Positions 1-64,000 of a stretch of 64,000 nt of DNA are shown piece after piece. Position 1 is the stretch's first letter. Every line of letters starts with the position of its first letter. The notes beneath the pieces are model-generated. The model saw only the letters and a program-made list of their open reading frames with translations, was not told the origin of the DNA and ran no database searches. The stretch is taken from contig JAAYBV010000061.1 of NCBI GenBank assembly GCA_012744475.1, forward strand, positions 1 through 64,000. Direction: 5' to 3'. A program made the translations under genes and the position numbers. This DNA comes from Phycisphaerae bacterium. Its GTDB lineage: Bacteria > Planctomycetota > Phycisphaerae > Sedimentisphaerales > Anaerobacaceae.

Positions 1-80
1 AATGGTCAATATACCATATATGGCATGAGTACAACGCCAATGACAGACTGCTGGACACGCTGGAATGGAGGGATCAGACC

Positions 81-812
81 ATGGCGACGACGAAGACGAT
101 TCGGTGCTGCCATAACTGTGTGTTTGCGTACCTCGACCGCGAGCACACGCTCGAGTGCTACTCGGCGGGCCTGCTGAACTGGCCCGCCTGTGCCAACCAT
201 CCCCAATCGTTCGGGCGGATGTGCCGCACCCCCCAGCGCGGGATGTGCCCCAATTACCGCCCCCGCCTCGCCAAGCCCGAAGGCGACGTCCGCATGATCC
301 CGCTGGGGCGAGGTTACTACACCTACGTCGACGCCGCCGACTACGAATGGCTCAGCCAGTGGACCTGGCACATTCAGAACGGATACGCGGTGCGGTATGG
401 CAAGAAGGTGATTTTCATGCACCGCGAGATCATGCAGCCGCCCGACGACAAGCTCGTCGATCACCGCAACCACAACAAACTGGACAACACCCGGATCAAT
501 CTGCGCGTTTGCACGCACCAGGAGAACATGCAGAACACACGCAAACGTTCCGGCACCACATCCCGCTTCATCGGTGTGTGCCATCGCAGGAGCTGCAAGA
601 ACAAGAAGTGGCGGGCCGCCATCCAGTGGAAGCGCAAACCGCTCCACATCGGCTATTTCGCGGAGGAGGTCGATGCCGCCCGCGCCTACGACCACAAGGC
701 GGTCGAACTGGGCGGCCAGTTCGCCCGCGTCAACTTCCCCGAAGAATGGCCCCCCGAACGACGCGCCCAGGTCTACGCCCCGCCTCCGGATCCCCCTCGT
801 AGGGGCGAATAA
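81..812 (+). CDS. HNH endonuclease-like protein with C-terminal AP2 DNA-binding domain
   Basis: The 243-residue product has three visible parts. Residues about 9-75 are Cys-rich (nine Cys, probably metal-binding). Residues about 130-155 hold an HNH-like stretch with DHRNHNKLDN and NLRVCTHQEN. Residues about 160-225 match an AP2 domain (SRFIGV, KWRAAI, AARAYDHKA, FARVNFP). HNH plus AP2 is typical of homing-endonuclease-like genes that spread as selfish elements. The ATG follows a strong GGAGGG Shine-Dalgarno. No intron or host gene is visible around it, so it looks free-standing. Its last codons and stop lie inside a dispersed palindrome, so the present C-terminus may have been shaped by repeat insertion. 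DNA cleavage is inferred from the family and not shown here. Confidence 0.8.
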   Translation: MATTKTIRCCHNCVFAYLDREHTLECYSAGLLNWPACANHPQSFGRMCRTPQRGMCPNYRPRLAKPEGDVRMIPLGRGYYTYVDAADYEWLSQWTWHIQNGYAVRYGKKVIFMHREIMQPPDDKLVDHRNHNKLDNTRINLRVCTHQENMQNTRKRSGTTSRFIGVCHRRSCKNKKWRAAIQWKRKPLHIGYFAEEVDAARAYDHKAVELGGQFARVNFPEEWPPERRAQVYAPPPDPPRRGE

Positions 813-824
813 TGATTCGCCCTC
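801..824. repeat. dispersed GGGGCGA palindrome, AAT-loop variant
   Basis: GGGCGAAT (803-810) and ATTCGCCC (815-822) form a perfect 8-bp inverted repeat around AATG. Related palindromes lie at 10970-10997, 11074-11097 and 24408-24423, so this is a REP-like family. The stop codon of the HNH/AP2 gene (810-812) is inside this copy. Confidence 0.75.
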
Positions 825-851
825 TCGATGATGCCCTAAACGCACATCGCA

Positions 852-881
852 GAACTACTAGGGACAGAACTACTAGGGACA
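852..881. repeat. 15-bp tandem duplication
   Basis: GAACTACTAGGGACA occurs twice head to tail (852-866 and 867-881). The second unit overlaps the start of the 42-bp repeat at 873. Confidence 0.85.
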
Positions 882-914
882 GCCACCTATTTAGAGATGA
901 TGTCACTCCATTTA
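873..914. repeat. 42-bp direct repeat, copy 1
   Basis: This copy begins CTAGGGACAGCCACC and ends CACTCCATTTA. It is repeated base for base at 1168-1209 in the same orientation. The two copies bracket a 39-codon minus-strand gene. The leading TAGGGACAGCCACC resembles sequences I associate with REP/Y1-transposase-linked repeats, but no transposase is present here. Confidence 0.85.
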
Positions 915-964
915 ACCGGCGCCTGTCCTCGTCTATCCATGCCTCCGTTCATCCGTGCGCATCT

Positions 965-1084
965 CTACTCACTGTCAACGAAGTACTCAGCCATCTGTTC
1001 GGCACTGAGCCCGGCATAAGCCTGAGAGAGTTCATGGCGTCGTTTCCGTATGAACGCCGCGGCGGCAAACGTCTTCTTCTTCAT
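965..1084 (-). CDS. 39-residue antitoxin-like protein inside 42-bp direct repeats
   Basis: Reading the minus strand from ATG at 1084 gives a 39-residue basic peptide starting MKKKTFAAAAFIRKRR, containing AYAGLSAEQMAEYF and ending at TAG (965-967). A GAGAGGGG Shine-Dalgarno sits about five bases before the ATG, strong support for so short a gene. The layout (basic head, then an acidic 'LS.EQ..EYF' tail) resembles small antitoxin-type proteins found singly or in TA pairs in many bacteria. That resemblance is from memory and weak at this length. No toxin partner is next to it; the nearest TA genes are darG and darT further along the same strand. It lies wholly between two identical 42-bp repeats, so the pair plus gene may move or duplicate as a unit. 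Confidence 0.55.
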   Translation of the reverse strand: MKKKTFAAAAFIRKRRHELSQAYAGLSAEQMAEYFVDSE

Positions 1085-1167
1085 GCAACCCCTCTCTGGC
1101 CGTTCGTATCTCAGTCAGGGCGCCGGAAAGAGTACTGGACACCTTCAATGGCCCCCAACAAAGGCCG

Positions 1168-1209
1168 CTAGGGACAGCCACCTATTTAGAGATGATGTCA
1201 CTCCATTTA
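1168..1209. repeat. 42-bp direct repeat, copy 2
   Basis: Identical over 42 bases to 873-914. The period between the copies is 295 bp. The remaining 1210-1287 shows no gene and leads into the end of darG. Confidence 0.85.
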
Positions 1210-1287
1210 GAAAACCTTCCGGGCACGCCTTATCGATTTCGATCTTGGTTGAGCAGGGTGCCTCCCGATTCCGCCGCAATGCGGCCT

Positions 1288-2346
1288 CTATGCCCCCTGG
1301 GCGGCTCCTGATGCAAGCCACCCATAGCGATTCAGGGTGTCCCACGCAATGCGTAAGTGCTCATAGCTGAACATTCGCTTGCGATCGTTCCAGGCGTAAG
1401 TCTTCTTTACCGCATCGGCGAAATCTGCTGCTCCTTCGTGTTTGGCTACCCAGTGCACTGTGGACAGCAATTCCATACCGTACGGTGTCTCAAAGCCCTC
1501 AATCAATTGGGCAACCTGGTCGAAACGCGCTTGCAGTCTTGAACGATCCTTGAGAAAGACCTCGGCAGCATGGATCGCTTCTGCCTTGAGCGCGATGGGC
1601 TTGTCCGGCTTGTCGGCGGCATCGCCATATCCAACGACGAAATGCCCCTCGATATGCGTAAGCACATGCCTCAAGTTCTCGGCATAAGGACCGTAGGGCC
1701 CCTTCGCGTGGTTCAGCCGGAGGTTCTGTCCCGATTCCTGCATGAAGTACATCAGCTTATGAATCTCAAGGAGCGTGACCGTGGGGTCCATGACTGCTGC
1801 GAGGTATCTGCGCATCAGGCCCAACAGCAATGCCCGGCCCTCCGTCATGTTCGGTGCCTTCCGGCCTTTGGCCATTGCCTCCGCCGACGGCGCGCCCTTG
1901 GGCTCGAACAACAAAACGTGCACGTCGGGCATCGCCTCAAATGCGCGCTGAATACGAGGTTGCACTTGCGACCAATCGAGCCCCCCGAGCCCACAGCCAA
2001 GCGGTGGTACCGCCACGGACTTGAGCCCGAGCCGTCGCACCTCTTCAACGAGCGCATCAAGACCCGCCTCGATATACTCCATTCGGCTCTTGCCTCGCCA
2101 GTGCTTCTTGGTTGGCAGGTTGATGACATAGTGCGGCTGCTCAAAGCGGTTCAGGTCATAGGACAGCACCCTGCCCGGTTGAACTTCGCCTCGCTTGCAC
2201 GCCGCTTCGTAGGCGCTAAAGACTTCCGGAAAGGCTTTGCTGAATTGCAGCGCGATGCCACGCCCCATCACACCCACACAGTTCACCGTATTGACCAGCG
2301 CATCAGCCTTTGCCTTGAGGATGTCGCCTCGCTGCAACTCGATCAT
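1288..2346 (-). CDS. darG: DarG antitoxin: macrodomain DNA ADP-ribosyl-glycohydrolase
   Basis: DarG reverses the ADP-ribosylation of thymidine in DNA made by DarT and also binds the toxin through its C-terminal part. The 352-residue product begins with a macrodomain (about 1-155) that shows GDILKAKADALVNTVNCVG, the glycine-rich PPLGCGLGGLDW and the LPTKKHW segment that carries the catalytic lysine in DarG. Residues about 165-350 match the DarG toxin-binding region (LLEIHKLMYFMQESG, AKGPYGPYAENLRHVL). The gene lies 16 bp downstream of darT and is almost certainly co-transcribed from 3063-3091. Length and domain order are normal, so the antitoxin looks intact. Function is inferred from family knowledge. 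Confidence 0.93.
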   Translation of the reverse strand: MIELQRGDILKAKADALVNTVNCVGVMGRGIALQFSKAFPEVFSAYEAACKRGEVQPGRVLSYDLNRFEQPHYVINLPTKKHWRGKSRMEYIEAGLDALVEEVRRLGLKSVAVPPLGCGLGGLDWSQVQPRIQRAFEAMPDVHVLLFEPKGAPSAEAMAKGRKAPNMTEGRALLLGLMRRYLAAVMDPTVTLLEIHKLMYFMQESGQNLRLNHAKGPYGPYAENLRHVLTHIEGHFVVGYGDAADKPDKPIALKAEAIHAAEVFLKDRSRLQARFDQVAQLIEGFETPYGMELLSTVHWVAKHEGAADFADAVKKTYAWNDRKRMFSYEHLRIAWDTLNRYGWLASGAAQGA

Positions 2347-2362
2347 GGGGCGCTCCTTTCGC

Positions 2363-3013
2363 TCAGTAATACCACTCTCGTTTGACGGTCACCTGTGGCC
2401 TCTCGTGCGATTGTACTATCGCTCGGTGGACTTGGTCCGCAACACGATCATTGCAGACCCCAACCCGCTCAACCAATCGCCATGGAAACGACTCGTAGAC
2501 GAGGAATTCAGCCTGCTTGCCTTCCTTGACAACCATGTCGCGGAAATCAGTCGATGCAATGGCCATCCAGTTGATCTCGGCCAGATGGTCCACCTGGTTG
2601 AAGAACCTCGCGAGGTACGTCCCAGCGTTTCGGTCGCTGAATGCCCATCTCCGCTGCTGCTTCTCAGCCCACTCGATCACGCTATGAAGGTCAGCCTGCA
2701 AATGCACGATGGGCTCTTGCCCCTCTTTGTAATCTATCTCCGGGTGATTGCCCATGTACAGAATGTAGAGCATGATCGATCGTGGACAGAAGTAGAATGG
2801 TACATAGTCCCCCACGTGTGTGCCTGCATGGCACGTGACTTCAATTTCCAGGAGACGCCGCCGTTTGACGTGTGACATCCCGACTACATCACAGTCAAGC
2901 CCCATATCAATGCGCTTGGCGTCCGGCCATAGCACACCCGCCTCTACGATCTGCGGCAGATTCCGCACATGCGTGATGTGGTATATCTTCGGATTGGCCG
3001 GCACCTTTGCCAT
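2363..3013 (-). CDS. darT: DarT toxin: NAD-dependent DNA ADP-ribosyltransferase
   Basis: DarT transfers ADP-ribose from NAD+ to thymidine bases in single-stranded DNA, blocking replication unless DarG is present. The 216-residue product shows the family's N-terminal YHITHVRNLPQIVEAGVL, an Arg-rich RRRLLEIEV segment, the VPFYFCPRSIMLY core, and QAEFLV at 167-172, whose Glu169 should be the catalytic glutamate. The ATG at 3013 has an AGGA about ten bases upstream and a plausible promoter further back. The toxin comes first and antitoxin second, as usual for DarTG. Base composition is less GC-rich than the flanking housekeeping genes, in keeping with transfer. All key residues I can place are intact, so the toxin is probably active. 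Confidence 0.93.
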   Translation of the reverse strand: MAKVPANPKIYHITHVRNLPQIVEAGVLWPDAKRIDMGLDCDVVGMSHVKRRRLLEIEVTCHAGTHVGDYVPFYFCPRSIMLYILYMGNHPEIDYKEGQEPIVHLQADLHSVIEWAEKQQRRWAFSDRNAGTYLARFFNQVDHLAEINWMAIASTDFRDMVVKEGKQAEFLVYESFPWRLVERVGVCNDRVADQVHRAIVQSHERPQVTVKREWYY

Positions 3014-3062
3014 GTGAACTCATCATCCTGCTATTCTCGCAGCGATCTCCTAACCAACACGC

Positions 3063-3091
3063 ATTGTCGCAGCTCGCTGTCTGTTCGTCAA
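3063..3091 (-). promoter_or_regulatory. putative sigma-70 promoter of darTG
   Basis: On the minus strand TTGACG (3091-3086) and GACAAT (3068-3063) are 17 bp apart. Transcription would start near 3056, about 43 nt before the darT ATG. Confidence 0.5.
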
Positions 3092-3195
3092 TTTCCTCGT
3101 TTGACTCTTCTGTCGTGATCCCGACACCCATCGGGCTTGAGGCTGCCACCCGGGATTCACGCGTCTACGCTTCTACCCATCTACACATTCACACG

Positions 3196-4482
3196 CTACA
3201 GGTTTCGGCCCAAGGCCTGGAACATGGCGAGGAGGTTTTGGGTGGGGGTGTTGCACTGGATGTTGTGGATGGTGTTGAAGACGAATCCGTGTTTGCGGCT
3301 GAAGATTTTCACGCGTTCGGCGACCTGGGCGCGGACCTCGTCGGGCGTGCCGAAGGGCAGGGTCTGCTGCGTGTCGACGCCACCGCCCCAGAAGACGATG
3401 CGGTCGCCGTACTTTTCGACGAGCGTCGCGGGGTCCATTCCTTTGGCGGAGGTCTGGACAGGGTTGAGGATGTCGTATCCGGCGTCGATGAGCCCGTCGA
3501 TGAGCGGTTCGCATCCGCCGCAACAGTGCTTGAGCGTCTTCCACTTCGTGTGCGTGTGGACCCAGTCGTTGAGCTTCCTGGCGTGGGGCAGGTACAGCTC
3601 GCGGTAGGCGTCGGGCGAGCAGAACAGGCTGTTCTGCGACGCCAGGTCGGTGCCGCACATGAAGACCGCGTGAACCCGGTCGCCGACCGCCTGATGGATG
3701 CGCCTGAGGTTCTCGATCGCGATCTCGGCCTGGCGGGCGAAGACCTCCTGGATGTAGTTCCGGCGGGTGATGGTGCTGATGTACCATTCCTCGATGTCGC
3801 GAATGCCCTTGGGGTCCTTCATCCACGGCGCGGGCACCAGCGCGATGTCGCCGAACGCGGTGCCCGGGAAGCCGGCCGCGATGGCCAGATCGGTGTTGTC
3901 GTACAGGTCTTTCGCGTGCTTGGCGTAGAAGGCTAAGTCCTCGTCGCTGACAGGGCCGAAATCCTCGAGATTATCGGCCGGATCGAGTCTGGCGTCGTCG
4001 ATGGGGTGCTGGCGGATGATCGAGTCGAAGTAGAAGCCGCCTTTGGGCATGCGGCCCGAGGGCTTGGCGGAGTGGTCTCCCTGCGGATACATCAGGATGT
4101 CGCCGTTGGGCTCGGGCTCGGTGTTGAACTTGGCGGGGACGAGTACATCGGTGCCGTCGAACGTCCGCCAGCGTTTCCAGCCGGCGTTCTCGAAACCGAA
4201 CATGTTCCTCGGCTTGGGTAGCTCGACGACGTCGATGCCCAGCGCCTCCCGCAGGTCGGCGCCGATCTCGCCAAGCATCTGATACATTTCGACGACCTTG
4301 ACGGGCGTTCCGGGCTTGTCGAGTCCCAGCGCCTGGCGGAGCCGGGCGACGACGCTGACGTGGGCGCCTGAGCAGGCGGTGCCTCCGAGATCGACGGGGA
4401 CGCGGTCGGCGGGCTGGTGGTTGATCGCGGCGACGACGCGCTGCCGGCTGGTGAGGCGGGGGACGGGTGACTTCTTGCCCAT
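3196..4482 (-). CDS. uroporphyrinogen decarboxylase (URO-D) superfamily protein, probable cobamide-type methyltransferase
   Basis: The 428-residue protein belongs to the URO-D/MtaA-CmuA superfamily. Members of this branch mostly move methyl groups between corrinoid proteins and coenzymes rather than make haem. Visible features are SRQRVVAAINHQPADRVPVDLGG at the start, KTLKHCCGGCEPLIDGLIDAGYD with the Cys/His pair expected for a zinc site, and IVFWGGGVDTQQTLPFGTPDEV near the end. I start it at ATG 4482, which has AGGAG seven bases upstream; the open frame runs to 4701 but that part is Arg/Pro-rich and lacks family similarity. No corrinoid protein or other methyltransferase gene is adjacent, so the substrate is unknown. 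A haem role is unlikely given the divergent active site. Confidence 0.8.
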   Translation of the reverse strand: MGKKSPVPRLTSRQRVVAAINHQPADRVPVDLGGTACSGAHVSVVARLRQALGLDKPGTPVKVVEMYQMLGEIGADLREALGIDVVELPKPRNMFGFENAGWKRWRTFDGTDVLVPAKFNTEPEPNGDILMYPQGDHSAKPSGRMPKGGFYFDSIIRQHPIDDARLDPADNLEDFGPVSDEDLAFYAKHAKDLYDNTDLAIAAGFPGTAFGDIALVPAPWMKDPKGIRDIEEWYISTITRRNYIQEVFARQAEIAIENLRRIHQAVGDRVHAVFMCGTDLASQNSLFCSPDAYRELYLPHARKLNDWVHTHTKWKTLKHCCGGCEPLIDGLIDAGYDILNPVQTSAKGMDPATLVEKYGDRIVFWGGGVDTQQTLPFGTPDEVRAQVAERVKIFSRKHGFVFNTIHNIQCNTPTQNLLAMFQALGRNL

Positions 4483-4567
4483 GTCGATCTCCTGCACAAC
4501 TGCCAAGGGTCCTTCTGTGCCGGCGGCGACCGCGTGCCGGAGCGGTTCCGGAGCCTGCACGCGGGGT

Positions 4568-4595
4568 ATTGTACCGCCTGTGGGGCCAGTTTGAA
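4568..4595 (-). promoter_or_regulatory. candidate promoter of the URO-D-like gene
   Basis: Minus strand TTCAAA (4595-4590), 16-bp spacer, TACAAT (4573-4568). It lies 86 bp before the chosen start at 4482. The rest of 4483-4755 shows no gene. Confidence 0.4.
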
Positions 4596-4755
4596 GGCTT
4601 TTCCGACGCCGCCGACGGGGGAGCTGGCTGCGGCGGGGCGGCAGGAACGCCGCGGGCGGAAGGTCCCATAGACCCGTTGTTTCCGACGCGAATCGCCGCA
4701 AGTTCTCTGCTGGGAAGCGGTTAGGTCACGCGGCGGCGCAAAATTCTCGGGACGC

Positions 4756-4784
4756 TTGACAGGCCCGAACGGGCGTGCTATAAT
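4756..4784 (+). promoter_or_regulatory. consensus sigma-70 promoter of the cdaA cluster
   Basis: TTGACA (4756-4761), 17-bp spacer, TATAAT (4779-4784): a perfect match at both boxes and spacing. A start near 4791 gives a leader of about 113 nt before the gene at 4904. This is the strongest promoter sequence in the window. Confidence 0.88.
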
Positions 4785-4903
4785 TAAGTCTCTGTCGGGG
4801 CAGGTTTTGCGCCGCTCGGTTACGGGGCACGTAGCCGGCAGCGCGCAGGATATCGCATGCGGCCGCACAGGATTCGAGTGGACACTGAAAAGAAGGGGAA
4901 ACG

Positions 4904-5173
4904 ATGAAAAGCGTAGTGGCTGTGGAGACAAGGGAGCAAGGGACCGGTCGTTTTAACCTGCGTACGCTGGCGCTTGCCTTGATCCTGTGCGTTCTGGTGC
5001 TCATGTCCTGTGGTTGCGCCTCGTGGTGGAACTATCCGGGCGAGACAGCGGTCGAGGGCAACCGGCGGCACAAACGAGTCGTCCAGACCAACTTCGAAAT
5101 GATGCGCGCCGACATCGACACGGTGCTGCTGCTGGATCGGCCCAGCAACCTCACCGACAAGAGACTGCCGTAG
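4904..5173 (+). CDS. small lipoprotein-like membrane protein of the cdaA cluster
   Basis: An 89-residue protein that I do not recognise. A basic N-terminal region is followed by a hydrophobic segment (about 20-35, LRTLALALILCVLVLM) and then SCGCASWW. Either Cys could be lipidated; LMSC is a tolerable lipobox. The remaining 50 residues are hydrophilic and should sit outside the inner membrane. AAGGGGAAACG precedes the ATG. It is the first gene after the consensus promoter and ends 14 bases before cdaA, so it is probably co-expressed with c-di-AMP synthesis. Whether it acts on CdaA, or is only a neighbour, cannot be told from sequence. Confidence 0.7.
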   Translation: MKSVVAVETREQGTGRFNLRTLALALILCVLVLMSCGCASWWNYPGETAVEGNRRHKRVVQTNFEMMRADIDTVLLLDRPSNLTDKRLP

Positions 5174-5187
5174 TCTCGGCTAAGGTT

Positions 5188-6042
5188 GTGACCGGGCCCA
5201 CGGAAGGGTTTTGGGTGGATACGCTGGTTGACTATTTCAGTCGGGTCGCACGCTATGAATGGTGGGTGGTTGTCGTTGAGCTCGTCCTGATTGGACTTGT
5301 GGTTTATTGGGTGGTGGATTTTCTCGAGGGCACGCGCGGGGAGAGGCTGTTTCGCGGTGTCATCTTTCTGCTCGTCGCCGGGGTGCTGGTTTTGAACCTC
5401 GTCGTCGAGCGGCTTCCTTTCGACCGGCTCCAGTATCTCTACAAGGGCTTCCTGATTGCGGTTCTCATCGTGGCGGTCGCGGCCTTCCAACCCGAAATTC
5501 GGAGAGTTCTCATCCAGATTGGGCAACCTCGAATCTGGACAGGGTCTCTCCATCAACTCTCGCGGACGGTCGAGGCACTGATCACCGCGGTCACCGAGTT
5601 GTCGGCCGCTCGCATCGGAGCGATCATCGTGCTCGAGAGACAGGTGGCCCTGGGCGAGTTCATCGAGACCGGAATCCGACTGGACGCGCGGGTCACAGCC
5701 GATCTGCTCAAGACGATCTTTTATCCCGGCACGGCGCTGCACGATATGGCGGTCGTCATCCGGGGCGACCGGATCATTGCGGCCAGGGTTCAGCTTCCGC
5801 TGGCCGAGGCGGGCGCCATGGACGGCATCGAGCTGGGCTCGCGTCACAGAGCGGCGCTGGGGATCACCGCCGGCTCCGATGCCACGTGTCTGGTGGTCAG
5901 CGAAGAGACGGGCGCCATCTCGGTGGCGCGGAACGGTCGGCTGGTTCGCAACGTGACCGAAGCCCAGATCCGTTCGTACCTGAGCAGCACCATGGCGGGC
6001 AATGTACCCCTGGTGGGACGCCTGCTCAAGCGTCACGAGTAG
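5188..6042 (+). CDS. cdaA: membrane diadenylate cyclase CdaA, with DMA in place of the DGA motif
   Basis: CdaA condenses two ATP into cyclic di-AMP. The 284-residue product has three hydrophobic helices (about 25-45, 57-75 and 85-100) and then a DAC (DisA_N) domain. RHR (219-221, in GSRHRAALGI) is intact, as are LERQVALGEFIETG and VSEETGAISVARNG. The metal- and ATP-contacting Asp-Gly-Ala motif reads Asp186-Met187-Ala188 (LHDMAVV); the codons are GAT ATG GCG. Asp is kept, Gly is not. I use GTG at 5188, which places the first helix normally; longer in-frame starts run back through the lipoprotein gene. The gene is followed by a YbbR-like gene, the usual CdaA partner. Activity with Met in the loop is uncertain. 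Confidence 0.88.
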   Translation: MTGPTEGFWVDTLVDYFSRVARYEWWVVVVELVLIGLVVYWVVDFLEGTRGERLFRGVIFLLVAGVLVLNLVVERLPFDRLQYLYKGFLIAVLIVAVAAFQPEIRRVLIQIGQPRIWTGSLHQLSRTVEALITAVTELSAARIGAIIVLERQVALGEFIETGIRLDARVTADLLKTIFYPGTALHDMAVVIRGDRIIAARVQLPLAEAGAMDGIELGSRHRAALGITAGSDATCLVVSEETGAISVARNGRLVRNVTEAQIRSYLSSTMAGNVPLVGRLLKRHE

Positions 6043-6134
6043 AGCCGCGGTCGTGCGGGGTCCGGATCGACGACGACGTTGTGCCGGGACGGACCGAGCG
6101 CAGAAACCTGACAAGGCAGGGTTTGAATACGGAC

Positions 6135-7166
6135 ATGGTTAAGAACCCCAAACTCGGCAAGATATCCATCGTGGTCTTTCTGACCGTCCTGATCTGGGTG
6201 TGGTCGGATCTGGCCCAGGATGAGCCGATATCCCTGTCCAATTACGTGACCATCACGGTGGCCCGGCCGAGTGATGCAGCGCTCTGGGTGAGCTTCGAAG
6301 GCCCGGAATCGGCGCTGCTGCCCACCGTGACCATCGATACCGTCGATCTGAAGGGGCCCGCCTCGCGCGTGACCGAGGTGGATCGGAAGAGGAAGAAGGG
6401 GGAACTGCCCCTCGACCTCTTCGTTTCGCCCGAAGAGGAAGGATGGACGCAAGTCGGCCCGCGAACCTTCGACGTGTTGAGCTTCCTCAAGGACAGTGAC
6501 GAGATCCGGCAGTTGGGCCTGACCGTGGAGAGCTGCGAACCGAGGACGCTGACCGTCCAGATCCGCCCGTTGGTGGAGCGACCTGTTCCCGTGGAGTGCG
6601 TCGACGAGAACGGTGCGCCGCTGCGGGCCGTCATCGAGCCGCCGACGGTCAGCGCGTACGTTCCGGACGGTGTGGTGGCGGCCCGGGTTCGCCTCTCGGC
6701 AAACGAGCAGGCACAGGCCCGGGTCTCGCCGATTCGAAAGAACCCCTACGTGGAACTGACGGCCGGACAGAGTCGGGAGATTGCCACCCGGGTGAGTGTG
6801 ACGCTGGCCCGCGAAGAGGTGGTGCTGGCCGAGCATCCGGTGCAGGCCGTGCTGGGGTACTGCTTCAGTACGAACACGCAGGGCACGTACCGGGTCATCC
6901 TCGAAAATGAAGCGGAACTGGCGACAGTCCTGGTCCGGGCGACCATGGAGGCCTGGCAGGCCTACGAACGACAACCGTTCCACATCCTCTTATACGTGCT
7001 GGATTCGGACCGGCAGGCGACGGACGTCATCACCAGGCCCGTCGTCTTCAACTTTCCGCAGCAGTACGTTCAGAACAAGCAGATCGAAGGCACGTCGCCT
7101 CCCTCGGCACGGTTCGTGCTGGAGCTGATTCCCGACGACGAGAGTATCGAACCTTCCGGCCAATAA
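6135..7166 (+). CDS. YbbR-like (CdaR-type) single-pass membrane protein
   Basis: The 343-residue protein has a short cytoplasmic head, one transmembrane helix (about 9-27, SIVVFLTVLIWVWSDLA) and a long exported part rich in beta-strand-like segments, including repeated 'V.V...P' stretches (VERPVPVECVDENGAP and others) that recall YbbR repeats. In Firmicutes the YbbR protein CdaR is encoded just after cdaA and modulates its activity from outside the membrane. Position here, 92 bp after cdaA on the same strand, supports the same role. The repeats are too diverged for me to count reliably, so the family call rests on topology and context as much as on motifs. ATG 6135 is used; a TTG at 6123 in frame is an alternative. 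Confidence 0.65.
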   Translation: MVKNPKLGKISIVVFLTVLIWVWSDLAQDEPISLSNYVTITVARPSDAALWVSFEGPESALLPTVTIDTVDLKGPASRVTEVDRKRKKGELPLDLFVSPEEEGWTQVGPRTFDVLSFLKDSDEIRQLGLTVESCEPRTLTVQIRPLVERPVPVECVDENGAPLRAVIEPPTVSAYVPDGVVAARVRLSANEQAQARVSPIRKNPYVELTAGQSREIATRVSVTLAREEVVLAEHPVQAVLGYCFSTNTQGTYRVILENEAELATVLVRATMEAWQAYERQPFHILLYVLDSDRQATDVITRPVVFNFPQQYVQNKQIEGTSPPSARFVLELIPDDESIEPSGQ

Positions 7167-7234
7167 CGTCGCGGCCGGTTCATGACCGTCGGCCGGGTGC
7201 CAAAGCGGAGCTTCCCACGACCCCTTGCCCGATT

Positions 7235-9214
7235 TTACATCTCGTGGGCCGGCCGAGCGACGGTTGCCAGGGTTCCTTTCGTCAGCCAGTTCTTGAGCGT
7301 CAGACCGAGGATGCCGGCGGTCATGGCCAGAACGATGACGTCCGCGATGAGCAGCGCGAGCATGCCGCTCTCGCCGGCCTGCCAGCCGGGGATGTACTTC
7401 TTGGCCAGCAGCCAGACGAGCATCGTGATCGAGGTGACGAACATGAAGGCCGCCGGAACGATGGCGAACCAGTACTGACGTCCTTTGCTCATCAGCCAGG
7501 TTGTGCCCACCCAGAGGGCCAGCGCCGCCAGAAGTTGATTCGCCGAACCGAAGATGTTCCACACCACCGAGTAGCCGTTGGTCAGACCCAGCAGCAGCAT
7601 CAGCCCGACCGCAATGCCGGAATTGACCCAGTAATGTTGTAGGAAGAGCAAGGCGGCGCGTTTGACGCCTCGCGAGGGCACCGGCGCGGCAGTGGGCTTC
7701 ACATATCGCACGGGCGGTTCGGTGACGGCCAGGCCGCCGGTGCCGGCCGGTTCGATCCGCTGCGAACCGGATTCGCCCCCGTCGCCGAACGCGTCGCTTG
7801 CTGCTGTCAGGCGAGCGAATACATCGTATCGACCGAAGAACATGACCCAGCCTTCTTCGATCATGTAGCGGGTCAGACGGACGGCGGTGTCCAGGGTCGT
7901 GACGAGGAAGCCCTCGAGCAACAGCATGGCGCCCAGCGCGCCGGCCGCGACGGGCAGACCCAGCCCGAGATGAACCGTATGCCCGACCGCCATCGCGAAG
8001 GTCAGCACCGCGTTGCCGCCGCCGGCAGCGGGATAGCAGTAGGTCCTGTATGTCTCGAGCGACAGTCCCCCGATCAGACAGCACACTACGCACACCGCCA
8101 GAAGGCTCTCCAGTAGCATCGCCCAGTAGCCGACCTTGCGGGCCGCCCGCTCGTTGGAGAGCTGCTTGCAGGTGGTCCCGCCGGCACACAGACTGTGAAA
8201 GCCGCTGACGGCGCCGCAGGCGATGGTGACGAACACGATAGGCCAGCCCGGCCCGAGGACCCGGGTCCCCTCGGCCCAGTTGTTCCAGGGGATAGCGGTC
8301 CCGGCGAGCGCCGCACCGCCGCGAAGGGCCGCCGCGACCAAGGCCACCAGCAGAAACACCACGCCCGCGTACAGGATGTGCACGTTGATGAAATCCCTGC
8401 TCTGCAGGAAGAACCAGACGGGCATACCCGCCGCCAGCAGCACGTAGCCGCTGATCATCAGCTTCCAGGTCAAAGGAGAAACGGAAACGGGCCATTTCAA
8501 GCCGATCAGGATCGAGATTCCGCAGATCACCAGCGCCAGGAGCGAACACACCCCTACGGGCCATTTCTTCTTCAGGTACAGAAATCCCATCAGCGGCGAG
8601 AAGGCGGTGATGACGATCACGGACATGGAGGCAATCCCGCCGATCAACGCGTACGGCTCGGCCGCGCCGGTTCGCGGATTGACGATCGACTTCTCGCGAA
8701 ACAGGGTCTGGCCGGACTCCATGCCGAGATCGGACAGCGCGACCTTGCTGGTCAGCGCGGTGGCGGACAGGTCCAGGAAGGCCGCGCAGACCAGCACCAG
8801 AATCGCCACCAGAATCACGAGCATCATCACGAACGCCGCCGGACCGATGTACCGTCGCGCGATCACGGTCAGATTCTTGCCGCCCTCGCGCATCGTCACG
8901 TACGTCGCCACGAAGTCGTGCACGCCGCCGAGGAAGATGCCGCCCAGGACGATCCACAACAGGGCGGGTCCCCAGCCGTAGAGGATCGCCAGCACCGGCC
9001 CGATGATCGGTCCGGCCCCGGCGATCGACGCGAAATGGTGCGCGAAGACCACGGGCGTCTTCGTGGGAACGTAGTCGCGTCCGTCATTGATGGAAACGGC
9101 CGGCGTGATCCGGGCCTTTTGCTCTCCCATGAGTCTGGCGATCAGGGGAGCATAAATGGTGCCGCCCGCAAGCAACGCAATACCGGCGGTAAGCAGTATT
9201 AGTAGAATCGTCAT
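7235..9214 (-). CDS. cstA: CstA-family carbon-starvation transporter (peptide/pyruvate carrier)
   Basis: A 659-residue polytopic inner-membrane protein. It shows the CstA-family VFAHHFASIAGAGPIIGPVLA near the N-terminus, GGIFLGGVHDFVATYVTMREGG and SGFHSLCAGGTTCKQL, which are diagnostic. E. coli CstA is about 700 residues, so length is near normal. Relatives take up peptides or pyruvate when carbon is scarce. A hydrophilic stretch at about residues 465-510 (DAFGDGGESGSQRIEP) is probably a cytoplasmic loop. I choose ATG 9214, with GGAG eight bases before it, over the upstream ATG 9250. The gene converges with the cdaA cluster. No CRP-like regulator is next to it. Confidence 0.9.
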   Translation of the reverse strand: MTILLILLTAGIALLAGGTIYAPLIARLMGEQKARITPAVSINDGRDYVPTKTPVVFAHHFASIAGAGPIIGPVLAILYGWGPALLWIVLGGIFLGGVHDFVATYVTMREGGKNLTVIARRYIGPAAFVMMLVILVAILVLVCAAFLDLSATALTSKVALSDLGMESGQTLFREKSIVNPRTGAAEPYALIGGIASMSVIVITAFSPLMGFLYLKKKWPVGVCSLLALVICGISILIGLKWPVSVSPLTWKLMISGYVLLAAGMPVWFFLQSRDFINVHILYAGVVFLLVALVAAALRGGAALAGTAIPWNNWAEGTRVLGPGWPIVFVTIACGAVSGFHSLCAGGTTCKQLSNERAARKVGYWAMLLESLLAVCVVCCLIGGLSLETYRTYCYPAAGGGNAVLTFAMAVGHTVHLGLGLPVAAGALGAMLLLEGFLVTTLDTAVRLTRYMIEEGWVMFFGRYDVFARLTAASDAFGDGGESGSQRIEPAGTGGLAVTEPPVRYVKPTAAPVPSRGVKRAALLFLQHYWVNSGIAVGLMLLLGLTNGYSVVWNIFGSANQLLAALALWVGTTWLMSKGRQYWFAIVPAAFMFVTSITMLVWLLAKKYIPGWQAGESGMLALLIADVIVLAMTAGILGLTLKNWLTKGTLATVARPAHEM

Positions 9215-9318
9215 GGCCGGTTCTCCAGAGAACAGGGTCTGCTCGTTCATCTGATACCAGTATACCCCCCGCCCGCGTCTATGCAAACCCTTGCGAGAAT
9301 CGCCCCTCCGAAGGCCCC

Positions 9319-9345
9319 CCGTTCGTAGTGGCGTCGCAAGACGCT
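9319..9345. repeat. single arm of the CGTAGTG dispersed repeat
   Basis: CCCGTTCGTAGTGGCGTC is shared with the hairpin repeat at 17300 (CCCGTTCGTAGTGCGCCC) and followed by GCGTCGCAAGACGC, a short inverted repeat. It lies in the 506-bp gap between cstA and the gene at 9721, which otherwise shows only a promoter. Confidence 0.6.
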
Positions 9346-9401
9346 ATTTCTAAGCTGGTATATGCGCTCACGAGCACACAACAAACGCCACCCGGTTTTC
9401 C

Positions 9402-9430
9402 TTGGCCGCGTGCCTGTCTCATGCTATGAT
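9402..9430 (+). promoter_or_regulatory. candidate promoter upstream of the secreted protein gene at 9721
   Basis: TTGGCC (9402-9407), 17-bp spacer, TATGAT (9425-9430). The predicted leader is long (about 285 nt) and holds no convincing gene. Confidence 0.45.
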
Positions 9431-9720
9431 ACTGGCAGGAAGACGACGCGGACCTGCTTGTGATGAATCCGTTGAAGTCCGTCATGCGCTGCCTGGGCGT
9501 CGCGAGGCACGTAACATGTAACCGACGTGGGATTCAGAGGATCGAGCCAGCCGGGTATGGCCCGTAAGAAGCACCGGACACGTTTGAGTACCCTTTTGAG
9601 TTTCCGCTCGGCGTTTTGTTCGATCATTCCGTCGCGCCGGGCGTCCATAGGATGGAAGAGGCTTTGGCCGAAGGCGGCCACGCCGAGAAGCTCCACTAAT
9701 GCATCGAAAGGAGACGCCAA

Positions 9721-10749
9721 ATGCTACCCCTGCAGAGGACCGTACTTGCCCTGACGCTTTGTGCCGCCGCATGCCCCCGCATCTATGCGGCTGAGAAGAT
9801 CGACTTGCAGTTTCGCCCCCCGCCCGGGCAGAAGCAGACATACCGGGCGACCACCACGATGGACCTCGCCACGCAGATGGGCCCCCAGCAGATGGTCATC
9901 GCCAACTCCCGGACGACCACCCTGGCGATCGAACCCATCGAGACGGCCGACAACGGCATGGTCCTGGCCAACGTTCGTTTCGTGGCCATCCAGGAGAAGA
10001 GCGGCATGAAGGGAGCCGAGCCGGGCCTCGTGTACGATTCGACCAAGCCCACCGACAGCAGCGATCCCCTAGCGAGTCACTACTCGGCCTTCATCGGCGA
10101 GTGTTGCCCCGTCAAGATCTCACGCAAAGGCGAGATTGTCGAGTTGGGCACAGACAGTCTCTTCCTGGCGGTCGCACGCAATATAATGGAGCGGGAGGAT
10201 GACATGATGCGCCAGCGGCTCAAGGAACGCGCCAGCAACGCCATACTGCAAACCGACCAGAGGTTCGGTTCGCGGGAGGGCCGACGGCAGGCCCTGAAGA
10301 AGCAGATCGAGGCGTTCCCCCTGATGAACGCGGACCGCATCCGCGGCCTGGTTGGCGAATTGATCGTTCGTTTTCCCGATGTGCCCGTTCAGCAGGGCGA
10401 CAGTTGGCAGATCCCGCTGACCGTTGCCGCGAATACTCCCCTCGCTATGACGGGCGCCTGCACGCTGACGGCTGCGGCACGTGAGAAGTGCACGATCCAA
10501 ATCACCGCCGAGCGAGCGATGGACGATCCGCCTATCGTGTCGGCCACACCAAGCGGCAAGACGACGGCCAAACTGGGCGGAACCTGCACGGCCACCGTCA
10601 ATGTCGATCCAGCCACCGGCCTGCTGCTCGACCGCAAGACACAAATGGAATTCAGCGGCGAAACCCAGATGCGTGCGGCTCAACAGAGCGAACCCATGAC
10701 CATGAAAACGACCATGGAAGGCACCACGACCGTCGAACGAATCGACTGA
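9721..10749 (+). CDS. secreted protein of unknown function, DUF6263-like
   Basis: The 342-residue product starts with a signal peptide (LPLQRTVLALTLCAAACPRIYAAE, cleavage probably after YAA near residue 23) and continues as a soluble, beta-rich domain. The opening LQFRPPPGQKQTYRATTTMDL and the closing VNVDPATGLLLDRKTQMEFSGE are the kind of sequence seen in DUF6263 proteins, whose role is not known. AAAGGAGACGCCAA before the ATG gives a good ribosome site. It stands alone: cstA upstream is divergent and der downstream is convergent. The protein should act in the cell envelope. I cannot name a substrate or partner. Confidence 0.7.
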   Translation: MLPLQRTVLALTLCAAACPRIYAAEKIDLQFRPPPGQKQTYRATTTMDLATQMGPQQMVIANSRTTTLAIEPIETADNGMVLANVRFVAIQEKSGMKGAEPGLVYDSTKPTDSSDPLASHYSAFIGECCPVKISRKGEIVELGTDSLFLAVARNIMEREDDMMRQRLKERASNAILQTDQRFGSREGRRQALKKQIEAFPLMNADRIRGLVGELIVRFPDVPVQQGDSWQIPLTVAANTPLAMTGACTLTAAAREKCTIQITAERAMDDPPIVSATPSGKTTAKLGGTCTATVNVDPATGLLLDRKTQMEFSGETQMRAAQQSEPMTMKTTMEGTTTVERID

Positions 10750-10969
10750 CGCTCGACACGACCCACGCGTCCGCACGTTGCCGGGACTGTCAGGGCGCGA
10801 ATTGAAAGTCAATTGCTGGGGGAAGATAGAGGTGTTCGGCACATTCTCGGGGGTGGTTCTTCCGCGTGGCGGGCTGGAGCATCCGGCGGGGTCGTGTCGA
10901 GACCGAAGGGGATTTCCTTGGCTGGGTCTGTGTGGTGTGGGATTTACAGCGCAGGCGCTTGTGGACTGG

Positions 10970-10997
10970 CCGTAGGGGCGAGGCATGCCCCGCCCTG
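10970..10997. repeat. dispersed GGGGCGA palindrome, GGCATGCC variant
   Basis: CGTAGGGGCGAGGCATGCCC followed by CGCCCTGAC forms an imperfect palindrome centred on the AT of GGCATGCC. It belongs to the same family as 801-824 but has a different core; 24408-24423 carries the perfect form of this core. Confidence 0.65.
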
Positions 10998-11005
10998 ACA
11001 AACGG

Positions 11006-11068
11006 AACGCCTTATGGCGTCGCTACAAACGGGTGGCATACGCGTTCTTAGTGCGCCCGCAAGGGCAT
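11006..11068. repeat. CGTAGTG/ACGCC dispersed repeat, both arms in swapped order
   Basis: AACGCCTTATGGCGTCGCTA with CAAACG (11006-11031) and TTAGTGCGCCCGCAAGGGCA (11048-11067) correspond to the two arms of the hairpin element at 17300-17358, but in the opposite order. The gap 10750-11114 between two convergent genes is filled mostly by these repeats. Confidence 0.6.
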
Positions 11069-11073
11069 AGCGC

Positions 11074-11097
11074 AGGGGCGAATGATGATTCGTCCCC
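11074..11097. repeat. dispersed GGGGCGA palindrome, AAT-loop variant
   Basis: GGGGCGAAT, a GATG loop, then ATTCGTCCCC: the same core as 803-822 with one extra T on the right arm. It ends 18 bp before the stop of der. Confidence 0.65.
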
Positions 11098-11114
11098 ACC
11101 GTCGGACGGGCGGA

Positions 11115-12470
11115 TCAACGCCGGGCGGCGCGGGACTTGCGTTTGGAGGCCTCGTTGCGGTGGGAGCGAGCGAACAGGCGGATGGGCACCTCGCCGATCG
11201 GCAGCAGGGCGCCGAGCCGGTTAGTGACATAGCGCATGTAGTTCTCGTCGAAGAGCTTGGGGTTGTTGACGAACATGAGGATGGTGATGGGATTCGTCGC
11301 GATCTGCGTGGCGTAGTAGACCCGCGGCCAGGTGGTGCCGCCGCGTTTGGCTCCGGTCCGCTCGTCCCGGATGACTTCGAAGGCCTTGTTGAGCCGGCCG
11401 GTGCCGATCCGCGTGGTGGCCTGCTTGAACAGCTCGGCCGACAGGTCCAGCACCGCCTGGACGTTCTTGCCGGCGGCGGCGGTCGTGAACGCGATCGGCG
11501 CGTATTTCAGCACGGGCAGCCGGGCGGTCAGGTATTCTTCGTAGTCGCTGGTCGCCGCGACGTCCTTGGCCAGGTCCCACTTGTTGACGACGAGGATGCA
11601 GCTCTTGTGCTCTTCGGCGATCTGCCGGGCGAGTTTCTTGTCTACCTGTGACAGAGGAACGGTCGCGTCGATGAGGAACCAGACGACGTCGGCCCGCTGG
11701 ATGGAACGGGCGACGCGGACGTTGCTGTAAAACTCGATATTGTCGGCCATTTTGCCTTTTTTGCGGACGCCGGCGGTGTCGATCACGACGAGGGTCTTGC
11801 CGTCCTTCTCGATCCGCACGTCGACCGCGTCGCGGGTCGTGCCCGGGATCTCGCTGACGATGACGCGTTCGGCGCCGGCGATGGCGTTGACCATGGAGCT
11901 TTTGCCGGCGTTGCGTTTGCCGACCATGGCGATCTTCATTACCGGTTCCGGCGGGGCGCCGGTGTCCTCGCGGTCCGCCAGCCGCGCGAAGATCCGGTCG
12001 AGCAGCACTGCCTTGTTGAGGTTGTTCTCCGCCGAGATGCAGAGGAACTCGCCGAAGCCCAGACGCACGAACTCGCCGGCCGCCGGGAACATCTTGGCGC
12101 TGTCGGCCTTATTGGCTACGCCGATGACGTCGAGGTTGTACTTGCGCAGGAGCTGGGCGATTTTCTCATCGAGGGGCGTCAGGCCGTCGCGGATGTCGAC
12201 CATGAAGATCACCAGCGTCGCCGAGCCGATGGCCTGGAAAATCTGCCGCTCGATGTGGTCGCTGAGCTGGTCGGAGTCGACGATGCCGTAGCCGCCGGTG
12301 TCGACCAGCTCGAAGTACCTGTCGTCCCGGCTGAGGAACGTGCTGACGCGATCGCGCGTCACGCCGGCGGTCGGCTCGACGATGCTGATCCTCTCTCCGG
12401 CCAGCGCGTTGAGCAGGCTGCTCTTGCCCACGTTCGGCCGGCCCACGATGGCAACGGTAGGTAATCCCAT
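11115..12470 (-). CDS. der: ribosome-assembly GTPase Der (EngA)
   Basis: Der is the double-GTPase needed for late 50S subunit assembly. The 451-residue product has two G domains and a C-terminal KH-like domain. The first has GRPNVGKSS, DTGG and NKAD; the second has GKRNAGKSS, DTAG and NKWD. The tail carries YYATQIATNPITILMFVNNP, typical of the KH-like part, and a basic end. Length is normal. ATG 12470 gives MGLPTVAIVGRPNVGKS as in other Der proteins; ATG 12476 two codons upstream is equally possible, and neither has a clear Shine-Dalgarno. It lies 144 bp after hicB on the same strand but is a core gene unrelated to the TA pair. Confidence 0.95.
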   Translation of the reverse strand: MGLPTVAIVGRPNVGKSSLLNALAGERISIVEPTAGVTRDRVSTFLSRDDRYFELVDTGGYGIVDSDQLSDHIERQIFQAIGSATLVIFMVDIRDGLTPLDEKIAQLLRKYNLDVIGVANKADSAKMFPAAGEFVRLGFGEFLCISAENNLNKAVLLDRIFARLADREDTGAPPEPVMKIAMVGKRNAGKSSMVNAIAGAERVIVSEIPGTTRDAVDVRIEKDGKTLVVIDTAGVRKKGKMADNIEFYSNVRVARSIQRADVVWFLIDATVPLSQVDKKLARQIAEEHKSCILVVNKWDLAKDVAATSDYEEYLTARLPVLKYAPIAFTTAAAGKNVQAVLDLSAELFKQATTRIGTGRLNKAFEVIRDERTGAKRGGTTWPRVYYATQIATNPITILMFVNNPKLFDENYMRYVTNRLGALLPIGEVPIRLFARSHRNEASKRKSRAARR

Positions 12471-12614
12471 AAACATCCACAACACAAAGACCCAAAAGAA
12501 CTTAGCCGCCCCACTATAACCCAAACCCCGCCCCAGGTCCAGACCCCTCTCCGTCGCCCGAAGGGTGCGATTCTCGCCGCTGGACAGTATTGGGCAACAT
12601 AGTTGGCAGACGGT

Positions 12615-13022
12615 CTACGCGATGACCAGGTCCTCTTCGGGGCTGACGGCGTGGAGAAGCTGACAGAGTTTCTCGATGGTCGGCGCCGCCTTGCCCTGTT
12701 CGTAGCGGGCGTAGGCGTTGCGCGAGGAGATGCCGAGCCGCTCCGCTGCCTGGGCCAGGGTCAGGCCGCTCAGTTCCCGCTTTCTCTGGAGCAACAGCGC
12801 CACGAGGGCCTTGACATCCTCCGAGCCCAGCTCGAAGCGGTCTCCTCCGGCGGCATGGACCTGGGCGGTGAAACCTTCCTTGTCCACCATCGTCTCGATC
12901 AGGTCGCCGATCATCTCCAGAGCTTCTTTCTTTGTCCGTCCCTGCGTCATATACCCCAGCAAGGGGATCTCGGCCAGCCAATGGCTGTTGTTTTTGTAGA
13001 CGTGACCACAAAACCGCATCAT
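12615..13022 (-). CDS. hicB: HicB antitoxin with C-terminal HTH
   Basis: The 135-residue protein starts with the partial RNase-H-like HicB fold (FCGHVYKNNSHWLAEIPLLG and QGRTKKEALEMI, about 3-60) and ends with a Cro/CI-type helix-turn-helix (LTLAQAAERLGISSRNAYARYEQGKAAPTIEKL, about 90-122). It should neutralise HicA and repress the operon by binding DNA. Its ATG overlaps the hicA stop in ATGA (13019-13022), so translation is probably coupled. The likely operator is the inverted repeat at 13209-13230. HicB with an HTH rather than a ribbon-helix-helix end is a known variant. Confidence 0.9.
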   Translation of the reverse strand: MMRFCGHVYKNNSHWLAEIPLLGYMTQGRTKKEALEMIGDLIETMVDKEGFTAQVHAAGGDRFELGSEDVKALVALLLQRKRELSGLTLAQAAERLGISSRNAYARYEQGKAAPTIEKLCQLLHAVSPEEDLVIA

Positions 13023-13201
13023 AGGTTTCCCCAATGTCGGACTCGGTTCAGAATTGCGCAGGCCAGACGCTCGTTGATTTCGTTGTGCCTCGGAATCGGC
13101 TCGGTCCGTTCGCCGTCTGTCCATACATCGTGCTTCTTTCCATGGCGAAGAAGATACCACCCCATCTTCTTCAATTCTCTCTCCAGGTCCTTTCGCTTCA
13201 T
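13019..13201 (-). CDS. hicA: HicA toxin, mRNA interferase
   Basis: A 60-residue dsRBD-like toxin that cleaves mRNA or blocks translation. It reads KRKDLERELKKMGWYLLRHG, with the catalytic His24 in GKKHDVW and the family's IPRHNEI near residue 42. I start at ATG 13201. An in-frame GTG at 13216 would add five residues, but it lies upstream of the likely transcription start: the -10 box at 13208-13213 ends only six bases before this ATG, so the transcript would be leaderless. The pair is in the usual toxin-first order. All visible family residues are present. Confidence 0.9.
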   Translation of the reverse strand: MKRKDLERELKKMGWYLLRHGKKHDVWTDGERTEPIPRHNEINERLACAILNRVRHWGNL

Positions 13202-13207
13202 ATTCAA

Positions 13208-13235
13208 ATTGTACACTTATTTGTGTGCAAGTCAA
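13208..13235 (-). promoter_or_regulatory. hicAB promoter overlapped by an operator-like inverted repeat
   Basis: On the minus strand TTGACT (13235-13230), 16-bp spacer, TACAAT (13213-13208). TTGTACAC (13209-13216, plus strand) and GTGTGCAA (13223-13230) match in 7 of 8 positions as an inverted repeat over the spacer and both boxes, where a bound HicB would block polymerase. The expected start coincides with the hicA ATG. Confidence 0.7.
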
Positions 13236-13310
13236 GTCCTTTTCCGGAGAAGACGGAACACCTGAATTGCCCCGTCAGCGGCGAGGTGGCATATCGATGG
13301 CCCAGAGAGC

Positions 13311-14240
13311 TCAATCCGGCAGGACGAGTCGGGCGGTGATGGGGAAGTGGTCGCTGGGATAGCGGCCGTCCACGTTGTCGTGCAGGATTCGGGTTTCGAG
13401 GACCTCGACGCCCGGCTGAACGAAGATGTAGTCGATCTTCTCGCCGGAACGCGTGCCTTTGAAGGCGTGGAACGTGCCGACCTCGGTCGCCTCGGGATGC
13501 AAGAGCCGGAACGAATCGACGAACGGGATGGGCGTCCTGCCGTCGAGGTCCAGGTCGCCCTTGAGGTAGCGGACCGCAGGGTTGGATTCGCCCGCGTTGA
13601 AGTCGCCCGAGACGATCACGGGGTCGGGGTGCTTGCGGTCGCGGATGCGCTGGGCCAGCAGCACCGCGCTGTTGGCGCGCGAAGGCTGCGATTGGTGGTC
13701 GAAATGGGTGTTGAAATGATAGAAGGCCTTGCCCGAGGGCTTGTGGATGAACCGGCCCCAGGTGCAGACGCGTGTGATCCTGTTGCCCCACGTCATCGAG
13801 CCGGGAACCTCGGGCGTGTCGGACAGCCAGAACGTTCCGGCCTCGGCCAGCAGAAGACGGTCGGTGCGATATAGGATGCCGGAGTATTCGCCTTTGGTCT
13901 TGCCGTCTTCGCGGCCGACGCCGATCTCGGCGTACACCGGCAGCGCCTCGCGGATAGCGTCGATCTGGAACCGCAGCGCCTCCTGCAACCCGATCACGTC
14001 GCACTGGTTCCGCTCGATCACTTCGCAGACCTGCTGCCTGCGGTTCTCCCAGCGGTCCGGCCCATCGTCGGCGGTCCCATAGCGGATGTTGAAACTCATC
14101 ACATGCAGCTCATTCTTGCTGTCGCCGGCCTCGGCCGCAGCGCAACGACTGGCGGACCAGACCAGGCTCGCAAGCAGAGCGATCGAAAGAACGGTGCGGC
14201 GTGACATTCCACGAGTCTGTGACATGGCATTCGAGTGCAT
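13311..14240 (-). CDS. secreted endonuclease/exonuclease/phosphatase-fold hydrolase
   Basis: The 309-residue protein has an N-terminal signal sequence (SRRTVLSIALLASLVWSASRCAAAE) and an EEP domain. Visible catalytic motifs are VMSFNIRYG, IGLQEA, IVSGDFNAGESN and the closing YPSDHFPI, so the Asp/His/Asn set is complete. Family members hydrolyse phosphodiesters in DNA, phospholipids or sugar phosphates. Without a close match I cannot choose, but export makes an extracellular phosphodiesterase likely. GGAGGAACTC gives a strong ribosome site at ATG 14240. It is the last gene of a four-gene minus-strand run with larE, a nucleotidyltransferase and a small protein; larE ends 25 bp before it starts. 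Confidence 0.85.
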   Translation of the reverse strand: MHSNAMSQTRGMSRRTVLSIALLASLVWSASRCAAAEAGDSKNELHVMSFNIRYGTADDGPDRWENRRQQVCEVIERNQCDVIGLQEALRFQIDAIREALPVYAEIGVGREDGKTKGEYSGILYRTDRLLLAEAGTFWLSDTPEVPGSMTWGNRITRVCTWGRFIHKPSGKAFYHFNTHFDHQSQPSRANSAVLLAQRIRDRKHPDPVIVSGDFNAGESNPAVRYLKGDLDLDGRTPIPFVDSFRLLHPEATEVGTFHAFKGTRSGEKIDYIFVQPGVEVLETRILHDNVDGRYPSDHFPITARLVLPD

Positions 14241-14265
14241 GAGTTCCTCCAGCGAGAATGGTACG

Positions 14266-15105
14266 TTACATTTGCAGACCGGTTTGCTTCTCTTCCTCCG
14301 AGAGCGACTCGTTCAACGAGCCGGAACGAAAGCCCTGAAGGTCCAGGGTGACATATCGGAAACCAAGGCTCTTGAGCCTCTCGACCACCTGCGAGCGGAG
14401 CGGCTCGGCGGCCAGCCGGCCGATTTGGGCGGCCGGAACCTCGATGCGGGCGACCTCGCCATGATGGCGAACGCGAAATTCGACAAGACCCGCCTCTCTG
14501 AGAATCGCCTCCGCCTCGTCGATCTGTCTGAGCCGCTCGGCGGTGACCTCCAGCCCGTAGCTGATCCGCGACGCCAGGCAGGGCGACGAGGGCATGTCCG
14601 CGGTGGGCAGGCCGAGTTGCCGGCTGATTTGGCGGATGTCGTCCTTGGTCAGCTTCGCCTCCGCCAGAGGCGAGCGGACGCCGAGTTCTGCGATGGCCCG
14701 ATTGCCCGGCCGGAAGTCGTCGAGATCGTCGTAGTTGGTCCCGAAGATCACGTGACCAAACCCGCGCTCGGCCGCGATGTCCAGCAGCGTCCGGCACAGA
14801 TGCGACTTGCAGTGAAAGCAGCGGTCCGCCTGATTGGCCACGAAGGCGGGGTCCTCCAACTCGTCCGTGTCGACCGTCATCAGCTGGACGCCGATGCTCT
14901 TCGCCAGTGCGGCTACGCGCGAGAGCTGGTGGCTCGGCTCCGAGGCGCCGGCGCTGAAGCACGCCAGCACGTTCTGCGTCCCCAGCGTCTCGGCGGCGAC
15001 CCTCAGCAGCAGCGTGCTGTCCACGCCCCCCGAGTACGCCACGACGACTTTGCCCAAGTCCTTGAGTATGTTTTGCAGCGCCGTGTGTTTTGCGTTCAGG
15101 TCCAT
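14266..15105 (-). CDS. larE: LarE-type ATP-dependent sacrificial sulfur transferase
   Basis: LarE donates sulfur to the nickel-pincer cofactor (NPN) of lactate racemase and related enzymes. The 279-residue product has the PP-loop SGGVDST at 25-31 and Cys176 in SPCLASR, the same residue number as the sacrificial Cys of the Lactobacillus plantarum enzyme. RCFHCKSHLC near 95-104 and the GTNYDDLDD motif also fit. ATG 15105 lies two bases after the stop of the nucleotidyltransferase gene. LarB, LarC and LarA are not in the window, so either they lie elsewhere or this enzyme serves another thiolation. Family assignment is firm; pathway is inferred. Confidence 0.9.
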   Translation of the reverse strand: MDLNAKHTALQNILKDLGKVVVAYSGGVDSTLLLRVAAETLGTQNVLACFSAGASEPSHQLSRVAALAKSIGVQLMTVDTDELEDPAFVANQADRCFHCKSHLCRTLLDIAAERGFGHVIFGTNYDDLDDFRPGNRAIAELGVRSPLAEAKLTKDDIRQISRQLGLPTADMPSSPCLASRISYGLEVTAERLRQIDEAEAILREAGLVEFRVRHHGEVARIEVPAAQIGRLAAEPLRSQVVERLKSLGFRYVTLDLQGFRSGSLNESLSEEEKQTGLQM

Positions 15106-15107
15106 AT

Positions 15108-15695
15108 TCAAACGTACGTCTGCGCCTCGGCGATGGCTCGCTCCAGGAGGTCTTCGACGCCGAGAATCCTCGCGTCTTCGTTCAGCCGCCCGAAGTCGAG
15201 GGCCTGGCCCTGGATCGCCAGCACGCCCAGGATGTCTTCCCACTGGCTCTCATCGAAGGCGTCCGATTCGTTCAGGCGGCGCAGCTTCAGCAGGATGACG
15301 TCCTCGGGAGAGACGAAACACAGGTCGCTTTCAGGGGTTTCGCCCAGCCTGACGACCCGGCTGCGGACCAGTAGTTGCTGCTCGAAGTCGCTGGGGCCCA
15401 GCAGGAACAGGTCGATCTTGAAGGCGGTCTTGAAGTGGATGATGTTGAACGAGCCGCAGCAGCTCAACGCCTGCTGCATCGCCTCTTCACTGACGTAGAA
15501 TTCGTCCTTGAGCATCGCGTAGAACCTGTCGGCCGCGGCCGCGAAGGGCAGCACCGCGATGTCGGCGTCCCGCGTGAAGCGCACCGTGCCGTAGACGCTG
15601 CTGGCGATGGAGCCGCCGATGGCGTAGGGGATGCCCAGCGCATCGAAGACCTCGGCCAGCCGCTCCAGGACCTGGATTTCTCGCAGCTCACTCAT
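15108..15695 (-). CDS. nucleotidyltransferase-fold protein (MNT/AbiEii-like)
   Basis: The 195-residue protein carries a Pol-beta-type core: GGSIASSVYG (about 27-36), then FTRDADIAVL with the Asp-x-Asp metal pair, and a later KIDLFLL with a third Asp. Such proteins include MNT antitoxins, AbiEii toxins and antibiotic nucleotidyltransferases; substrate cannot be told from sequence. Its ATG overlaps the end of the 87-residue gene by eight bases, so the two are translationally coupled, and larE starts two bases beyond its stop. The coupling with a small helical protein is like a toxin-antitoxin pair but that is inference. A second, distinct small-gene/nucleotidyltransferase pair lies at 20246-20819. 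Confidence 0.7.
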   Translation of the reverse strand: MSELREIQVLERLAEVFDALGIPYAIGGSIASSVYGTVRFTRDADIAVLPFAAAADRFYAMLKDEFYVSEEAMQQALSCCGSFNIIHFKTAFKIDLFLLGPSDFEQQLLVRSRVVRLGETPESDLCFVSPEDVILLKLRRLNESDAFDESQWEDILGVLAIQGQALDFGRLNEDARILGVEDLLERAIAEAQTYV

Positions 15696-15951
15696 AGCTC
15701 ATCACTCCATAGGCCCGGTCGTAGGAGTCCGCCCCGAGGTGCCGCCGGGCCCACAGGTGCCAGACTTCCTCGGCGCTGGCGTGCGGGTTCTGCAGCCGGA
15801 TTCCGACCATCGCGAGCTGCCGGCCCATGTGATACGTCGCGAAGACCAGTTCGAGCTTCCGTGCCGGGCCCATCCGACGATAGATTTCGCACTGAATCCG
15901 CCGCGCCTGCGGCGTTGTATCCTGTTTCGTGCGTTGTGATGGACTGTCCAT
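15688..15951 (-). CDS. 87-residue protein coupled to a nucleotidyltransferase
   Basis: I do not recognise a named family. The product is basic at the start, then largely helical: ARRIQCEIYRRMGPARKLELVFATYHMGRQLAMVGIRLQNP, followed by HASAEEVWHLWARRHLG. The ATG at 15951 has AGGAGG seven bases upstream, a strong site. Its last codons overlap the next gene's start (15688-15695), so the two proteins are probably made in fixed ratio. I recall similar short proteins before nucleotidyltransferase genes in other environmental genomes, but have no function for them. It heads the four-gene run ending with the EEP hydrolase. Confidence 0.75.
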   Translation of the reverse strand: MDSPSQRTKQDTTPQARRIQCEIYRRMGPARKLELVFATYHMGRQLAMVGIRLQNPHASAEEVWHLWARRHLGADSYDRAYGVMSYE

Positions 15952-16074
15952 CGTCCGGCCTCCTGCTTTGCTTTGCGCTCGTGCCGACCAGCCGTGCCCC
16001 AGGATACCGCAAGAATGATCGTTCCGCCACCCCCGAATTCACCAACGGCGCCCGCCGCCCCGTCTCCTCGTACG

Positions 16075-17325
16075 CTATTTGCGAACCAGCAGCTCCGCGT
16101 TGTCCACCCACATCACGAAGAACGGCCGGTCCGCACCCCGCTTCTTCATGTAGATCAGAAAGGGGCGGTTGAACAGGAAGTCTCGGGGTGTGGCGGCAAT
16201 GGCCACGCGTGCTTCGCTCTCGAGCACCGCGCCGGATCGATCCAACCGGAATTCGATCGTTTGCATGGCCTCGACGATGGGCATGCTCACGTTGGCCACT
16301 GTCTTGCCAATGAGTTCGGCGAATCGGTGGTCGATGCGCCAGAACATCTCGGGCACGCGCAGGTCGTCGTTCCCTTGAAACCATCGGGCGTGGCTGTAGT
16401 CTCTCTGCTTGCCGAACTCTTCCATGCCGCGTTGAATATGTTCGTACGTTTCGGCCAGCGAACCTTTCGGCTCGACCACCGCGACGACCACCTGGTAGGG
16501 CTGGCTGTGCCGGGACAGGTCGAGCGCATATTCCTTCATTCGTTCGTAGGGCCGATTCGGGTCGTCCCAACCCACATAGAGGACCTCCACCTGCTCGCGA
16601 ATGTCCTCATATCGCGACAGGAAGGCCTGCCAAAGGCCGAAGCCAGCCACGAGCGTTTCGACGCGCTGCGACTCAGTGAAGGTGAACCCTTCGTCGAGCT
16701 GGCGGAAGGGATACCGGAAGGGCACGTTGGCCGTCAGGTAGGAATAGGCCAGTATGCCGCGCATGTCTTTGAGATCGTTGAAATCGGGCAGTTCGCGCCG
16801 AGGGAACCTGGCGCCCATTCCCTTCTCGATTCGTTTTACGATTCCGTCGTGCGTCCATCCGCCGCTGGCGTAGTACGAGCCGGGTTCGAGATCGCCGGCG
16901 CGATGTGGGGCCTTGTTCAGACGGTCGGCAAGTTCCTCCGCGCCGACGACATCGAGTGGGGCGCCGATCACGTTGTCGCGAATCTCGTTCCAGGCCAACT
17001 GGAACGACGAGCACCAGATGACGTTCTTGCTGCCGGGGCAAAGGCTGTCGAGCGTCGGGACGATCACCGTCCGCTCAAGCAATCCGGAACTGGCGGAGAA
17101 GGTTCTGGTTTTGGCAGCATACTCTCTTCGTTGTGCCAAATAGGATCCCAACCCCGTCCACCAGAAGATGGCGCCTGCCAACGCCAGAACGACGGCCACC
17201 GCCAAGACCGGACGCCAGTGACGATTAGTTCCGGCGGAGGATTCCTGCGGCGTGTTGGGCGTCTCCTGCGATTCTATGGGATCTCTCCCTTGATCATCCC
17301 GTTCGTAGTGCGCCCGTAAAGGCAT
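16075..17325 (-). CDS. membrane-anchored serpin-like protein with shortened reactive loop
   Basis: The 416-residue protein has a cytoplasmic head, one transmembrane segment (about 38-60, RPVLAVAVVLALAGAIFWW) and a large exported domain. FLFNRPFLIYM at 383-393 fits the PROSITE serpin signature pattern position by position, and the next part, RPFFVMWVDNAEL, matches the last serpin strands. NVIWCSSFQLAWNEI near 100-115 resembles serpin helix A/B, and AVLESEARVAIAAT resembles the hinge. Only about 19 residues separate AVLES from FNRPF, against about 30 in alpha-1-antitrypsin, so the reactive centre loop is short and inhibition seems doubtful. The first 8-9 codons come from a dispersed repeat arm (17300-17325), so the true start may be elsewhere. 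The serpin call is my inference and needs structure prediction. Confidence 0.55.
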   Translation of the reverse strand: MPLRAHYERDDQGRDPIESQETPNTPQESSAGTNRHWRPVLAVAVVLALAGAIFWWTGLGSYLAQRREYAAKTRTFSASSGLLERTVIVPTLDSLCPGSKNVIWCSSFQLAWNEIRDNVIGAPLDVVGAEELADRLNKAPHRAGDLEPGSYYASGGWTHDGIVKRIEKGMGARFPRRELPDFNDLKDMRGILAYSYLTANVPFRYPFRQLDEGFTFTESQRVETLVAGFGLWQAFLSRYEDIREQVEVLYVGWDDPNRPYERMKEYALDLSRHSQPYQVVVAVVEPKGSLAETYEHIQRGMEEFGKQRDYSHARWFQGNDDLRVPEMFWRIDHRFAELIGKTVANVSMPIVEAMQTIEFRLDRSGAVLESEARVAIAATPRDFLFNRPFLIYMKKRGADRPFFVMWVDNAELLVRK

Positions 17326-17358
17326 ATAAAGAAACGCCTTACGGCATCACTACAAACG
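17300..17358. repeat. CGTAGTG dispersed repeat as a long imperfect hairpin
   Basis: CGTTCGTAGTG...CCGTAAAGGCAT (17300-17325) and AACGCCTTACGGCATCACTA...CAAACG (17333-17358) are inverted copies of about 26 bp with a few mismatches, separated by 7 bp. The left arm encodes the N-terminus of the serpin-like gene. Related arms occur at 9319 and 11006-11068. Confidence 0.75.
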
Positions 17359-17366
17359 CGAGAGAA

Positions 17367-17438
17367 AGCCGATGGAGAGATTTGAACTCTCAACCCCGGC
17401 TTTACGAAAGCCGTGCTCTACCGTTGAGCTACATCGGC
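17367..17438 (-). tRNA. tRNA-Thr (anticodon CGT)
   Basis: The minus strand folds as a full cloverleaf: acceptor GCCGATG/CATCGGC, D arm with AGCTCAACGGTAGAGC, anticodon arm CGGCT-TTCGTAA-AGCCG, T arm with TTCAAAT. The anticodon CGT reads ACG (Thr). Discriminator base is U and CCA is not encoded. It has its own consensus promoter. Confidence 0.95.
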
Positions 17439-17449
17439 ACTAAACCCGT

Positions 17450-17478
17450 ATTATACCGGCAGGGTCGAATGCTGTAAA
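17450..17478 (-). promoter_or_regulatory. sigma-70 promoter of tRNA-Thr
   Basis: Minus strand TTTACA (17478-17473), 17-bp spacer, TATAAT (17455-17450). The start would fall about 5 nt before the mature tRNA 5' end. Confidence 0.8.
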
Positions 17479-17658
17479 CCCTCTTGCGCCCGGAAATCGG
17501 CGGGTACATCATCACAATTGATTATGTCGGCCGGATCGGTTTTTCTCTTGACAGACTTTTTGAAGAGTCTAAGGTGGCCGAAGAGACGGCTCTTCATCGC
17601 GTTTCCCGAGTGTGGGAGACGCCGACACGAACAGGGACGGCGCAACCGGAGGTCAGTG

Positions 17659-17979
17659 ATGACCGGGCACAGGAAGGTTGCCAAGGCTGTCTTGGAGGCG
17701 GGGACGTCGCACGTCAGGGTGCAGGAAGGTTCTCTGCGTGTCGGACTTCCCCCATCCGGCGTCCGCGCGCCTCAGCAGCGAGCGTCTGCACCCGATGCCG
17801 ATGCACCCGCTTCGATTGCCCCTGTCGTTCGAGGGAATACCACTGTCGCACGAGATTCCGCGCGCTCAGCAGCTACCGCAGCCGGTCTGCGCCCGGTCCA
17901 ACCTTGCCCTGTCCGCATACGGATGCCGGTCGGGCGTGGCCGGGCATGCCGGTCTCGCGACCGTCCGGCGTTGTCCTGA
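17659..17979 (+). CDS. possible 106-residue protein, doubtful
   Basis: An open frame with GGAGG six bases before its ATG at 17659, beginning MTGHRKVAKAVLEAG. The rest is rich in Arg, Ala, Pro and Ser with no recognisable domain, as expected of chance translation of GC-rich DNA. It is the only candidate in the 585-bp gap between the tRNA and the secreted protein at 18024. The same gap contains a TTGACA at 17548-17553 with no good -10. I list it because of the ribosome site only. Confidence 0.25.
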   Translation: MTGHRKVAKAVLEAGTSHVRVQEGSLRVGLPPSGVRAPQQRASAPDADAPASIAPVVRGNTTVARDSARSAATAAGLRPVQPCPVRIRMPVGRGRACRSRDRPALS

Positions 17980-18023
17980 GCGACCAATCCGCTTCGACGC
18001 ATGCGCAGAAAGGAGAGTGAGTG

Positions 18024-18545
18024 ATGCGTAAGAGAGTGTTCCTCCTGATGGCGGTGCTGCTGGCCCTGGCCAGCGCAGCCCCTGCCCGAGCGGCCCCCGA
18101 CTTCTGGGCGGGCTTCCTGCTGAACGGCGCGTTCCGCTGGGGTCCTGGCACGGATTCGCGGTATAACGCCGACTCGAACGCCAACGCCGCCGGGTTCCAG
18201 TACGCCGAGGTCGATGGGACAACCGGCACGGGCGTCGTCGTGCAGACGGAAGGGGCCGTCGGCTTTCAGGACGGCGATGAGGACTCGCAGGAGCAGGGCC
18301 TCGTCGCGGGCATGACCCAGGTCGTGGCCAGCACGGGCGACGGTTCGGCGCTCGCCGTTCAGGGCGGAGCCGCAGGCCAGACGCAGACCAACGACTGCGG
18401 CACGCAGAGCCAGTACGTCAGCGGTGTCCAGTATGCCTCCGTCAGCACCAGCGAAGGCGGCTCGGCGGTCGTGACGCAAACCGCCACGGTCGTGGTCCAC
18501 CAGAGCCAGGAATGCGGGGAAGATGAGGTAGTCCCGCAGCCGTGA
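18024..18545 (+). CDS. secreted Gln/Gly/Ser-rich protein with irregular repeats
   Basis: The 173-residue product has a clear Sec signal (MRKRVFLLMAVLLALASAAPARAA, cleaved near 24). The mature part is low in charge and rich in Gln, Gly, Ser, Val and Ala, with repeating 'Q.....A.Q' units: VVVQTEGAVGFQ, ALAVQGGAAGQTQ, SQYVSGVQYASVS, AVVTQTATVVVHQ. The roughly 18-22-residue rhythm of Gln and small residues suggests stacked beta-strands, as in curlin-like or other surface polymers, but the spacing does not match CsgA repeats. There are only two Cys (TNDCGTQ, QECGED). AGGAG sits eight bases before ATG 18024; the in-frame GTG at 18021 is less likely. Surface structural role is inference. Confidence 0.75.
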   Translation: MRKRVFLLMAVLLALASAAPARAAPDFWAGFLLNGAFRWGPGTDSRYNADSNANAAGFQYAEVDGTTGTGVVVQTEGAVGFQDGDEDSQEQGLVAGMTQVVASTGDGSALAVQGGAAGQTQTNDCGTQSQYVSGVQYASVSTSEGGSAVVTQTATVVVHQSQECGEDEVVPQP

Positions 18546-18963
18546 TCACCCGGCCCGCCGCGGCAACATCGGCCGTGGAGGCCGTACAGCGCCAGGCCGG
18601 CCGCCTTTCACCTCCGACGGCCGGCCTGCCCGCACCCTGAACACGCCGACCCCATCGGCCCAGCGCCACATGTGCAGCCTCGCCACACTCTCGGCGCAAC
18701 GACGCTGCAAAATGCCATGAAATCAAAAGGCAAAATGTAAACAGCAAAACGACAGAGCAAAATCGAAAAAGCCCCCCGCATTCCCGTGGTGTGTTTTCCA
18801 CTTTCTGCTTATCCCCCCCCGCCCTCCCGCCGATATATGCGCCGAATGGAAGCACCCTTGACGACGCAACCACGATGAAACGGTTTCACAGTGCGCGCGA
18901 GCCCGCTATGGAATCGGGGTATCGCTGCGCAGAGGAAGACCACAGTGAAATGGGAGAAGAGCC
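18546..18963. other. intergenic region with an A-rich dispersed-type segment
   Basis: No gene seen. Around 18715-18775 the plus strand is rich in short AAAATC/GGCAAAA/GCAAAA units (ATGAAATCAAAAGGCAAAAT and relatives), unlike the GC-rich surroundings. Such segments look like dispersed intergenic repeats, though only one copy is in the window. Confidence 0.4.
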
Positions 18964-19221
18964 ATGATTACAGTCCAGGAACTGGAAAAGCAGGTGTGGA
19001 AGCAGGACAAGGTGCGAATCGTGATCAGAGATCGTGTCGGCGCTACTGTCCGGAGGTATCCCTACGCGCGGGCTGCCAGGGAGAAATGGAGCATCACGAG
19101 ATTCCTCGCAAGTCGCATGCGTCCGCTGGTTGGGGAGAGGGAAATGGTTGTCATTAACGGCGAAGGTGCTGTCGCGAACGGCAAGATGTCGCTCAAAACC
19201 CTTCGGGCGTCCTATAACTGA
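18964..19221 (+). CDS. 85-residue protein of unknown function upstream of a DUF3825 gene
   Basis: A basic, mixed alpha/beta protein with no named family that I know. The segments DKVRIVIRDRVGATVRRY, KWSITRFLASRMRPLVGE and EMVVINGEG alternate strands and helices in a compact single-domain way. GGGAGAAGAGCC gives a good ribosome site at ATG 18964. It lies 107 bp before the DUF3825 gene on the same strand, and base composition of both is visibly less GC-rich than that of neighbours, so they may have arrived together. Function is unknown. Confidence 0.75.
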   Translation: MITVQELEKQVWKQDKVRIVIRDRVGATVRRYPYARAAREKWSITRFLASRMRPLVGEREMVVINGEGAVANGKMSLKTLRASYN

Positions 19222-19328
19222 GGTAGTGGATCGCTCAGACTGGCTCGGCCTGTGCCCATGTACGGGATGGTGACATGAGATGGTGCGCGTGATCGCTCTG
19301 GCGACCACACGCACGTAGGGGGTGACAC

Positions 19329-20102
19329 ATGCCTACGGAAACTTGGCCTGCAGATCTTTTCGACTTTGCCTATTTCCCCTCAAGAGACGAGCGATTGAAA
19401 CAGCTTGCCGAATTGGCCGAGAATGAGGATTGGGACTATCACCACAGTCCGTCGGATCACGCTTTTCCGATCCTGTTCAACTACATACGATACTCCTATC
19501 GACGCTTGGCAGAGGAAGGTAAGATTGCCCTCTCGAATGACGGCCAATTCGCGTGCTTCAACACGGGTCTCGTAACCGAGAATCAAGAGCCCCTCTTTGC
19601 GTCTTTTCAAGTCCATCGAGCGACAGACCAACAACCTTGGTACTTCAAGGACTGGTACAGAAAGGGTCAATGGGAACTCAACAGATTCTGCGAGCTCCCT
19701 CACATGGCACATTACTTCGAGGATCCCTCGTGTCTCGTATTCGATACGCGGAAGGATCTTCGCGTCAACATCGAACACATCGTCGAGACCAACAAGGAGA
19801 GGTTTCCCAAGCCGTATTGTTCCATGGAGGGCTACGTGCTTCAGACATATGTGAAGGGAGCGATTGATAACGCCAAGGAACGAGTCAGGAGAAGCTACAA
19901 GACCGCGATTCCGCAATGCTACAATGGCCAAGTCCAGTTGCTTCTGCCGTTATGTCTTAGCTCGGCTTCAGTGGCTGACTTGGCTCTCGTAGTTGAGCGT
20001 CATGAGACGTTCTACCGAGCGACAACGTGTCTGACTCTGGACATGGCGTACAATAACGCACGACAGATCAGCAAACCCGATAGGGACTGGCTCGCTCCCT
20101 GA
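19329..20102 (+). CDS. DUF3825-domain protein
   Basis: The 257-residue protein matches DUF3825 as I remember it: DFAYFPSRDERLKQLAELA at the start, then AENEDWDYH, ILFNYIRYSYRRLAEEGKIA, and FACFNTGLVTENQEPLFASF. In the family this domain occurs alone or beside OST-HTH, NYN and other RNA- or nucleotide-linked modules; its activity is not established. GC content is near 50 percent by eye, against well over 60 for most of the window, which suggests recent transfer. GGGGGTGACAC before ATG 19329 provides the ribosome site. The 85-residue gene upstream is a probable partner. Confidence 0.8.
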   Translation: MPTETWPADLFDFAYFPSRDERLKQLAELAENEDWDYHHSPSDHAFPILFNYIRYSYRRLAEEGKIALSNDGQFACFNTGLVTENQEPLFASFQVHRATDQQPWYFKDWYRKGQWELNRFCELPHMAHYFEDPSCLVFDTRKDLRVNIEHIVETNKERFPKPYCSMEGYVLQTYVKGAIDNAKERVRRSYKTAIPQCYNGQVQLLLPLCLSSASVADLALVVERHETFYRATTCLTLDMAYNNARQISKPDRDWLAP

Positions 20103-20245
20103 CACGCGAATGCCCTTCGTGTCGTGGCTCAAGGTGAAATGTGGGCGTTGAGTGAAGACACGGGTGCGTGAGGCACGGAGAGTGATCACCGCGAGCGGGC
20201 AATCACCATCGGCAAGCGCGGCTTGCCGCTGCCACACGCGGACAG

Positions 20246-20689
20246 CTATTGGGCGTCGAGGGCTTCGAGGTCGGCGGCGTCTTTGAGCCGGCCGGTGGCT
20301 TTCTTGTTGGCGATGAAGTCGTCACGGCTGATGAAGTGGACGGGGATGTCACCATAGCGGCCGGGAACCTTGTCGGCGTCGGCCTTCTCCCACGAGACGC
20401 CCGTCAGCGACGTAATGAGATCGACGCGGGTCGGAGGCACGCCCAGTTGGATGACGTTCCTCGGTTTGGTGAAATCATGGGCGGATACAGTCAGCGACTC
20501 GAATCCAAGTTCGCCGAGGCTGGCGAGGATTCGCTCGGCGTTCTCGCGTGTGGGACGGATGAACAGATCGATGTCGCCTGTCAGGTGCGGCGCACCGTGG
20601 AAGGCCAGGGCGTAGCCGCCGACGACGATGAATTCAATCTTGTGCCTGTTGAACAATGCGAGCAGTTCTTTGAAGTCGCTGGTCTCCAT
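20246..20689 (-). CDS. nucleotidyltransferase-fold protein paired with a small gene
   Basis: The 147-residue protein has the minimal Pol-beta core: FIVVGGYALAFHGAPHLTGD with Gly-Gly, then DIDLFIRP carrying the Asp-x-Asp, and RVDLITS with the third Asp. It ends DFIANKKATGRLKDAADLEAL, a common tail in the 'DFKELL...VVGGYA' family. Start is taken at ATG 20689, since the sequence resembles family members from METSDFKELL on; ATG 20710 is an alternative. It overlaps the upstream 61-residue gene by about 56 bases. Such pairs recur across bacteria and are suspected toxin-antitoxin or modification systems. No biochemical role is known to me. Confidence 0.75.
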   Translation of the reverse strand: METSDFKELLALFNRHKIEFIVVGGYALAFHGAPHLTGDIDLFIRPTRENAERILASLGELGFESLTVSAHDFTKPRNVIQLGVPPTRVDLITSLTGVSWEKADADKVPGRYGDIPVHFISRDDFIANKKATGRLKDAADLEALDAQ

Positions 20690-20819
20690 ACCACTCGTGC
20701 CGCAGCTCATCGACCGCGTCGAGGCGTTCTTCAGGCGGGCGGGTGAGCCAGTAGCGAAGGTTCTCCTTCACCTCATCGTATTCGTCCATGTGATACAGCT
20801 TGACCACCTTGCGATTCAT
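20634..20819 (-). CDS. 61-residue partner of the nucleotidyltransferase
   Basis: The product is short and charged, starting MNRKVVKLYHMDEYDEVKE and containing NLRYWLTRPPEERLDAVDEL and RLQRTARIVQ. The 'YWLTRPPEER..AVD.LR' core recurs in small proteins encoded just before nucleotidyltransferase genes. ATG 20819 is used; the in-frame GTG at 20855 lies upstream of the -10 box. TACAAT ends six bases before this ATG, so the message is probably leaderless, as at hicA. The overlap with the next gene implies coupled translation. Confidence 0.75.
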   Translation of the reverse strand: MNRKVVKLYHMDEYDEVKENLRYWLTRPPEERLDAVDELRHEWYGDQRLQRTARIVQQAQD

Positions 20820-20825
20820 CCTTCT

Positions 20826-20831
20826 ATTGTA
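20826..20831 (-). promoter_or_regulatory. -10 box of the small-gene/nucleotidyltransferase pair
   Basis: TACAAT on the minus strand (20831-20826) lies six bases before the ATG. No good -35 is visible at 16-18 bp spacing. Confidence 0.45.
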
Positions 20832-20924
20832 CCACACGGGCGGGGGTTCTTGCACTGAATACCGCCGCTGAGGGTGAATGCCGGGCTCGTTGCGAATCCT
20901 GCCTGCGCACTAATCGTGGCACCT

Positions 20925-21065
20925 GATCCGAGATCCGAATGTCGAAACCCGAAACAAGTGCGAAGGCTCGAAACTTGAAACGACCCTTGGCTGAGAAGGT
21001 TTGCGACATTGTGGCTTCGATCATTGGGATTCGTTTCGGGTTTCGAGTTTCGGCATTCGTATTTC
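20925..21065. repeat. MITE-like inverted-repeat element with GAAACCCGAAAC units
   Basis: The left part has GATCCGAATGTCGAAACCCG and GAAACTTGAAACGACCC; the right part has ATTCGTTTCGGGTTTCGAGT and TTTCGGCATTCGTATTTCC. The two halves are near inverted copies. Together they make a non-coding element of about 140 bp between two minus-strand genes. It looks like the CGAAA/TTTCG family of dispersed repeats seen in environmental genomes. Confidence 0.65.
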
Positions 21066-21085
21066 CGACGATGCAGGTTCCGGGG

Positions 21086-21427
21086 TCAGTCAAACCACTC
21101 GTCGGCGGGGTCGAAGGGGGGGATGCAGACGTTGATGATGCGGAGGTCTCCGGCGGCGCGGTGGCGGCAGAGGGGCTTGATGAGGATGGTGCTGAAGGGG
21201 CGGACCGGGACCATCTGGCCGTCGAGCTCGACATGGCCGGCGCCTTCGAGCACCAGGTAAAGCTCGGCGTGCGCCTTGTGGTAGTGGGCCTTCGCATCGG
21301 CCCTGACGTCCACGATGTGCATCGTCGCGGTCTGGTTGCCGGGGTGGGCGAAGGCCCGCCGGGCGAACCCGCACGGGCACTTCACTGCTTCGATCTCGTC
21401 GAAATGCATCACTTCGTAGTTGGTCAT
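21086..21427 (-). CDS. single-domain cupin protein
   Basis: The 113-residue protein is one cupin barrel. Motif 1 is seen as AHYHKAHAELYLVLEGAGHVEL, with the His-x-His and Glu metal ligands, and the second motif region follows as RPFSTILIKPLCRHRAAG. Two Cys in KCPCGFARR precede the barrel. Small cupins of this type bind metal and sugar or acid ligands, serving as isomerases or sensors. GAGGAG lies five bases before ATG 21427. It is divergent from the SDR gene; a role in sugar-acid metabolism with that gene is possible but unproven. Confidence 0.85.
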   Translation of the reverse strand: MTNYEVMHFDEIEAVKCPCGFARRAFAHPGNQTATMHIVDVRADAKAHYHKAHAELYLVLEGAGHVELDGQMVPVRPFSTILIKPLCRHRAAGDLRIINVCIPPFDPADEWFD

Positions 21428-21824
21428 ACAGACTCCTCGTGTGGGACCTCGTTAGCGTCGGGTCCATTGTGCCGGGACTTCGGGATTCGTGCAAGTCGCA
21501 ACGCAGGCTGGAGACCGTAGGCCGGAGGCTGGAGGGCCACGCTAAGCATCTGGGGCACGCGTCGTCCATGGCCAGACTCGTTCGGCAAGCTCAGGACAGG
21601 CTCCTCGACCGCGCTCGGGGTGACAAGAGGAAGCGATTCATGGTGTGGGGAGGGTCCCGGCTTGACGGGCCACGGGTCACGGACGACGGGCACCGGCTGC
21701 GGGCGGAGGTTGAAACCGGCGGGCCGGGGGTGTATAGTCTGGCTCGAAAGTCGTTGGGGACAAGATCGGAAGGACGCGAAGGTCGCGCCGCCGACGGACC
21801 TGCCAGGTGAGCGAAAGGAAAAGG
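21428..21824. other. intergenic region between cupin and SDR genes
   Basis: No convincing gene. Around 21580-21633 it contains GGCAAGCTCAGGACAGGCTC and CGCGCTCGGGGTGAC, related to the intergenic element at 22668-22820 (GAGCCTGCCCTGAAC, GGAATGAC). Confidence 0.4.
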
Positions 21825-22643
21825 ATGAAGAGTCTGTTCGATATTCGAGACAAGGTCATCGTGGTCACCGGTGGCGGCGGCATCCTGTGCGGCGAGATGG
21901 CGCGGGCGCTGGCCCGGGCGGGCGCGAAGGTCGCGGTGCTCGACCTGTTCGAGGCGGCCGCCGGCAAGGTCGTCGGCCAGATCACCTCCGACGGCGGCGA
22001 CGCCATCGCGGTCAAGTGCAACGTGCTCGACAAGGCCAGCATCGTCGAGGCCAGGGAAAAGGTGCTCGCCGCATACGGTCGGCTCGACGTGCTGATCAAC
22101 GGCGCCGGCGGCAACAAGAAGGACGCGACGACGTCCCCGGACCTGTCGTTCTTCGACCTGCCGGCCGAGGCGATCCGCTTCGTGTTCGACCTGAACTTCA
22201 TCGGGACGCTGCTGCCGACCCAGGTCTTCGGCAAGGACATCGTCGACAGCGGCGGCGGCGTGATCCTGAACGTTTCGAGCATGAACGCGTTCCGCCCCCT
22301 GACCAAGATCGCCGCCTATTCGGCGGCCAAGGCCGCGGTGAGCAACTTCACCCAGTGGCTGGCGGTCCACGTTTGCCAGAACTGCTCGAAGGACGTCCGG
22401 GTCAACGCGATCGCACCGGGGTTCTTCCTGACCGAACAGAACCGGTTCCTGTTGACCGACGAAAAGACCGGCGAGCTGACCGCGCGGGGCAAGACCATCC
22501 TCGATCACACGCCGATGGGCCGCTTCGGCCAGGCGGAAGAGCTGATCGGCACTGTCATCTGGCTGCTCAGCGACGCCGCCCGGTTCGTCACGGGCGTGGT
22601 CGTGCCCGTCGACGGCGGCTTCTCCGCCTTCAGCGGCGTATAG
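21825..22643 (+). CDS. SDR-family oxidoreductase, D-mannonate oxidoreductase-like
   Basis: The 272-residue Rossmann-fold enzyme has VIVVTGGGGILCGEMA for NAD(P) binding (the TGGGGILC form resembles Bacillus UxuB/YjmF), NGAGGNKK, the catalytic Ser in NVSSMNAF and YSAAK for Tyr/Lys, and the closing VVVPVDGGFSAFSGV. UxuB-type enzymes interconvert fructuronate and mannonate in hexuronate breakdown. That role would fit an organism that degrades algal or plant polysaccharides, but related SDRs act on other polyols. ATG 21825 with AGGA five bases upstream is preferred over GTG 21807. The sulfatase gene follows about 200 bp downstream on the same strand. Confidence 0.85.
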   Translation: MKSLFDIRDKVIVVTGGGGILCGEMARALARAGAKVAVLDLFEAAAGKVVGQITSDGGDAIAVKCNVLDKASIVEAREKVLAAYGRLDVLINGAGGNKKDATTSPDLSFFDLPAEAIRFVFDLNFIGTLLPTQVFGKDIVDSGGGVILNVSSMNAFRPLTKIAAYSAAKAAVSNFTQWLAVHVCQNCSKDVRVNAIAPGFFLTEQNRFLLTDEKTGELTARGKTILDHTPMGRFGQAEELIGTVIWLLSDAARFVTGVVVPVDGGFSAFSGV

Positions 22644-22667
22644 GAAGGGGACTGCATGTTTCGCTTT

Positions 22668-22820
22668 TTGTCATGTCGAGCGTAGTCGAGACATCTGGCT
22701 TCGTGTGTGGCGCACATCTGACTCTCAGCCAGATTCCTCCGCGCGGGCTTCGCCCCATTCGACTTCGCTCAGAGCCTGCCCTGAACGCAGTTGAAGGGGC
22801 AAGCTCTTGGTCGGAATGAC
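22668..22820. repeat. dispersed intergenic element of the TGTCGAGCGTAGTCGA type
   Basis: It starts GTCATGTCGAGCGTAGTCGA near 22670, carries CATTCGACTTCGCTCAGAGC and CCCTGAACGCAGTTGAAGGG, and ends TCGGAATGAC at 22820. The outer GTCAT and ATGAC are inverted. Parts recur at about 21580-21633. Such sequences are common intergenic repeats in environmental bacteria. Confidence 0.55.
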
Positions 22821-22840
22821 AACATCAGAAAGGGGCTGCC

Positions 22841-24355
22841 ATGAGACAGGGTGACATTTCGCGAAGGGGTTTTCTGGGGACGGCCGGGGCCGCGTCGCTG
22901 GCCTTGGGCCTGCCGGCGGCGAGTGCTGCCGGACAGGACGCCAAGCTCCAGAAGATCGCCGGATGCAAGCCGCGAAACGTCGTCTTCATTCTGTGCGACG
23001 ACCATCGCTACGACTTCATGGGGTTCCTGGGCAAGCCGAAGTTCCTCGAAACGCCCAATATGGATCGCATGGCCCGCGACGGCGCGTACATCGAGAACGC
23101 GTTCGTCACGACGTCGCTGTGCTCACCCAGCCGGGCGTCGATCCTCACCGGCTTGTTCTCGCACAAGCACGGCGTCGTCGACAACCAGACGGACGTGCGC
23201 AAGGACCTCGTCTTCTTCCCGCAGTACCTCCAGCAGCTCGGCTACGAGACCGCCTTCATGGGCAAGTGGCACATGGGCCACGACGACGATGCACCGCGAC
23301 CGGGGTTCGATCGCTGGATCAGCTTCCGCGGGCAGGGGGAATATTACAACTGCCAATTGAACGTCGACGGCAAGCGGACGCGGGCCACCAAGCACATCTG
23401 TGACGAGCTGACCGACTATGCGATCGACTGGCTGCGGCAGGAGCGCGACAAGCCGTTCTTTCTGTACCTGTCTCACAAGGCGGTCCACGCGATGTTCGAG
23501 CCGGCCAAGAGGCACCTGGGCCGGTACGAGAATGTCACGGTGGAATACCCCAGGAGCATGGCGGACACGGAGGAGAATTACAGAGGCAAGCCCGCCTGGG
23601 TGAAGGAGCAGCGGAATAGTTGGCACGGCGTGGACTACATGTACCACGGGCAGATGGACTTCGACACCTTCTTCAAGCGGTACTGCGAGACGCTGCTGAG
23701 CGTCGACGACAGCATCGGGCGCGTGCTGGACTGCCTCAAGGAGAGGGGCGAGCTCGATTCGGCGCTGGTGTTCTACATGGGCGACAACGGCTTCTGCTTC
23801 GGCGAGCACGGCCTGATCGATAAGCGGCACATGTACGAACCGTCGATGCGCGTGCCCTTCCTGGCGCACTGTCCCGAGCTGATCAAGCCCGGCACGAAGG
23901 TCACGCCGCTCGTGCAGAACATCGACGTGGGGCCGACGGTGCTGGAGGCGGCGGGCGTTCGGACGCCGGAACACATGGACGGGCGGTCGTTCCTTCCGCT
24001 GCTGGAGGGCAAAGAGACGCCGTGGCGGGACGCGGTGTTTTATGAGTACTACTGGGAGGCGGCGTTCCCCCAGACGCCGACCACCTTCGGCGTGCGCACC
24101 GACCGCTACAAGTTCATCCACTACCACGGCGTCTGGGACACCGACGAATTGTACGACCTAAAAGATGACCCGGATGAGATGCACAACCTCATCGCCAAGC
24201 CCGAGCAGCAGGCGCGGATCGAGGAACTGCGTGAGCGACTGTATGCGTGGCTCGAAGAGACCGACGGCATGCAGATCCCGTTGCGGCGGGAGGGAGATTT
24301 CAAAGGCAACCTGCGCGGGCCCAGGAAGGTCAAGGAATACCGGTACCACGAATGA
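22841..24355 (+). CDS. Tat-exported sulfatase
   Basis: The 504-residue enzyme begins with a twin-arginine signal (SRRGFLGTAGAASLALGLPAASAAG). The sulfatase signature LCSPSRASILTG carries Cys94, to be turned into formylglycine by a maturase, with Arg98. Asp53 and Asp54 in LCDDHRYD bind calcium, and GKWHMGH and YMGDNGFCFGEHG complete the active site. It should remove sulfate esters from polysaccharides in the periplasm. Sulfatases of this kind are numerous in planctomycetes that eat sulfated algal glycans. No maturase or glycoside hydrolase is next to it, so the substrate is unknown. Confidence 0.92.
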   Translation: MRQGDISRRGFLGTAGAASLALGLPAASAAGQDAKLQKIAGCKPRNVVFILCDDHRYDFMGFLGKPKFLETPNMDRMARDGAYIENAFVTTSLCSPSRASILTGLFSHKHGVVDNQTDVRKDLVFFPQYLQQLGYETAFMGKWHMGHDDDAPRPGFDRWISFRGQGEYYNCQLNVDGKRTRATKHICDELTDYAIDWLRQERDKPFFLYLSHKAVHAMFEPAKRHLGRYENVTVEYPRSMADTEENYRGKPAWVKEQRNSWHGVDYMYHGQMDFDTFFKRYCETLLSVDDSIGRVLDCLKERGELDSALVFYMGDNGFCFGEHGLIDKRHMYEPSMRVPFLAHCPELIKPGTKVTPLVQNIDVGPTVLEAAGVRTPEHMDGRSFLPLLEGKETPWRDAVFYEYYWEAAFPQTPTTFGVRTDRYKFIHYHGVWDTDELYDLKDDPDEMHNLIAKPEQQARIEELRERLYAWLEETDGMQIPLRREGDFKGNLRGPRKVKEYRYHE

Positions 24356-24407
24356 CCCCCTGCGACCCGCCCGGTGCGCGAATGTCATTGACGCCCGATC
24401 CGCGAGG

Positions 24408-24423
24408 GCGAGGCATGCCTCGC
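24408..24423. repeat. perfect 16-bp GGCATGCC palindrome
   Basis: GCGAGGCATGCCTCGC is self-complementary and follows CGCGAGG. It is the intact form of the core seen at 10970-10997. The gap 24356-24619 contains nothing else that I can identify. Confidence 0.7.
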
Positions 24424-24619
24424 GCCTGCCTGGGTTTCCCTGGATAGGGACTGGCCTCGAACCCAACGAAACTGGTAGAATGGGCCGATAGACGTGCGGC
24501 CGACGAATGGTACAAGGCGTGGGACGCGCCGTCACACGCAGCCCCCGCCTGCCCGGCTGGGATCGGATTGGGATTCGAGGACACCAGCCCGCCCTGCCCT
24601 CGTTTGGAAAGGTCGTCGA

Positions 24620-26080
24620 ATGCGCTTTCCGCAAGGCGGCAAGTTGTGGGTCATGCTTCTGGCCTGCCTGGTTGCACTGACGCTGGCCGCCCCGCTCTGG
24701 GGCCAGGCCACCGACGAGGACGAGGTGCAGACGGAACTCGAGCGACGCGGATTCGACCAGTTCGACCGCATTCACGAGGCGTTGCATCGCTGGGGTAAGA
24801 TTCTGGTCTGGGTGGCGGCGGCACTGCTGGGGATCGTCGCGATCAAGATCATCGATCCACTTCGGTTCTACTATGGCTCGCACGACCGACTGCTCAAGCG
24901 GGCGGTGCGCGGCGTGGATGAACTGCTCAAGAGGATTCAGGAGGAGGCCGCGTCCGCCGAGCCGGAACCCCAGGAGGAGGCGGCCGAAGGCGGTCTGCTG
25001 GCGGGCATGGCCGAGGTCGCGCAATTCAGTCAGGCCGAGCAGGTGCCCGCCTACGTGCTGACGGTCAACGATCTCATGCTCGACAACGTCCGGGTCGCCC
25101 TGAGCCGTCTGCGCCGATTCGAGGAGGGCCACGCGCAGCGGTACAAGGACTACATGTTCACCGTCCTGAAGGGCATCAAAACGCTCACCGAGGACAGCAT
25201 CAGCGCCGACGTTCCCTCGAGTCTGGCGGTCGATGCCCGCGAGTACTTCCAGGACGAGAAGCGCTACAAAGCCTGGAAGAAGCTGCTAAGCGGCCTCCAC
25301 GAGCGAGGCGAGAACCAGGAGACGATCAACAGCTTTCTGCTGTTCATGCGAGATCTCAAGGAAGGAAGGCCGCTGGCGCCGCCAACGCCGGCGGCATCTG
25401 CCCCGGATGACTCGACCGCGGTGGCAGACCGGCCGAGGTCGCAGGTCCCCGACGTCCTGAGCGAGGAAACGCTGGGGCGAATTCAGCAGGCGGCGGCGCG
25501 CGAGGCCGCAAACCTCGTCGCCATGATCCGGGACGGAAGGCCGCGCGACGAGAGCTGTGGCTGGCAGTTCGAGCTGGTTCGAAGGCAGCAACAACTGCAT
25601 CTGAGGGACGAGGCGCAGCGGATGCTGGTCGTCTTCCTGAGCGCACAGAGAAAGGTGCTGCCGCAAATCACCCGGACGCGAATGCTGCCCTGTCGAACGC
25701 TGGACCACGTGCTTCACATGCTGGGAGTCGCGGAACTGGCCGAGCTGAAGAAGCGGATCGAGACGCGGCAGCTCAACATCCAGGAGATCATCCTTCTCGA
25801 GAAGACGTTCCTCCAGACCTTCGCCAAGCGATCGTCTCTCGAACGGGTCTACGGGCAGGGCGCCGATGCGGGGCTGATGATGGATTTGCACGTCCCACAA
25901 CTGCGGCGCGAAACCCTGGCGTTGCTGCGCCGAGTTCACGAGACGGAGCCGCAGCGATTCGATCGGGCCACGCAGGCGCTGAACGAAGAGGAAACGCCCC
26001 AGCACAATGAGGTCCGGCGACTGATCGAGCAATATGTCAATCGTCGCCATGATCCGCCCGCCACCAACACGCCGACGTGA
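24620..26080 (+). CDS. membrane protein with coiled-coil-like cytoplasmic region, unknown function
   Basis: A 486-residue protein that I cannot assign. It has a Sec-type signal (about 8-29, KLWVMLLACLVALTLAAPLWGQA), an acidic linker, a transmembrane helix (about 56-78, KILVWVAAALLGIVAIKIIDPL) and a long charged region that is mostly helical, with a Pro/Ala hinge around 255-275. GQATDEDEVQTELERR after the signal is likely periplasmic, placing the bulk in the cytoplasm. No catalytic motif is visible. The ATG at 24620 has AAAGG upstream. A clear terminator follows at 26126. Confidence 0.7.
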   Translation: MRFPQGGKLWVMLLACLVALTLAAPLWGQATDEDEVQTELERRGFDQFDRIHEALHRWGKILVWVAAALLGIVAIKIIDPLRFYYGSHDRLLKRAVRGVDELLKRIQEEAASAEPEPQEEAAEGGLLAGMAEVAQFSQAEQVPAYVLTVNDLMLDNVRVALSRLRRFEEGHAQRYKDYMFTVLKGIKTLTEDSISADVPSSLAVDAREYFQDEKRYKAWKKLLSGLHERGENQETINSFLLFMRDLKEGRPLAPPTPAASAPDDSTAVADRPRSQVPDVLSEETLGRIQQAAAREAANLVAMIRDGRPRDESCGWQFELVRRQQQLHLRDEAQRMLVVFLSAQRKVLPQITRTRMLPCRTLDHVLHMLGVAELAELKKRIETRQLNIQEIILLEKTFLQTFAKRSSLERVYGQGADAGLMMDLHVPQLRRETLALLRRVHETEPQRFDRATQALNEEETPQHNEVRRLIEQYVNRRHDPPATNTPT

Positions 26081-26125
26081 GGACCGACGGGGGTTCATGA
26101 AATGCGATCGGCCCGATGGCGTGCC

Positions 26126-26155
26126 AAAGGCTCGGCAACTTGAGCCTTTTTCTCC
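26126..26155 (+). terminator. rho-independent terminator after the membrane-protein gene
   Basis: AAAGGCTC (26126-26133) and GAGCCTTT (26142-26149) form an 8-bp stem with an 8-nt loop, followed by TTCTCC. Confidence 0.75.
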
Positions 26156-26173
26156 ATTTTGGAGTTTATTTTG

Positions 26174-26203
26174 TTGACAGTCGAGTCGTTTGTTTTGTAG
26201 AGT
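26174..26203 (+). promoter_or_regulatory. promoter of the cold-shock gene
   Basis: TTGACA (26174-26179), 18-bp spacer, TAGAGT (26198-26203). The resulting leader of about 100 nt is long, as is usual for cold-shock mRNAs with thermosensing 5' regions. Confidence 0.6.
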
Positions 26204-26306
26204 GCACGTCAAGTCAAGGTGTATGCTTTCCCCTCGAAGTCTGCCCCTTACGAAAAAAACAGAGGGAACGTGCGTTGTGGGTCCCTGTGGACCCAAGGAG
26301 AACATT

Positions 26307-26510
26307 GTGGCAAAAGGTACAGTGAAATGGTTCAACGATCAGAAGGGCTTCGGATTCATCGTTCCTGACGACGGCAGCGAGGATCTGTTTGTCCACCACT
26401 CCAACATCAACGGCAGTGGGTTCAAGACGCTGGCCGAGGGTCAGACGGTGGAGTACGTCGCCGCCCAGGGCAGGAAAGGCCCCGAGGCGCAGAGCGTCAC
26501 CCCCTGCTGA
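26307..26510 (+). CDS. cold-shock domain protein (CspA family)
   Basis: The 67-residue single OB-fold protein shows both RNA-binding motifs: [10 protein letters not shown] (RNP1) and DLFVHHSNI (RNP2), with KGTVKWFND at the start. It binds single-stranded RNA and DNA as a chaperone. Translation begins at GTG 26307, six bases after AAGGAG; no in-frame ATG is near. The C-terminal [13 protein letters not shown] ends in Cys, slightly unusual. A strong terminator follows at 26541, so it is monocistronic. Confidence 0.95.
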
Positions 26511-26540
26511 GTATCCAACGGCAGATAAGCAGCCAAACGC

Positions 26541-26574
26541 AAGGCCCCGTTCACATCGCCGGGGCCTTTTTCTT
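26541..26574 (+). terminator. rho-independent terminator of the cold-shock gene
   Basis: AAGGCCCC (26541-26548) pairs with GGGGCCTT (26561-26568), followed by TTTCTTCTT. The rest of 26575-26770 shows no gene. Confidence 0.85.
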
Positions 26575-26770
26575 CTTCGCCGGTCACGGAGCATCCGCCG
26601 GACACGGTGTCACGGTGACATCGTGAGCAGGACAGGCGCAAAGTGACCGCGCCGAGTGCAGCGCCCGCTGGAATGGGTGGCGGTCCGCCGGTTGGATCGG
26701 GTGGACGCAAACGCCGTGCCAGCGCCGGTGAGCCTTTTCCCTTCTCTGACGATTGGATGACGCGGACGGT

Positions 26771-28873
26771 CTAGCGCTGCGTCGAGACTCTGACCATCGC
26801 GGCGTCCTCGGGGAAGTGGCTCTCGTAGAACTGCCGCATGGGCCCATCGTACATCGCGATGCGGACCGTTCCCCAGGTGGCCTGGTCGCCGGTGGCGTAG
26901 TAGACGTAGGTGCGTCTTTCGTACTCGAACAGGTCGATGTCGGAGTTGTTGATTCCCTCTCCGGCTGCGGCCTCCATGATCGGATTGAACGGCGAAAGGT
27001 CCCACGCGATCAAATCCCTCGATCGTGCCAGGAAGGGGACCCACCCGTTGTGACCCGGGATGGCTGCGTGGAGGTAGATCACGTAATAGTAAGGCGCGAA
27101 ATATCGCAGCACGGGACAGGCGGAATACTCGTTGTTCACTCCCGTGAAGATCAGACCCGGGACCTTCTCCCACGAATCCAGGTCCTTCGAGCGGGCGAAC
27201 CTGAAGCAGAACGCCACCGGCTGGTTGGACTCGTAGGCCATCACATACTCCTTCTCACCTCGCGTTACGGAGCAGTTGAACAGATGCTCATCGCCTTCGA
27301 GCGGGATCGCCAGCTTGCGGTCCCAGTGCTGCATGTCGGTGGTGGTGAACTGGTAGATGCTCTGGAACCAGTCGTCGTTGGTCCCCTGGCTGGCGAAGAT
27401 GCGCAGCATATCGCCGTCGACGAAGGCCGAGACGAAGGAGTGTCCTGCGCCGAAACGGGCCACCCGCGCGCCGGTGTTGAGGTTCTGGATATAGAGGTGC
27501 ATGTTCTGTTCGCTGGCGTAGTCGCCAACCCGGTCCTTGGCGTCGTTGCGATGGTTCAGGGCCAGGTACGGTGTGCCTTTGTAGACGAAGGGCGTGTTCT
27601 CCATCGCGGCGCCGAAGTTCGTGGGAATCTTCACGAGCACGGGACGCCGGGGTCTGTCACTAGCCGGAACCCATCGGTCCGGGATCAGATCGTCGAATGT
27701 CTCCACGGGCCAGTAGCGCAGTCTTTCCATGCCCTGTGGGACCGGCTGGCGGTATTGCACGTAGGCGCGGACCTTGCCCTTGACAGCGTATGAGACGTTG
27801 CCGTTGAGCTTGCGCCCCTGGGCTTCGGTGGCGCCAAAGATCTGGTATCCCATGAGCGTGCAGTCTTCGAAGTCAACGTGCAGTTGCTCGGCCTTCTTGC
27901 AGCCGCAGCAGATCACGCCGGTAGAAGGGGTGCCGTGCGGCTGCGAGAAGTTCAGCACGATCAGTTTGCAGTCCTTGAATCGAACCCGCGTGTAGAGTTC
28001 ATCAACGCCCGGATAGCCCGCCTGCAAGGCGTTGTCGGGACCGACGAGCGTACAGTTCTCGAACGTCGCATGGGGCACGTCAGGCATGGAGCGGTCTTCA
28101 CCGCGCACGTAGACGGCGCCGGCGTCGCCCCACCAGTCGAGATTGGCGAAGTAGCTGTTGCGGAACACGACCGGTTCGCCCGCACGAGGCTTGTGCGCCA
28201 TGACGGCCGCTCCAGCAAAGCGGCCAATCCCCACGCAGCGGTCCACGACGAAGGAGAACTCCGATCCCTTCGTGTTGGTGATATCTACTCCCATGCCGCC
28301 TTCCGAGCCGGTGACATAGAGATTGCGAAAGATCCAGCGGTCCCAGATGATGCCGGAGAACTCCGGCGCACACTTCCACGGTCCCCACCAGTCCACGCTT
28401 TTGAGACCCCACTCCGCCGCCGGATCGCCCTGGTCCAGGATCATCCAGGTGGGATTGCCGGTTGGGGCGTTCGGATTGGTGCGGACCACGACGGCCGGAG
28501 CGCCCGAATCGATCACGACGCGGCCGGTCTGCCCGGAGCCGTACGTACCGTCCGTGTCACCGATCAGCAGGTTGTAGGAGCCTTGGGCTCCTTTGAAGGA
28601 TGGATAGAGGTTGGCCTCCGCGTACTTGCCGGGCGCGACCACGACGCGATGGCCGCCCTGGTCGTCGGGGACAGCCAGAAGAGCCGCCTGAATCGCGTGG
28701 AACGCCGTGGCCCAACTGCGCCCGTCCGAGTTGTCACCGCGCGAGGAGACGTAAACTGTTGCGCCCTTGTGACCGGTGTAGTCTGAAGCGCCGGGATCGA
28801 AAGGCTCCGTCCAGGCGACAGGAACGAACAGCAGTACGAACAGATGGCTCCACCGCAACGTCGATCTCGACAT
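26771..28873 (-). CDS. secreted two-domain protein: beta-helix plus GH43-like beta-propeller
   Basis: The 700-residue protein has a signal peptide (RWSHLFVLLFVPVAWTEP). The first half, up to about residue 350, is repetitive with parallel beta-helix features (ATVYVSSRGDNSDGRSWATAF, FRNSYFANLDWWGD, FENCTLVGPDNAL). The second half (about 390-700) looks like a five-bladed propeller of the GH43/GH117 type, with repeated 'ARSKDLDSWEK' and 'ARSRDLIAWDL' elements and ALNHRND. Binding or hydrolysis of an extracellular polysaccharide is likely; I cannot place the three acidic catalytic residues with confidence. It is the last gene of the minus-strand sugar operon, 73 bp after nagB-PIG-L. Confidence 0.65.
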   Translation of the reverse strand: MSRSTLRWSHLFVLLFVPVAWTEPFDPGASDYTGHKGATVYVSSRGDNSDGRSWATAFHAIQAALLAVPDDQGGHRVVVAPGKYAEANLYPSFKGAQGSYNLLIGDTDGTYGSGQTGRVVIDSGAPAVVVRTNPNAPTGNPTWMILDQGDPAAEWGLKSVDWWGPWKCAPEFSGIIWDRWIFRNLYVTGSEGGMGVDITNTKGSEFSFVVDRCVGIGRFAGAAVMAHKPRAGEPVVFRNSYFANLDWWGDAGAVYVRGEDRSMPDVPHATFENCTLVGPDNALQAGYPGVDELYTRVRFKDCKLIVLNFSQPHGTPSTGVICCGCKKAEQLHVDFEDCTLMGYQIFGATEAQGRKLNGNVSYAVKGKVRAYVQYRQPVPQGMERLRYWPVETFDDLIPDRWVPASDRPRRPVLVKIPTNFGAAMENTPFVYKGTPYLALNHRNDAKDRVGDYASEQNMHLYIQNLNTGARVARFGAGHSFVSAFVDGDMLRIFASQGTNDDWFQSIYQFTTTDMQHWDRKLAIPLEGDEHLFNCSVTRGEKEYVMAYESNQPVAFCFRFARSKDLDSWEKVPGLIFTGVNNEYSACPVLRYFAPYYYVIYLHAAIPGHNGWVPFLARSRDLIAWDLSPFNPIMEAAAGEGINNSDIDLFEYERRTYVYYATGDQATWGTVRIAMYDGPMRQFYESHFPEDAAMVRVSTQR

Positions 28874-28946
28874 GGCCTTGCCCTCGCGTTGTTTTTCTCG
28901 AATCGTTCGACGCTGCCGACGATCCCGAGAGCACGTCGCACCCGCC

Positions 28947-31301
28947 TCAGCGAGCCTCGACGGACTGGCGCAGCTCGCGACAGGACTGGAAGAACTCGTC
29001 GGGCGACATCTCCCGCAGAAAGACCAAGCCGCGCGCCGCGCGGATCATCGCGCTGGGGTGGTTGTGGAACCACTCGCGACCCAGGCAGGTCTTGATCTTG
29101 CGGTATTGCTCGACCTGGACGCGCTGAGCCAGCAGTGAGAAGGGTCCATCGTATTCGTAGCTCGGGAACGACGCGTCCTTCTGCGTGATGAAGGCGTTCA
29201 TGAAGGCGTCGTCCGTGATGGCGAACATGGCCAGCGAGATGGGCACGAAGACGTTGGCCTCCGACGGGTCGAAGCGGAACCAGACGTTGCGATAGCCCCA
29301 GATCTTCAGGTCGGGTTTCTGGCTCTTCTTCAGATAGATGCGGATCGCCTCGGCTAGGGCCTGCATGACCTTGTAGTGCGTGTCCGGCCCGCTGGCCTCC
29401 GGGTCGAAGGCGACGGTGATGACATCGGGGTTGATGCGCTCCAATTCGGCGACGATGGGCGGGACGTCGCGGTCCATCGTCGGCTCCTTGGTGAAAATGT
29501 CCCCGGTGTAGAAGCTCAGACGGAGGTGGCGGACGTTTTCGCACTGCCAGCCGTAATAGCCCCAGAGACACTCCGCCTCCCACTCGCGGCACATGCCCTT
29601 GAGCTTCTGGATGGGCTCAGGGTCCTTCTTGCCCGGGTACGTCGTGGCGAAGTACTCTTCGATTTCACTGGTGTACCGATCGATGTGGTTGAGGAAGTCC
29701 CCGTCGAACAGTTCGATCAGGTTACGCAGCATGCGGCGGGCGTTGCCTTCCGCTTTCTCATGCTCGTCGCGGCCGGCGACCCCGTCGAGGTATTGCCAGA
29801 CGTCACGATTGCGGTCGATCATGTTGTTCTGTTCGAAGTAGCCCTGGGCGATCAGCTCGGCGAACGTGCCGGCTTCGAGGAAGTGGCGAAGGTTGGCCAT
29901 CTGGGCCCGCATGAATTCGTTGGTCACTGCGGTGAAGCCGCTGGTCAGCGTCATGAAGTGATGCTGGTTGGTCCGGCGGCGGAAATGGCGAACGACCTGC
30001 GCGAAGTAGCCGAGCATGACGTCGTCATGGTGCGGCTCGGTGTGCAGGAAGCACCGGTCCTTCTGGATGTTGCCGCCCGCCTCGATCTTGGCGATCAGGC
30101 GGTCGTGGACCGTCTGCGCCAGGTCCTTGATCTTCTGTCCGCGACGTTGCAGAACGAGCGCCGCCAGCGGGTGGGCCCGACCATCCTCGTCGGTCAGATC
30201 GAGCAGACGCTTGTTGCGCTGCACCGCCAGTTCCACAAGGGTCTTCTCGACCTCATCGTCGCTGACGGTTTCGGTCTTCTGGAGGGTGACGACTCGTCGT
30301 TCGGTCAGATTGGCGGCGGCGCCCCGCGTGACGTAGAATCGCGCGTTGGGCAACAACTGGAGGCAGCTCGCGGGGATGTTGATGTGCGTCTGCGCCTGAA
30401 TCGCCTCGGCCGCCAGGGCCGCCTTCGCCTGACCGGCCGCAATGACGATCGCCGTGCAGTCGGGATTGCGTGTGATGGTGCGCAGGCCGATGGTGATGAC
30501 CAGGCACTGACGGGCGATCTCGATCCCGCCCAGGTCGGTGGCGGCGGCCGCCTGCGTTTCGTAGTTGGTCGAGCACAAACGCGTCGTCGAGTTGTGGTCG
30601 GACCCTTTGATGTTGAAGCCGATGTGGCCGTCCGGGCCGATCCCGCCGAGGAAGAAGCCGATCCCACCGAGTTGGCGAATGCGGCGCTCGTACTCCATGC
30701 ACCACTGGTCGATGTCCTCGAGCAGTGTCTTCTGCCGGCGTTCCAGGTTGGTTTGCGCGAGGCGATATCGCAGCGTGAGGTCCACGTGCTTGTCGGGCCA
30801 CACGCCCGCCAGCGTTTCACCCGGTCGCAGGCCGATCGCGGTCGAATCGATCAGCAGAGCCTTGCCCGGATCGAGGCCGAAACCCTCAATGTAGAAATGC
30901 TTCACGTAGTGATAGAAGCTATTGTGCTGGGCCGAATCCAGCGGGTAGAAGTCGTCGATCTGCACGAAGTGCAGACTTCCCATGTCGGGTTTCCTGGCCG
31001 GATCGACGCCAGCCTCTTCGAGAATCTTGTGCGTCTCGCGTTTGTTCCAGTTCGCCAACAGACGCTGGACCCATCGGATGAAGTGCTCGGGGCTCTTTCC
31101 CGTGGGCAGGCTGATGACGCCGCCGGGGTGGTTCTGAACCCACTCGACAAAGCGCATCGCGGCCAGCTTGCCCAGCGCGGGAAAATTGTCGACCACGATC
31201 GTCGGGATCTTTTCCGTCGGGTGATAGAGTACGTCGAAGGAGGAGGCCTTGGCGGCGGCCTCCTCTACCGGTGTGAGAACTACAGGTGTGTCTTCTGGCA
31301 T
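28947..31301 (-). CDS. glucosamine-6-phosphate deaminase fused to a PIG-L deacetylase-like domain
   Basis: The 784-residue fusion has an N-terminal NagB domain (about 30-335) with SLPTGKSPEHFI, QIDDFYPL and GGIGPDGHIGFN, which bind and ring-open glucosamine-6-phosphate. A linker leads to a PIG-L/LmbE-type domain (about 410-784) with EPHHDDVMLG at 422-431, the metal-binding His/Asp/Asp. NagB releases fructose-6-phosphate and ammonia; the PIG-L part should remove an N-acetyl group. One chain could therefore do both steps from an N-acetylhexosamine phosphate. Similar fusions exist in Bacteroidetes. It starts four bases after the hexokinase stop, so the two enzymes are surely co-made. Confidence 0.88.
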   Translation of the reverse strand: MPEDTPVVLTPVEEAAAKASSFDVLYHPTEKIPTIVVDNFPALGKLAAMRFVEWVQNHPGGVISLPTGKSPEHFIRWVQRLLANWNKRETHKILEEAGVDPARKPDMGSLHFVQIDDFYPLDSAQHNSFYHYVKHFYIEGFGLDPGKALLIDSTAIGLRPGETLAGVWPDKHVDLTLRYRLAQTNLERRQKTLLEDIDQWCMEYERRIRQLGGIGFFLGGIGPDGHIGFNIKGSDHNSTTRLCSTNYETQAAAATDLGGIEIARQCLVITIGLRTITRNPDCTAIVIAAGQAKAALAAEAIQAQTHINIPASCLQLLPNARFYVTRGAAANLTERRVVTLQKTETVSDDEVEKTLVELAVQRNKRLLDLTDEDGRAHPLAALVLQRRGQKIKDLAQTVHDRLIAKIEAGGNIQKDRCFLHTEPHHDDVMLGYFAQVVRHFRRRTNQHHFMTLTSGFTAVTNEFMRAQMANLRHFLEAGTFAELIAQGYFEQNNMIDRNRDVWQYLDGVAGRDEHEKAEGNARRMLRNLIELFDGDFLNHIDRYTSEIEEYFATTYPGKKDPEPIQKLKGMCREWEAECLWGYYGWQCENVRHLRLSFYTGDIFTKEPTMDRDVPPIVAELERINPDVITVAFDPEASGPDTHYKVMQALAEAIRIYLKKSQKPDLKIWGYRNVWFRFDPSEANVFVPISLAMFAITDDAFMNAFITQKDASFPSYEYDGPFSLLAQRVQVEQYRKIKTCLGREWFHNHPSAMIRAARGLVFLREMSPDEFFQSCRELRQSVEAR

Positions 31302-31305
31302 GGGA

Positions 31306-32616
31306 TTAGTTTGTCAGGCCTGCGATGGCCGCTCCAATAAGCGTGGCGTTGTCCACGCTGACAATTTCATAGTAGACGTTCTTCTGGTTCACGAGATACT
31401 GCTTGAGATAATACTCCACCTTGGGGCGCAGGCCCTTGAGGTGGTAGAAGGTGGTTCCCTCGGCGACGATGCAGACCGGCCGGCAGGGATTCCGGCCTTT
31501 GCCGGACTTGACGGCGGCCGACGAGAGATTGGTGGCGGTCAGCTTCGCCGCCCGTTCGATGAGCGCGTCGACGAGATAATACACGGCGGTCAGGTCCCCG
31601 TCGGCGCCGGCCAGGGCCTTGCCCAGCACGTTGTCGCCGCTCTCGGGGCGGCTGAGAAACTCGCTGATGTCTTTCGTTGTCGTTTCGTTTATGGCCAGCA
31701 GCTTCTTGGCCACCGATTTGGCGAACAGGCCTTCCTCGGCGGCTCGGCGAATCGTGGCCAGGCAGAGCGGGCCGAGATAGGCCCCGGAGATCATCTTCTC
31801 GAACGTGTTGATCCCCGGGTTGGCGGAGGCGGCGTTGAACTGCTCGTCGATATCGCCGCGAGGGGCCTTGCCGAAACCGCCCGACTCGACGTTGACGATC
31901 TGGCTCCTGGCGGCGTCCAGGCCCTTGGCCTTGGCGATATTGCGGTTGGCCTCGATGTAGGCGGTGTTGGTGCCCGTCCCAAGAATGAAACCGATGTAGC
32001 TGTCGTAGTTGCGGCCGTCGGACGTGCCTCGGCCGGCCAGCAGGGTGGCCACCGTGTCGTTGAGCAGCACCATCCGCTTGGCGTCGGAGCTGGTCGACTC
32101 GACGATCGCGGCGTTGAGCCCTTCGCCGATCATCGTGCCCTCGACTTCCGGGGCCTTGATCTCCTTGGAAAAATACAGGACCCGACCGTCCTTGTTGGGG
32201 GACATCTCGATCGGATAAGAGAAGCAAAAGCCCACGGATTCGCTCCTGCCGATGATATCGGCGACATAGCCGGCCATCGTGCCGAAGAAGTGCTGGCGAC
32301 TGACTTCCTTCTTAATGCCCGGCATGGGGAAGACGCGGAAGTCCGCGATCTCGGGGTCGCCCTGGTCCTTGAAGCAGACCGTCCCGACGCGGAAGTTGGT
32401 CCCGCCAGCATCCATGACGATCACCGGCTTGTTCCGCGGCAGCTCGCGCTCGGTCTCGATGTAGGTGGGGAGCATGGCCAGCGAACTCTTGACGCCGGTC
32501 AGGCCCTTGCCCATTTCGTCGAGAAACAGCTCGCACGTCTTTTCGATACAGATATCGGCATGAAACATACCGTGCTTGCTGAGGAACGATTCGATCCTGG
32601 CTTTGATCTGGTCCAC
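31306..32616 (-). CDS. eukaryotic-type hexokinase
   Basis: The 436-residue protein belongs to the hexokinase family usual in eukaryotes and found in few bacteria. VIVMDAGGTNFRVGTV is the ATP-binding phosphate-1 motif; FSYPIEMS, LNDTVATLLAG with the catalytic Asp, GFILGTGTNTAYIE and the closing VDNATLIGAAIAG are all in order. It would make hexose-6-phosphate from free glucose or amino sugar. I choose GTG 32616, with AAGGAG eight bases before it, over ATG 32649 or 32646, which have no ribosome site. It lies between galE and the NagB fusion, and so probably feeds the latter. Confidence 0.88.
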   Translation of the reverse strand: MDQIKARIESFLSKHGMFHADICIEKTCELFLDEMGKGLTGVKSSLAMLPTYIETERELPRNKPVIVMDAGGTNFRVGTVCFKDQGDPEIADFRVFPMPGIKKEVSRQHFFGTMAGYVADIIGRSESVGFCFSYPIEMSPNKDGRVLYFSKEIKAPEVEGTMIGEGLNAAIVESTSSDAKRMVLLNDTVATLLAGRGTSDGRNYDSYIGFILGTGTNTAYIEANRNIAKAKGLDAARSQIVNVESGGFGKAPRGDIDEQFNAASANPGINTFEKMISGAYLGPLCLATIRRAAEEGLFAKSVAKKLLAINETTTKDISEFLSRPESGDNVLGKALAGADGDLTAVYYLVDALIERAAKLTATNLSSAAVKSGKGRNPCRPVCIVAEGTTFYHLKGLRPKVEYYLKQYLVNQKNVYYEIVSVDNATLIGAAIAGLTN

Positions 32617-32657
32617 CGGCCGGTCTCCTTCTGTCTTGGTTCGCATCATAGGTCTGG

Positions 32658-33641
32658 TCAGTCGGAATATCCATTCGGGTGTTCGTTGTGCCACTGCCAG
32701 GCGGTTGCCACCATTGACTCCAGCTCGGGCTTGCGGGCTGTCCAGCCCAGCTCCCGGCGGATCTTCGTCGCATCGGAGGTCAGAAAGGCGGGGTCGCCGG
32801 GCCGACGGTCGGCCTCGACTACCTTGAACTCCCTGCCGGAGACGCGCCGGACCGTATTGATGACCTCCCTGACGGAGTAGCCTTGCCCGTTGCCCAGGTT
32901 ATAGACCTGCTCGGCGCGTTCGTCCAGCTTGCTCAGCGCCAGCAGGTGGGCCCGGCACAGGTCGTCGACGTGGATGTAGTCGCGGACGCAGGTCCCGTCG
33001 GGCGTCTCGTAGTCGGTTCCGTAGATCTTGATGTCGGGGCGCTTGCCCATCGCCGCCTGGATGGTCAGCGGAATCAGGTGCGACTCCGGGCGATGATCCT
33101 CGCCGCAAAGACCGTTGTTGCCCGCGCCGCAGGCGTTGAAATACCTCAGGGCCGCATAGTGCAGCCGGCCCGTGCGGCTCTGGTAGTGGCACATCCTCTC
33201 GACGGCCCACTTGCTCTCCCCGTAGGGGTTGATCGGGGCCTTGGGCATCTCTTCCGTGATGGGAACGGTCCGGGGCATGCCGTAGACGGCCGCCGTGCTG
33301 CTGAAGACGAACTTGCCCACGCCGGTCGCCTCCATCGCCGACAGCAGGTTCTGCGTGTTCGACGTGTTGTTCCGGTAGTACTCCAGCGGCTCACGAACCG
33401 ACTCGCCCACCTCAATCCACGCGGCGAAATGCATCACCGCCTCGATACGCCGCTTCTTCAGGGTCTCAACGAGCAAATCGTAGTTGGCCAAGTCGCCGAC
33501 GACCATCTCCACGTCTCTGACGGCGGCACGATGGCCCTTGCTGAGATTGTCGAGAACGACCGGCTCATGGCCCTCGCCGGCCAGCAGGGCGGTCATGTTG
33601 CTGCCGATATAGCCGGCGCCGCCGCAAACAAGTATCCTCAT
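32658..33641 (-). CDS. galE: UDP-glucose 4-epimerase
   Basis: GalE interconverts UDP-galactose and UDP-glucose. The 327-residue enzyme shows the NAD-binding GGAGYIGS, FSSTAAVYG with the catalytic Ser/Thr, Tyr140-x3-Lys144 (PYGESK) and DGTCVRDYIHVDDL. NACGAGNNGLCGEDH and LIPLTIQAAMG form the substrate loop. Length is normal. Its ATG overlaps the stop of the upstream lipoprotein gene in ATGA (33638-33641). UDP-N-acetyl sugars could also be substrates, which would fit the amino-sugar genes downstream. Confidence 0.92.
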   Translation of the reverse strand: MRILVCGGAGYIGSNMTALLAGEGHEPVVLDNLSKGHRAAVRDVEMVVGDLANYDLLVETLKKRRIEAVMHFAAWIEVGESVREPLEYYRNNTSNTQNLLSAMEATGVGKFVFSSTAAVYGMPRTVPITEEMPKAPINPYGESKWAVERMCHYQSRTGRLHYAALRYFNACGAGNNGLCGEDHRPESHLIPLTIQAAMGKRPDIKIYGTDYETPDGTCVRDYIHVDDLCRAHLLALSKLDERAEQVYNLGNGQGYSVREVINTVRRVSGREFKVVEADRRPGDPAFLTSDATKIRRELGWTARKPELESMVATAWQWHNEHPNGYSD

Positions 33642-34231
33642 GTCGTTTCGTCTTTCTCCGGCCGGCCTATATGTTGCGCGATCTTTCTCAATATCTCTGC
33701 GGCAAGCTTCGGATCGTCACCAAGATCAATCCAACTCATGTCCCCCTTCTGCGTAGGGTCCGGATCGATCCGCTGGGTCGTTCGGGTGCTGTGTGAATGG
33801 ATCCGATAGGCCTGGGAGACGCTGGCCACCTCATTCCCGGGAAGGCTCAGTCTCTGCACGCGAATGGTACACCGCATTTGGAGCATGCCGTTGACTTGGG
33901 CGACCTCCACCAGCACCGAGCGACGAAGCGTCTGCAAATTGGCTTCGAGACTGCTGGACAAGTCGGCGTTGTCGGATCGCCAGAACTCGAAGAACTGCCC
34001 GCCCGTCAAGGGAAGGGTCCTGACGACGCCTGCCTGGGCATCGGCCTTCTCGACAGCAAATCGCATCTGCCGGAGCACCTTGGTGGCAGCGTCGACTGCC
34101 TCAGCGGTTCTAACTCCTGATATCTCAACGGTTTCTGCGACTTCGCCGCGTGGCTGCTGCATTGCGCATCCGCTCAGCAGCGTTGCGCCGAGCAAAAGGA
34201 GCACGACGTTGGATATTCGAGGTCTGCCCAT
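33638..34231 (-). CDS. lipoprotein of unknown function heading the galE operon
   Basis: The 197-residue product has a lipoprotein signal, NVVLLLLGATLLSGCAM, with lipobox LLSGC and Cys near 21. The mature part is a small domain of about 170 residues (RTAEAVDAATKVLRQMRFAVEKADAQAG, VEVAQVNGMLQMRCTIRVQ) that resembles periplasmic beta/alpha lipoproteins of unknown role. ATG 34231 is chosen since the signal begins there; GGGA lies upstream. A consensus promoter ends about 40 bp before it. Overlap with galE implies coupling. Confidence 0.75.
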   Translation of the reverse strand: MGRPRISNVVLLLLGATLLSGCAMQQPRGEVAETVEISGVRTAEAVDAATKVLRQMRFAVEKADAQAGVVRTLPLTGGQFFEFWRSDNADLSSSLEANLQTLRRSVLVEVAQVNGMLQMRCTIRVQRLSLPGNEVASVSQAYRIHSHSTRTTQRIDPDPTQKGDMSWIDLGDDPKLAAEILRKIAQHIGRPEKDETT

Positions 34232-34269
34232 GTCAATTCCCGAAAGCCAGCTTTCCGGCAAAACCCAGA

Positions 34270-34298
34270 TTATACGCTTGAGCTCGGCTTGTCTCAAG
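34270..34298 (-). promoter_or_regulatory. sigma-70 promoter of the lipoprotein-galE-hexokinase-NagB operon
   Basis: Minus strand TTGAGA (34298-34293), 17-bp spacer, TATAAT (34275-34270). Transcription from about 34263 gives a 32-nt leader. It lies in the 294-bp divergent gap before the XerD-like gene. Confidence 0.8.
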
Positions 34299-34525
34299 TG
34301 CGATTGGCACACAAAGGCCAGAATCTCCTGTGCGCCACCAGTCCGCCGAGCTGAGGACTGACAAATGGCGAGTGCTCTGAGTCGGTCGGTGAGAATCATC
34401 TGCAAACCGACTCGTGGCGGAGGCATTTTGCCTATCTTAAATGGGTATGACTCCTAAAGCCCATGTTGCGCTTGAGCCGATATGCCTGACGGAAAACCGC
34501 CTGATACTCGGAGTGTATTGTCGCG

Positions 34526-35464
34526 ATGTCCTTGATCCAGAGGCAAACCGTTGCCGCCGAACTGCGTTCTCTGCCCTTGGGCCGAACGGCCGTCGAGTTC
34601 CTGGATTACCTTGTTGTCGAGGCGGGTCTTTCCGAAAACACCATCCTTGCGTACGGTCGGGACCTCAAGGGGTTTCTCAGATTTTGCCGGCAACATGGGA
34701 TCGACAAGATTGCGGACCTGAAACCCCCGGTCGTGCAGGGGTATATCCACCAACAGGCTCGCAGCTCGAAAGGCGAGAACACGGTTAAGCGCGCCCTGAT
34801 CGCGATTCGCATGCTGCTGAGGTTCGCCAAGCTGACCGGCCTGATCGAGGACGATGGATCCGGCGTGCTCGAGACCCCAAAGACATGGTACAGGCTGCCG
34901 GCGGTCTGCAACAAGCAGCAGGTTGCCCGCCTGCTCCGAGCGCCGGATCCCCGCGAGCCCTTTTACCTTCGCGACAAGGCCATGCTGGAGCTGCTGTACG
35001 CCACCGGTGTTCGCGCCAGCGAGCTCGCTGGGCTGAAAACCTCCGATCTCAACTTCGATGTTGGGTATCTGAGGTGTCTCGGCAAGGGAAACAAGGAACG
35101 GGTGATCCCGGTTGGAAGGGCGGCGGTTCTGGCTACGCAGGACTATCTGGCGCAATTGCGTCCCAAATTGGCCAAACCCGCCAGTGGAACGCATCTTCTC
35201 CTGTCTCGAACCGGCAGGGCGTTGACGCGTATTGAAATCTGGAGACTTGTCAAGAAGTACGCAGTCCGTGCAGGGATGCCTCGAAGTCTGACGGTTCATA
35301 CGCTCCGCCACTGTTTTGCGACACACCTGCTCAGTGGCGGTGCGGATCTGCGGAGTGTACAGGAGATGCTCGGCCATGTAGACGTGGGAACTACCCAGAT
35401 TTACACGCACGTGGATCACGAGCGGTTGCGACGAATTCACAAGGAGTTTCACCCAAGGCCATGA
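34526..35464 (+). CDS. XerC/XerD-type tyrosine recombinase
   Basis: The 312-residue protein has an N-terminal SAM-like core-binding domain (about 20-105) and the catalytic domain with all six residues: Arg163 (GVRASEL), Lys187 (GKGNKERVIP), His258 and Arg261 (HTLRHCFATHLL), His284 (LGHVDV) and nucleophile Tyr293 (TQIYTHV). Xer proteins resolve chromosome dimers at dif during division. Length and the RHxFATHLL form fit the housekeeping XerD clade rather than phage integrases, and there is no attachment site or phage gene nearby. No dif site is visible in the window, nor a second Xer. Confidence 0.9.
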   Translation: MSLIQRQTVAAELRSLPLGRTAVEFLDYLVVEAGLSENTILAYGRDLKGFLRFCRQHGIDKIADLKPPVVQGYIHQQARSSKGENTVKRALIAIRMLLRFAKLTGLIEDDGSGVLETPKTWYRLPAVCNKQQVARLLRAPDPREPFYLRDKAMLELLYATGVRASELAGLKTSDLNFDVGYLRCLGKGNKERVIPVGRAAVLATQDYLAQLRPKLAKPASGTHLLLSRTGRALTRIEIWRLVKKYAVRAGMPRSLTVHTLRHCFATHLLSGGADLRSVQEMLGHVDVGTTQIYTHVDHERLRRIHKEFHPRP

Positions 35465-35555
35465 GCCCGATCGCCGGCGCGATGCATCAGGCCTCCTGGA
35501 GCGGACAAATCTTCGTTATTGTTTCGGAAATAGGTGAAATCCGCATGATATGGAG

Positions 35556-35585
35556 TTGACTTGGGTCGATTATCAGGGCTACTAT
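35556..35585 (+). promoter_or_regulatory. candidate promoter of the HEAT-repeat gene
   Basis: TTGACT (35556-35561), 18-bp spacer, TACTAT (35580-35585), about 43 bp before the ATG. Confidence 0.5.
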
Positions 35586-35628
35586 AGCGGATGATAGAAT
35601 AGGCAAGCGTCTTCTAAAGGTCTCTCCA

Positions 35629-37902
35629 ATGAACGCTCGGCGGTGCGGCAAGCTCCTGCTACTCCTGGCGATCTGGCGTATCCCGTGCCTGTGGGCTCAG
35701 GAAGCCGCACCCGTACCGGTCCAGGAAACTGCCCAATCCGAAGTCGACAAGCAGGTCAGGATCTACAGGAGCTCCCTGTTGGAGGGAAAAGACGAGCAGA
35801 CGCGTCGGGATGCCGCGACGTTGCTGCTGTTCAGCGAGAGCCGTGAGGCCCGCAAAGAAATCCTCGACATCCTTCGCGACCCGAACCATCCTGCCGCACG
35901 GGCAGCCATCTGCAGGGCACTGACGGTGGCTCGAGACAACAAGCAGACGATCACCGGCAAGGAGGAGCTGGTCGAGCCGCTGATGAGCGTTCTCAGTACT
36001 GAAAACGACCCCGAGAGGGCGGAGCTGGCGGCTCAGACCCTGCTGATTTTCACCTACGAGACGGTGCAGCGCCGGATCGAGACGCTGATCTCCGACGTGA
36101 ATGCACCTGACGTTGCCCGTCTGAACGCCATCCGGGCCCTGAAGTATCAGCCCGACGACAGGGCCGTCTTCAGGCTGATGAACCTGCTCGACAACCCCCA
36201 TCCGGGTCTTGCGGCCGAATCGCGGCAGGCGCTGGGGCTGCTCGGGATAAAGGTCCCCGACGATCCTAACGCTCTTCGGGCCCTCAACGATGCGCTTCAA
36301 CGCCGGGGTCCCGAGGCGTTCCTGAACAACCCCGCAATCATGCGAAACTGGCTTATCAGTAGAGAAAACCGCATTCGCGAGCTGACGACCTCGCTGGCAT
36401 CGTGGGAGCAGCGATACATGGTTGCCCTCGGCAGGCTGTACGACGTGCAGCCCGATGAGAGGACCCGGAGCGATTTTCTCGCACAGCAATTGAGTTCGGC
36501 GGAACCCGCGGTAAAGCTGTGGGCATTGGGTAAACTGGAGGAGCTGCGCAAGGGAACAGGGAAGGCCAAGCTGTCCGAGCAGGTGGAGAGCCTGCTCCTG
36601 GGCCTGGTGTCGCATCGGGACAAGCGAGTCCGCCTGAAGACAGCGAACCTCCTGGCCCTGGTGTGGGAACTGAACTCTACGACGCAGCTTCTGGAACAAC
36701 TGCGCGTAGAGGAGGACTCCGACGTCCGGCATGGGCTGTTCGTTGCCCTCGGCAACGTCTGTTACTATGCATCGCTGCCCACGTCGGGTGTGAAAATCCC
36801 TGATGATGTCAGGAGGAGGACGCTTGAACTGGCGGTGCGGTTCCTCGAACTGCCCGACGCGGAGAAGGTGCGAAGCGGCGCCGATGTGGTCTGGCGTCTG
36901 TTGGAACAGGACGGCCTGAGCCCCGAAGAGATCGACAAGTATCTGACGGCTCTGGCGAACCGATACGCGCGCGTCAATCCGGTGGCGAACCACGGGCTCC
37001 GCGGGGAGTTGCTGGGCGCCATGGCCCGGCTGTGTGCGGAACGAAGCAAGTGCCGGGTCCAGGCCGCAAAGATGTACCGCTCCGTGTTCGACCAGGCACT
37101 GGGCGACGAATTGGAGCCGGTCAGGCTGGCTGCCCTCGAAGGGCTGACGAACATCGACAAGGCCACGGCGATGGCGAGGGCCAGAGCCGCCCTCGTCAAT
37201 GACAGCAGTGCAGCGGTCCGCGCCAAGCTTGCCGATTTGGCCGGTGAGGTGGGAGGCCAGGAAGATCTGGACTGGCTCTCGAAGAGGCTTGCCACGGAAG
37301 GGGAAGGCGAGGCGGCCTGGCAGGCCATGCTCAAGGTCTTCCGCCGTTCGACGGCGGACGTGGTAGGCAAATGGGCGACGAATCTGGAAGCCGACCCGGG
37401 CACGTTCACAGCAGAGCGAAGGGCCGCTCTGCTGACAGTCCTCGAACAGAAGGCCCAGGCGGAGAACAAGGGCGACTTGGTTCGAGAGAGCAGGACGAAG
37501 CTTTTCGGTCTGTACCTGGCCGGCGGCGATCTGGCGAAGGCGACCGAGTACGGGAACCTGCTCTGGGACGCGACCAGAAATGCCCAGGAAAAGCGTGCGA
37601 CGACCGCCAGCCTCATAGGAATGTGCCTTGAAGCCCCGGACCCGCCGGTTGATCTGGTCGGCTCGCTTCTGGAGAGGCATTTGGCGGCGCAGGACCTGGA
37701 GCCCGACAGCCTGATCGCCGGAGCCATCAGCGGCTATCTGAAAAAAGCGGAGACAGCGGACCCCAACGTGATGCTGGCGAAGCTTCGGCAGATCAAGCTC
37801 AAAGACCCCGAGGCACGTAAGGTCTGGCGGAAGCAACTGATGGAATGGGAGACGTTCGCCAAGGCCAGGAAGCCCGTGGAGGGCGACAAGGTCAGCAATT
37901 AG
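35629..37902 (+). CDS. secreted HEAT-repeat protein
   Basis: The 757-residue product has a signal peptide (GKLLLLLAIWRIPCLWAQE, cleavage near 25) and then a solenoid of helical HEAT-like repeats throughout: ARAAICRALTVARD, ARLNAIRALKYQPDD, AAESRQALGLLG, VRLKTANLLALVWEL, VRLAALEGLTN and others, about every 35-40 residues. Such proteins act as scaffolds in the periplasm or at membranes. There is no enzyme motif. AAAGGTCTCTCCA before the ATG gives the ribosome site. No operon partner is seen. Confidence 0.8.
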   Translation: MNARRCGKLLLLLAIWRIPCLWAQEAAPVPVQETAQSEVDKQVRIYRSSLLEGKDEQTRRDAATLLLFSESREARKEILDILRDPNHPAARAAICRALTVARDNKQTITGKEELVEPLMSVLSTENDPERAELAAQTLLIFTYETVQRRIETLISDVNAPDVARLNAIRALKYQPDDRAVFRLMNLLDNPHPGLAAESRQALGLLGIKVPDDPNALRALNDALQRRGPEAFLNNPAIMRNWLISRENRIRELTTSLASWEQRYMVALGRLYDVQPDERTRSDFLAQQLSSAEPAVKLWALGKLEELRKGTGKAKLSEQVESLLLGLVSHRDKRVRLKTANLLALVWELNSTTQLLEQLRVEEDSDVRHGLFVALGNVCYYASLPTSGVKIPDDVRRRTLELAVRFLELPDAEKVRSGADVVWRLLEQDGLSPEEIDKYLTALANRYARVNPVANHGLRGELLGAMARLCAERSKCRVQAAKMYRSVFDQALGDELEPVRLAALEGLTNIDKATAMARARAALVNDSSAAVRAKLADLAGEVGGQEDLDWLSKRLATEGEGEAAWQAMLKVFRRSTADVVGKWATNLEADPGTFTAERRAALLTVLEQKAQAENKGDLVRESRTKLFGLYLAGGDLAKATEYGNLLWDATRNAQEKRATTASLIGMCLEAPDPPVDLVGSLLERHLAAQDLEPDSLIAGAISGYLKKAETADPNVMLAKLRQIKLKDPEARKVWRKQLMEWETFAKARKPVEGDKVSN

Positions 37903-38010
37903 CGGCGGCGGTGGAATCTCCGGCGGGCTCACCCGGCGGTTGACCAGGCTTGGATGGGCGGTTGGGCGTCGGTGGGGGCGAGCTTTTTTCTATTTTTCCA
38001 CTTTTTGTGT

Positions 38011-38039
38011 TTGCACATGCAGGGCCGCTCCCTTATATT
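38011..38039 (+). promoter_or_regulatory. promoter of tRNA-Thr and tuf
   Basis: TTGCAC (38011-38016), 17-bp spacer, TATATT (38034-38039). A second TATAAT (38048-38053) lacks a -35. The gap 37903-38207 holds no gene. Confidence 0.6.
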
Positions 38040-38207
38040 CATCGATTTATAATCAACGACTGCCGGACCAGGGCCAGGGTCTTGTCCTAAGACACGGGGA
38101 GAACCGTTCGTGGGGACGTTATCTCCTGACCTAAGGATTTCGCCCCGGTGCCGCTGTCGGTGTCGGTTTACAGAGGCCCGAGTCGGGGCCACGGAATCGC
38201 TCGCAGC

Positions 38208-38283
<76 letters not shown>

Positions 38284-38413
38284 TGCAATCTGGCCAGGAC
38301 CTGGACCTCTCGAAGGCATCCCGGTCCCGGCATTGAAGTCGCAAGAGTATTTCAGGAAGACAGAGGACAGGCAAAGAGCTGCTCAACTGCACAATTGGAG
38401 GTTTAATTGAAAG

Positions 38414-39640
38414 ATGGCCAAAGCAGTATTTGAACGGACCAAGCCGCATGTGAATGTGGGAACGATCGGGCACGTGGACCACGGCAAGACGACGCTGACG
38501 GCGGCGATGACGAAAGTCATGGATCTCAACGGCCTGTCAAAGTTCAAGTCCTATGACGATATCGCCAAGGCGTCGGAAGCGCAAGGCCGCCGCGATCCGA
38601 CCAAGATTCTGACGATTTCCACTGCGCACGTGGAATACGCGACGCAGAACCGTCACTACGCGCATATCGACTGCCCGGGCCACGCCGACTACGTGAAGAA
38701 CATGATCACCGGCGCCGCCCAGATGGACGGTGCGATCCTGGTGGTCAGCGCCTATGACGGCCCGATGCCGCAGACCCGTGAGCACATCCTTCTGGCCCGC
38801 CAGGTGAACGTGCCGGAGATCGTGGTCTTCCTGAACAAGGTGGACCTCGTGGATGACGCCGAGCTGCTGGACCTCGTCGAGCTGGAAATCCGTGAACTGC
38901 TGACCAAGTACAAGTTCGACGGCGACAAGACGCCCGTCATCCGGGGCAGCGCCGTGGCGGCGATGAACGCCACGTCGGCCGCCGATCCGGCCTGTGCCCC
39001 GATCGTCGAGCTGCTCAAGGCCATGGACGAGTACATCCCGATTCCCGAGCGGGAGGTCGACATGCCGTTCCTGATGCCGATTGAAGACGTCTTCAGCATC
39101 AAGGGACGCGGCACGGTCGGCACGGGCAGGATCGAGAAGGGCAAAGTTCACGTCGGCGACGAAGTCGCGATCATCGGCATGAGCAAGGACATCCGCAAAA
39201 CGGTCGTCACGGGCGTCGAGATGTTCAACAAGACGCTGGACGAAGGCCAGGCGGGCGACAACGTCGGCCTGCTGCTGCGCGGTGTGGAAAAGAAGGAGCT
39301 TCAGCGAGGCCAGGTCATCGCCGCGCCGGGCAGCATCACGCCGCACACGAAGTTCCACGCGGAAGTCTACGTTCTGACGCAGGCGGAAGGCGGGCGCCAT
39401 ACCCCGTTCTTCCCCGGGTACAAGCCTCAGTTCTACTTCCGCACCACGGACGTCACCGGGCAGATCCACGGACTGCTCAGCGAAGAGGGCAAGAGCGCTG
39501 AGATGTGTATGCCCGGCGACAATATCACCATGAACGTGGAGATTATCTCGCCGATCGCCATGGAAGATGGGTTGCGGTTCGCCATCCGCGAGGGCGGTCG
39601 GACCGTTGGTGCCGGCGTCGTTACGAAGATCCTTGAGTAG
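38414..39640 (+). CDS. tuf: elongation factor Tu with lengthened, altered switch I
   Basis: EF-Tu carries aminoacyl-tRNA to the ribosome. The 408-residue protein has GHVDHGKT (19-26), [11 protein letters not shown] (86-96) and NKVD, with domains 2 and 3 intact. The switch I loop is unlike the common EEKARGITINT: at 53-70 it reads [18 protein letters not shown], about five residues longer, with Thr67 still available for magnesium but Arg-Gly lost. I recall the same kind of change (RDATKTVTIAV) in other planctomycete EF-Tu, so it should be a lineage trait and not a defect. Placed after tRNA-Thr and before rpmG-secE-nusG; no tuf copy follows fusA here. Confidence 0.96.
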
Positions 39641-39717
39641 CCGCGTCGGGGAACGTTTGGATTTCGCCGGGGCGTTGTGGATCGCTCGCGGTCGAATCGG
39701 ACCATAGAACGGCGCCG

Positions 39718-39755
39718 CAGCCGGGCCAGGAAGGAGTGCCTTCTTTGCCCGGCTG
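39718..39755 (+). promoter_or_regulatory. long hairpin between tuf and rpmG
   Basis: CAGCCGGGC (39718-39726) pairs perfectly with GCCCGGCTG (39747-39755), and AGGAAGG (39728-39734) pairs inside with CCTTCTT (39739-39745; one G-U) around a 4-nt loop. No U-run follows, so it is more likely an RNA processing or stability element, or a weak attenuator, than a normal terminator. Confidence 0.6.
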
Positions 39756-39780
39756 TTGTGCCCGGTTGGATTGACTTGGC

Positions 39781-39948
39781 ATGGCAAAGAAGAGCAAGAG
39801 AGAGAACGTCTGGCTCGAGTGCACCGTCTGCAATCAGCGCAATTACAGGACGAACGTCAGCGTCGCCGAGGGAGCCCCGAAGCTGGAGCTGAAGAAGTTC
39901 TGCAAGACCGAACGCAAGCACACGGTTCACAAGCTCAGGCGAAAGTAG
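39781..39948 (+). CDS. rpmG: 50S ribosomal protein L33
   Basis: A 55-residue protein translated from ATG 39781: [20 protein letters not shown], then [19 protein letters not shown]. The first zinc knuckle (CTVC, 14-17) is present. The second is Cys-Lys-Thr-Glu (41-44), not Cys-x2-Cys, so zinc binding is partial or lost, as in the C-minus L33 forms. No good Shine-Dalgarno is visible; the hairpin at 39718 ends 25 bp before the start. Position between tuf and secE is the usual one. Confidence 0.9.
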
Positions 39949-39974
39949 GCGTCAGGATGTCTCTGCGTGGGATA

Positions 39975-40047
39975 GGCCAGTAGCTCAATTGGCAGAGCGT
40001 CGGTCTCCAAAACCGAAGGTTGGGGGTTCGATTCCCTTCTGGCCTGG
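39975..40047 (+). tRNA. tRNA-Trp (anticodon CCA)
   Basis: Acceptor AGGCCAG/CTGGCCT, D arm with AGCTCAATTGGCAGAGC, anticodon arm TCGGT-CTCCAAA-ACCGA, T loop TTCGATT with a G-U-containing stem. Discriminator G; CCA not encoded. It lies between rpmG and secE, a common bacterial arrangement. Confidence 0.95.
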
Positions 40048-40110
40048 TTTGTGTTGAGGCACGGCTGTCGACGTCGTGTCCAGGTGGCAAATTGGCAGGA
40101 TAGGCGGCTC

Positions 40111-40494
40111 ATGTTGACACAGATATACAAGTCCGGACAGGGCAAGTACACGCGACTTTGCAGCGGTTTCGTCGCGGCGATCATCGTGGCTTTCGGCTGC
40201 TGGCGACTCTACGGGAAGCTCGGCGCCACCGACATGAATCTGTGGGTGGTGTCGTTGGTTCCTGTGGCGGTGTTTGTGGGTCTGGCCGTGCTGATCTACT
40301 GGCTGCTGAACAAGCCGGCGGTGGCGGATTTCCTGATCGCCGCCGAGGGGGAGTTGAAGAAGGTCAACTGGTCGAGCCGGCGGGAAGTGGCGGTCTCGAC
40401 TCTGGTTGTGATCATCGTGGTCGTCCTTATGGCCGCGCTTCTGGGTACCACGGACTTGGTGTTCCAGATGGTTTTTGAGTACCTCCTCAGTTAG
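40111..40494 (+). CDS. secE: preprotein translocase subunit SecE, three-helix form
   Basis: SecE clamps SecY in the Sec translocon. The 127-residue protein has three hydrophobic helices (about 18-38, 47-68 and 95-117). The last, preceded by amphipathic ELKKVNWSSRREVAVST, is the conserved SecE core. Many bacteria have only this helix; the extra two at the N-terminus are like the E. coli form. ATG 40111 has AGGA about ten bases upstream. Synteny with tRNA-Trp and nusG supports the call. Confidence 0.92.
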   Translation: MLTQIYKSGQGKYTRLCSGFVAAIIVAFGCWRLYGKLGATDMNLWVVSLVPVAVFVGLAVLIYWLLNKPAVADFLIAAEGELKKVNWSSRREVAVSTLVVIIVVVLMAALLGTTDLVFQMVFEYLLS

Positions 40495-40699
40495 AGGGAG
40501 GGGGCCGGCGCATGGCAGGATCCTGCGTCGGAGGATACGGCCGGCTGGTGACGGACCACAGGTCGGGCCGCGCAAGGGTTAGAAGGTGAATTGACGGGTG
40601 TGCTCGTTCCGGCCGGATCGACGGAGCGACACAGTGAGCCGGGCGCGACAGCCCTACGATTGTGGACCGCTTCCGAAGCGGCAGACCAAAGGCACTGGG

Positions 40700-41242
40700 A
40701 TGCACTGGTACGTCTTAAGAGTCGCGGCAAACAAGGAAATGCAGGTCAAGGAGGCCCTCGAGCGCAAGACGGCGCAGGAGGGACTCAGCGATGTCATTGG
40801 GCGCATCGAGGTGCCGACCGAGCAGATCAAGCGGATTCGGGGGGGCAAGCAGACGGTCCACAAGCGCAAGCTGTATCCCGGCTACGTGTTCATGGAGATG
40901 GAGGCCACGGAGGACGGACGGGTTCCCGAGAATGCGTGGTTCATGATCAAGGGCACCGGCGGGGTCGGGGATTTCATCGGGACCGAAGGAATGCCCACGC
41001 CGATGCGGGATACGGACGTGGCCAAGATGCTTCTCGATGCCGACAAGCCCGAGGAGGCGCCGAGCATCAAGGTCGAGTTCCAAAAAGGCGACCACATCAA
41101 GATTCGCGAAGGCGCCTTTGAGAATTTCGAAGGGACGGTCGATTCGATCGATGCCGAGCGCGGGATCGTCAAGGTCATTGTGACGATTTTCGGTCGCAGC
41201 ACGCCGCTGGACATCGAATACTGGCAGATTGAGAAAGTGTGA
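40700..41242 (+). CDS. nusG: transcription termination/antitermination factor NusG
   Basis: NusG links RNA polymerase to Rho or to the ribosome. The 180-residue protein has the NGN domain (HWYVLRVAANKE, KRKLYPGYVFMEM, FIGTEGMPTPM) and the KOW domain (FQKGDHIKIREGAFENFEGT). Length is normal. The 205-bp gap after secE includes palindromic GC-rich sequence but no gene. ATG 40700 is chosen because MHWYVLRV is the usual NusG beginning; no strong ribosome site is seen. Confidence 0.95.
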   Translation: MHWYVLRVAANKEMQVKEALERKTAQEGLSDVIGRIEVPTEQIKRIRGGKQTVHKRKLYPGYVFMEMEATEDGRVPENAWFMIKGTGGVGDFIGTEGMPTPMRDTDVAKMLLDADKPEEAPSIKVEFQKGDHIKIREGAFENFEGTVDSIDAERGIVKVIVTIFGRSTPLDIEYWQIEKV

Positions 41243-41309
41243 CGTGAGGCAGTCAAGAGCCTCGTAGCGAGTGCGGCGAGGCCGTGGCACGATAGCGCAA
41301 GGGTGTGAG

Positions 41310-41735
41310 ATGGCAAAAGAAATCTTAACCAAGATCAAGTTGCAGGCGCCGGGCGGCAAGGCCACGCCGGCCCCCCCCATCGGTCCGGCCCTCGGCCAGC
41401 ATGGGGTGAACATCGGACAGTTCGTCTCGCAGTTCAACGATCGTACGAGGGACCTCAACGGGATGACGGTGCCGGTGGTGATCAACGTATATGCCGACAA
41501 GAGCTTTTCGTTTGAGGTCAAGAGCCCTCCGGCAGCCGTCCTGCTCAAGCAGGCCGCAGACGTGGCCAAAGGCAGCGGCGTCCCGAACCGGGAGAAGGTC
41601 GGGAAGGTGACGCCCGCGCAGGTGCGTAAGATCGCCGAGACCAAGTTCAAAGATCTGAACGCCTACGACCTCGAACAGGCCGACAAGATCATTCGAGGCA
41701 CGGCGCGCAGCATGGGAATCGATATTGGGGAATGA
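41310..41735 (+). CDS. rplK: 50S ribosomal protein L11
   Basis: L11 binds 23S rRNA at the GTPase centre. The 141-residue protein shows [28 protein letters not shown] with the Pro-rich linker, and the C-terminal [14 protein letters not shown]. Length equals the family's. The start at ATG 41310 gives [10 protein letters not shown]; upstream frame extension to 41271 is not family-like. First gene of the L11-L1 pair after nusG. Confidence 0.96.
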
Positions 41736-41757
41736 TGGGGATTTGGGCAGCGTTGAT

Positions 41758-42435
41758 ATGAAGGCCAAAAGCAAACGATACCAGAAAGAGGTCCAGCAGG
41801 TCAGCAAGGAAGCGCTCAGCCTGGATGCCGCAGTAGACAAGATCAAGTCGTTCACCTCGGTGAAATTCGATCAGACCATCGAATGCGTTCTGCACCTGGG
41901 GATCGACCCGAAACAGGCGGATCAGTTGATCCGCGGCTCGCTGTCGCTGCCGCATGGCGTCGGCAAGCAGAAGAGAGTCATTGCGTTCTGCGCGGACTCG
42001 GAGGTCGAAGCCGCCAAGAAAGCGGGCGCGATCGAGGCCGGAACCGATGCGCTGATCCAGAAGATCACCGACGGCTGGCTCGATTTCGACGTGGCGATCG
42101 CCTCGCCCAAGGTCATGGGCAAGGCGGGAAAGCTCGGGCGGATTCTGGGTCCGCAGGGCAAGATGCCGTCGCCGAAGAACGGGACGGTGACGGACGACGT
42201 CGTCACCGCGGTGGCGGAGTTCACCGCGGGCAAGATCGAGTTCCGCAACGATGCCGGCGGCAACGTGCACGCGGTGGTGGGCAAGCAGAGTTTCGACAAG
42301 AAGAAACTGGTCGAGAACATCGAGGCCTTCGTTTCGCACATCAAGAAGGTCAAGCCGAGTTCCGCCAAAGGGACGTACATCAAGAAGGCGTGCCTGTCGG
42401 CGACGATGAGTCCGGGAGTGCTGGTGAGCGTCTGA
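41758..42435 (+). CDS. rplA: 50S ribosomal protein L1
   Basis: L1 forms the mobile stalk at the E site and in E. coli represses its own operon. The 225-residue protein shows KFDQTIECVLHLGIDPKQADQ, GRILGPQGKMPSPKNGTV and GKIEFRNDAGGNVHAVVGK. It starts at ATG 41758, 22 bp after rplK; an ATG-like start inside rplK (41725) is less likely. Length is typical. Confidence 0.95.
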   Translation: MKAKSKRYQKEVQQVSKEALSLDAAVDKIKSFTSVKFDQTIECVLHLGIDPKQADQLIRGSLSLPHGVGKQKRVIAFCADSEVEAAKKAGAIEAGTDALIQKITDGWLDFDVAIASPKVMGKAGKLGRILGPQGKMPSPKNGTVTDDVVTAVAEFTAGKIEFRNDAGGNVHAVVGKQSFDKKKLVENIEAFVSHIKKVKPSSAKGTYIKKACLSATMSPGVLVSV

Positions 42436-42545
42436 CCGTTGGTGTATCGGGCGCGGGAAGGTCGGTCATAGGCCCCGGGAGTTCGGCCGAGAAGTCTGGC
42501 GACGTCGGCCGCGTCGCTCGGGATCGTGTATAGACGGGAGACGAA

Positions 42546-43079
42546 ATGAGCAAGTACGTGAAACAACTGCTTCAGGCGGAACTGGAGAACCGGATCGGCG
42601 ATGAGGGAATCCAGGACTTCCTGGTTGTCAGGATGAAAGGCGTTGGGGGTGTCGACAACAATGTGATGCGTGGGGCGCTGAAGGAGAAGGGCATTCACCT
42701 GACGGTGGTTCGCAACGCCCTGTTCCGGCGTGCTTTGCGCAACCGCAAGATGGACGCGGCGGCCGGGTTGTTCACCGGGCCGGCGGCCATCGTCTACGGC
42801 GGCGACAGCGTCGTGGACGTCGCGAAGGAGATGGTGGACTGGGCGAAGAAGCTGACGCCCATAGAGATCACCGGGGCCTTCCTGGATGGGACGGCTCTGG
42901 ACGCGGCGGGGGCGGCGCAACTGGCGACGATGCCGACGCGTGCTGATCTCCAGGGCCGGATCTCGGCCTGCATCACCTCGCCGGGCGCAGGTGTGGTCGG
43001 GGCCGTGATGGGGCCGGCCAGAGCCATTGCTGGTTGTCTGAAATCGATCATCGAGAAAGCGGAAAAGCAAGCGGCCTGA
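42546..43079 (+). CDS. rplJ: 50S ribosomal protein L10
   Basis: L10 anchors the L7/L12 dimers to the ribosome. The 177-residue protein has the N-terminal rRNA-binding part ([35 protein letters not shown]) and a C-terminal helix. GGGAGACGAA precedes ATG. The 110-bp region 42436-42545 before it is GC-rich and is where the L10 autoregulatory leader would lie; I could not draw a clear L10 motif. Confidence 0.93.
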
Positions 43080-43212
43080 GACATCACCAGGTCTGTCCCT
43101 TCAATCTGTCACGAGTGATTACTAACGGCCTGTATGGTTGCCCCGAAAGGGTTAAACGGGACGGTGGAGTTCCGGCTACCGTCAGGCGTTGGACATAGAG
43201 GAGTTTTTACAC

Positions 43213-43629
43213 ATGGCTGACGAACAAACCAACAAGACGTGGGGCGCCGGAATCAAGGAACTGGGCGACAAGATCGTGGCCCTGAGCCTGCTGCAAGCCA
43301 AGGAACTGGCGGATTACCTGAAAGACGAATACGGGATCGAGCCGGCGGCCGGCGGTGCCGTGATGATGGCCGGGCCGATGCCGGGCGCTGCCGCGGGCGG
43401 CGAGGCCGCGGAGGAGAAGAGCACCTTCGACGTGATTCTCAAGGGATTCGGCGACAAGAAGATCCAGGTCATCAAAGAGGTCCGCGCGTTGACCGGGCTG
43501 GGCCTGAAAGAGGCCAAAGATCTGGTCGAAGGGGCGCCCAAGCCGGTGAAGGAAGGCGTCAGCAAGGAAGATGCCGAGGCGGCCAAGAAGCAACTCGTCG
43601 AGGCCGGCGCGGACGTCGAGATCAAGTAG
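43213..43629 (+). CDS. rplL: 50S ribosomal protein L7/L12
   Basis: The 138-residue stalk protein recruits elongation factors. It has the N-terminal dimer helices ([25 protein letters not shown]), an Ala/Gly/Pro hinge ([21 protein letters not shown]) and the globular domain with [20 protein letters not shown] and [21 protein letters not shown] lies nine bases before ATG 43213. The gap after rplJ is 133 bp. Confidence 0.96.
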
Positions 43630-43727
43630 GTATCGAAGCGCGGTCACAATTCAGGAATTGGGGTGTACCGGGCCGTGTGATGGCCCGTGGGTGTCGGTCA
43701 GACAGCTACAGAGCGTAGGAGCCACAG

Positions 43728-46700
43728 ATGGTTGCGCGAACCGTTCGCAATTTCGGCAAGGTCCAGGACGCCGTGGAGATTCCCGATCTCGTCGCGGTCC
43801 AGAGGGTCAGTTACGACCGCTTCCTGCAGGAGGACGTGCCACCTACGAAGAGAGAGGATCTGGGGTTGGAGGCCCTGTTCCGGGAAATCTTCCCGATCGA
43901 GAGTTACGATAAGAAGATGACCCTGGAATACCTGTACTACGAGCTGGAGAAGCCGCACTACACCCCTCTGGAGTGTCGTCAGTTGCGCCTGACGTACGCC
44001 TATCCGCTGAAGATCCACTGCCGGCTTCGGTCGGAGAGCGGTGCGGACATGGCCGAGCAGGCGATCTATCTGGGTGAGATGCCCGTGATGATCGGCGGTG
44101 GCGAGTTCATCGTCAACGGCGCGGTCCGGGTCATCGTCAACCAGTTGCACCGCAGCCCCGGCGTCGATTTTCTGATCGAGAGCAAGGAAGGCGACCGGGT
44201 GCTGCACGGCGGCCGGATCATCCCCGAGCGCGGAAGCTGGATCGAGATCGGCGTGACCCAGAAAGACATTCTGGTCGTCAAGATCGATCAGTCCAGCAAG
44301 ATTCCCGCGACGGTCTTCCTCCGCGCGATCAGCCCCGACCTGGGGGCGACGGAGGACATCGTCCGCCTGTTCTTCCCGACGAAGACGGTCTCTGTGAACA
44401 AGCTGTCACCGGAGATGTGGGCGGTCGGCCCGATCGTCAACACGGAGACCGGCGAGATCATTGTGGAGGCCGCCGCGCAGATCAGCGACAAGGTCTCGAT
44501 CATCCAGCAGAGCGACATCAAGAAGGTGGAAGTCATCGAGCAGGTGCGCGACGCCATCGTTCTGAACACGCTGGCGGAGGACGATTGCGAGAGCCATGAG
44601 CAGGCCCTGCTGAAGTTCTACGTTCGCCTGCGTCCCGGCAACCCGCCGAACCAGGAAAAGGCCAAGACGTTCTTCGCCGAGAAGTTCTTCGACGCCAATC
44701 GCTATCGCCTGGGCAAGGTGGGGCGCTTCCGGCTGAACCGCAAGTTCGGTCAGTCGGTCGCCGAGGACGAGATGACGCTGCGTCCGGAAGACTTCATCAA
44801 CACGATGCGGTACATGCTTGCCCTTCGAAACAACGAAGGCGAGGTGGACGACATCGACCATCTGGGCAATCGCCGTCTGCGGACGATCGACGAGCTGGCG
44901 GCCGACGAGATTCGCAAGGGCCTGCTGAAACTGCGTCGGACGGCCCAGGAGCGGATGAGCATCAAGCGCGACGCCGAAGAGGCGCCGCGCGTGGCCGACC
45001 TGATCAACTCCAAGAGCGTTGCCAGCAGCATCAACTTCTTCTTCGGACGAGGCGAGCTGAGCCAGGTGGTCGACCAGACGAACGCGCTGAGCCAGTTGAC
45101 GCACGAACGGCGTTTGTCGGCGCTGGGTCCGGGCGGTCTGAATCGGCGGCGTGCCGGGTTTGAGGTCCGCGACGTTCACATCAGTCACTACGGTCGCATC
45201 TGCCCGATCGAGACGCCGGAAGGCACCAACATCGGTCTGATCTCCTCGCTGGCCATCTTCACGACGATCGACGACTACGGCTTTTTGCTGTCGCCCTACC
45301 GGAAGGTCAAGGCAGGCAAGCTCACCGGCGAGGTGGAATACCTTCGTGCCGACGAGGAGATGCGGGCGGTCTTCGCGCCGCCCAGTGCGGTCAACTTCCA
45401 GACGCACAAGATCGACGAGGAAATGGTGCTCGCCCGCAAAGCCGGCGAACTCGCCCAGACCCCGCGGGAAGAGGTCGACTACGTCGATGTCTCGCCCAAG
45501 CAGATCGTGGGCGTTTCGGCCTCGCTGATTCCCTTCCTCGAACACGACGACGCGAACCGCGCCCTGATGGGTTCCAACATGCAGAGGCAGGCGGTTCCGC
45601 TGCTGAAAACCGAATCGCCGCTGGTCGGCACGGGTATGGAAGAGGTCGTCGGCCGGCACTCGAGCATGGTGGTGCGAGCCAAGCACGCCGGAACCGTCAC
45701 CGCGGTGGACGCCATGCGCATCGTGATCAACCAGACGGACGAGTACGAGCTGGAGAAGTTTGTGGGTCTCAACGAGCGGACCTGCCTGAACCAGAAGCCG
45801 ATCGTTCAATTGGGCCAGCACGTTCAGGCCGGCCAGGTGATCGCCGACGGCGGCGGCACCGCCCAGGGGGTGCTCGCCCTCGGCAAGAACGTGCTCGTGG
45901 GGTTCGTCTCTTTCGACGGGTTCAATTTCGAGGACGCCATCATCGTCAGCGAGAAGCTGTGCAAGGACGACAGCTTCACCAGCATCCACATCGATGAATT
46001 CACCACGGAGGTCCGCGAGACCCGGCTGGGCAAAGAGGAGTTCACGCGGGACATCCCGAACGTCAGCGAGAAGGCGCTGCGCAATCTCGACGAGCATGGG
46101 ATCGTGCGGGAAGGCACGCGCGTCTGTCCCGGCGACATCCTGGTGGGCAAAGTGGTTCCCAAGAGCAAGGTCGAGCTGACGCCGGAAGAGAAGCTGCTCC
46201 ACGCGATCTTCGGGCGGGCCGGCGAGGATGTGAAGAATGACTCGCTGGAATTGCCCAGCGGTTACGAGGGGGTGGTCATCAAGACCGAGTTGTTCACGCG
46301 GCGCGGCGCCGGCGGGGACGACCAGAAGAAGGTCCTGGCCGAAGACATCAAGCGTCTGGAGGTCGAGACGAAGGCGAGGGAATGCGGGATCTTCCGGCAG
46401 ATGATCGACGCGATTCATCGGCAGTTCGAGGTCAATCTCATCGACCCGTCGACGAAACAGAAGGTCGGCGCCAGCGAGGATGACGAAGTGATCTTCGAGC
46501 AGATCGAGAACTTCGACATCAAGTGGGTCCGGCCGGCGGCGCTGCGGGACGACGTCCAGAAAGTGGTGAGCAAGTTCTGGGCCAAGATCACCGAGGAGGA
46601 AGAGGACAAAGCGCGGCGGATCGAGCGGCTCAAGCACGGGGACGAACTGCCCAGCGGCGTGCTCCAGATGGCCAAGGTGTACGTGGCGATCAAGCGCACG

Positions 46701-47486
46701 CTGTCGATTGGCGACAAGATGGCCGGACGCCATGGAAACAAGGGTGTGATCGCGAAGATCATGCAGGAAGAGGACATGCCGTTCCTCGAAGACGGGACTC
46801 CGCTGGACATCATGCTCAACCCGCTGGGCGTGCCGAGTCGTATGAACGTCGGCCAGATTCTCGAAACGCATCTCGGGCTGGTCGCCAAGATTCTGGGCTT
46901 CGACGCCGTGACCCCGGTGTTCGACGGCGCCGAGGAAGAGGATATTCAGAGGCTGACTGAAGAAGCCAACCAGTTGATGGCTAGCCGGCGGAAGGCCCTC
47001 GATGAGCACGGTGAAGCGCCTGCGGCCGATGAGCTGTTCATCCACGTGCCGAAGACCCTCAAGACCCAGTTGTACGACGGACGGACGGGCGAGCCGTTCG
47101 ATCAGAGAGCGACCATCGGCCACATCTACATGATGAAATTGCACCATCTTGTCGACGACAAGATTCACGCCCGGGCCACCGGGCCGTACAGCCTGATCAC
47201 GCAGCAGCCGCTCGGCGGCAAGGCACGGACCGGCGGACAGCGCTTCGGAGAGATGGAAGTCTGGGCGCTGGAAGGCTACGGGGCCGCCTACACCCTCCAG
47301 GAGATGCTCACCGTCAAGAGCGATGACGTGGAAGGGCGAACGAAAATCTATGAGTCCATGGTCAAAGGCCAGAACACGCTGGAAGCCGGTACCCCGTTGT
47401 CTTTCGACGTGCTGTGCAACGAGATCCGGGGGCTGGGGCTCAACATCCAACTCGAGAAGAAACGTCTTGGGCGGACCGCGCTGTAA
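43728..47486 (+). CDS. rpoB: RNA polymerase beta subunit
   Basis: The 1252-residue subunit has the expected motifs: [54 protein letters not shown] and the closing [20 protein letters not shown]. The rifampicin-binding stretch reads [20 protein letters not shown], then ERRLSALGP; Gln513, Asp516, His526, Arg529 and Ser531 (E. coli numbers) are kept, but Phe514, Met515 and Asn518 are Val, Val and Thr. It is 37 bp before rpoC. Confidence 0.97.
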
Positions 47487-47523
47487 GTGTGCGGCGGGTT
47501 TGTGACTTTGTAAGGGGCGTTCG

Positions 47524-50500
47524 ATGTTAGGGAATATCTACGATCGGATTAATGATTACGGTTCGGTGAAGATCTCGCTGGCCAGTCCGAACGATATTCG
47601 CAGTTGGTCTTTCGGCGAAGTCCGCAAGCCTGAGACGATTAACTACCGGACGTATCGCCCGGAGAAAGACGGTCTGTTCTGCGAACGGATCTTCGGTCCG
47701 GAGCGCGACTGGGAATGTGCGTGCGGCAAATACAAGGGTACGAAGTTCAAGGGGATTATCTGCGACCGGTGCGGCGTCAAGGTGACCCACAGCCGCGTGC
47801 GACGCAAGCGCATGGGCCACATCAATCTGGCCGCGCCCGTCGTGCACATCTGGTTCTTCAAGTCGATCCCGAACCGTCTGGGCACCATCCTGGGCACGAA
47901 GAGCTCGGACCTGGAGAAGATCGTCTACTTCCAGGACTACGTGGTCACCGATCCGGGCACGACGCCGCTGAAGGCCGCCCAGTTGCTCAGCGAAGAGGAA
48001 TACCGCGACGCGTTGAGCAAGTACGGCAATTCGTTCAAGGCTTCGATGGGAGCCGAAGCGATCAAGGCCCTGCTGGAAACGCTGGATCTCGATGTGGTGA
48101 GCGCGCATCTGCGCAAGGCGATCTCCAAGACGAACAGCAAGCAGAAGATCAAGGACCTCACCAAGCGGCTCAAGACGATCAACGAGATCAAGACGAGCAA
48201 CAACAAGCCGGAATGGATGGTTCTTGAAGCGGTTCCCGTGATTCCGCCGGACCTGCGACCGCTGGTTCTCCTGGAACGCGACAACTTCGCCACCAGCGAT
48301 CTGAACGATCTGTACCGGCGCATCATCAACCGGAACAACCGCCTCAAGAAGCTCATCGACCTCAATGCCCCGGAGGTCATCATCCGCAACGAGAAGCGCA
48401 TGCTTCAGCAGGCGGTCGATTCCCTTCTGGACAACGGGCGGTGCCGCCGTCCGGTGCTGGGCAGCAACAACCGGCCGCTGAAGTCCCTGACGGACATGAT
48501 CAAGGGCAAGCAGGGTCGCTTCCGCGAGAACCTGCTGGGCAAACGCGTCGACTACTCGGCCCGGTCGGTGATCGTGGTGGGCCCGAGCCTGAAGCTGTAT
48601 CAGTGCGGCCTGCCCAAGAAGATCGCGCTGGAGCTGTACCAGCCGTTCATCATCCGCAAGCTCAAACAGCACGGCTTCGCCGACACGATCAAGAGCGCCA
48701 AGAGGATGATCGAGCGCCGCGACGAGCAGGTTTGGGATATCCTCGAGGAGGTCATCCATCAGCATCCGGTGCTGCTGAACCGTGCACCCACGCTGCACCG
48801 GATGGGCATCCAGGCATTCGAGCCGGTGCTGGTCGAGGGCAATGCGATCATGCTGCATCCGCTGGCCTGCAAAGGTTTTAACGCGGACTTCGACGGGGAC
48901 CAGATGGCGGTCCACCTGCCCCTGAGCGTCGAGGCGCAGGCAGAAGTGCATATCCTGATGATGACCACGGGGAACATCTTCTCTCCGGCCAACGGCTCGC
49001 CGATGGTCGGGCCCTCCCAGGACATGGTCATGGGCAATTACTATCTGACCGTGACGCTGGAGGACCTGAATCCGGCGGCTGCGGCGCCCGCGGCTGCGGT
49101 GGCGCGCTCGCTTGCGGTGTTCCGCGACGAGTTTGAAGCCATGATGGCTTACGACACCGGCAAGATTGGGCTGCACGACAAGATTCGCGTCCGCATCCAT
49201 CGCAAGATGGTGCGCGAGAAGTCGGGCGAGATTCAGTTCGCCGAGCCGCTGCCGGACGGCAGCGGGTACAAGCCCCGTGTGATCGAGACGACGGTGGGCC
49301 GTTGCCTCTTCAACGACATCCTGGTCAAGGAGATGCCGTTCTACAACCTGACGATGTCCCAGAAGAAGCTCAGTCAGGTGATCAGTGATTGTTTCGAATT
49401 TGCGGGCAACGCCGAGACGGTCGGCCTGCTCGATCGCATCAAGGACGTGGGCTTCCGCTACGCGACCCTGGCGGGCCTGAGCTTCGGCTTGACGGACCTG
49501 AAGATCCCGGCCAAAAAGGCGGAGATCATCGCCGAGACCGAGAAACGCGTGGCGAAGATTCTGAAGAACTACAACGACGGCGTGCTCACCGAGCGCGAAC
49601 GCTACAACCAGGTGATCGATGCCTGGACGAACGCCCGCGTGGCCGTCACCAACGAAATGATCCGGGGCCTTCGGGAAGACAAGAAGGAGGACGGGACGCC
49701 CTATCTGAACCCGATCTATCTGATGTCGGATTCGGGCGCCCGAGGAAGCATCGACCAGATCCAGCAGTTGGCGGGCATGCGAGCGTTGATGGCCAAACCC
49801 AGCGGCGAGATCATCGAGACGCCGATCAAGGCGAACTTCCGGGAAGGGCTGACCGTGCTGGAGTATTTCAGCTCCACGCACGGGGCGCGCAAGGGTCTGG
49901 CCGATACGGCTTTGAAGACCGCCAACTCGGGGTATCTGACCCGCAAGCTGATCGACGTGGCGCAGAACGTGATCGTGATCGAGCGCGACTGCCAGACGTT
50001 GCAGGGGGTCACGAAGAGCACGGTCAGCCGGGGCGATCAGGTCGACATCCCGCTATCGCAACTGGTGATCGGGCGAACGGCACGGGACAACATCCGCAAC
50101 CCGATCACGGACGAGATGATCGTCCACGAGAACGAGGTCATCACGCCGGAGATTGCGGCGAAAATCGAGGCGCTGGGGCTCGACGCGATTCGTGTGCGAA
50201 GCCCGCTGACGTGCGACAGCCCGTTTGGCGTCTGTGCGAAGTGCTATGGCTGGGATATGAGCACCGGCCGGCTGGTCGAGGAAGGCGCGGCCGTCGGGAT
50301 CATCGCCGCCCAGTCCATTGGCGAGCCGGGTACCCAGTTGACCCTGCGAACCTTCCACACCGGCGGTGTCGCCTCGCGTGCCATTCTCGAACGCGAGCAG
50401 AAGGCCACGCACACCGCCACGGTTCAGTACCGCGACATCAATGCCGTCTCGCTCAAGCGCGACGACGGCACGGAGATCATCGTGGCCCTCAAGCGCAACG

Positions 50501-51900
50501 GTGAGATCGCCCTGCTGGACCAGAAGGAACGCGAACTCGACAAGTTCAAGGTCCCGTACGGTGGCATCATCCTGGTCCCGAACGGCGAGAAGGTCAAAGC
50601 CGGCACCACGTTGTTCCAGTGGGACCCGCACCGGACGCCGATTCTGGCCGAGGTGCCCGGTATCATCCGGTTCGTCGATATCATCGAGGGCGAAACGGTC
50701 CAGACCGAAGAGACGCGCGTCCGAACGTCGAAGCTCAAGAGCAAGGATGCCGACGTGAAGGTGCTGGAGCGCCCGGTGGTCATCGAGCACAAGGGCGACA
50801 AGCATCCACAGATCATCATCGAGGATTCCAAGGGCAAGATCCTGGACGTCCACTACCTGCCGGCCGGGGCGCGCATCGAGGTGACCGAAGGCCAGGAGGT
50901 GCAGGCCGGACAGTTGCTGGCGCACCAGCCGCGAGCCACCGGCGGTACGCAGGACATCACCGGCGGTCTGCCGCGCGTGACCGAGGTCTTCGAGGCACGC
51001 AAGCCCAAGGACCCCGCCGCCATGGCCGAGATCAGCGGACGCGTCGAGCTGCGCAGCGACAAGCGCAAGGGCAAGATGACCATCACCGTTCGCAGCGAAC
51101 ACATGGAAAAGGAGCACCACGTCCCGCGCGACCGCCATCTGAACGTGCACACCGGCGACCTGGTGGAAGCCGGCGACGCGCTGACGGACGGCCCGCTGGT
51201 GCCGCACGATATCCTGCGGATCAAGGGCGAGGAGGCCCTCCAGAGATACCTCATCGGCGAGATCCAGAACGTGTATCGCTCCCAGAACGTCAACATCAAC
51301 GACAAGCACATCGAGATCATCATCTCGCAGATGATGCGAAAGGTCGAGATCGACTCGGTGGGTGACAGCACGTTCCTGCCGGGTGAAGTGACCGACAAAT
51401 TCGTCTTCCGCAAGGAGAACGAGCGTCTGAGCAACAGTCTGCGGGTGTCCGACAAGGGAGACGTAACCGAGCTGGAGGAAGGCCAGATCCTGGAGAAGAA
51501 AGACCTGGCCAAGGCCAACGAGAAGATCGAGGTGCTCGGTGGAAACCCGGCCAAGGGACGCAAGCCCAAGCCGGCCACCGCCAAGACCCTGCTCCTGGGC
51601 ATCACGAAGGCGTCGCTATGGTCGGACAGCTTTATTGCGGCGGCGAGCTTCCAGGAGACAACAAAAGTGTTGACGGAGGCGGCGCTGGCGGGTAAAGTTG
51701 ACGAATTGCACGGTTTGAAGGAGAATGTGATTCTCGGCCATTTGATTCCGGCCGGGACCGCCTTCAAGCCACATCTGGAAATGAGAGTCAAGCATCTGGT
51801 CGAGGCTCCGGTGCCGAAGGAACTGGCAGGCGTCCGGGAAGAGAAGGAAGCAGAGGCCAAGGCCGAATCGAGGGTCAAGGAAATCCTTGGCATTGATTAG
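47524..51900 (+). CDS. rpoC: RNA polymerase beta-prime subunit
   Basis: The 1458-residue subunit has the N-terminal zinc site ([13 protein letters not shown]), the active-site [12 protein letters not shown] at 453-464 with its three Asp, the trigger-loop region [20 protein letters not shown], and the second zinc site ([17 protein letters not shown]). [20 protein letters not shown] is conserved. Length is close to that of other bacteria with a modest insertion. TTAG..ATGTTAGGG gives the start at 47524. Confidence 0.97.
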
Positions 51901-51931
51901 GCAAGAATGGTTTTGAATCGAGATTGGGGTT

Positions 51932-52303
51932 ATGCCGACGATTAATCAGTTAGTCAGAAAGCCAAGAGCGAAATCCAAAGGGCAGAAGCGCGTCTCCGAT
52001 ATCAGCGGTTCGCCGCAGAAGCGTGGTGTGTGTCTGATCGTGCGAACGCAGACGCCGAAGAAGCCGAACTCGGCCTTGCGGAAAGTGGCGCGCGTGCGTC
52101 TGACCAACGGCAAGGAAGTGACGGCCTATATCCCCGGCATCGACCACAACCTTCAGGAACACAGCACGGTGATGATTCGCGGCGGCCGCGTGCGGGACTT
52201 GCCCGGTGTCCGCTATCATATCATCCGCGGCGTGCTGGACTGTGCGGGGGTCTCCGGGCGCCGACAGGGCCGCAGCAAATACGGGGCCAAGAAGGCAAAA
52301 TAG
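51932..52303 (+). CDS. rpsL: 30S ribosomal protein S12, Arg at position 88
   Basis: S12 sits at the decoding centre. The 123-residue protein aligns without gaps to M. tuberculosis S12. [11 protein letters not shown] keeps Lys43, but GGRVRDLPG has Arg at 88 where nearly all bacteria have Lys; K88R is a known streptomycin-resistance change in mycobacteria. The codon is CGG, so the reading is certain. It is 31 bp after rpoC and 44 bp before rpsG. Confidence 0.97.
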
Positions 52304-52347
52304 CACTGAGAACTCTTTAGCAGGCATGTGAGGCGATAGAAAACGTT

Positions 52348-52821
52348 ATGGCCAAGAAGTTTACCTCTTCCAGCGTCCAACTGAAGCCGGACCCCAGGTA
52401 CAACAGCAAGCTGATCTCGAAATTCGTCAACTGCATGATGTGGGACGGCAAGAAGAGCACCGCGCAGCAGATCTTCTATGACGCCATGGACATCGTCGGC
52501 GGCAAGCTGAAGGATGTCCCGCCGGTGGAGATCTTCGAAACGGCGATCAACAACGTCAAGCCGCTGCTCGAAGTTCGCAGCAAGCGCGTAGGTGGGGCGA
52601 GCTATCAGGTGCCGATGCAGGTGAACCCGAGACGGCAGCAGTCACTGGCGTTTCGCTGGATTCTGGCGTCGGCGCGGGGCAAGAAGGGCAAGCCCATGTG
52701 CCAGCGTCTGGCGAGCGAGCTTCTCGACGCCTACAACAAGCAGGGCGGAGCCATGACGACTCGCGAGAACGTGCATCGCATGGCGGAGGCCAACAAGGCG
52801 TTCGCTCACTTTGCCTGGTAG
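52348..52821 (+). CDS. rpsG: 30S ribosomal protein S7
   Basis: S7 starts assembly of the 30S head and binds 16S rRNA. The 157-residue protein shows [41 protein letters not shown] and the C-terminal [18 protein letters not shown]. Length is typical. A terminator follows before fusA, so the str operon is interrupted here. Confidence 0.96.
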
Positions 52822-52838
52822 CGTTTGTGGGTGACAAT

Positions 52839-52876
52839 GCCACGGCGGGTTTCCCAAAAGCCGTGGCTTTTTTTTT
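52839..52876 (+). terminator. rho-independent terminator after rpsG
   Basis: GCCACGGC (52839-52846) and GCCGTGGC (52860-52867) form a perfect 8-bp stem with a 13-nt loop, followed by nine T. fusA begins 49 bp further on and must have its own promoter or rely on read-through. Confidence 0.92.
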
Positions 52877-52924
52877 ACTTGGATCGGGCCATCCGATGTG
52901 ATGGGGCCCTCGATTAGTGAAGGT

Positions 52925-54997
52925 ATGGGCAAGTTAGAGAATACGCGGAATATCGGCATTATGGCCCATATCGACGCGGGCAAGACCACGGTGACCGAGC
53001 GGATTCTCTACTACGCCGGAAAGACCTATAAAATGGGCGAGGTCCATGACGGCACGGCCGTCATGGACTACCTGGAAGAGGAACAGCAGCGAGGAATAAC
53101 CATCACCTCGGCGGCCACGAAGTGCCCGTGGAAGGATTTTGAGATCAATCTGATCGACACGCCGGGCCACATCGACTTCACCGCGGAGGTGGAGAGATCG
53201 CTTCGCGTACTCGACGGGGCGGTGGCCGTTTTCGACGGGAGCGAGGGGGTCCAGGCCCAGAGCGAGACAGTTTGGCGTCAAGGGCAGAAGTACGGTCTGC
53301 CTTGCCTGTGCTTCGTGAACAAAATGGACAAGATCGGCGCCGACTTCGAGATGAGCGTCCGGAGCATTCACGACAAGCTGCTGGCCCACCCGATCGTGAT
53401 GCAGATTCCCATGGGGGCGGGCGACCTGTTCGCCGGGATCATCGACCTGGTTGGGATGCAGGCGGTCTTTTACGAGACCGAGAAGATGGGGGCGAGCTTC
53501 CGCGAGAGGGAGATTCCCGCCGAGTACGCCGAGCAGGCGAAGCACTACCGGGCCCGCCTGATCGAGCAGGCGGCCGAACATGATGAAGCGCTGATGGACG
53601 CGTTCGTCAACGACCGGTCCGTCACGGCCGAGATGATCAGAAGAGCGGTTCGCAAGGGAACGCTGGCCAACAAGGTGAACCCGGTTTTCGTCGGGTCCGC
53701 CTTGAAGTACATCGGGGTCCAGCGGTTGCTCGACGGCGTTGTGGCGTACCTGCCTTCGCCGCTCGACAAGCCGGCTATTATAGGACACAAAGGGGACGAC
53801 GAGTCGAAGGAAGTCGCGATCAAGTGCGATCCGAAGGGGTCGCTGGTAGCCTTGGCGTTCAAGATTACCAGCGATTCGCACGGCGATCTGAGCTTTCTGC
53901 GAATCTACCAGGGGACCTTGAAGTCGGGCACCCGTGTTTTGAACGCCAACCGTGGCGCGAAGGAGAACATCACCCGCGTCTTCGAGATGCACGCCAACGA
54001 GCGCAGGATCCTGGATGAGGCGTCGGCCGGGGATATCGTGGCGGTCATCGGGCTCAGGCAGACCCTGACCGGCGATACGATCTGCGATACGAAGAAACCG
54101 GTGGTATTGCCAAGTATTACGTTTCCTCAGACGGTCATCACCATGTCGATCGAACCGAGAACGGCCGCCGAAAGGGCGAAATTGGCGACCGCCCTGGAAG
54201 CGATCCGGCGCGAGGACCCGACGTTCGAGTACAAGATCGATCCGGACACCGGCCAGACGGTTATCTGCGGCATGGGAGAACTGCACCTCGAAGTCCTCCA
54301 GCACAAGCTTACGCGGGAACGGAAGGTGGATGTCAGAGTAGGCAAGCCCCGGGTGGCGTACAAAGAGGCCATCACCCAGCGGGCCGAGGCGGAGGCCAAG
54401 TTTGTCCACCAGAGCGGCGGGCACGGCCAGTACGGGCACGTGGTTCTGGCCGTCGAACCCCTGCTTTCCGAGGACGGGCACTACTCGCCCGACCTGCGGT
54501 TCACCGCCAACGTCACGCCGGACCAGGTTCCGAGGGAGTTTGTCCCGTCCGTGGAACAGGGTGTGCGCGAGGCGTCCGGCAACGGGGTCCTGGCCGGTTA
54601 CCCGGTCGTGGGCCTGAGGGTGACGCTCACCGGGGGCTCGTTCCACTCGGTGGACTCGTCGGAGCTGGCCTTTGAACAGGCCGCCGGGATGGCCCTCGAA
54701 AAGGCCATGAAGGAGGCTGGGCCGGTCCTGCTGGAGCCGGTGATGCGCGTTCAGGCGGTCGTCCCCGAAGCCGCGTTTGGGGCTGTGCAGGCGGATCTGC
54801 TGGCCAAGAGAGGGCTGATAACCGACTGCCGGGTCCACGGCAACATGCGTGTGGTCGACGCGAACGTGCCGCTGGTGGAGCTGTTCGGTTATTCCAGCGA
54901 CATTCGAAGTCTCACGGCCGGCCGCGGGAACTTCACGATGGAGCCTCTGAGCTACGAGAGAGTCCCCGATCAGGTCGCTAAAGCGATCCTTTTCTGA
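52925..54997 (+). CDS. fusA: translation elongation factor G
   Basis: The 690-residue GTPase drives ribosome translocation. Motifs are [32 protein letters not shown] and the domain-IV-type [27 protein letters not shown] starts the protein, so I use ATG 52925. Planctomycetes often have more than one EF-G; this copy sits where fusA of the str operon is expected, but without tuf after it. It could be an spdEFG-type factor, with translocation or recycling function; sequence alone does not separate these for me. Confidence 0.9.
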
Positions 54998-55025
54998 ACC
55001 GCATCAGAAAATTTCACTTTTTTGT
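54991..55025 (+). terminator. weak terminator-like hairpin after fusA
   Basis: TTTCTGA (54991-54997, including the fusA stop) pairs with TCAGAAA (55004-55010), followed by ATTTCACTTTTTTT. The stem is A/T-rich, so efficiency is doubtful. Confidence 0.45.
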
Positions 55026-55046
55026 GCGGATTTGTGTGGCCGGCTG

Positions 55047-55075
55047 TTGACGCCATGCAGACTTCGTGATAAATT
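55047..55075 (+). promoter_or_regulatory. promoter of the S10-spc ribosomal protein operon
   Basis: TTGACG (55047-55052), 17-bp spacer, TAAATT (55070-55075). Initiation near 55082 gives a leader of about 410 nt before rpsJ. Confidence 0.75.
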
Positions 55076-55097
55076 TTTGGTTTTTCAGCTGTAGCGA

Positions 55098-55378
55098 GCA
55101 TGGTCAGGATGACCGTGCGATACATAGTTACGCTGTGGCATATCTGTGATTGCCATCAAGGATGGCTCAGTTGGTTTTCTTTGTGACTTGGGGTTTGGCG
55201 AAGCTGACAACGGCTTTGCAGTGGCCTTCTGCGGGCCCAAGCCTCAACCCTTTAAGGAAGGCCGAGTTCGGTCGTCGGTCGCACCTCGATAGCGAGGGCG
55301 AAACCGTGGACCGAAGCCTTTCCTGTCTGTGACCAAGCGAAAAAGCGTTCATCGGGGTAGACGTAGTGTCTGCACCGA
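55098..55378 (+). ncRNA. structured leader or RNA upstream of rpsJ, at least five hairpins
   Basis: Visible stems: 55098-55106/55110-55118 (9 bp, one G-U); 55152-55157/55161-55166 (6 bp, 3-nt loop); 55198-55204/55213-55219 (7 bp, one G-U); a long interrupted arm 55255-55324 of about 27 bp (AGGAAGGC/GCC-TTTCCT, TTCGGTC/GACCGAA, CGGT/ACCG, CGC/GCG, CCTCG/CGAGG); and 55352-55378 (TCGG/CCGA and AGAC/GTCT). No open frame of coding quality lies here. This is either an autoregulatory 5' leader of the S10 operon or an independent non-coding RNA. It does not resemble RNase P, tmRNA or SRP RNA, and I see no 6S features. Confidence 0.6.
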
Positions 55379-55493
55379 CGGATGGTACTGTAAGTGTGGG
55401 TAATGACGCCGGTGTCGTTGGCGGTCGCCGCAGCCCGTCAAAACGAGTGGTTTGGCGGCAAAATGCGACGATCGGGTGGTCCAGAGGAGTAGT

Positions 55494-55808
55494 ATGGCTG
55501 CCGAAACAGAGAGAATTCGAATTCGGATGGAGGCGTACGATCATCGGGCGCTGGATGCCTCCGCTCGGGAGATCGTAGAGCATGCTCGTCGGACGAATGC
55601 GCGGGTCAGCGGTCCGGTCCCGCTTCCGACGCGCATCGAGCGGTACACCGTGCTGCGCAGCCCCCACATCGACAAGAAGTCGCGTGAGCAGTTCGAGCTC
55701 CGGACGCACAAACGGCTCATTGACATCCACGAGGCGAACGCGAGGACGGCCGAGGTGCTGAACCGTCTGGTGGTTCCCGCGGGCGTTTTCGTGAAGATCA
55801 AGGCGTAA
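55494..55808 (+). CDS. rpsJ: 30S ribosomal protein S10
   Basis: The 104-residue protein shows [51 protein letters not shown] and the closing GVFVKIKA. It assembles in the 30S head and, as NusE, in antitermination. GAGGAG lies before ATG 55494. First gene of the S10 operon and follows the long leader. Confidence 0.96.
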
Positions 55809-55826
55809 GACCAAGGACCTTTGAGT

Positions 55827-56477
55827 ATGGCCATGCTGCTTGGGAAGAAGGTGGGGATGACCCGTGTATACGACGAATCGGGGGAGCTTATCCCGGTGAC
55901 GGTGATCGAAGCCGGACCGTGCACGATCACCCAGGTCAAGACCACCGAGACGGATGGGTACGATGCCATCCAGGTGGGTTTCGAGGATGTGAAGCCGTCG
56001 CGGCGGAAACGGCCGCAGGTGGGCCATGCCAAGAAAGCCGGGACCGCGCCGAAGAAGTTCGTCAGGGAGTACCGCTTTTCGGACAAGCCCGAAAAGGAAT
56101 ACCAGCCGGGCGATTCGCTGACGGTTGCCGTGTTCGCGGATACCAAGTATGTCGATGTGACCGGAACCAGCAAGGGCAAGGGAACGGCCGGCGTGATGAA
56201 GCGTCACGGATTCGGCGGGTTTTCTGCTTCGCACGGCACCGAGCGGAGGCACCGGGCGCCTGGCTCGCAGTCGGGCTACGGGACGAACCGAGGCTGGAGC
56301 GGCGGCATCAAGAAGGGAAAGCGCATGGGCGGCCACATGGGAACCGACCGCGTAACGACCAAGAACCACAGTCTGGTCTCGATCGACGAGGAGAAGAACC
56401 TGCTCGTGGTCAAAGGAGCCGTGCCGGGGCCGGCCGGTGGGTACTGCATCGTGCGAACGGCAAAGAGACCTCAGTGA
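55827..56477 (+). CDS. rplC: 50S ribosomal protein L3
   Basis: The 216-residue protein starts MAMLLGKKVGMTRVYDE and shows VDVTGTSKGKGTAGVMKRH, the extended loop HRAPGSQSGYG and GKRMGGHMGTDRVTTKN. AAGGA lies nine bases before ATG 55827. It is 18 bp after rpsJ. Length is normal. Confidence 0.96.
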   Translation: MAMLLGKKVGMTRVYDESGELIPVTVIEAGPCTITQVKTTETDGYDAIQVGFEDVKPSRRKRPQVGHAKKAGTAPKKFVREYRFSDKPEKEYQPGDSLTVAVFADTKYVDVTGTSKGKGTAGVMKRHGFGGFSASHGTERRHRAPGSQSGYGTNRGWSGGIKKGKRMGGHMGTDRVTTKNHSLVSIDEEKNLLVVKGAVPGPAGGYCIVRTAKRPQ

Positions 56478-56481
56478 GTGA

Positions 56482-57132
56482 ATGAGTGTGCCAGCGATGA
56501 TGGAATTGACAGTCTATAACCGTAGCGGCCAGGAGGTCGACAAGCTCCGCGTCGATGAGACGGTGCTGGGTGGCGCGGTGCGGTATGCCCTGCTCAAGCA
56601 GGCGATCGTGATGTACCAGGCAAATCGACGACAGGGAACCGTCAAGACGAAGGGCCGCAGCGAAGTGGCCGGTTCGGACAAGAAGCTCTTCCGGCAGAAG
56701 GGAACGGGCAACGCCCGCGTGGGCAACCGGCGAACGGGCAAACGGGTCGGCGGCGGCATGATTTTTGCGAAGGTCCCCAGGGATTTCCGTCAGACCATGC
56801 CGCGCACGCAGCGGCGCCTGGCGAGGGATTCGGCGGTGCTGGCCAAGCTCCGCAAGAACCAGGTGGTGGTTGTGGACGGACTGGGGTTCGAAGAGCCCCG
56901 CACGAAGGAATTTGCGGGCATCCTGAAGAACCTGAAGATCGACCGCAGTTGCCTGGTGGCGGTGAAGGAATACGATCAGAACCTCTACAAATCGGCCCGG
57001 AACGTCCAGAAAGTGGCGGTGCTGCCGGTGGCGGATTTGAATGCGGGGGATATTTGCACGCACCAGAGGATGTTGTTCACGAAGGACGCTCTGGTGGCGT
57101 TCCTGAATAGAGACGCCGACAGCGAGAGCTGA
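56482..57132 (+). CDS. rplD: 50S ribosomal protein L4
   Basis: The 216-residue protein has MELTVYNRSGQEVDKLRVDE, the extended loop SEVAGSDKKLFRQKGTGNARVGNR that reaches the exit tunnel, and a C-terminal DLNAGDICTHQRMLFTKDAL. It starts four bases after the rplC stop. Whether it represses the operon as in E. coli cannot be told; the leader at 55098 is not like the E. coli one. Confidence 0.95.
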   Translation: MSVPAMMELTVYNRSGQEVDKLRVDETVLGGAVRYALLKQAIVMYQANRRQGTVKTKGRSEVAGSDKKLFRQKGTGNARVGNRRTGKRVGGGMIFAKVPRDFRQTMPRTQRRLARDSAVLAKLRKNQVVVVDGLGFEEPRTKEFAGILKNLKIDRSCLVAVKEYDQNLYKSARNVQKVAVLPVADLNAGDICTHQRMLFTKDALVAFLNRDADSES

Positions 57133-57197
57133 CGGGTGAACGGGTAGAGCCTGCGTTGCGCGAGGCGCGACGGCACGTGAGAGAATGCGGTCCTGGA

Positions 57198-57476
57198 ATG
57201 GATAACTTCAACGTAATAGTTCGACCCTTGGTCACCGAACAGGGGATTCACTTCGCCAACGCGAAGGGCGCGTATGCCTTCGAGGTCAATCGCAAGGCGA
57301 ACAAGACGCAGGTGAAGAACGCCGTGGAGAAGATTTACGGCGTGAAAGTGGACAAGGTCAGGACGGCCAACCGCAAGGGCAAGCAGAGGCGTCGCGGTCG
57401 GACGGTCGGCGTGACTTCCAGTTGGAAGAAGGCGATCGTGTACCTGCAGCCGGACTACCACATCGATCTGTTCTGA
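57198..57476 (+). CDS. rplW: 50S ribosomal protein L23
   Basis: The 92-residue protein reads VIVRPLVTEQGIHFANAKGAYAFEVNRKANK and VNAVEKIYGVKVDKVRTAN-like, the family core that forms the chaperone and SRP docking site at the exit tunnel. ATG 57198 gives MDNFNVIVRPL; the upstream frame extension lacks similarity. Confidence 0.95.
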   Translation: MDNFNVIVRPLVTEQGIHFANAKGAYAFEVNRKANKTQVKNAVEKIYGVKVDKVRTANRKGKQRRRGRTVGVTSSWKKAIVYLQPDYHIDLF

Positions 57477-57501
57477 GACGGTACGATAGAGAGATAGCGA
57501 T

Positions 57502-58353
57502 ATGGGCATTCGAACTTATAGACCAACCAGTGCGGGGCGTCGGAACAGTTCCGTGAACGATTACTCGGAGCTGACGACGAATCGGCCGGAGAAGACGCTG
57601 TGCAAGCGGATCAAGAAGCACGGCGGCCGAAACCATCGCGGCATCGTCACGGTGCGGTTCCGTGGCGGCGGGGCGCGGCGCATCTATCGTGTGATTGACT
57701 TCAAGCGCAACAAGGACGGGATGGCGGCGAAGGTCGCGACGGTGGAGTATGATCCGAATCGCGGCTGCTTCATCTCGCTGTTGGAATACCAGGACGGTGA
57801 GAAGCGGTATATTCTGTGCCCGCTGGGCATCAAGGTGGGCGACGTGGTGGAGAGCGGCCCGGCGTGCGAGCCGAAGGTGGGCAACGCGATGCCTCTGGGC
57901 GCGATTCCGGCCAGCCTCGAAGTCCACAATGTGGAGATGACCGCCGGACAGGGCGGCAAGCTGGTGCGCGGCGCAGGCAACGCGGCGCGCATCGTCGCCA
58001 AGGAAGGGGATTGGGTCACGCTGGTTCTGCCGAGCGGGGAAATGCGTATGGTGCGCAAGGAGTGCCGTGCGACGATCGGCCGGCTGAGCAATCCCGAGCG
58101 GCAGAACATTCGCATCGGCAAGGCCGGGCGCAAGCGGCACATGGGACGCCGGCCGCACGTCAGGGGCAAGGCGATGAACCCCGTGGCGCACCCGATGGGC
58201 GGCGGGGAAGGCCGCTCCAACGGCGGGCGACACCCGTGCTCGCCGAGGGGCAAGCTGGCAAAGGGCGGCAAGACGCGGAATCCGCGGAAGATCAGCAACA
58301 ACCGGATTATCCGGCGCCGCAAGAACAAACGTCAGGGGCAGTTGGTGCTGTGA
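57502..58353 (+). CDS. rplB: 50S ribosomal protein L2
   Basis: The 283-residue protein needed for subunit joining shows MGIRTYRPTSAGRRNSSVND, GGGARRIYRVIDFKRNK, GAGNAARIVAKEGDWVTLVLPSGE and the peptidyl-transferase-adjacent VAHPMGGGEGRSNGGRHPCSP. Length is typical of the family. Confidence 0.97.
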   Translation: MGIRTYRPTSAGRRNSSVNDYSELTTNRPEKTLCKRIKKHGGRNHRGIVTVRFRGGGARRIYRVIDFKRNKDGMAAKVATVEYDPNRGCFISLLEYQDGEKRYILCPLGIKVGDVVESGPACEPKVGNAMPLGAIPASLEVHNVEMTAGQGGKLVRGAGNAARIVAKEGDWVTLVLPSGEMRMVRKECRATIGRLSNPERQNIRIGKAGRKRHMGRRPHVRGKAMNPVAHPMGGGEGRSNGGRHPCSPRGKLAKGGKTRNPRKISNNRIIRRRKNKRQGQLVL

Positions 58354-58424
58354 TGATGGGATGACACTTGGGCGGTCGTTCGGCGTAGGCCGCGACGGTG
58401 CCCGGGACAGTGAAGAGAGCCAAG

Positions 58425-58694
58425 ATGGGTAGATCGCTCAAAAAAGGACCGTTTGTCGACGAGAAGGTGCTGGCCAAGGTGAGCAAGCAGACCAGTGACG
58501 GAAGCCGCAATCCGATCAAGACCTGGGCGCGACGTTGTACGATCGTGCCGGAGTTCGTCGGCTTCACCTTCATGGTTCACAACGGCAAGATGTTTCACAA
58601 AGTGTTCGTGACGGAAGACATGGTCGGGCATAAGCTCGGGGAGTTTTCGCCCACGCGGACGTTCAAGGGACATTCGAGCAAGAAGATCAAATAG
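58425..58694 (+). CDS. rpsS: 30S ribosomal protein S19
   Basis: The 89-residue protein reads [42 protein letters not shown] and [23 protein letters not shown] 58425 is the family start; it is 71 bp after rplB. Confidence 0.96.
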
Positions 58695-58743
58695 GACGTG
58701 CGTGTGGAGTGCACGGTGACCCACCGGGTACAGGACCGAAGGT

Positions 58744-59292
58744 ATGATTAGCGCAACGAAACTCAAAGACGTGTGTCAGCGAAAGCGAGCGACGGCCGAC
58801 GATCTGGGTGCGAGCCTTGCCCGCGGCGGGTTCGACGACAAGAAGGCGGCGGCCGCGGTGCGGAACTGGCAGAAGGGTCTGTTCAAGCCGGCGCCGCAGA
58901 CGGAAGACATCCGACGGCTGGCCGAGGCGCTGAACGTTGAGGTGGGAGATATTGCGGCCTGGCGTTCGTCGTATCAATACGCCCCGATGTCGGCGCGCAA
59001 GGTGCGACTGGTCACCGAGTTGATCGTCGGGCGCAGCGTCCAGGACGCGATGGACATCCTGAAGTTCACGCGCAAGCGTGGCGCGGCGATGGTCGACAAG
59101 GTGCTGAAGGCGGCGGTGGCCGACGCGGACGAGCAGCAGGCCGACGTGGATCAGTTGTACGTCAGCGAGGCGCGCGTCGACGACGCGGGCATCCGGCTCG
59201 GGACCAAGCGGTGGATCCCGAAGGATCGCGGGCGGGCGCATCCGATTCACAAGAAGGCCTGTCATATTCACGTGACGGTGACGCAGGCGTAA
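58744..59292 (+). CDS. rplV: 50S ribosomal protein L22 with N-terminal HTH-like extension
   Basis: The 182-residue protein is about 70 residues longer than usual L22. Residues about 77-182 are the normal L22 fold (APMSARKVRLVTELIVGRSVQDAMDILKF, MVDKVLKAAVADAD, and the RLGTKRWIPKDRGRAHPI tunnel loop). Residues 1-72 resemble a Cro/CI helix-turn-helix (TADDLGASLARGG, AAVRNWQKGLFKPAPQ, IRRLAEALNVEVGDI). ATG 58744 lies 49 bp after rpsS and there is no stop between the parts. It may be a DNA- or RNA-binding regulator built into L22, or an rRNA-binding addition. Confidence 0.93.
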   Translation: MISATKLKDVCQRKRATADDLGASLARGGFDDKKAAAAVRNWQKGLFKPAPQTEDIRRLAEALNVEVGDIAAWRSSYQYAPMSARKVRLVTELIVGRSVQDAMDILKFTRKRGAAMVDKVLKAAVADADEQQADVDQLYVSEARVDDAGIRLGTKRWIPKDRGRAHPIHKKACHIHVTVTQA

Positions 59293-59329
59293 GCAAGACA
59301 AGGTGCAAAGAGTATCGAGATAGCTGACT

Positions 59330-60115
59330 ATGGGCCAGAAGACATCGCCAATCGGTTTCAGGACGGGAGTCACCCTCGGATGGCAGAGCACGTGGTTTGC
59401 CCCGAAGGCCAATTATGGGGATTATCTCGTCGAGGATCAGAAGATTCGCGATTTTGTGGACCAGCGCTTCAATCAGCGGATGCCGAAGGGGGCGGTGGCG
59501 CGGGTGGAGATCGTTCGGACCCGCAATGAGGTGAATGTGACCCTGCACAGCGGGCGTCCGGGCGTGGTGATCGGGCCGCGCGGGGGTGAGGTGGACAAGC
59601 TCCGCGAGGAGATCGAGAGCCTGATCCAGCGCAAGGTGACGGTCAACGTGGTGGAGATCAAGGACCCGGATCTGAACGCGACGCTGGTGGCGCAGGGGAT
59701 TGCCGAGCAGTTGGGCAAGCGGGCGTCGTTTCGGCGTACGATGAAGCAGTACTGCGAGGGCGCGATGAACGCCGGGGCGCGGGGCGTGAAGATCATGTGC
59801 TCCGGACGTCTGGCGGGCTCCGAGATGGCGCGGACGGAAACCCAGAAGATGGGCAGCATTCCGCTGCACACGCTGGATGCCGACGTGGACTACGCGCTGG
59901 GAACGGCGCGGACGACGTACGGTGCGATCGGCATCAAGGTGTGGATCTACAAGGGCAAATTCGGCGAACAGGCCGAGCCGGTGCGTCGTCGGCCGCGACG
60001 CCGGCCGCCGCGGTCGATGGGGGATTCGCGGCGACCCGAAGGGACGCGACCGGAGCCGATGGACGGCGGTGACGCCGGGAACGCTGGTGAGGCGGCGCCC
60101 GTCGCAGGGGAATAG
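59330..60115 (+). CDS. rpsC: 30S ribosomal protein S3 with basic C-terminal extension
   Basis: The 261-residue protein has the KH domain (VTLHSGRPGVVIGPRGGEVDKLREE) and the C-terminal domain (GVKIMCSGRLAGSEMARTE, VWIYKGKFG). After residue about 215 a Pro/Arg-rich tail (RRRPRRRPPRSMGDSRRPEG) of about 45 residues follows, disordered in all likelihood. S3 helps form the mRNA entry channel. Start ATG 59330. Confidence 0.96.
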   Translation: MGQKTSPIGFRTGVTLGWQSTWFAPKANYGDYLVEDQKIRDFVDQRFNQRMPKGAVARVEIVRTRNEVNVTLHSGRPGVVIGPRGGEVDKLREEIESLIQRKVTVNVVEIKDPDLNATLVAQGIAEQLGKRASFRRTMKQYCEGAMNAGARGVKIMCSGRLAGSEMARTETQKMGSIPLHTLDADVDYALGTARTTYGAIGIKVWIYKGKFGEQAEPVRRRPRRRPPRSMGDSRRPEGTRPEPMDGGDAGNAGEAAPVAGE

Positions 60116-60169
60116 ACGACGAGGCCGGTTGGAGCGTCGGTGGGAATGAGTAGGGAAAGGTCGTAACAC

Positions 60170-60589
60170 ATGGCGATGATGCCGAAACGAGTGAAGTACC
60201 GTAAGAGCCAGCGCGGGCGGATGAAGGGCAACGCCACGCGGAGCAACTACGTTGCATTCGGCGAATACGGGCTTCAGGTGCTGGAGATGAGCTGGATCAC
60301 GGCCAAGAACATCGAAGCCGGCCGTGTGGCGGCTACGCACTTTCTGCACCGCGAAGGCAAGGTGTATATCCGGGTGTTCCCGAGCAAACCGGTCAGCTCC
60401 AAGCCGCTGGAAACCCGAATGGGCAAGGGCAAAGGGGAGCCGGAGTTCTGGGTGGCCAGAGTTCGGCCGGGCCAGGTGTGCTTCGAAGTCGGCGGAGTTA
60501 CGGAAGAGGTCGCCCGAGAGGCGCTGGCCCGCGTGGCTCACAAGATGCCCATCCGTTGTCGCTTTGTTCGCCGCAGGCATGCGGTCTGA
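60170..60589 (+). CDS. rplP: 50S ribosomal protein L16
   Basis: The 139-residue protein shows [46 protein letters not shown] and [19 protein letters not shown]. It helps to place A-site tRNA. ATG 60170 begins [12 protein letters not shown]. Normal length. Confidence 0.96.
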
Positions 60590-60602
60590 GAGAGGATACG
60601 AC

Positions 60603-60791
60603 GTGAAGGCCAAGCAGTTGAGAGAGATGACGCAGGACGAGCTTCAGAGCACGATGGAGGACCTCGAGAGGCGCCTCTTCGATCTGCGATCGCAATCGGT
60701 CACGGAGAAGCTGGAAGACTCGAAGGCAATCATCAATACGCGCCGTGACGTGGCACGCATCAAGACGCTGTTGCGCGAGCGCCGCAAGTAA
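60603..60791 (+). CDS. rpmC: 50S ribosomal protein L29
   Basis: The 62-residue helical protein reads [20 protein letters not shown] and [18 protein letters not shown]. Translation begins at GTG 60603, with GAGAGG eight bases upstream; no ATG fits. It is 13 bp after rplP, and longer in-frame starts lie inside rplP. Confidence 0.93.
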
Positions 60792-60819
60792 CGGTCACGA
60801 TCGCAGGGGCGGGTTGGAA

Positions 60820-61092
60820 ATGGTCTCTATGGAAATGCAGAAAGAAGCAAGAACGCGGACGGGCGTGGTCAGCAGCAGGAGCGGCAGCAAGAGCATTCGG
60901 GTGACGATCGAGTACAAGGTCAAGCACCCGAAGTACGGCAAGTACGTTCGGCGGCGGACGAAGCTGGCGGTCCACGACGAGCAGAACGCTTGCGGGGTGG
61001 GCGACCTGGTGGAGATCGCCGAGTGCCGGCCGCTGAGCAAGACCAAGAGCTGGCGCGTGGTGCGCGTGGTGCAGAAGGCAATCGCGGTATAG
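60820..61092 (+). CDS. rpsQ: 30S ribosomal protein S17
   Basis: The 90-residue protein reads [65 protein letters not shown], the S17 OB fold. ATG 60820 is used; ATG 60829 and 60835 in frame are possible. Twenty-eight bases separate it from rpmC. Confidence 0.94.
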
Positions 61093-61116
61093 GACCGAAT
61101 TCGAGACGGCAAGACG

Positions 61117-61503
61117 ATGATTCAGCAAGAAACCATGTTGGACGTGGCCGACAACTCCGGTGTGAAGACGGCGCTGTGTATCAAGGTGCTCCGCAAGGAG
61201 GGCGCGAAAGGCAAGTACACGCGGCCGGTGGCGCGGATCGGTGATGTGGTCTGCGTGGCCATCAAGAAGTCGCTTCCCACGTGCCAGTTGGATGACAAGA
61301 AGGTTCACAAGTGCGTGATCATTCGGACGAAGAGCCCGGTGAGACGGCCGGACGGGAGTTACGTTCGGTTCGACAGCAACGCGGCGGTGATGATCGACAA
61401 CGACGGCAACCCCATTGGAACGAGAATCTTCGGGGCGGTCGCGCGGGAGCTTCGCGAGAAGAATTACATGAAGATCATCTCCCTGGCCAGTGAGGTGGTG
61501 TAA
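61117..61503 (+). CDS. rplN: 50S ribosomal protein L14
   Basis: The 128-residue protein starts [25 protein letters not shown] and has [45 protein letters not shown]. It binds L19 and rRNA at the subunit interface. Length is slightly above the usual 122 because of a short insertion around 74-78. Confidence 0.97.
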
Positions 61504-61551
61504 GTCCTTACGGGAACGCTCCGGGCGACGGAAGACGAGGCAGGAACAGAT

Positions 61552-61884
61552 ATGGCCGTACATGTAAAGAGAGGCGACACGGTGCAGATCATCGCCGGGG
61601 ACCACAAAGGCGCCACCGGACGCGTGCTGCACGTGTACCTGGACAAACAGGTGGTGGTGGTTCAGGGGCAGAACGTGGCGAAACGGCACGTGCGTCCGTC
61701 CCGGCGGAATCCGCAGGGGGGACGCATCAGCGTCGAGCAGCCGATTCACATCAGCAACGTCCTGCCGGTGAACCCGAAGTCGGGCAAGGGCAGCCGGGTC
61801 CGCTACCAGCAGAGCCAGGGCGGCGCCAAGAAGCGCCTGGCCAGCGATGGGACGGAGATCGGCACGGTCAGGAAGGCGAAATAG
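61552..61884 (+). CDS. rplX: 50S ribosomal protein L24
   Basis: The 110-residue protein has the KOW motif (VKRGDTVQIIAGDHKGATGRVLHVYLDKQVVVVQG) and RISVEQPIHISNVLPVNP. It starts 23S rRNA folding during assembly. ATG 61552 follows GGAACAGAT. Normal length. Confidence 0.96.
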   Translation: MAVHVKRGDTVQIIAGDHKGATGRVLHVYLDKQVVVVQGQNVAKRHVRPSRRNPQGGRISVEQPIHISNVLPVNPKSGKGSRVRYQQSQGGAKKRLASDGTEIGTVRKAK

Positions 61885-61941
61885 GAACTTAGGTGGCCCC
61901 AGGTCACGCCGCTGGCGTGCGGGGACGACAGGCAGAGAAGA

Positions 61942-62505
61942 ATGGCACGTTTACGAGATTTGTACAAGGCGAAGATCGTTCCGGAGCTGACGAAACAGTT
62001 CAGTTACACGAACGTGATGGCCGTACCGAAGGTGGTCAAGGTGGTGGTCTCGATGGGCATCGGCAAGGCCTGCCAGGACAAGAAGTTCCTGGAGATGGGC
62101 AAAAAGGACCTGGCGATGATCACGGGACAGACGCCGGCGGTATGCAAGGCCAAGAAGAGCGTGTCGAACTTCAAGGTCCGCGAAGGGCAGGAGACCGGTG
62201 TGAAGGTCACGCTGCGCGGCGCCCGGATGTACGAATTCATGGATCGCCTGATCAACCTGGCGATTCCGCGGGTGCGAGACTTTCGGGGTCTGAATCCGAA
62301 CGGGTTTGACGGCCGGGGCAACTACTCGATGGGTCTGGGCGAACAGAGCGTATTCCCGGAGATCAATCCGGCGAAGGTGGAGGCGCAGCAGGGGATGAAC
62401 GTCTGCTTTGTGACGACGGCCAAGACGGACGAAGAGGCGCGTCGGTTGCTGTCTCTGTTCGGCATGCCGTTCCGAGGGCAGGCGGAGGCCACGCCGGCGA
62501 AATGA
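61942..62505 (+). CDS. rplE: 50S ribosomal protein L5
   Basis: The 187-residue protein has the P-site loop and 5S-binding motifs: KVVKVVVSMGIGKACQDKK, ITGQTPAVCKAKKSVSNFKVREG, FRGLNPNGFDGRGNYSMGLGEQSVFPEI. GAGAAG is upstream of ATG 61942. Normal length and place. Confidence 0.97.
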   Translation: MARLRDLYKAKIVPELTKQFSYTNVMAVPKVVKVVVSMGIGKACQDKKFLEMGKKDLAMITGQTPAVCKAKKSVSNFKVREGQETGVKVTLRGARMYEFMDRLINLAIPRVRDFRGLNPNGFDGRGNYSMGLGEQSVFPEINPAKVEAQQGMNVCFVTTAKTDEEARRLLSLFGMPFRGQAEATPAK

Positions 62506-62540
62506 CCGGCCCGCATAACGAAGACTGTGGAGCGCGTTGA

Positions 62541-62726
62541 ATGTCAACGAAAGCATTAGAACTCAAGGTCAAGAAGAAGCAGAAGTTCCGGGTCAGACAG
62601 TATACCCGCTGCGAGCTGTGTGGCAGGTCGAAGGCGGTGTACCGAAAGTTCAAGATCTGCCGGATCTGTTTCCGGCGGTTGGCGAACGAAGGCAAGATAC
62701 CGGGAGTCAAGAAAGCCAGTTGGTAG
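62541..62726 (+). CDS. rpsN: 30S ribosomal protein S14, zinc-binding type
   Basis: The 61-residue short form has two Cys pairs, CELC and CRIC, that bind zinc, within [43 protein letters not shown]. This is the C-plus (type Z) S14. ATG 62541 gives [16 protein letters not shown]. It sits between L5 and S8 as usual. Confidence 0.96.
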
Positions 62727-62771
62727 GGTTTGGCCGGCGCCGAACGAGCCGGAACATGCGGGATACGGATT

Positions 62772-63170
62772 ATGAGTTTGAGCGACCCAATAGCTGACAT
62801 GTTGACGCGGATTCGCAACGCGGTTCGCGTGCGCAGGACGCATGTGAACGTAAGGGCGTCGAAGATCTGCGAAGGCATCGCGGTGGTCCTCCAGCGGGAG
62901 GGCTACATCGAGGGCTTCGATCGGATCGATGACGGCAAGCAGGGCAGCCTGCGGATTGCCCTGAAGTACGATCAGGAGGGCTGTCCGGCGATCACCGAGA
63001 TCACCCGGACGAGCAAGCCGGGGTGCCGCGTGTACACCGGCGTCGACGATCTGCCGAGGGTCCTCGGGGGCATGGGCATTGTTGTCGTTTCCACAAGCAA
63101 AGGGGTAATCAGCGATCGAGGCTGCCGCGAGAACAAGGTCGGTGGCGAGATCCTCTGTACGGTAAGCTAA
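62772..63170 (+). CDS. rpsH: 30S ribosomal protein S8
   Basis: The 132-residue protein starts MSLSDPIADMLTRIRNAVRV and ends VISDRGCRENKVGGEILCTVS. It binds the 16S central domain and in E. coli represses the spc operon. ATG 62772 is the family start. One base separates its stop from the rplF start. Confidence 0.96.
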   Translation: MSLSDPIADMLTRIRNAVRVRRTHVNVRASKICEGIAVVLQREGYIEGFDRIDDGKQGSLRIALKYDQEGCPAITEITRTSKPGCRVYTGVDDLPRVLGGMGIVVVSTSKGVISDRGCRENKVGGEILCTVS

Positions 63171-63171
63171 G

Positions 63172-63753
63172 ATGAGTCGGATTGGAAAAAAACCGATTGA
63201 GCTCCCGAAGGGCGTGAAGGTCGAGCTGAAGGGCCAACAGGTGAAGGTCTCGGGACCGCTGGGCAGCCTGGACATGGATTGCCATCCGTGCATCAAGGTG
63301 ACGGTCGACGGCTCGGGCAACCAGATCGAAGTGGTGAACCCTCAGCCGGACGACCGCATGAGCAAGCAGTTGCATGGCACGATGCGGGCGCTGCTGGCGA
63401 ACATGGTGACCGGCGTGAGCAAGGGGTTCGAGCAGAAGATGGAGATCTACGGGACCGGCTACAGTGTCAAGGACCAGGGGGGCAAGCTGGTGTTCCAGGT
63501 CGGGTACTGTCATTCGGTGGAACTGCCGATACCCAAGGGCGTCAAGGTGAAGATCGATGTGCCGGCGACGCGCGGCAACGACGTTCCGGCCAAGTTCTCG
63601 CTCAGCAGCATGGACAAGTGCGTTCTGGGTCAGTTTGCGGCCAACATCCGCCGGGTCAGGCCGCCGGAACCCTACAAGGGCAAGGGCATCCGTTACGCGG
63701 ATGAGCATATCCAGCGGAAGATGGGGAAAGCGTTCGCCTCAGGCGGGGCATAA
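63172..63753 (+). CDS. rplF: 50S ribosomal protein L6
   Basis: The 193-residue protein shows MSRIGKKPIELPKGVKVELKG, QLHGTMRALLANMVTGVSKGFEQKMEIYGTGY and RRVRPPEPYKGKGIRYADE. It lies near the sarcin-ricin loop. Normal length; start ATG 63172 follows rpsH at once. Confidence 0.97.
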   Translation: MSRIGKKPIELPKGVKVELKGQQVKVSGPLGSLDMDCHPCIKVTVDGSGNQIEVVNPQPDDRMSKQLHGTMRALLANMVTGVSKGFEQKMEIYGTGYSVKDQGGKLVFQVGYCHSVELPIPKGVKVKIDVPATRGNDVPAKFSLSSMDKCVLGQFAANIRRVRPPEPYKGKGIRYADEHIQRKMGKAFASGGA

Positions 63754-63769
63754 GTGAGAAGTCGGCTTT

Positions 63770-64000
63770 ATGAAGAGTGAACAACACAAAAAGGCGGCGC
63801 TGCGGCGCAAGCGTCTGGTGAGAAAAAAGGTGCACGGAACGCCGGAGCGGCCACGGTTGTCGGTGTTTCGGTCGAACCGCCATATCTACGCTCAGATCAT
63901 CGACGATCTCGCGGGCGTAACGCTGGTGGCGACGAGCACGCAGTCGAAAGTCCTGCGTGATCAGGTGACCGCGGGAGGCAACCGCAAAGCGGCCGAGACC
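63770..64000 (+). CDS. rplR: 50S ribosomal protein L18, cut by the window end
   Basis: Seventy-seven codons are present before the window ends in mid-gene: [43 protein letters not shown]. This is the L18 start, which binds 5S rRNA with L5. ATG 63770 is the only good start. The remaining third of the gene and rpsE, rplO and secY are expected beyond the edge. Confidence 0.94.

Follow-up and report, generated by a model that had tools for sequence, protein, structure and literature searches.

A membrane-anchored, highly divergent serpin homologue of a Phycisphaerae bacterium that is probably not a protease trap

Serpins are known above all as protease inhibitors of the blood. Does a serpin-like domain held at the membrane of a Phycisphaerae bacterium still work as a protease inhibitor, or has the fold been put to another use? 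An open reading frame on the minus strand of the window, by which we mean the whole stretch of 64,000 nucleotides analyzed here, raises this question. The answer that we favor, and consider likely, is that the frame encodes a membrane-anchored extracytoplasmic serpin homologue, reduced and re-engineered, which most likely does not trap proteases and would act as a binding or sensing module.

The gene, its anchor and its kinship to serpins

The features of the locus are as follows (residue numbers refer to the 416-residue protein).

16075–17325, minus strand: open reading frame of 416 amino acids with ATG at 17325, encoding the divergent, membrane-anchored serpin-fold protein
17152–17208, minus strand: N-terminal transmembrane helix, approximately residues 40–58 (hydropathy; helix 40–71 in the AlphaFold2 model)
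16078–17100, minus strand: predicted serpin-fold domain, residues 76–416 (AlphaFold2 model, Foldseek and VIA-align matches, family profile)
16981–17025, minus strand: NVIWCSSFQLAWNEI, residues 101–115, s6B/helix B motif, counterpart of canonical GNLFFSPYSISTALAM (register set by eye)
16261–16263, minus strand: Gln355, aligned with shutter residue His334 of serpins and 10 residues N-terminal to the hinge Gly (alignment of family and canonical serpins)
16195–16239, minus strand: hinge and proximal reactive loop RSGAVLESEARVAIA, residues 363–377, modeled as strand 4A
16165–16194, minus strand: distal loop ATPRDFLFNR, residues 378–387, between s4A and s4B
16147–16179, minus strand: serpin C-terminal signature FLFNRPFLIYM, residues 383–393
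16087–16125, minus strand: strand 5B and C-terminal PFFVMWVDNAELL, residues 401–413 (P401 and W406 in 52/52 family members)

Both motifs from which a first-pass annotation had proposed a serpin relationship, FLFNRPFLIYM and NVIWCSSFQLAWNEI, are present in this frame, directly upstream of which lies a tRNA-Thr gene (17367–17438, minus strand). The frame is no chance one, because it belongs to a conserved family and because its dN/dS is 0.21 against each of two relatives (L002 and L003; 355 codons, residue 61 onward); it is a real, intact gene under purifying selection. The transmembrane helix that had been placed before the domain was likewise recovered, by hydropathy (after correcting positions for the 7 in-frame residues ahead of the ATG) and as a modeled helix, and is followed by a domain of approximately 340 residues. 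From lipoprotein-type relatives we infer a topology with a short cytoplasmic N-terminal tail and the domain outside. Elsewhere on the minus strand of the window, 13311–14240 and 20246–20710 hold an endonuclease/exonuclease/phosphatase family protein and a nucleotidyltransferase match below cut-off, and the gene order around the frame is partly common to near relatives.

Kinship to serpins emerged from the family rather than from the single sequence. The window protein alone matched no Pfam family, and a phmmer search of the PDB returned phosphatases first (E = 0.019 and 0.021) and plasminogen activator inhibitor PAI-1 at E = 0.46; the phosphatase relation (E = 0.019) was dropped, as it is absent from the profile searches of the PDB. 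We collected 61 family frames (identical domains counted once), retaining 52 whose domains are near-complete and excluding 9 fragments. A 22-member profile found PAI-1 at E = 7.7e-5, and the 52-member profile found it as the best match at E = 8.2e-7, followed by alpha-2-antiplasmin (0.0024) and antitrypsin (0.018), with C1 inhibitor also matched. The larger profile had 61 PDB matches at E≤1. Of the best 60, an adenovirus protein (E = 0.33) is clearly no serpin, and a second entry is titled a “superinfection exclusion protein” (vaccinia K2), which we take to be a serpin; the rest are named serpins or serpin peptides. The HMM search suggested by the annotation thus failed with one sequence and succeeded with the family profile.

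The Pfam Serpin family (PF00079) was matched at E≤1 by 5 of 22 members (best 7.5e-4), at E≤0.01 by 9 of 52 (best 4e-6), and at E≤0.1 by 7 of 10 members scanned in detail; the match of L011 covers profile positions 180–364 of 370. None of the 52 reached the Pfam gathering score (best 26.7 versus 27 bits), none matched an NCBIfam family, and hhalign paired the family with canonical serpins of related genomes at a probability of 7.9% (29 canonical sequences) or 21–28% (10 canonical sequences). The C-terminal (D/N)RPF signature is present, with P388 in 52/52 members, F389 in 51/52 and D or N at position 386 in 47/52. Homology of the family to known serpins is well supported by the family profile and the PF00079 matches. 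The family is a new and highly divergent branch of the superfamily in which the core of the mechanism has changed. Literature searches found nothing on serpins of Phycisphaerae. Among the papers listed for planctomycete serpins, judged by title and opening lines of the abstract, none deals with this family, and none of those listed for a serpin fold uses that phrase.

The predicted fold

The AlphaFold2 model, built with 23 aligned family members, has a pLDDT of 85.6 and a pTM of 0.77. The best 50 of 515 Foldseek matches to this model are all serpins or a serpin-containing complex (best E = 1.5e-10; the vaccinia K2 complex among them is presumably a serpin complex), with low to modest TM-scores of 0.27–0.52. 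With VIA-align, the 50 matches listed are all serpins (Z = 14.6–12.8), many of them titled as cleaved, with an rmsd of 4.5–5.3 Å over 244–255 residues in all but two and sequence identities of 9–13%. Most of these alignments span model residues ∼90–379 and leave the residues outside that range unaddressed; two extend past the loop to residues 412–413, those with ovalbumin (6kga, rmsd 9.7 Å) and an antitrypsin trimer (3t1p, 8.5 Å). Together these comparisons support well a serpin three-sheet fold for the modeled domain. Such modeling and comparison had been proposed in the annotation as a check, and the outcome it had named as contrary, a fold lacking the three-sheet core, did not appear.

Compared with the serpin superfamily (PF00079), the model keeps the order hB, hC, s2A, s3A, s4C/s3C, s1B–s3B, s2C, s6A, s5A, loop, s4B, s5B, and the family keeps the hinge Gly in register and the C-terminal signature; it differs from the superfamily in its low identity, its scores below the Pfam gathering value, its membrane anchor, and its hinge, shutter and breach. 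The model is also smaller. As a control, a canonical serpin (L105, hinge EEGTEAAAAT) was modeled by the identical pipeline from a 4-row alignment, with low confidence (pLDDT 60.9). By DSSP, the stretch from hC to s2A comprises 12 residues in the window model versus 29 in the control (no hD), that from s2A to s3A 32 versus 63 (one helix and no s1A), and that from s6A to s5A 13 versus 33 (no hI). Helix D, strand 1A, one of helices E and F, and helix I are therefore missing from the window model, where the names of elements were assigned by their order in the two models.

Reactive loop, shutter and breach

The annotation had described the protein as lacking a full reactive loop, with a distance from hinge to signature some 11 residues shorter than in alpha-1-antitrypsin. 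This figure is wrong, because the hinge Gly (G365) and the signature Pro (P388) lie 23 residues apart, versus 25 in PAI-1 (phmmer alignment) and 25–30 in the 28 canonical serpins of relatives that could be measured (the 29th, L059, is interrupted by a run of N and was left out here but counted in the residue and charge tallies). Alpha-1-antitrypsin also has 25. The loop is thus approximately 2 residues below PAI-1 and 2 to 7 below the canonical relatives, too small a deficit to call it incomplete. The same short loop was to be sought in homologues: it recurs with 23 residues in 20/52 members, within a range that reaches 34.

What has changed is the composition of the hinge. The inhibitory hinge P17–P9 reads ExGTEAAAA (PMC8233489, accessible part), and the window protein has RSGAVLESE at this place; the family as a whole has (R/E)xGAxLxSE instead of EEGTEAAAA, which in the form (EE/EQ)GTEAAAA is found in 27/29 canonical serpins of relatives. 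Residues P12–P9 are all small in 0/52 members, compared with AAAA in 27/29 canonical relatives. P14 is A, V, I or M in 52/52 members and never Thr or Ser, P12 is L, V or I in 48/52, and P10 is Ser or Ala in 52/52. In the portion of PMC7782431 available, PAI-1 mutants in hinge residues P14–P8 are reported to act predominantly as substrates.

The shutter and breach are replaced as well. At the position of His334, Gln occupies 51/52 members versus His in 29/29 canonical relatives; at that of Asn186 (s3A), 52/52 members have A, S, G or C, mostly Ala or Ser, versus Asn in 28/29; the breach Trp (W194) is Phe in 49/52; and in the column of Ser56, aligned by eye, 36/52 members have F and 2 have S. The counts for the canonical set are partly circular, because the pattern used to find it required GT at P15–P14, and hence the Thr at P14, and N...W in s3A. 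The family thus lacks the Ser56, Asn186 and His334 set of inhibitory serpins, positions described in the available part of PMC8198886 as highly conserved shutter contacts.

The same genome encodes two canonical serpins (G000:C2 and G000:C60), which match PF00079 in full with 421 and 378 bits. Both have retained the GTEAAAAT hinge and a shutter His, unlike the window protein. The second of these (G000:C60:14147–15256; L103:602–3772) is the C-terminal domain, residues 683–1052, of a 1056-residue frame with a long N-terminal ankyrin-repeat array, an ankyrin–serpin fusion.

Among characterized serpins, PAI-1 (SERPINE1) is the closest comparison. It is the best sequence match, it has itself Gln at the shutter His position (profile alignment), its loop is of similar length, and its hinge NESGTVASSS resembles DRSGAVLESE of the window protein. 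It differs in being a soluble inhibitor with small P12–P9 residues and the full helix set, and it has Trp at the breach. The Streptomyces group U serpins, for which the accessible part of PMC8233489 suggests a possibly noninhibitory role, deviate in breach and shutter as the window family does, whereas their similarity to serpins is reported to be strong (E<10e-10) and many have a canonical hinge. Beyond its C-terminal portion, the window family is too dissimilar to be placed dependably in a serpin phylogeny with the prokaryotic groups S, T and U of that paper.

A non-inhibitory function, which the first-pass annotation had suggested, is probable for the family on these sequence grounds, since the replaced hinge, shutter and breach, taken with what is available of PMC8198886, PMC8233489 and PMC7782431, make it the likeliest reading. 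The spring-loading residues (hinge P14–P9, shutter Asn/His and breach Trp) have given way to other conserved residues. In our proposal, the protein would be a stable serpin-fold scaffold at the membrane that binds a ligand or partner, or senses cleavage of its own loop. Beyond topology, it is this non-inhibition, the binding or sensing role and a ligand that we infer.

Possible functions, distribution and architectures

A special form of this proposal, not exclusive of it, is that the protein is locked in the relaxed state, its loop forming strand 4A from folding onward without ever being metastable. We regard this as a tentative possibility. In the window model, s5A (348–362) is followed by a strand (365–377) at the place of strand 4A, and the VIA-align matches to cleaved antitrypsin end at model residue 379 (chain residue 358); however, the loop of the canonical control was likewise modeled as a strand after s5A (E366–376, E379–390), so that the insertion seen for the window protein is by itself no evidence, and the idea that it proves permanent insertion was dropped. 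The bulky P12 and the Ser or Ala at P10 are in keeping with a permanently relaxed form, as is the Gln shared with PAI-1, the serpin that becomes latent spontaneously (PMC7782431, available part). A further argument, the alternation of uncharged and charged residues across P14–P4, was also discarded as proof: in the family, charged residues occupy 2/312 even and 117/312 odd positions, and canonical serpins show the same pattern (1/174 and 48/174). Because the alternation is kept as in inhibitory serpins, competence for insertion may be retained. The literature search found nothing on latent loop insertion in AlphaFold models of serpins.

It seems to us decidedly unlikely that the window protein has kept an inhibitory function and, despite its unusual hinge, protects the envelope as a protease trap tethered to the membrane. 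A loop length near that of PAI-1 and the nearly uncharged even positions, which would allow the strand to insert, are compatible with inhibition. The family also co-occurs with canonical serpins, which are present in 12/14 family-bearing versus 19/47 other genomes (p = 0.005, 61 genomes) and, among genomes of at least 4 Mb, in 11/12 versus 4/11 (p = 0.009), an association confounded by the larger size of family-bearing genomes (median 5.55 versus 2.8 Mb). Against inhibition stand the altered P14 and P12–P9 residues and the replaced shutter and breach. The nominal P1′ is Pro in 15/35 short-loop members, and most serine proteases cleave poorly before Pro; the distal loop, with Pro380 in 31/52 and Arg381 in 29/52, shows partial conservation rather than hypervariability. 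Part of the hE–s1A–hF region is absent from the model, and PAI-1 without hF and the hF–s3A loop is a substrate with undetectable inhibition, according to the accessible part of PMC7782431.

Relatives occur in 14/61 genomes from the genus, family and order of this bacterium, in 24/298 of the class and in 22/392 of the phylum (one by a weak partial match alone); the own genome is included each time and the three sets overlap. Other phyla were covered by a pattern scan of genome contigs that reaches close relatives. It found 26 loci, 25 of them, by the titles of their records, in Sedimentisphaerales, Phycisphaerales, Phycisphaerae, Pirellulales, Brocadiia or Planctomycetota; the 26th (L030:198–1364) lies on a contig of an Armatimonadetes bin, a transfer or binning error. 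No family member occurs in 36 viral stretches. A 128-kb uncultivated viral contig does carry a serpin coding region, within a 1370-residue open frame that extends past both ends of the segment analyzed (L104:1–4110).

Upstream of the domain, family members have a single transmembrane helix, a lipoprotein-type signal or four to five transmembrane helices. By a crude rule, which misses lipoboxes visible by eye, 41 of the 52 members have a hydrophobic segment and 5 a lipobox (46/52 with one or the other), leaving 6 with neither. We scanned the architecture of 10 frames, most of them picked for long extensions, and two of them (L085:880–2511 and L089:1492–3552; best Pfam E = 1.6e-11 and 4.2e-12) also encode regions 2 and 4 of an ECF sigma factor in frame with the domain. 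With sigma factor, hydrophobic segment and serpin-fold domain in a single frame, these are candidate membrane-tethered sigma factors, a combination on which the literature search found nothing. Among the other eight, L093 has a DUF1559 N-terminus (L029 weakly so), L087 has DUF2950, and five have no matches. HEAT repeats follow the serpin-fold domain in L118, and two family genes adjoin in each of L018 and L029. Across 27 loci, the most frequent neighbor clusters were the family's own (20) and one seen 6 times, mostly in near relatives with shared gene order, and a sulfatase-like cluster was seen 3 times; there is no widely conserved neighbor gene that points to a ligand. The varied anchors and fusions and the lack of a recurrent neighbor make the domain look like a portable extracytoplasmic module, which, where it follows an ECF sigma factor, would be the outside sensor of a signaling protein.

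A bolder extension, which we think rather doubtful, is a serpin lineage without metastability, whose domains fold straight to the relaxed, loop-inserted form as sensor or binding modules, also on membrane-tethered ECF sigma factors, and which possibly goes back to a time before the suicide-inhibitor mechanism or has given it up altogether. The family would make it possible to test directly whether a serpin fold can do without metastability. A conserved set of Planctomycetota serpin-fold proteins, with the parts of the spring replaced, tethered to the membrane and in part fused to transcription factors, would widen the known uses of the fold.

That the window gene is a decaying serpin pseudogene without function is highly improbable. 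For this copy the dN/dS estimate largely rules it out, the frame is intact and conservation over 52 members is strong; a genus-mate and a family-mate do, however, carry shortened copies. Those copies comprise a 194-residue frame corresponding to residues 287–415 (L010/L037) and a 117-residue frame corresponding to 376–415 (L014/L042). A 114-residue frame (L040) and a copy split into two overlapping frames (L038) are further reduced forms, and together the shortened and split copies suggest repeated loss of the gene in relatives.
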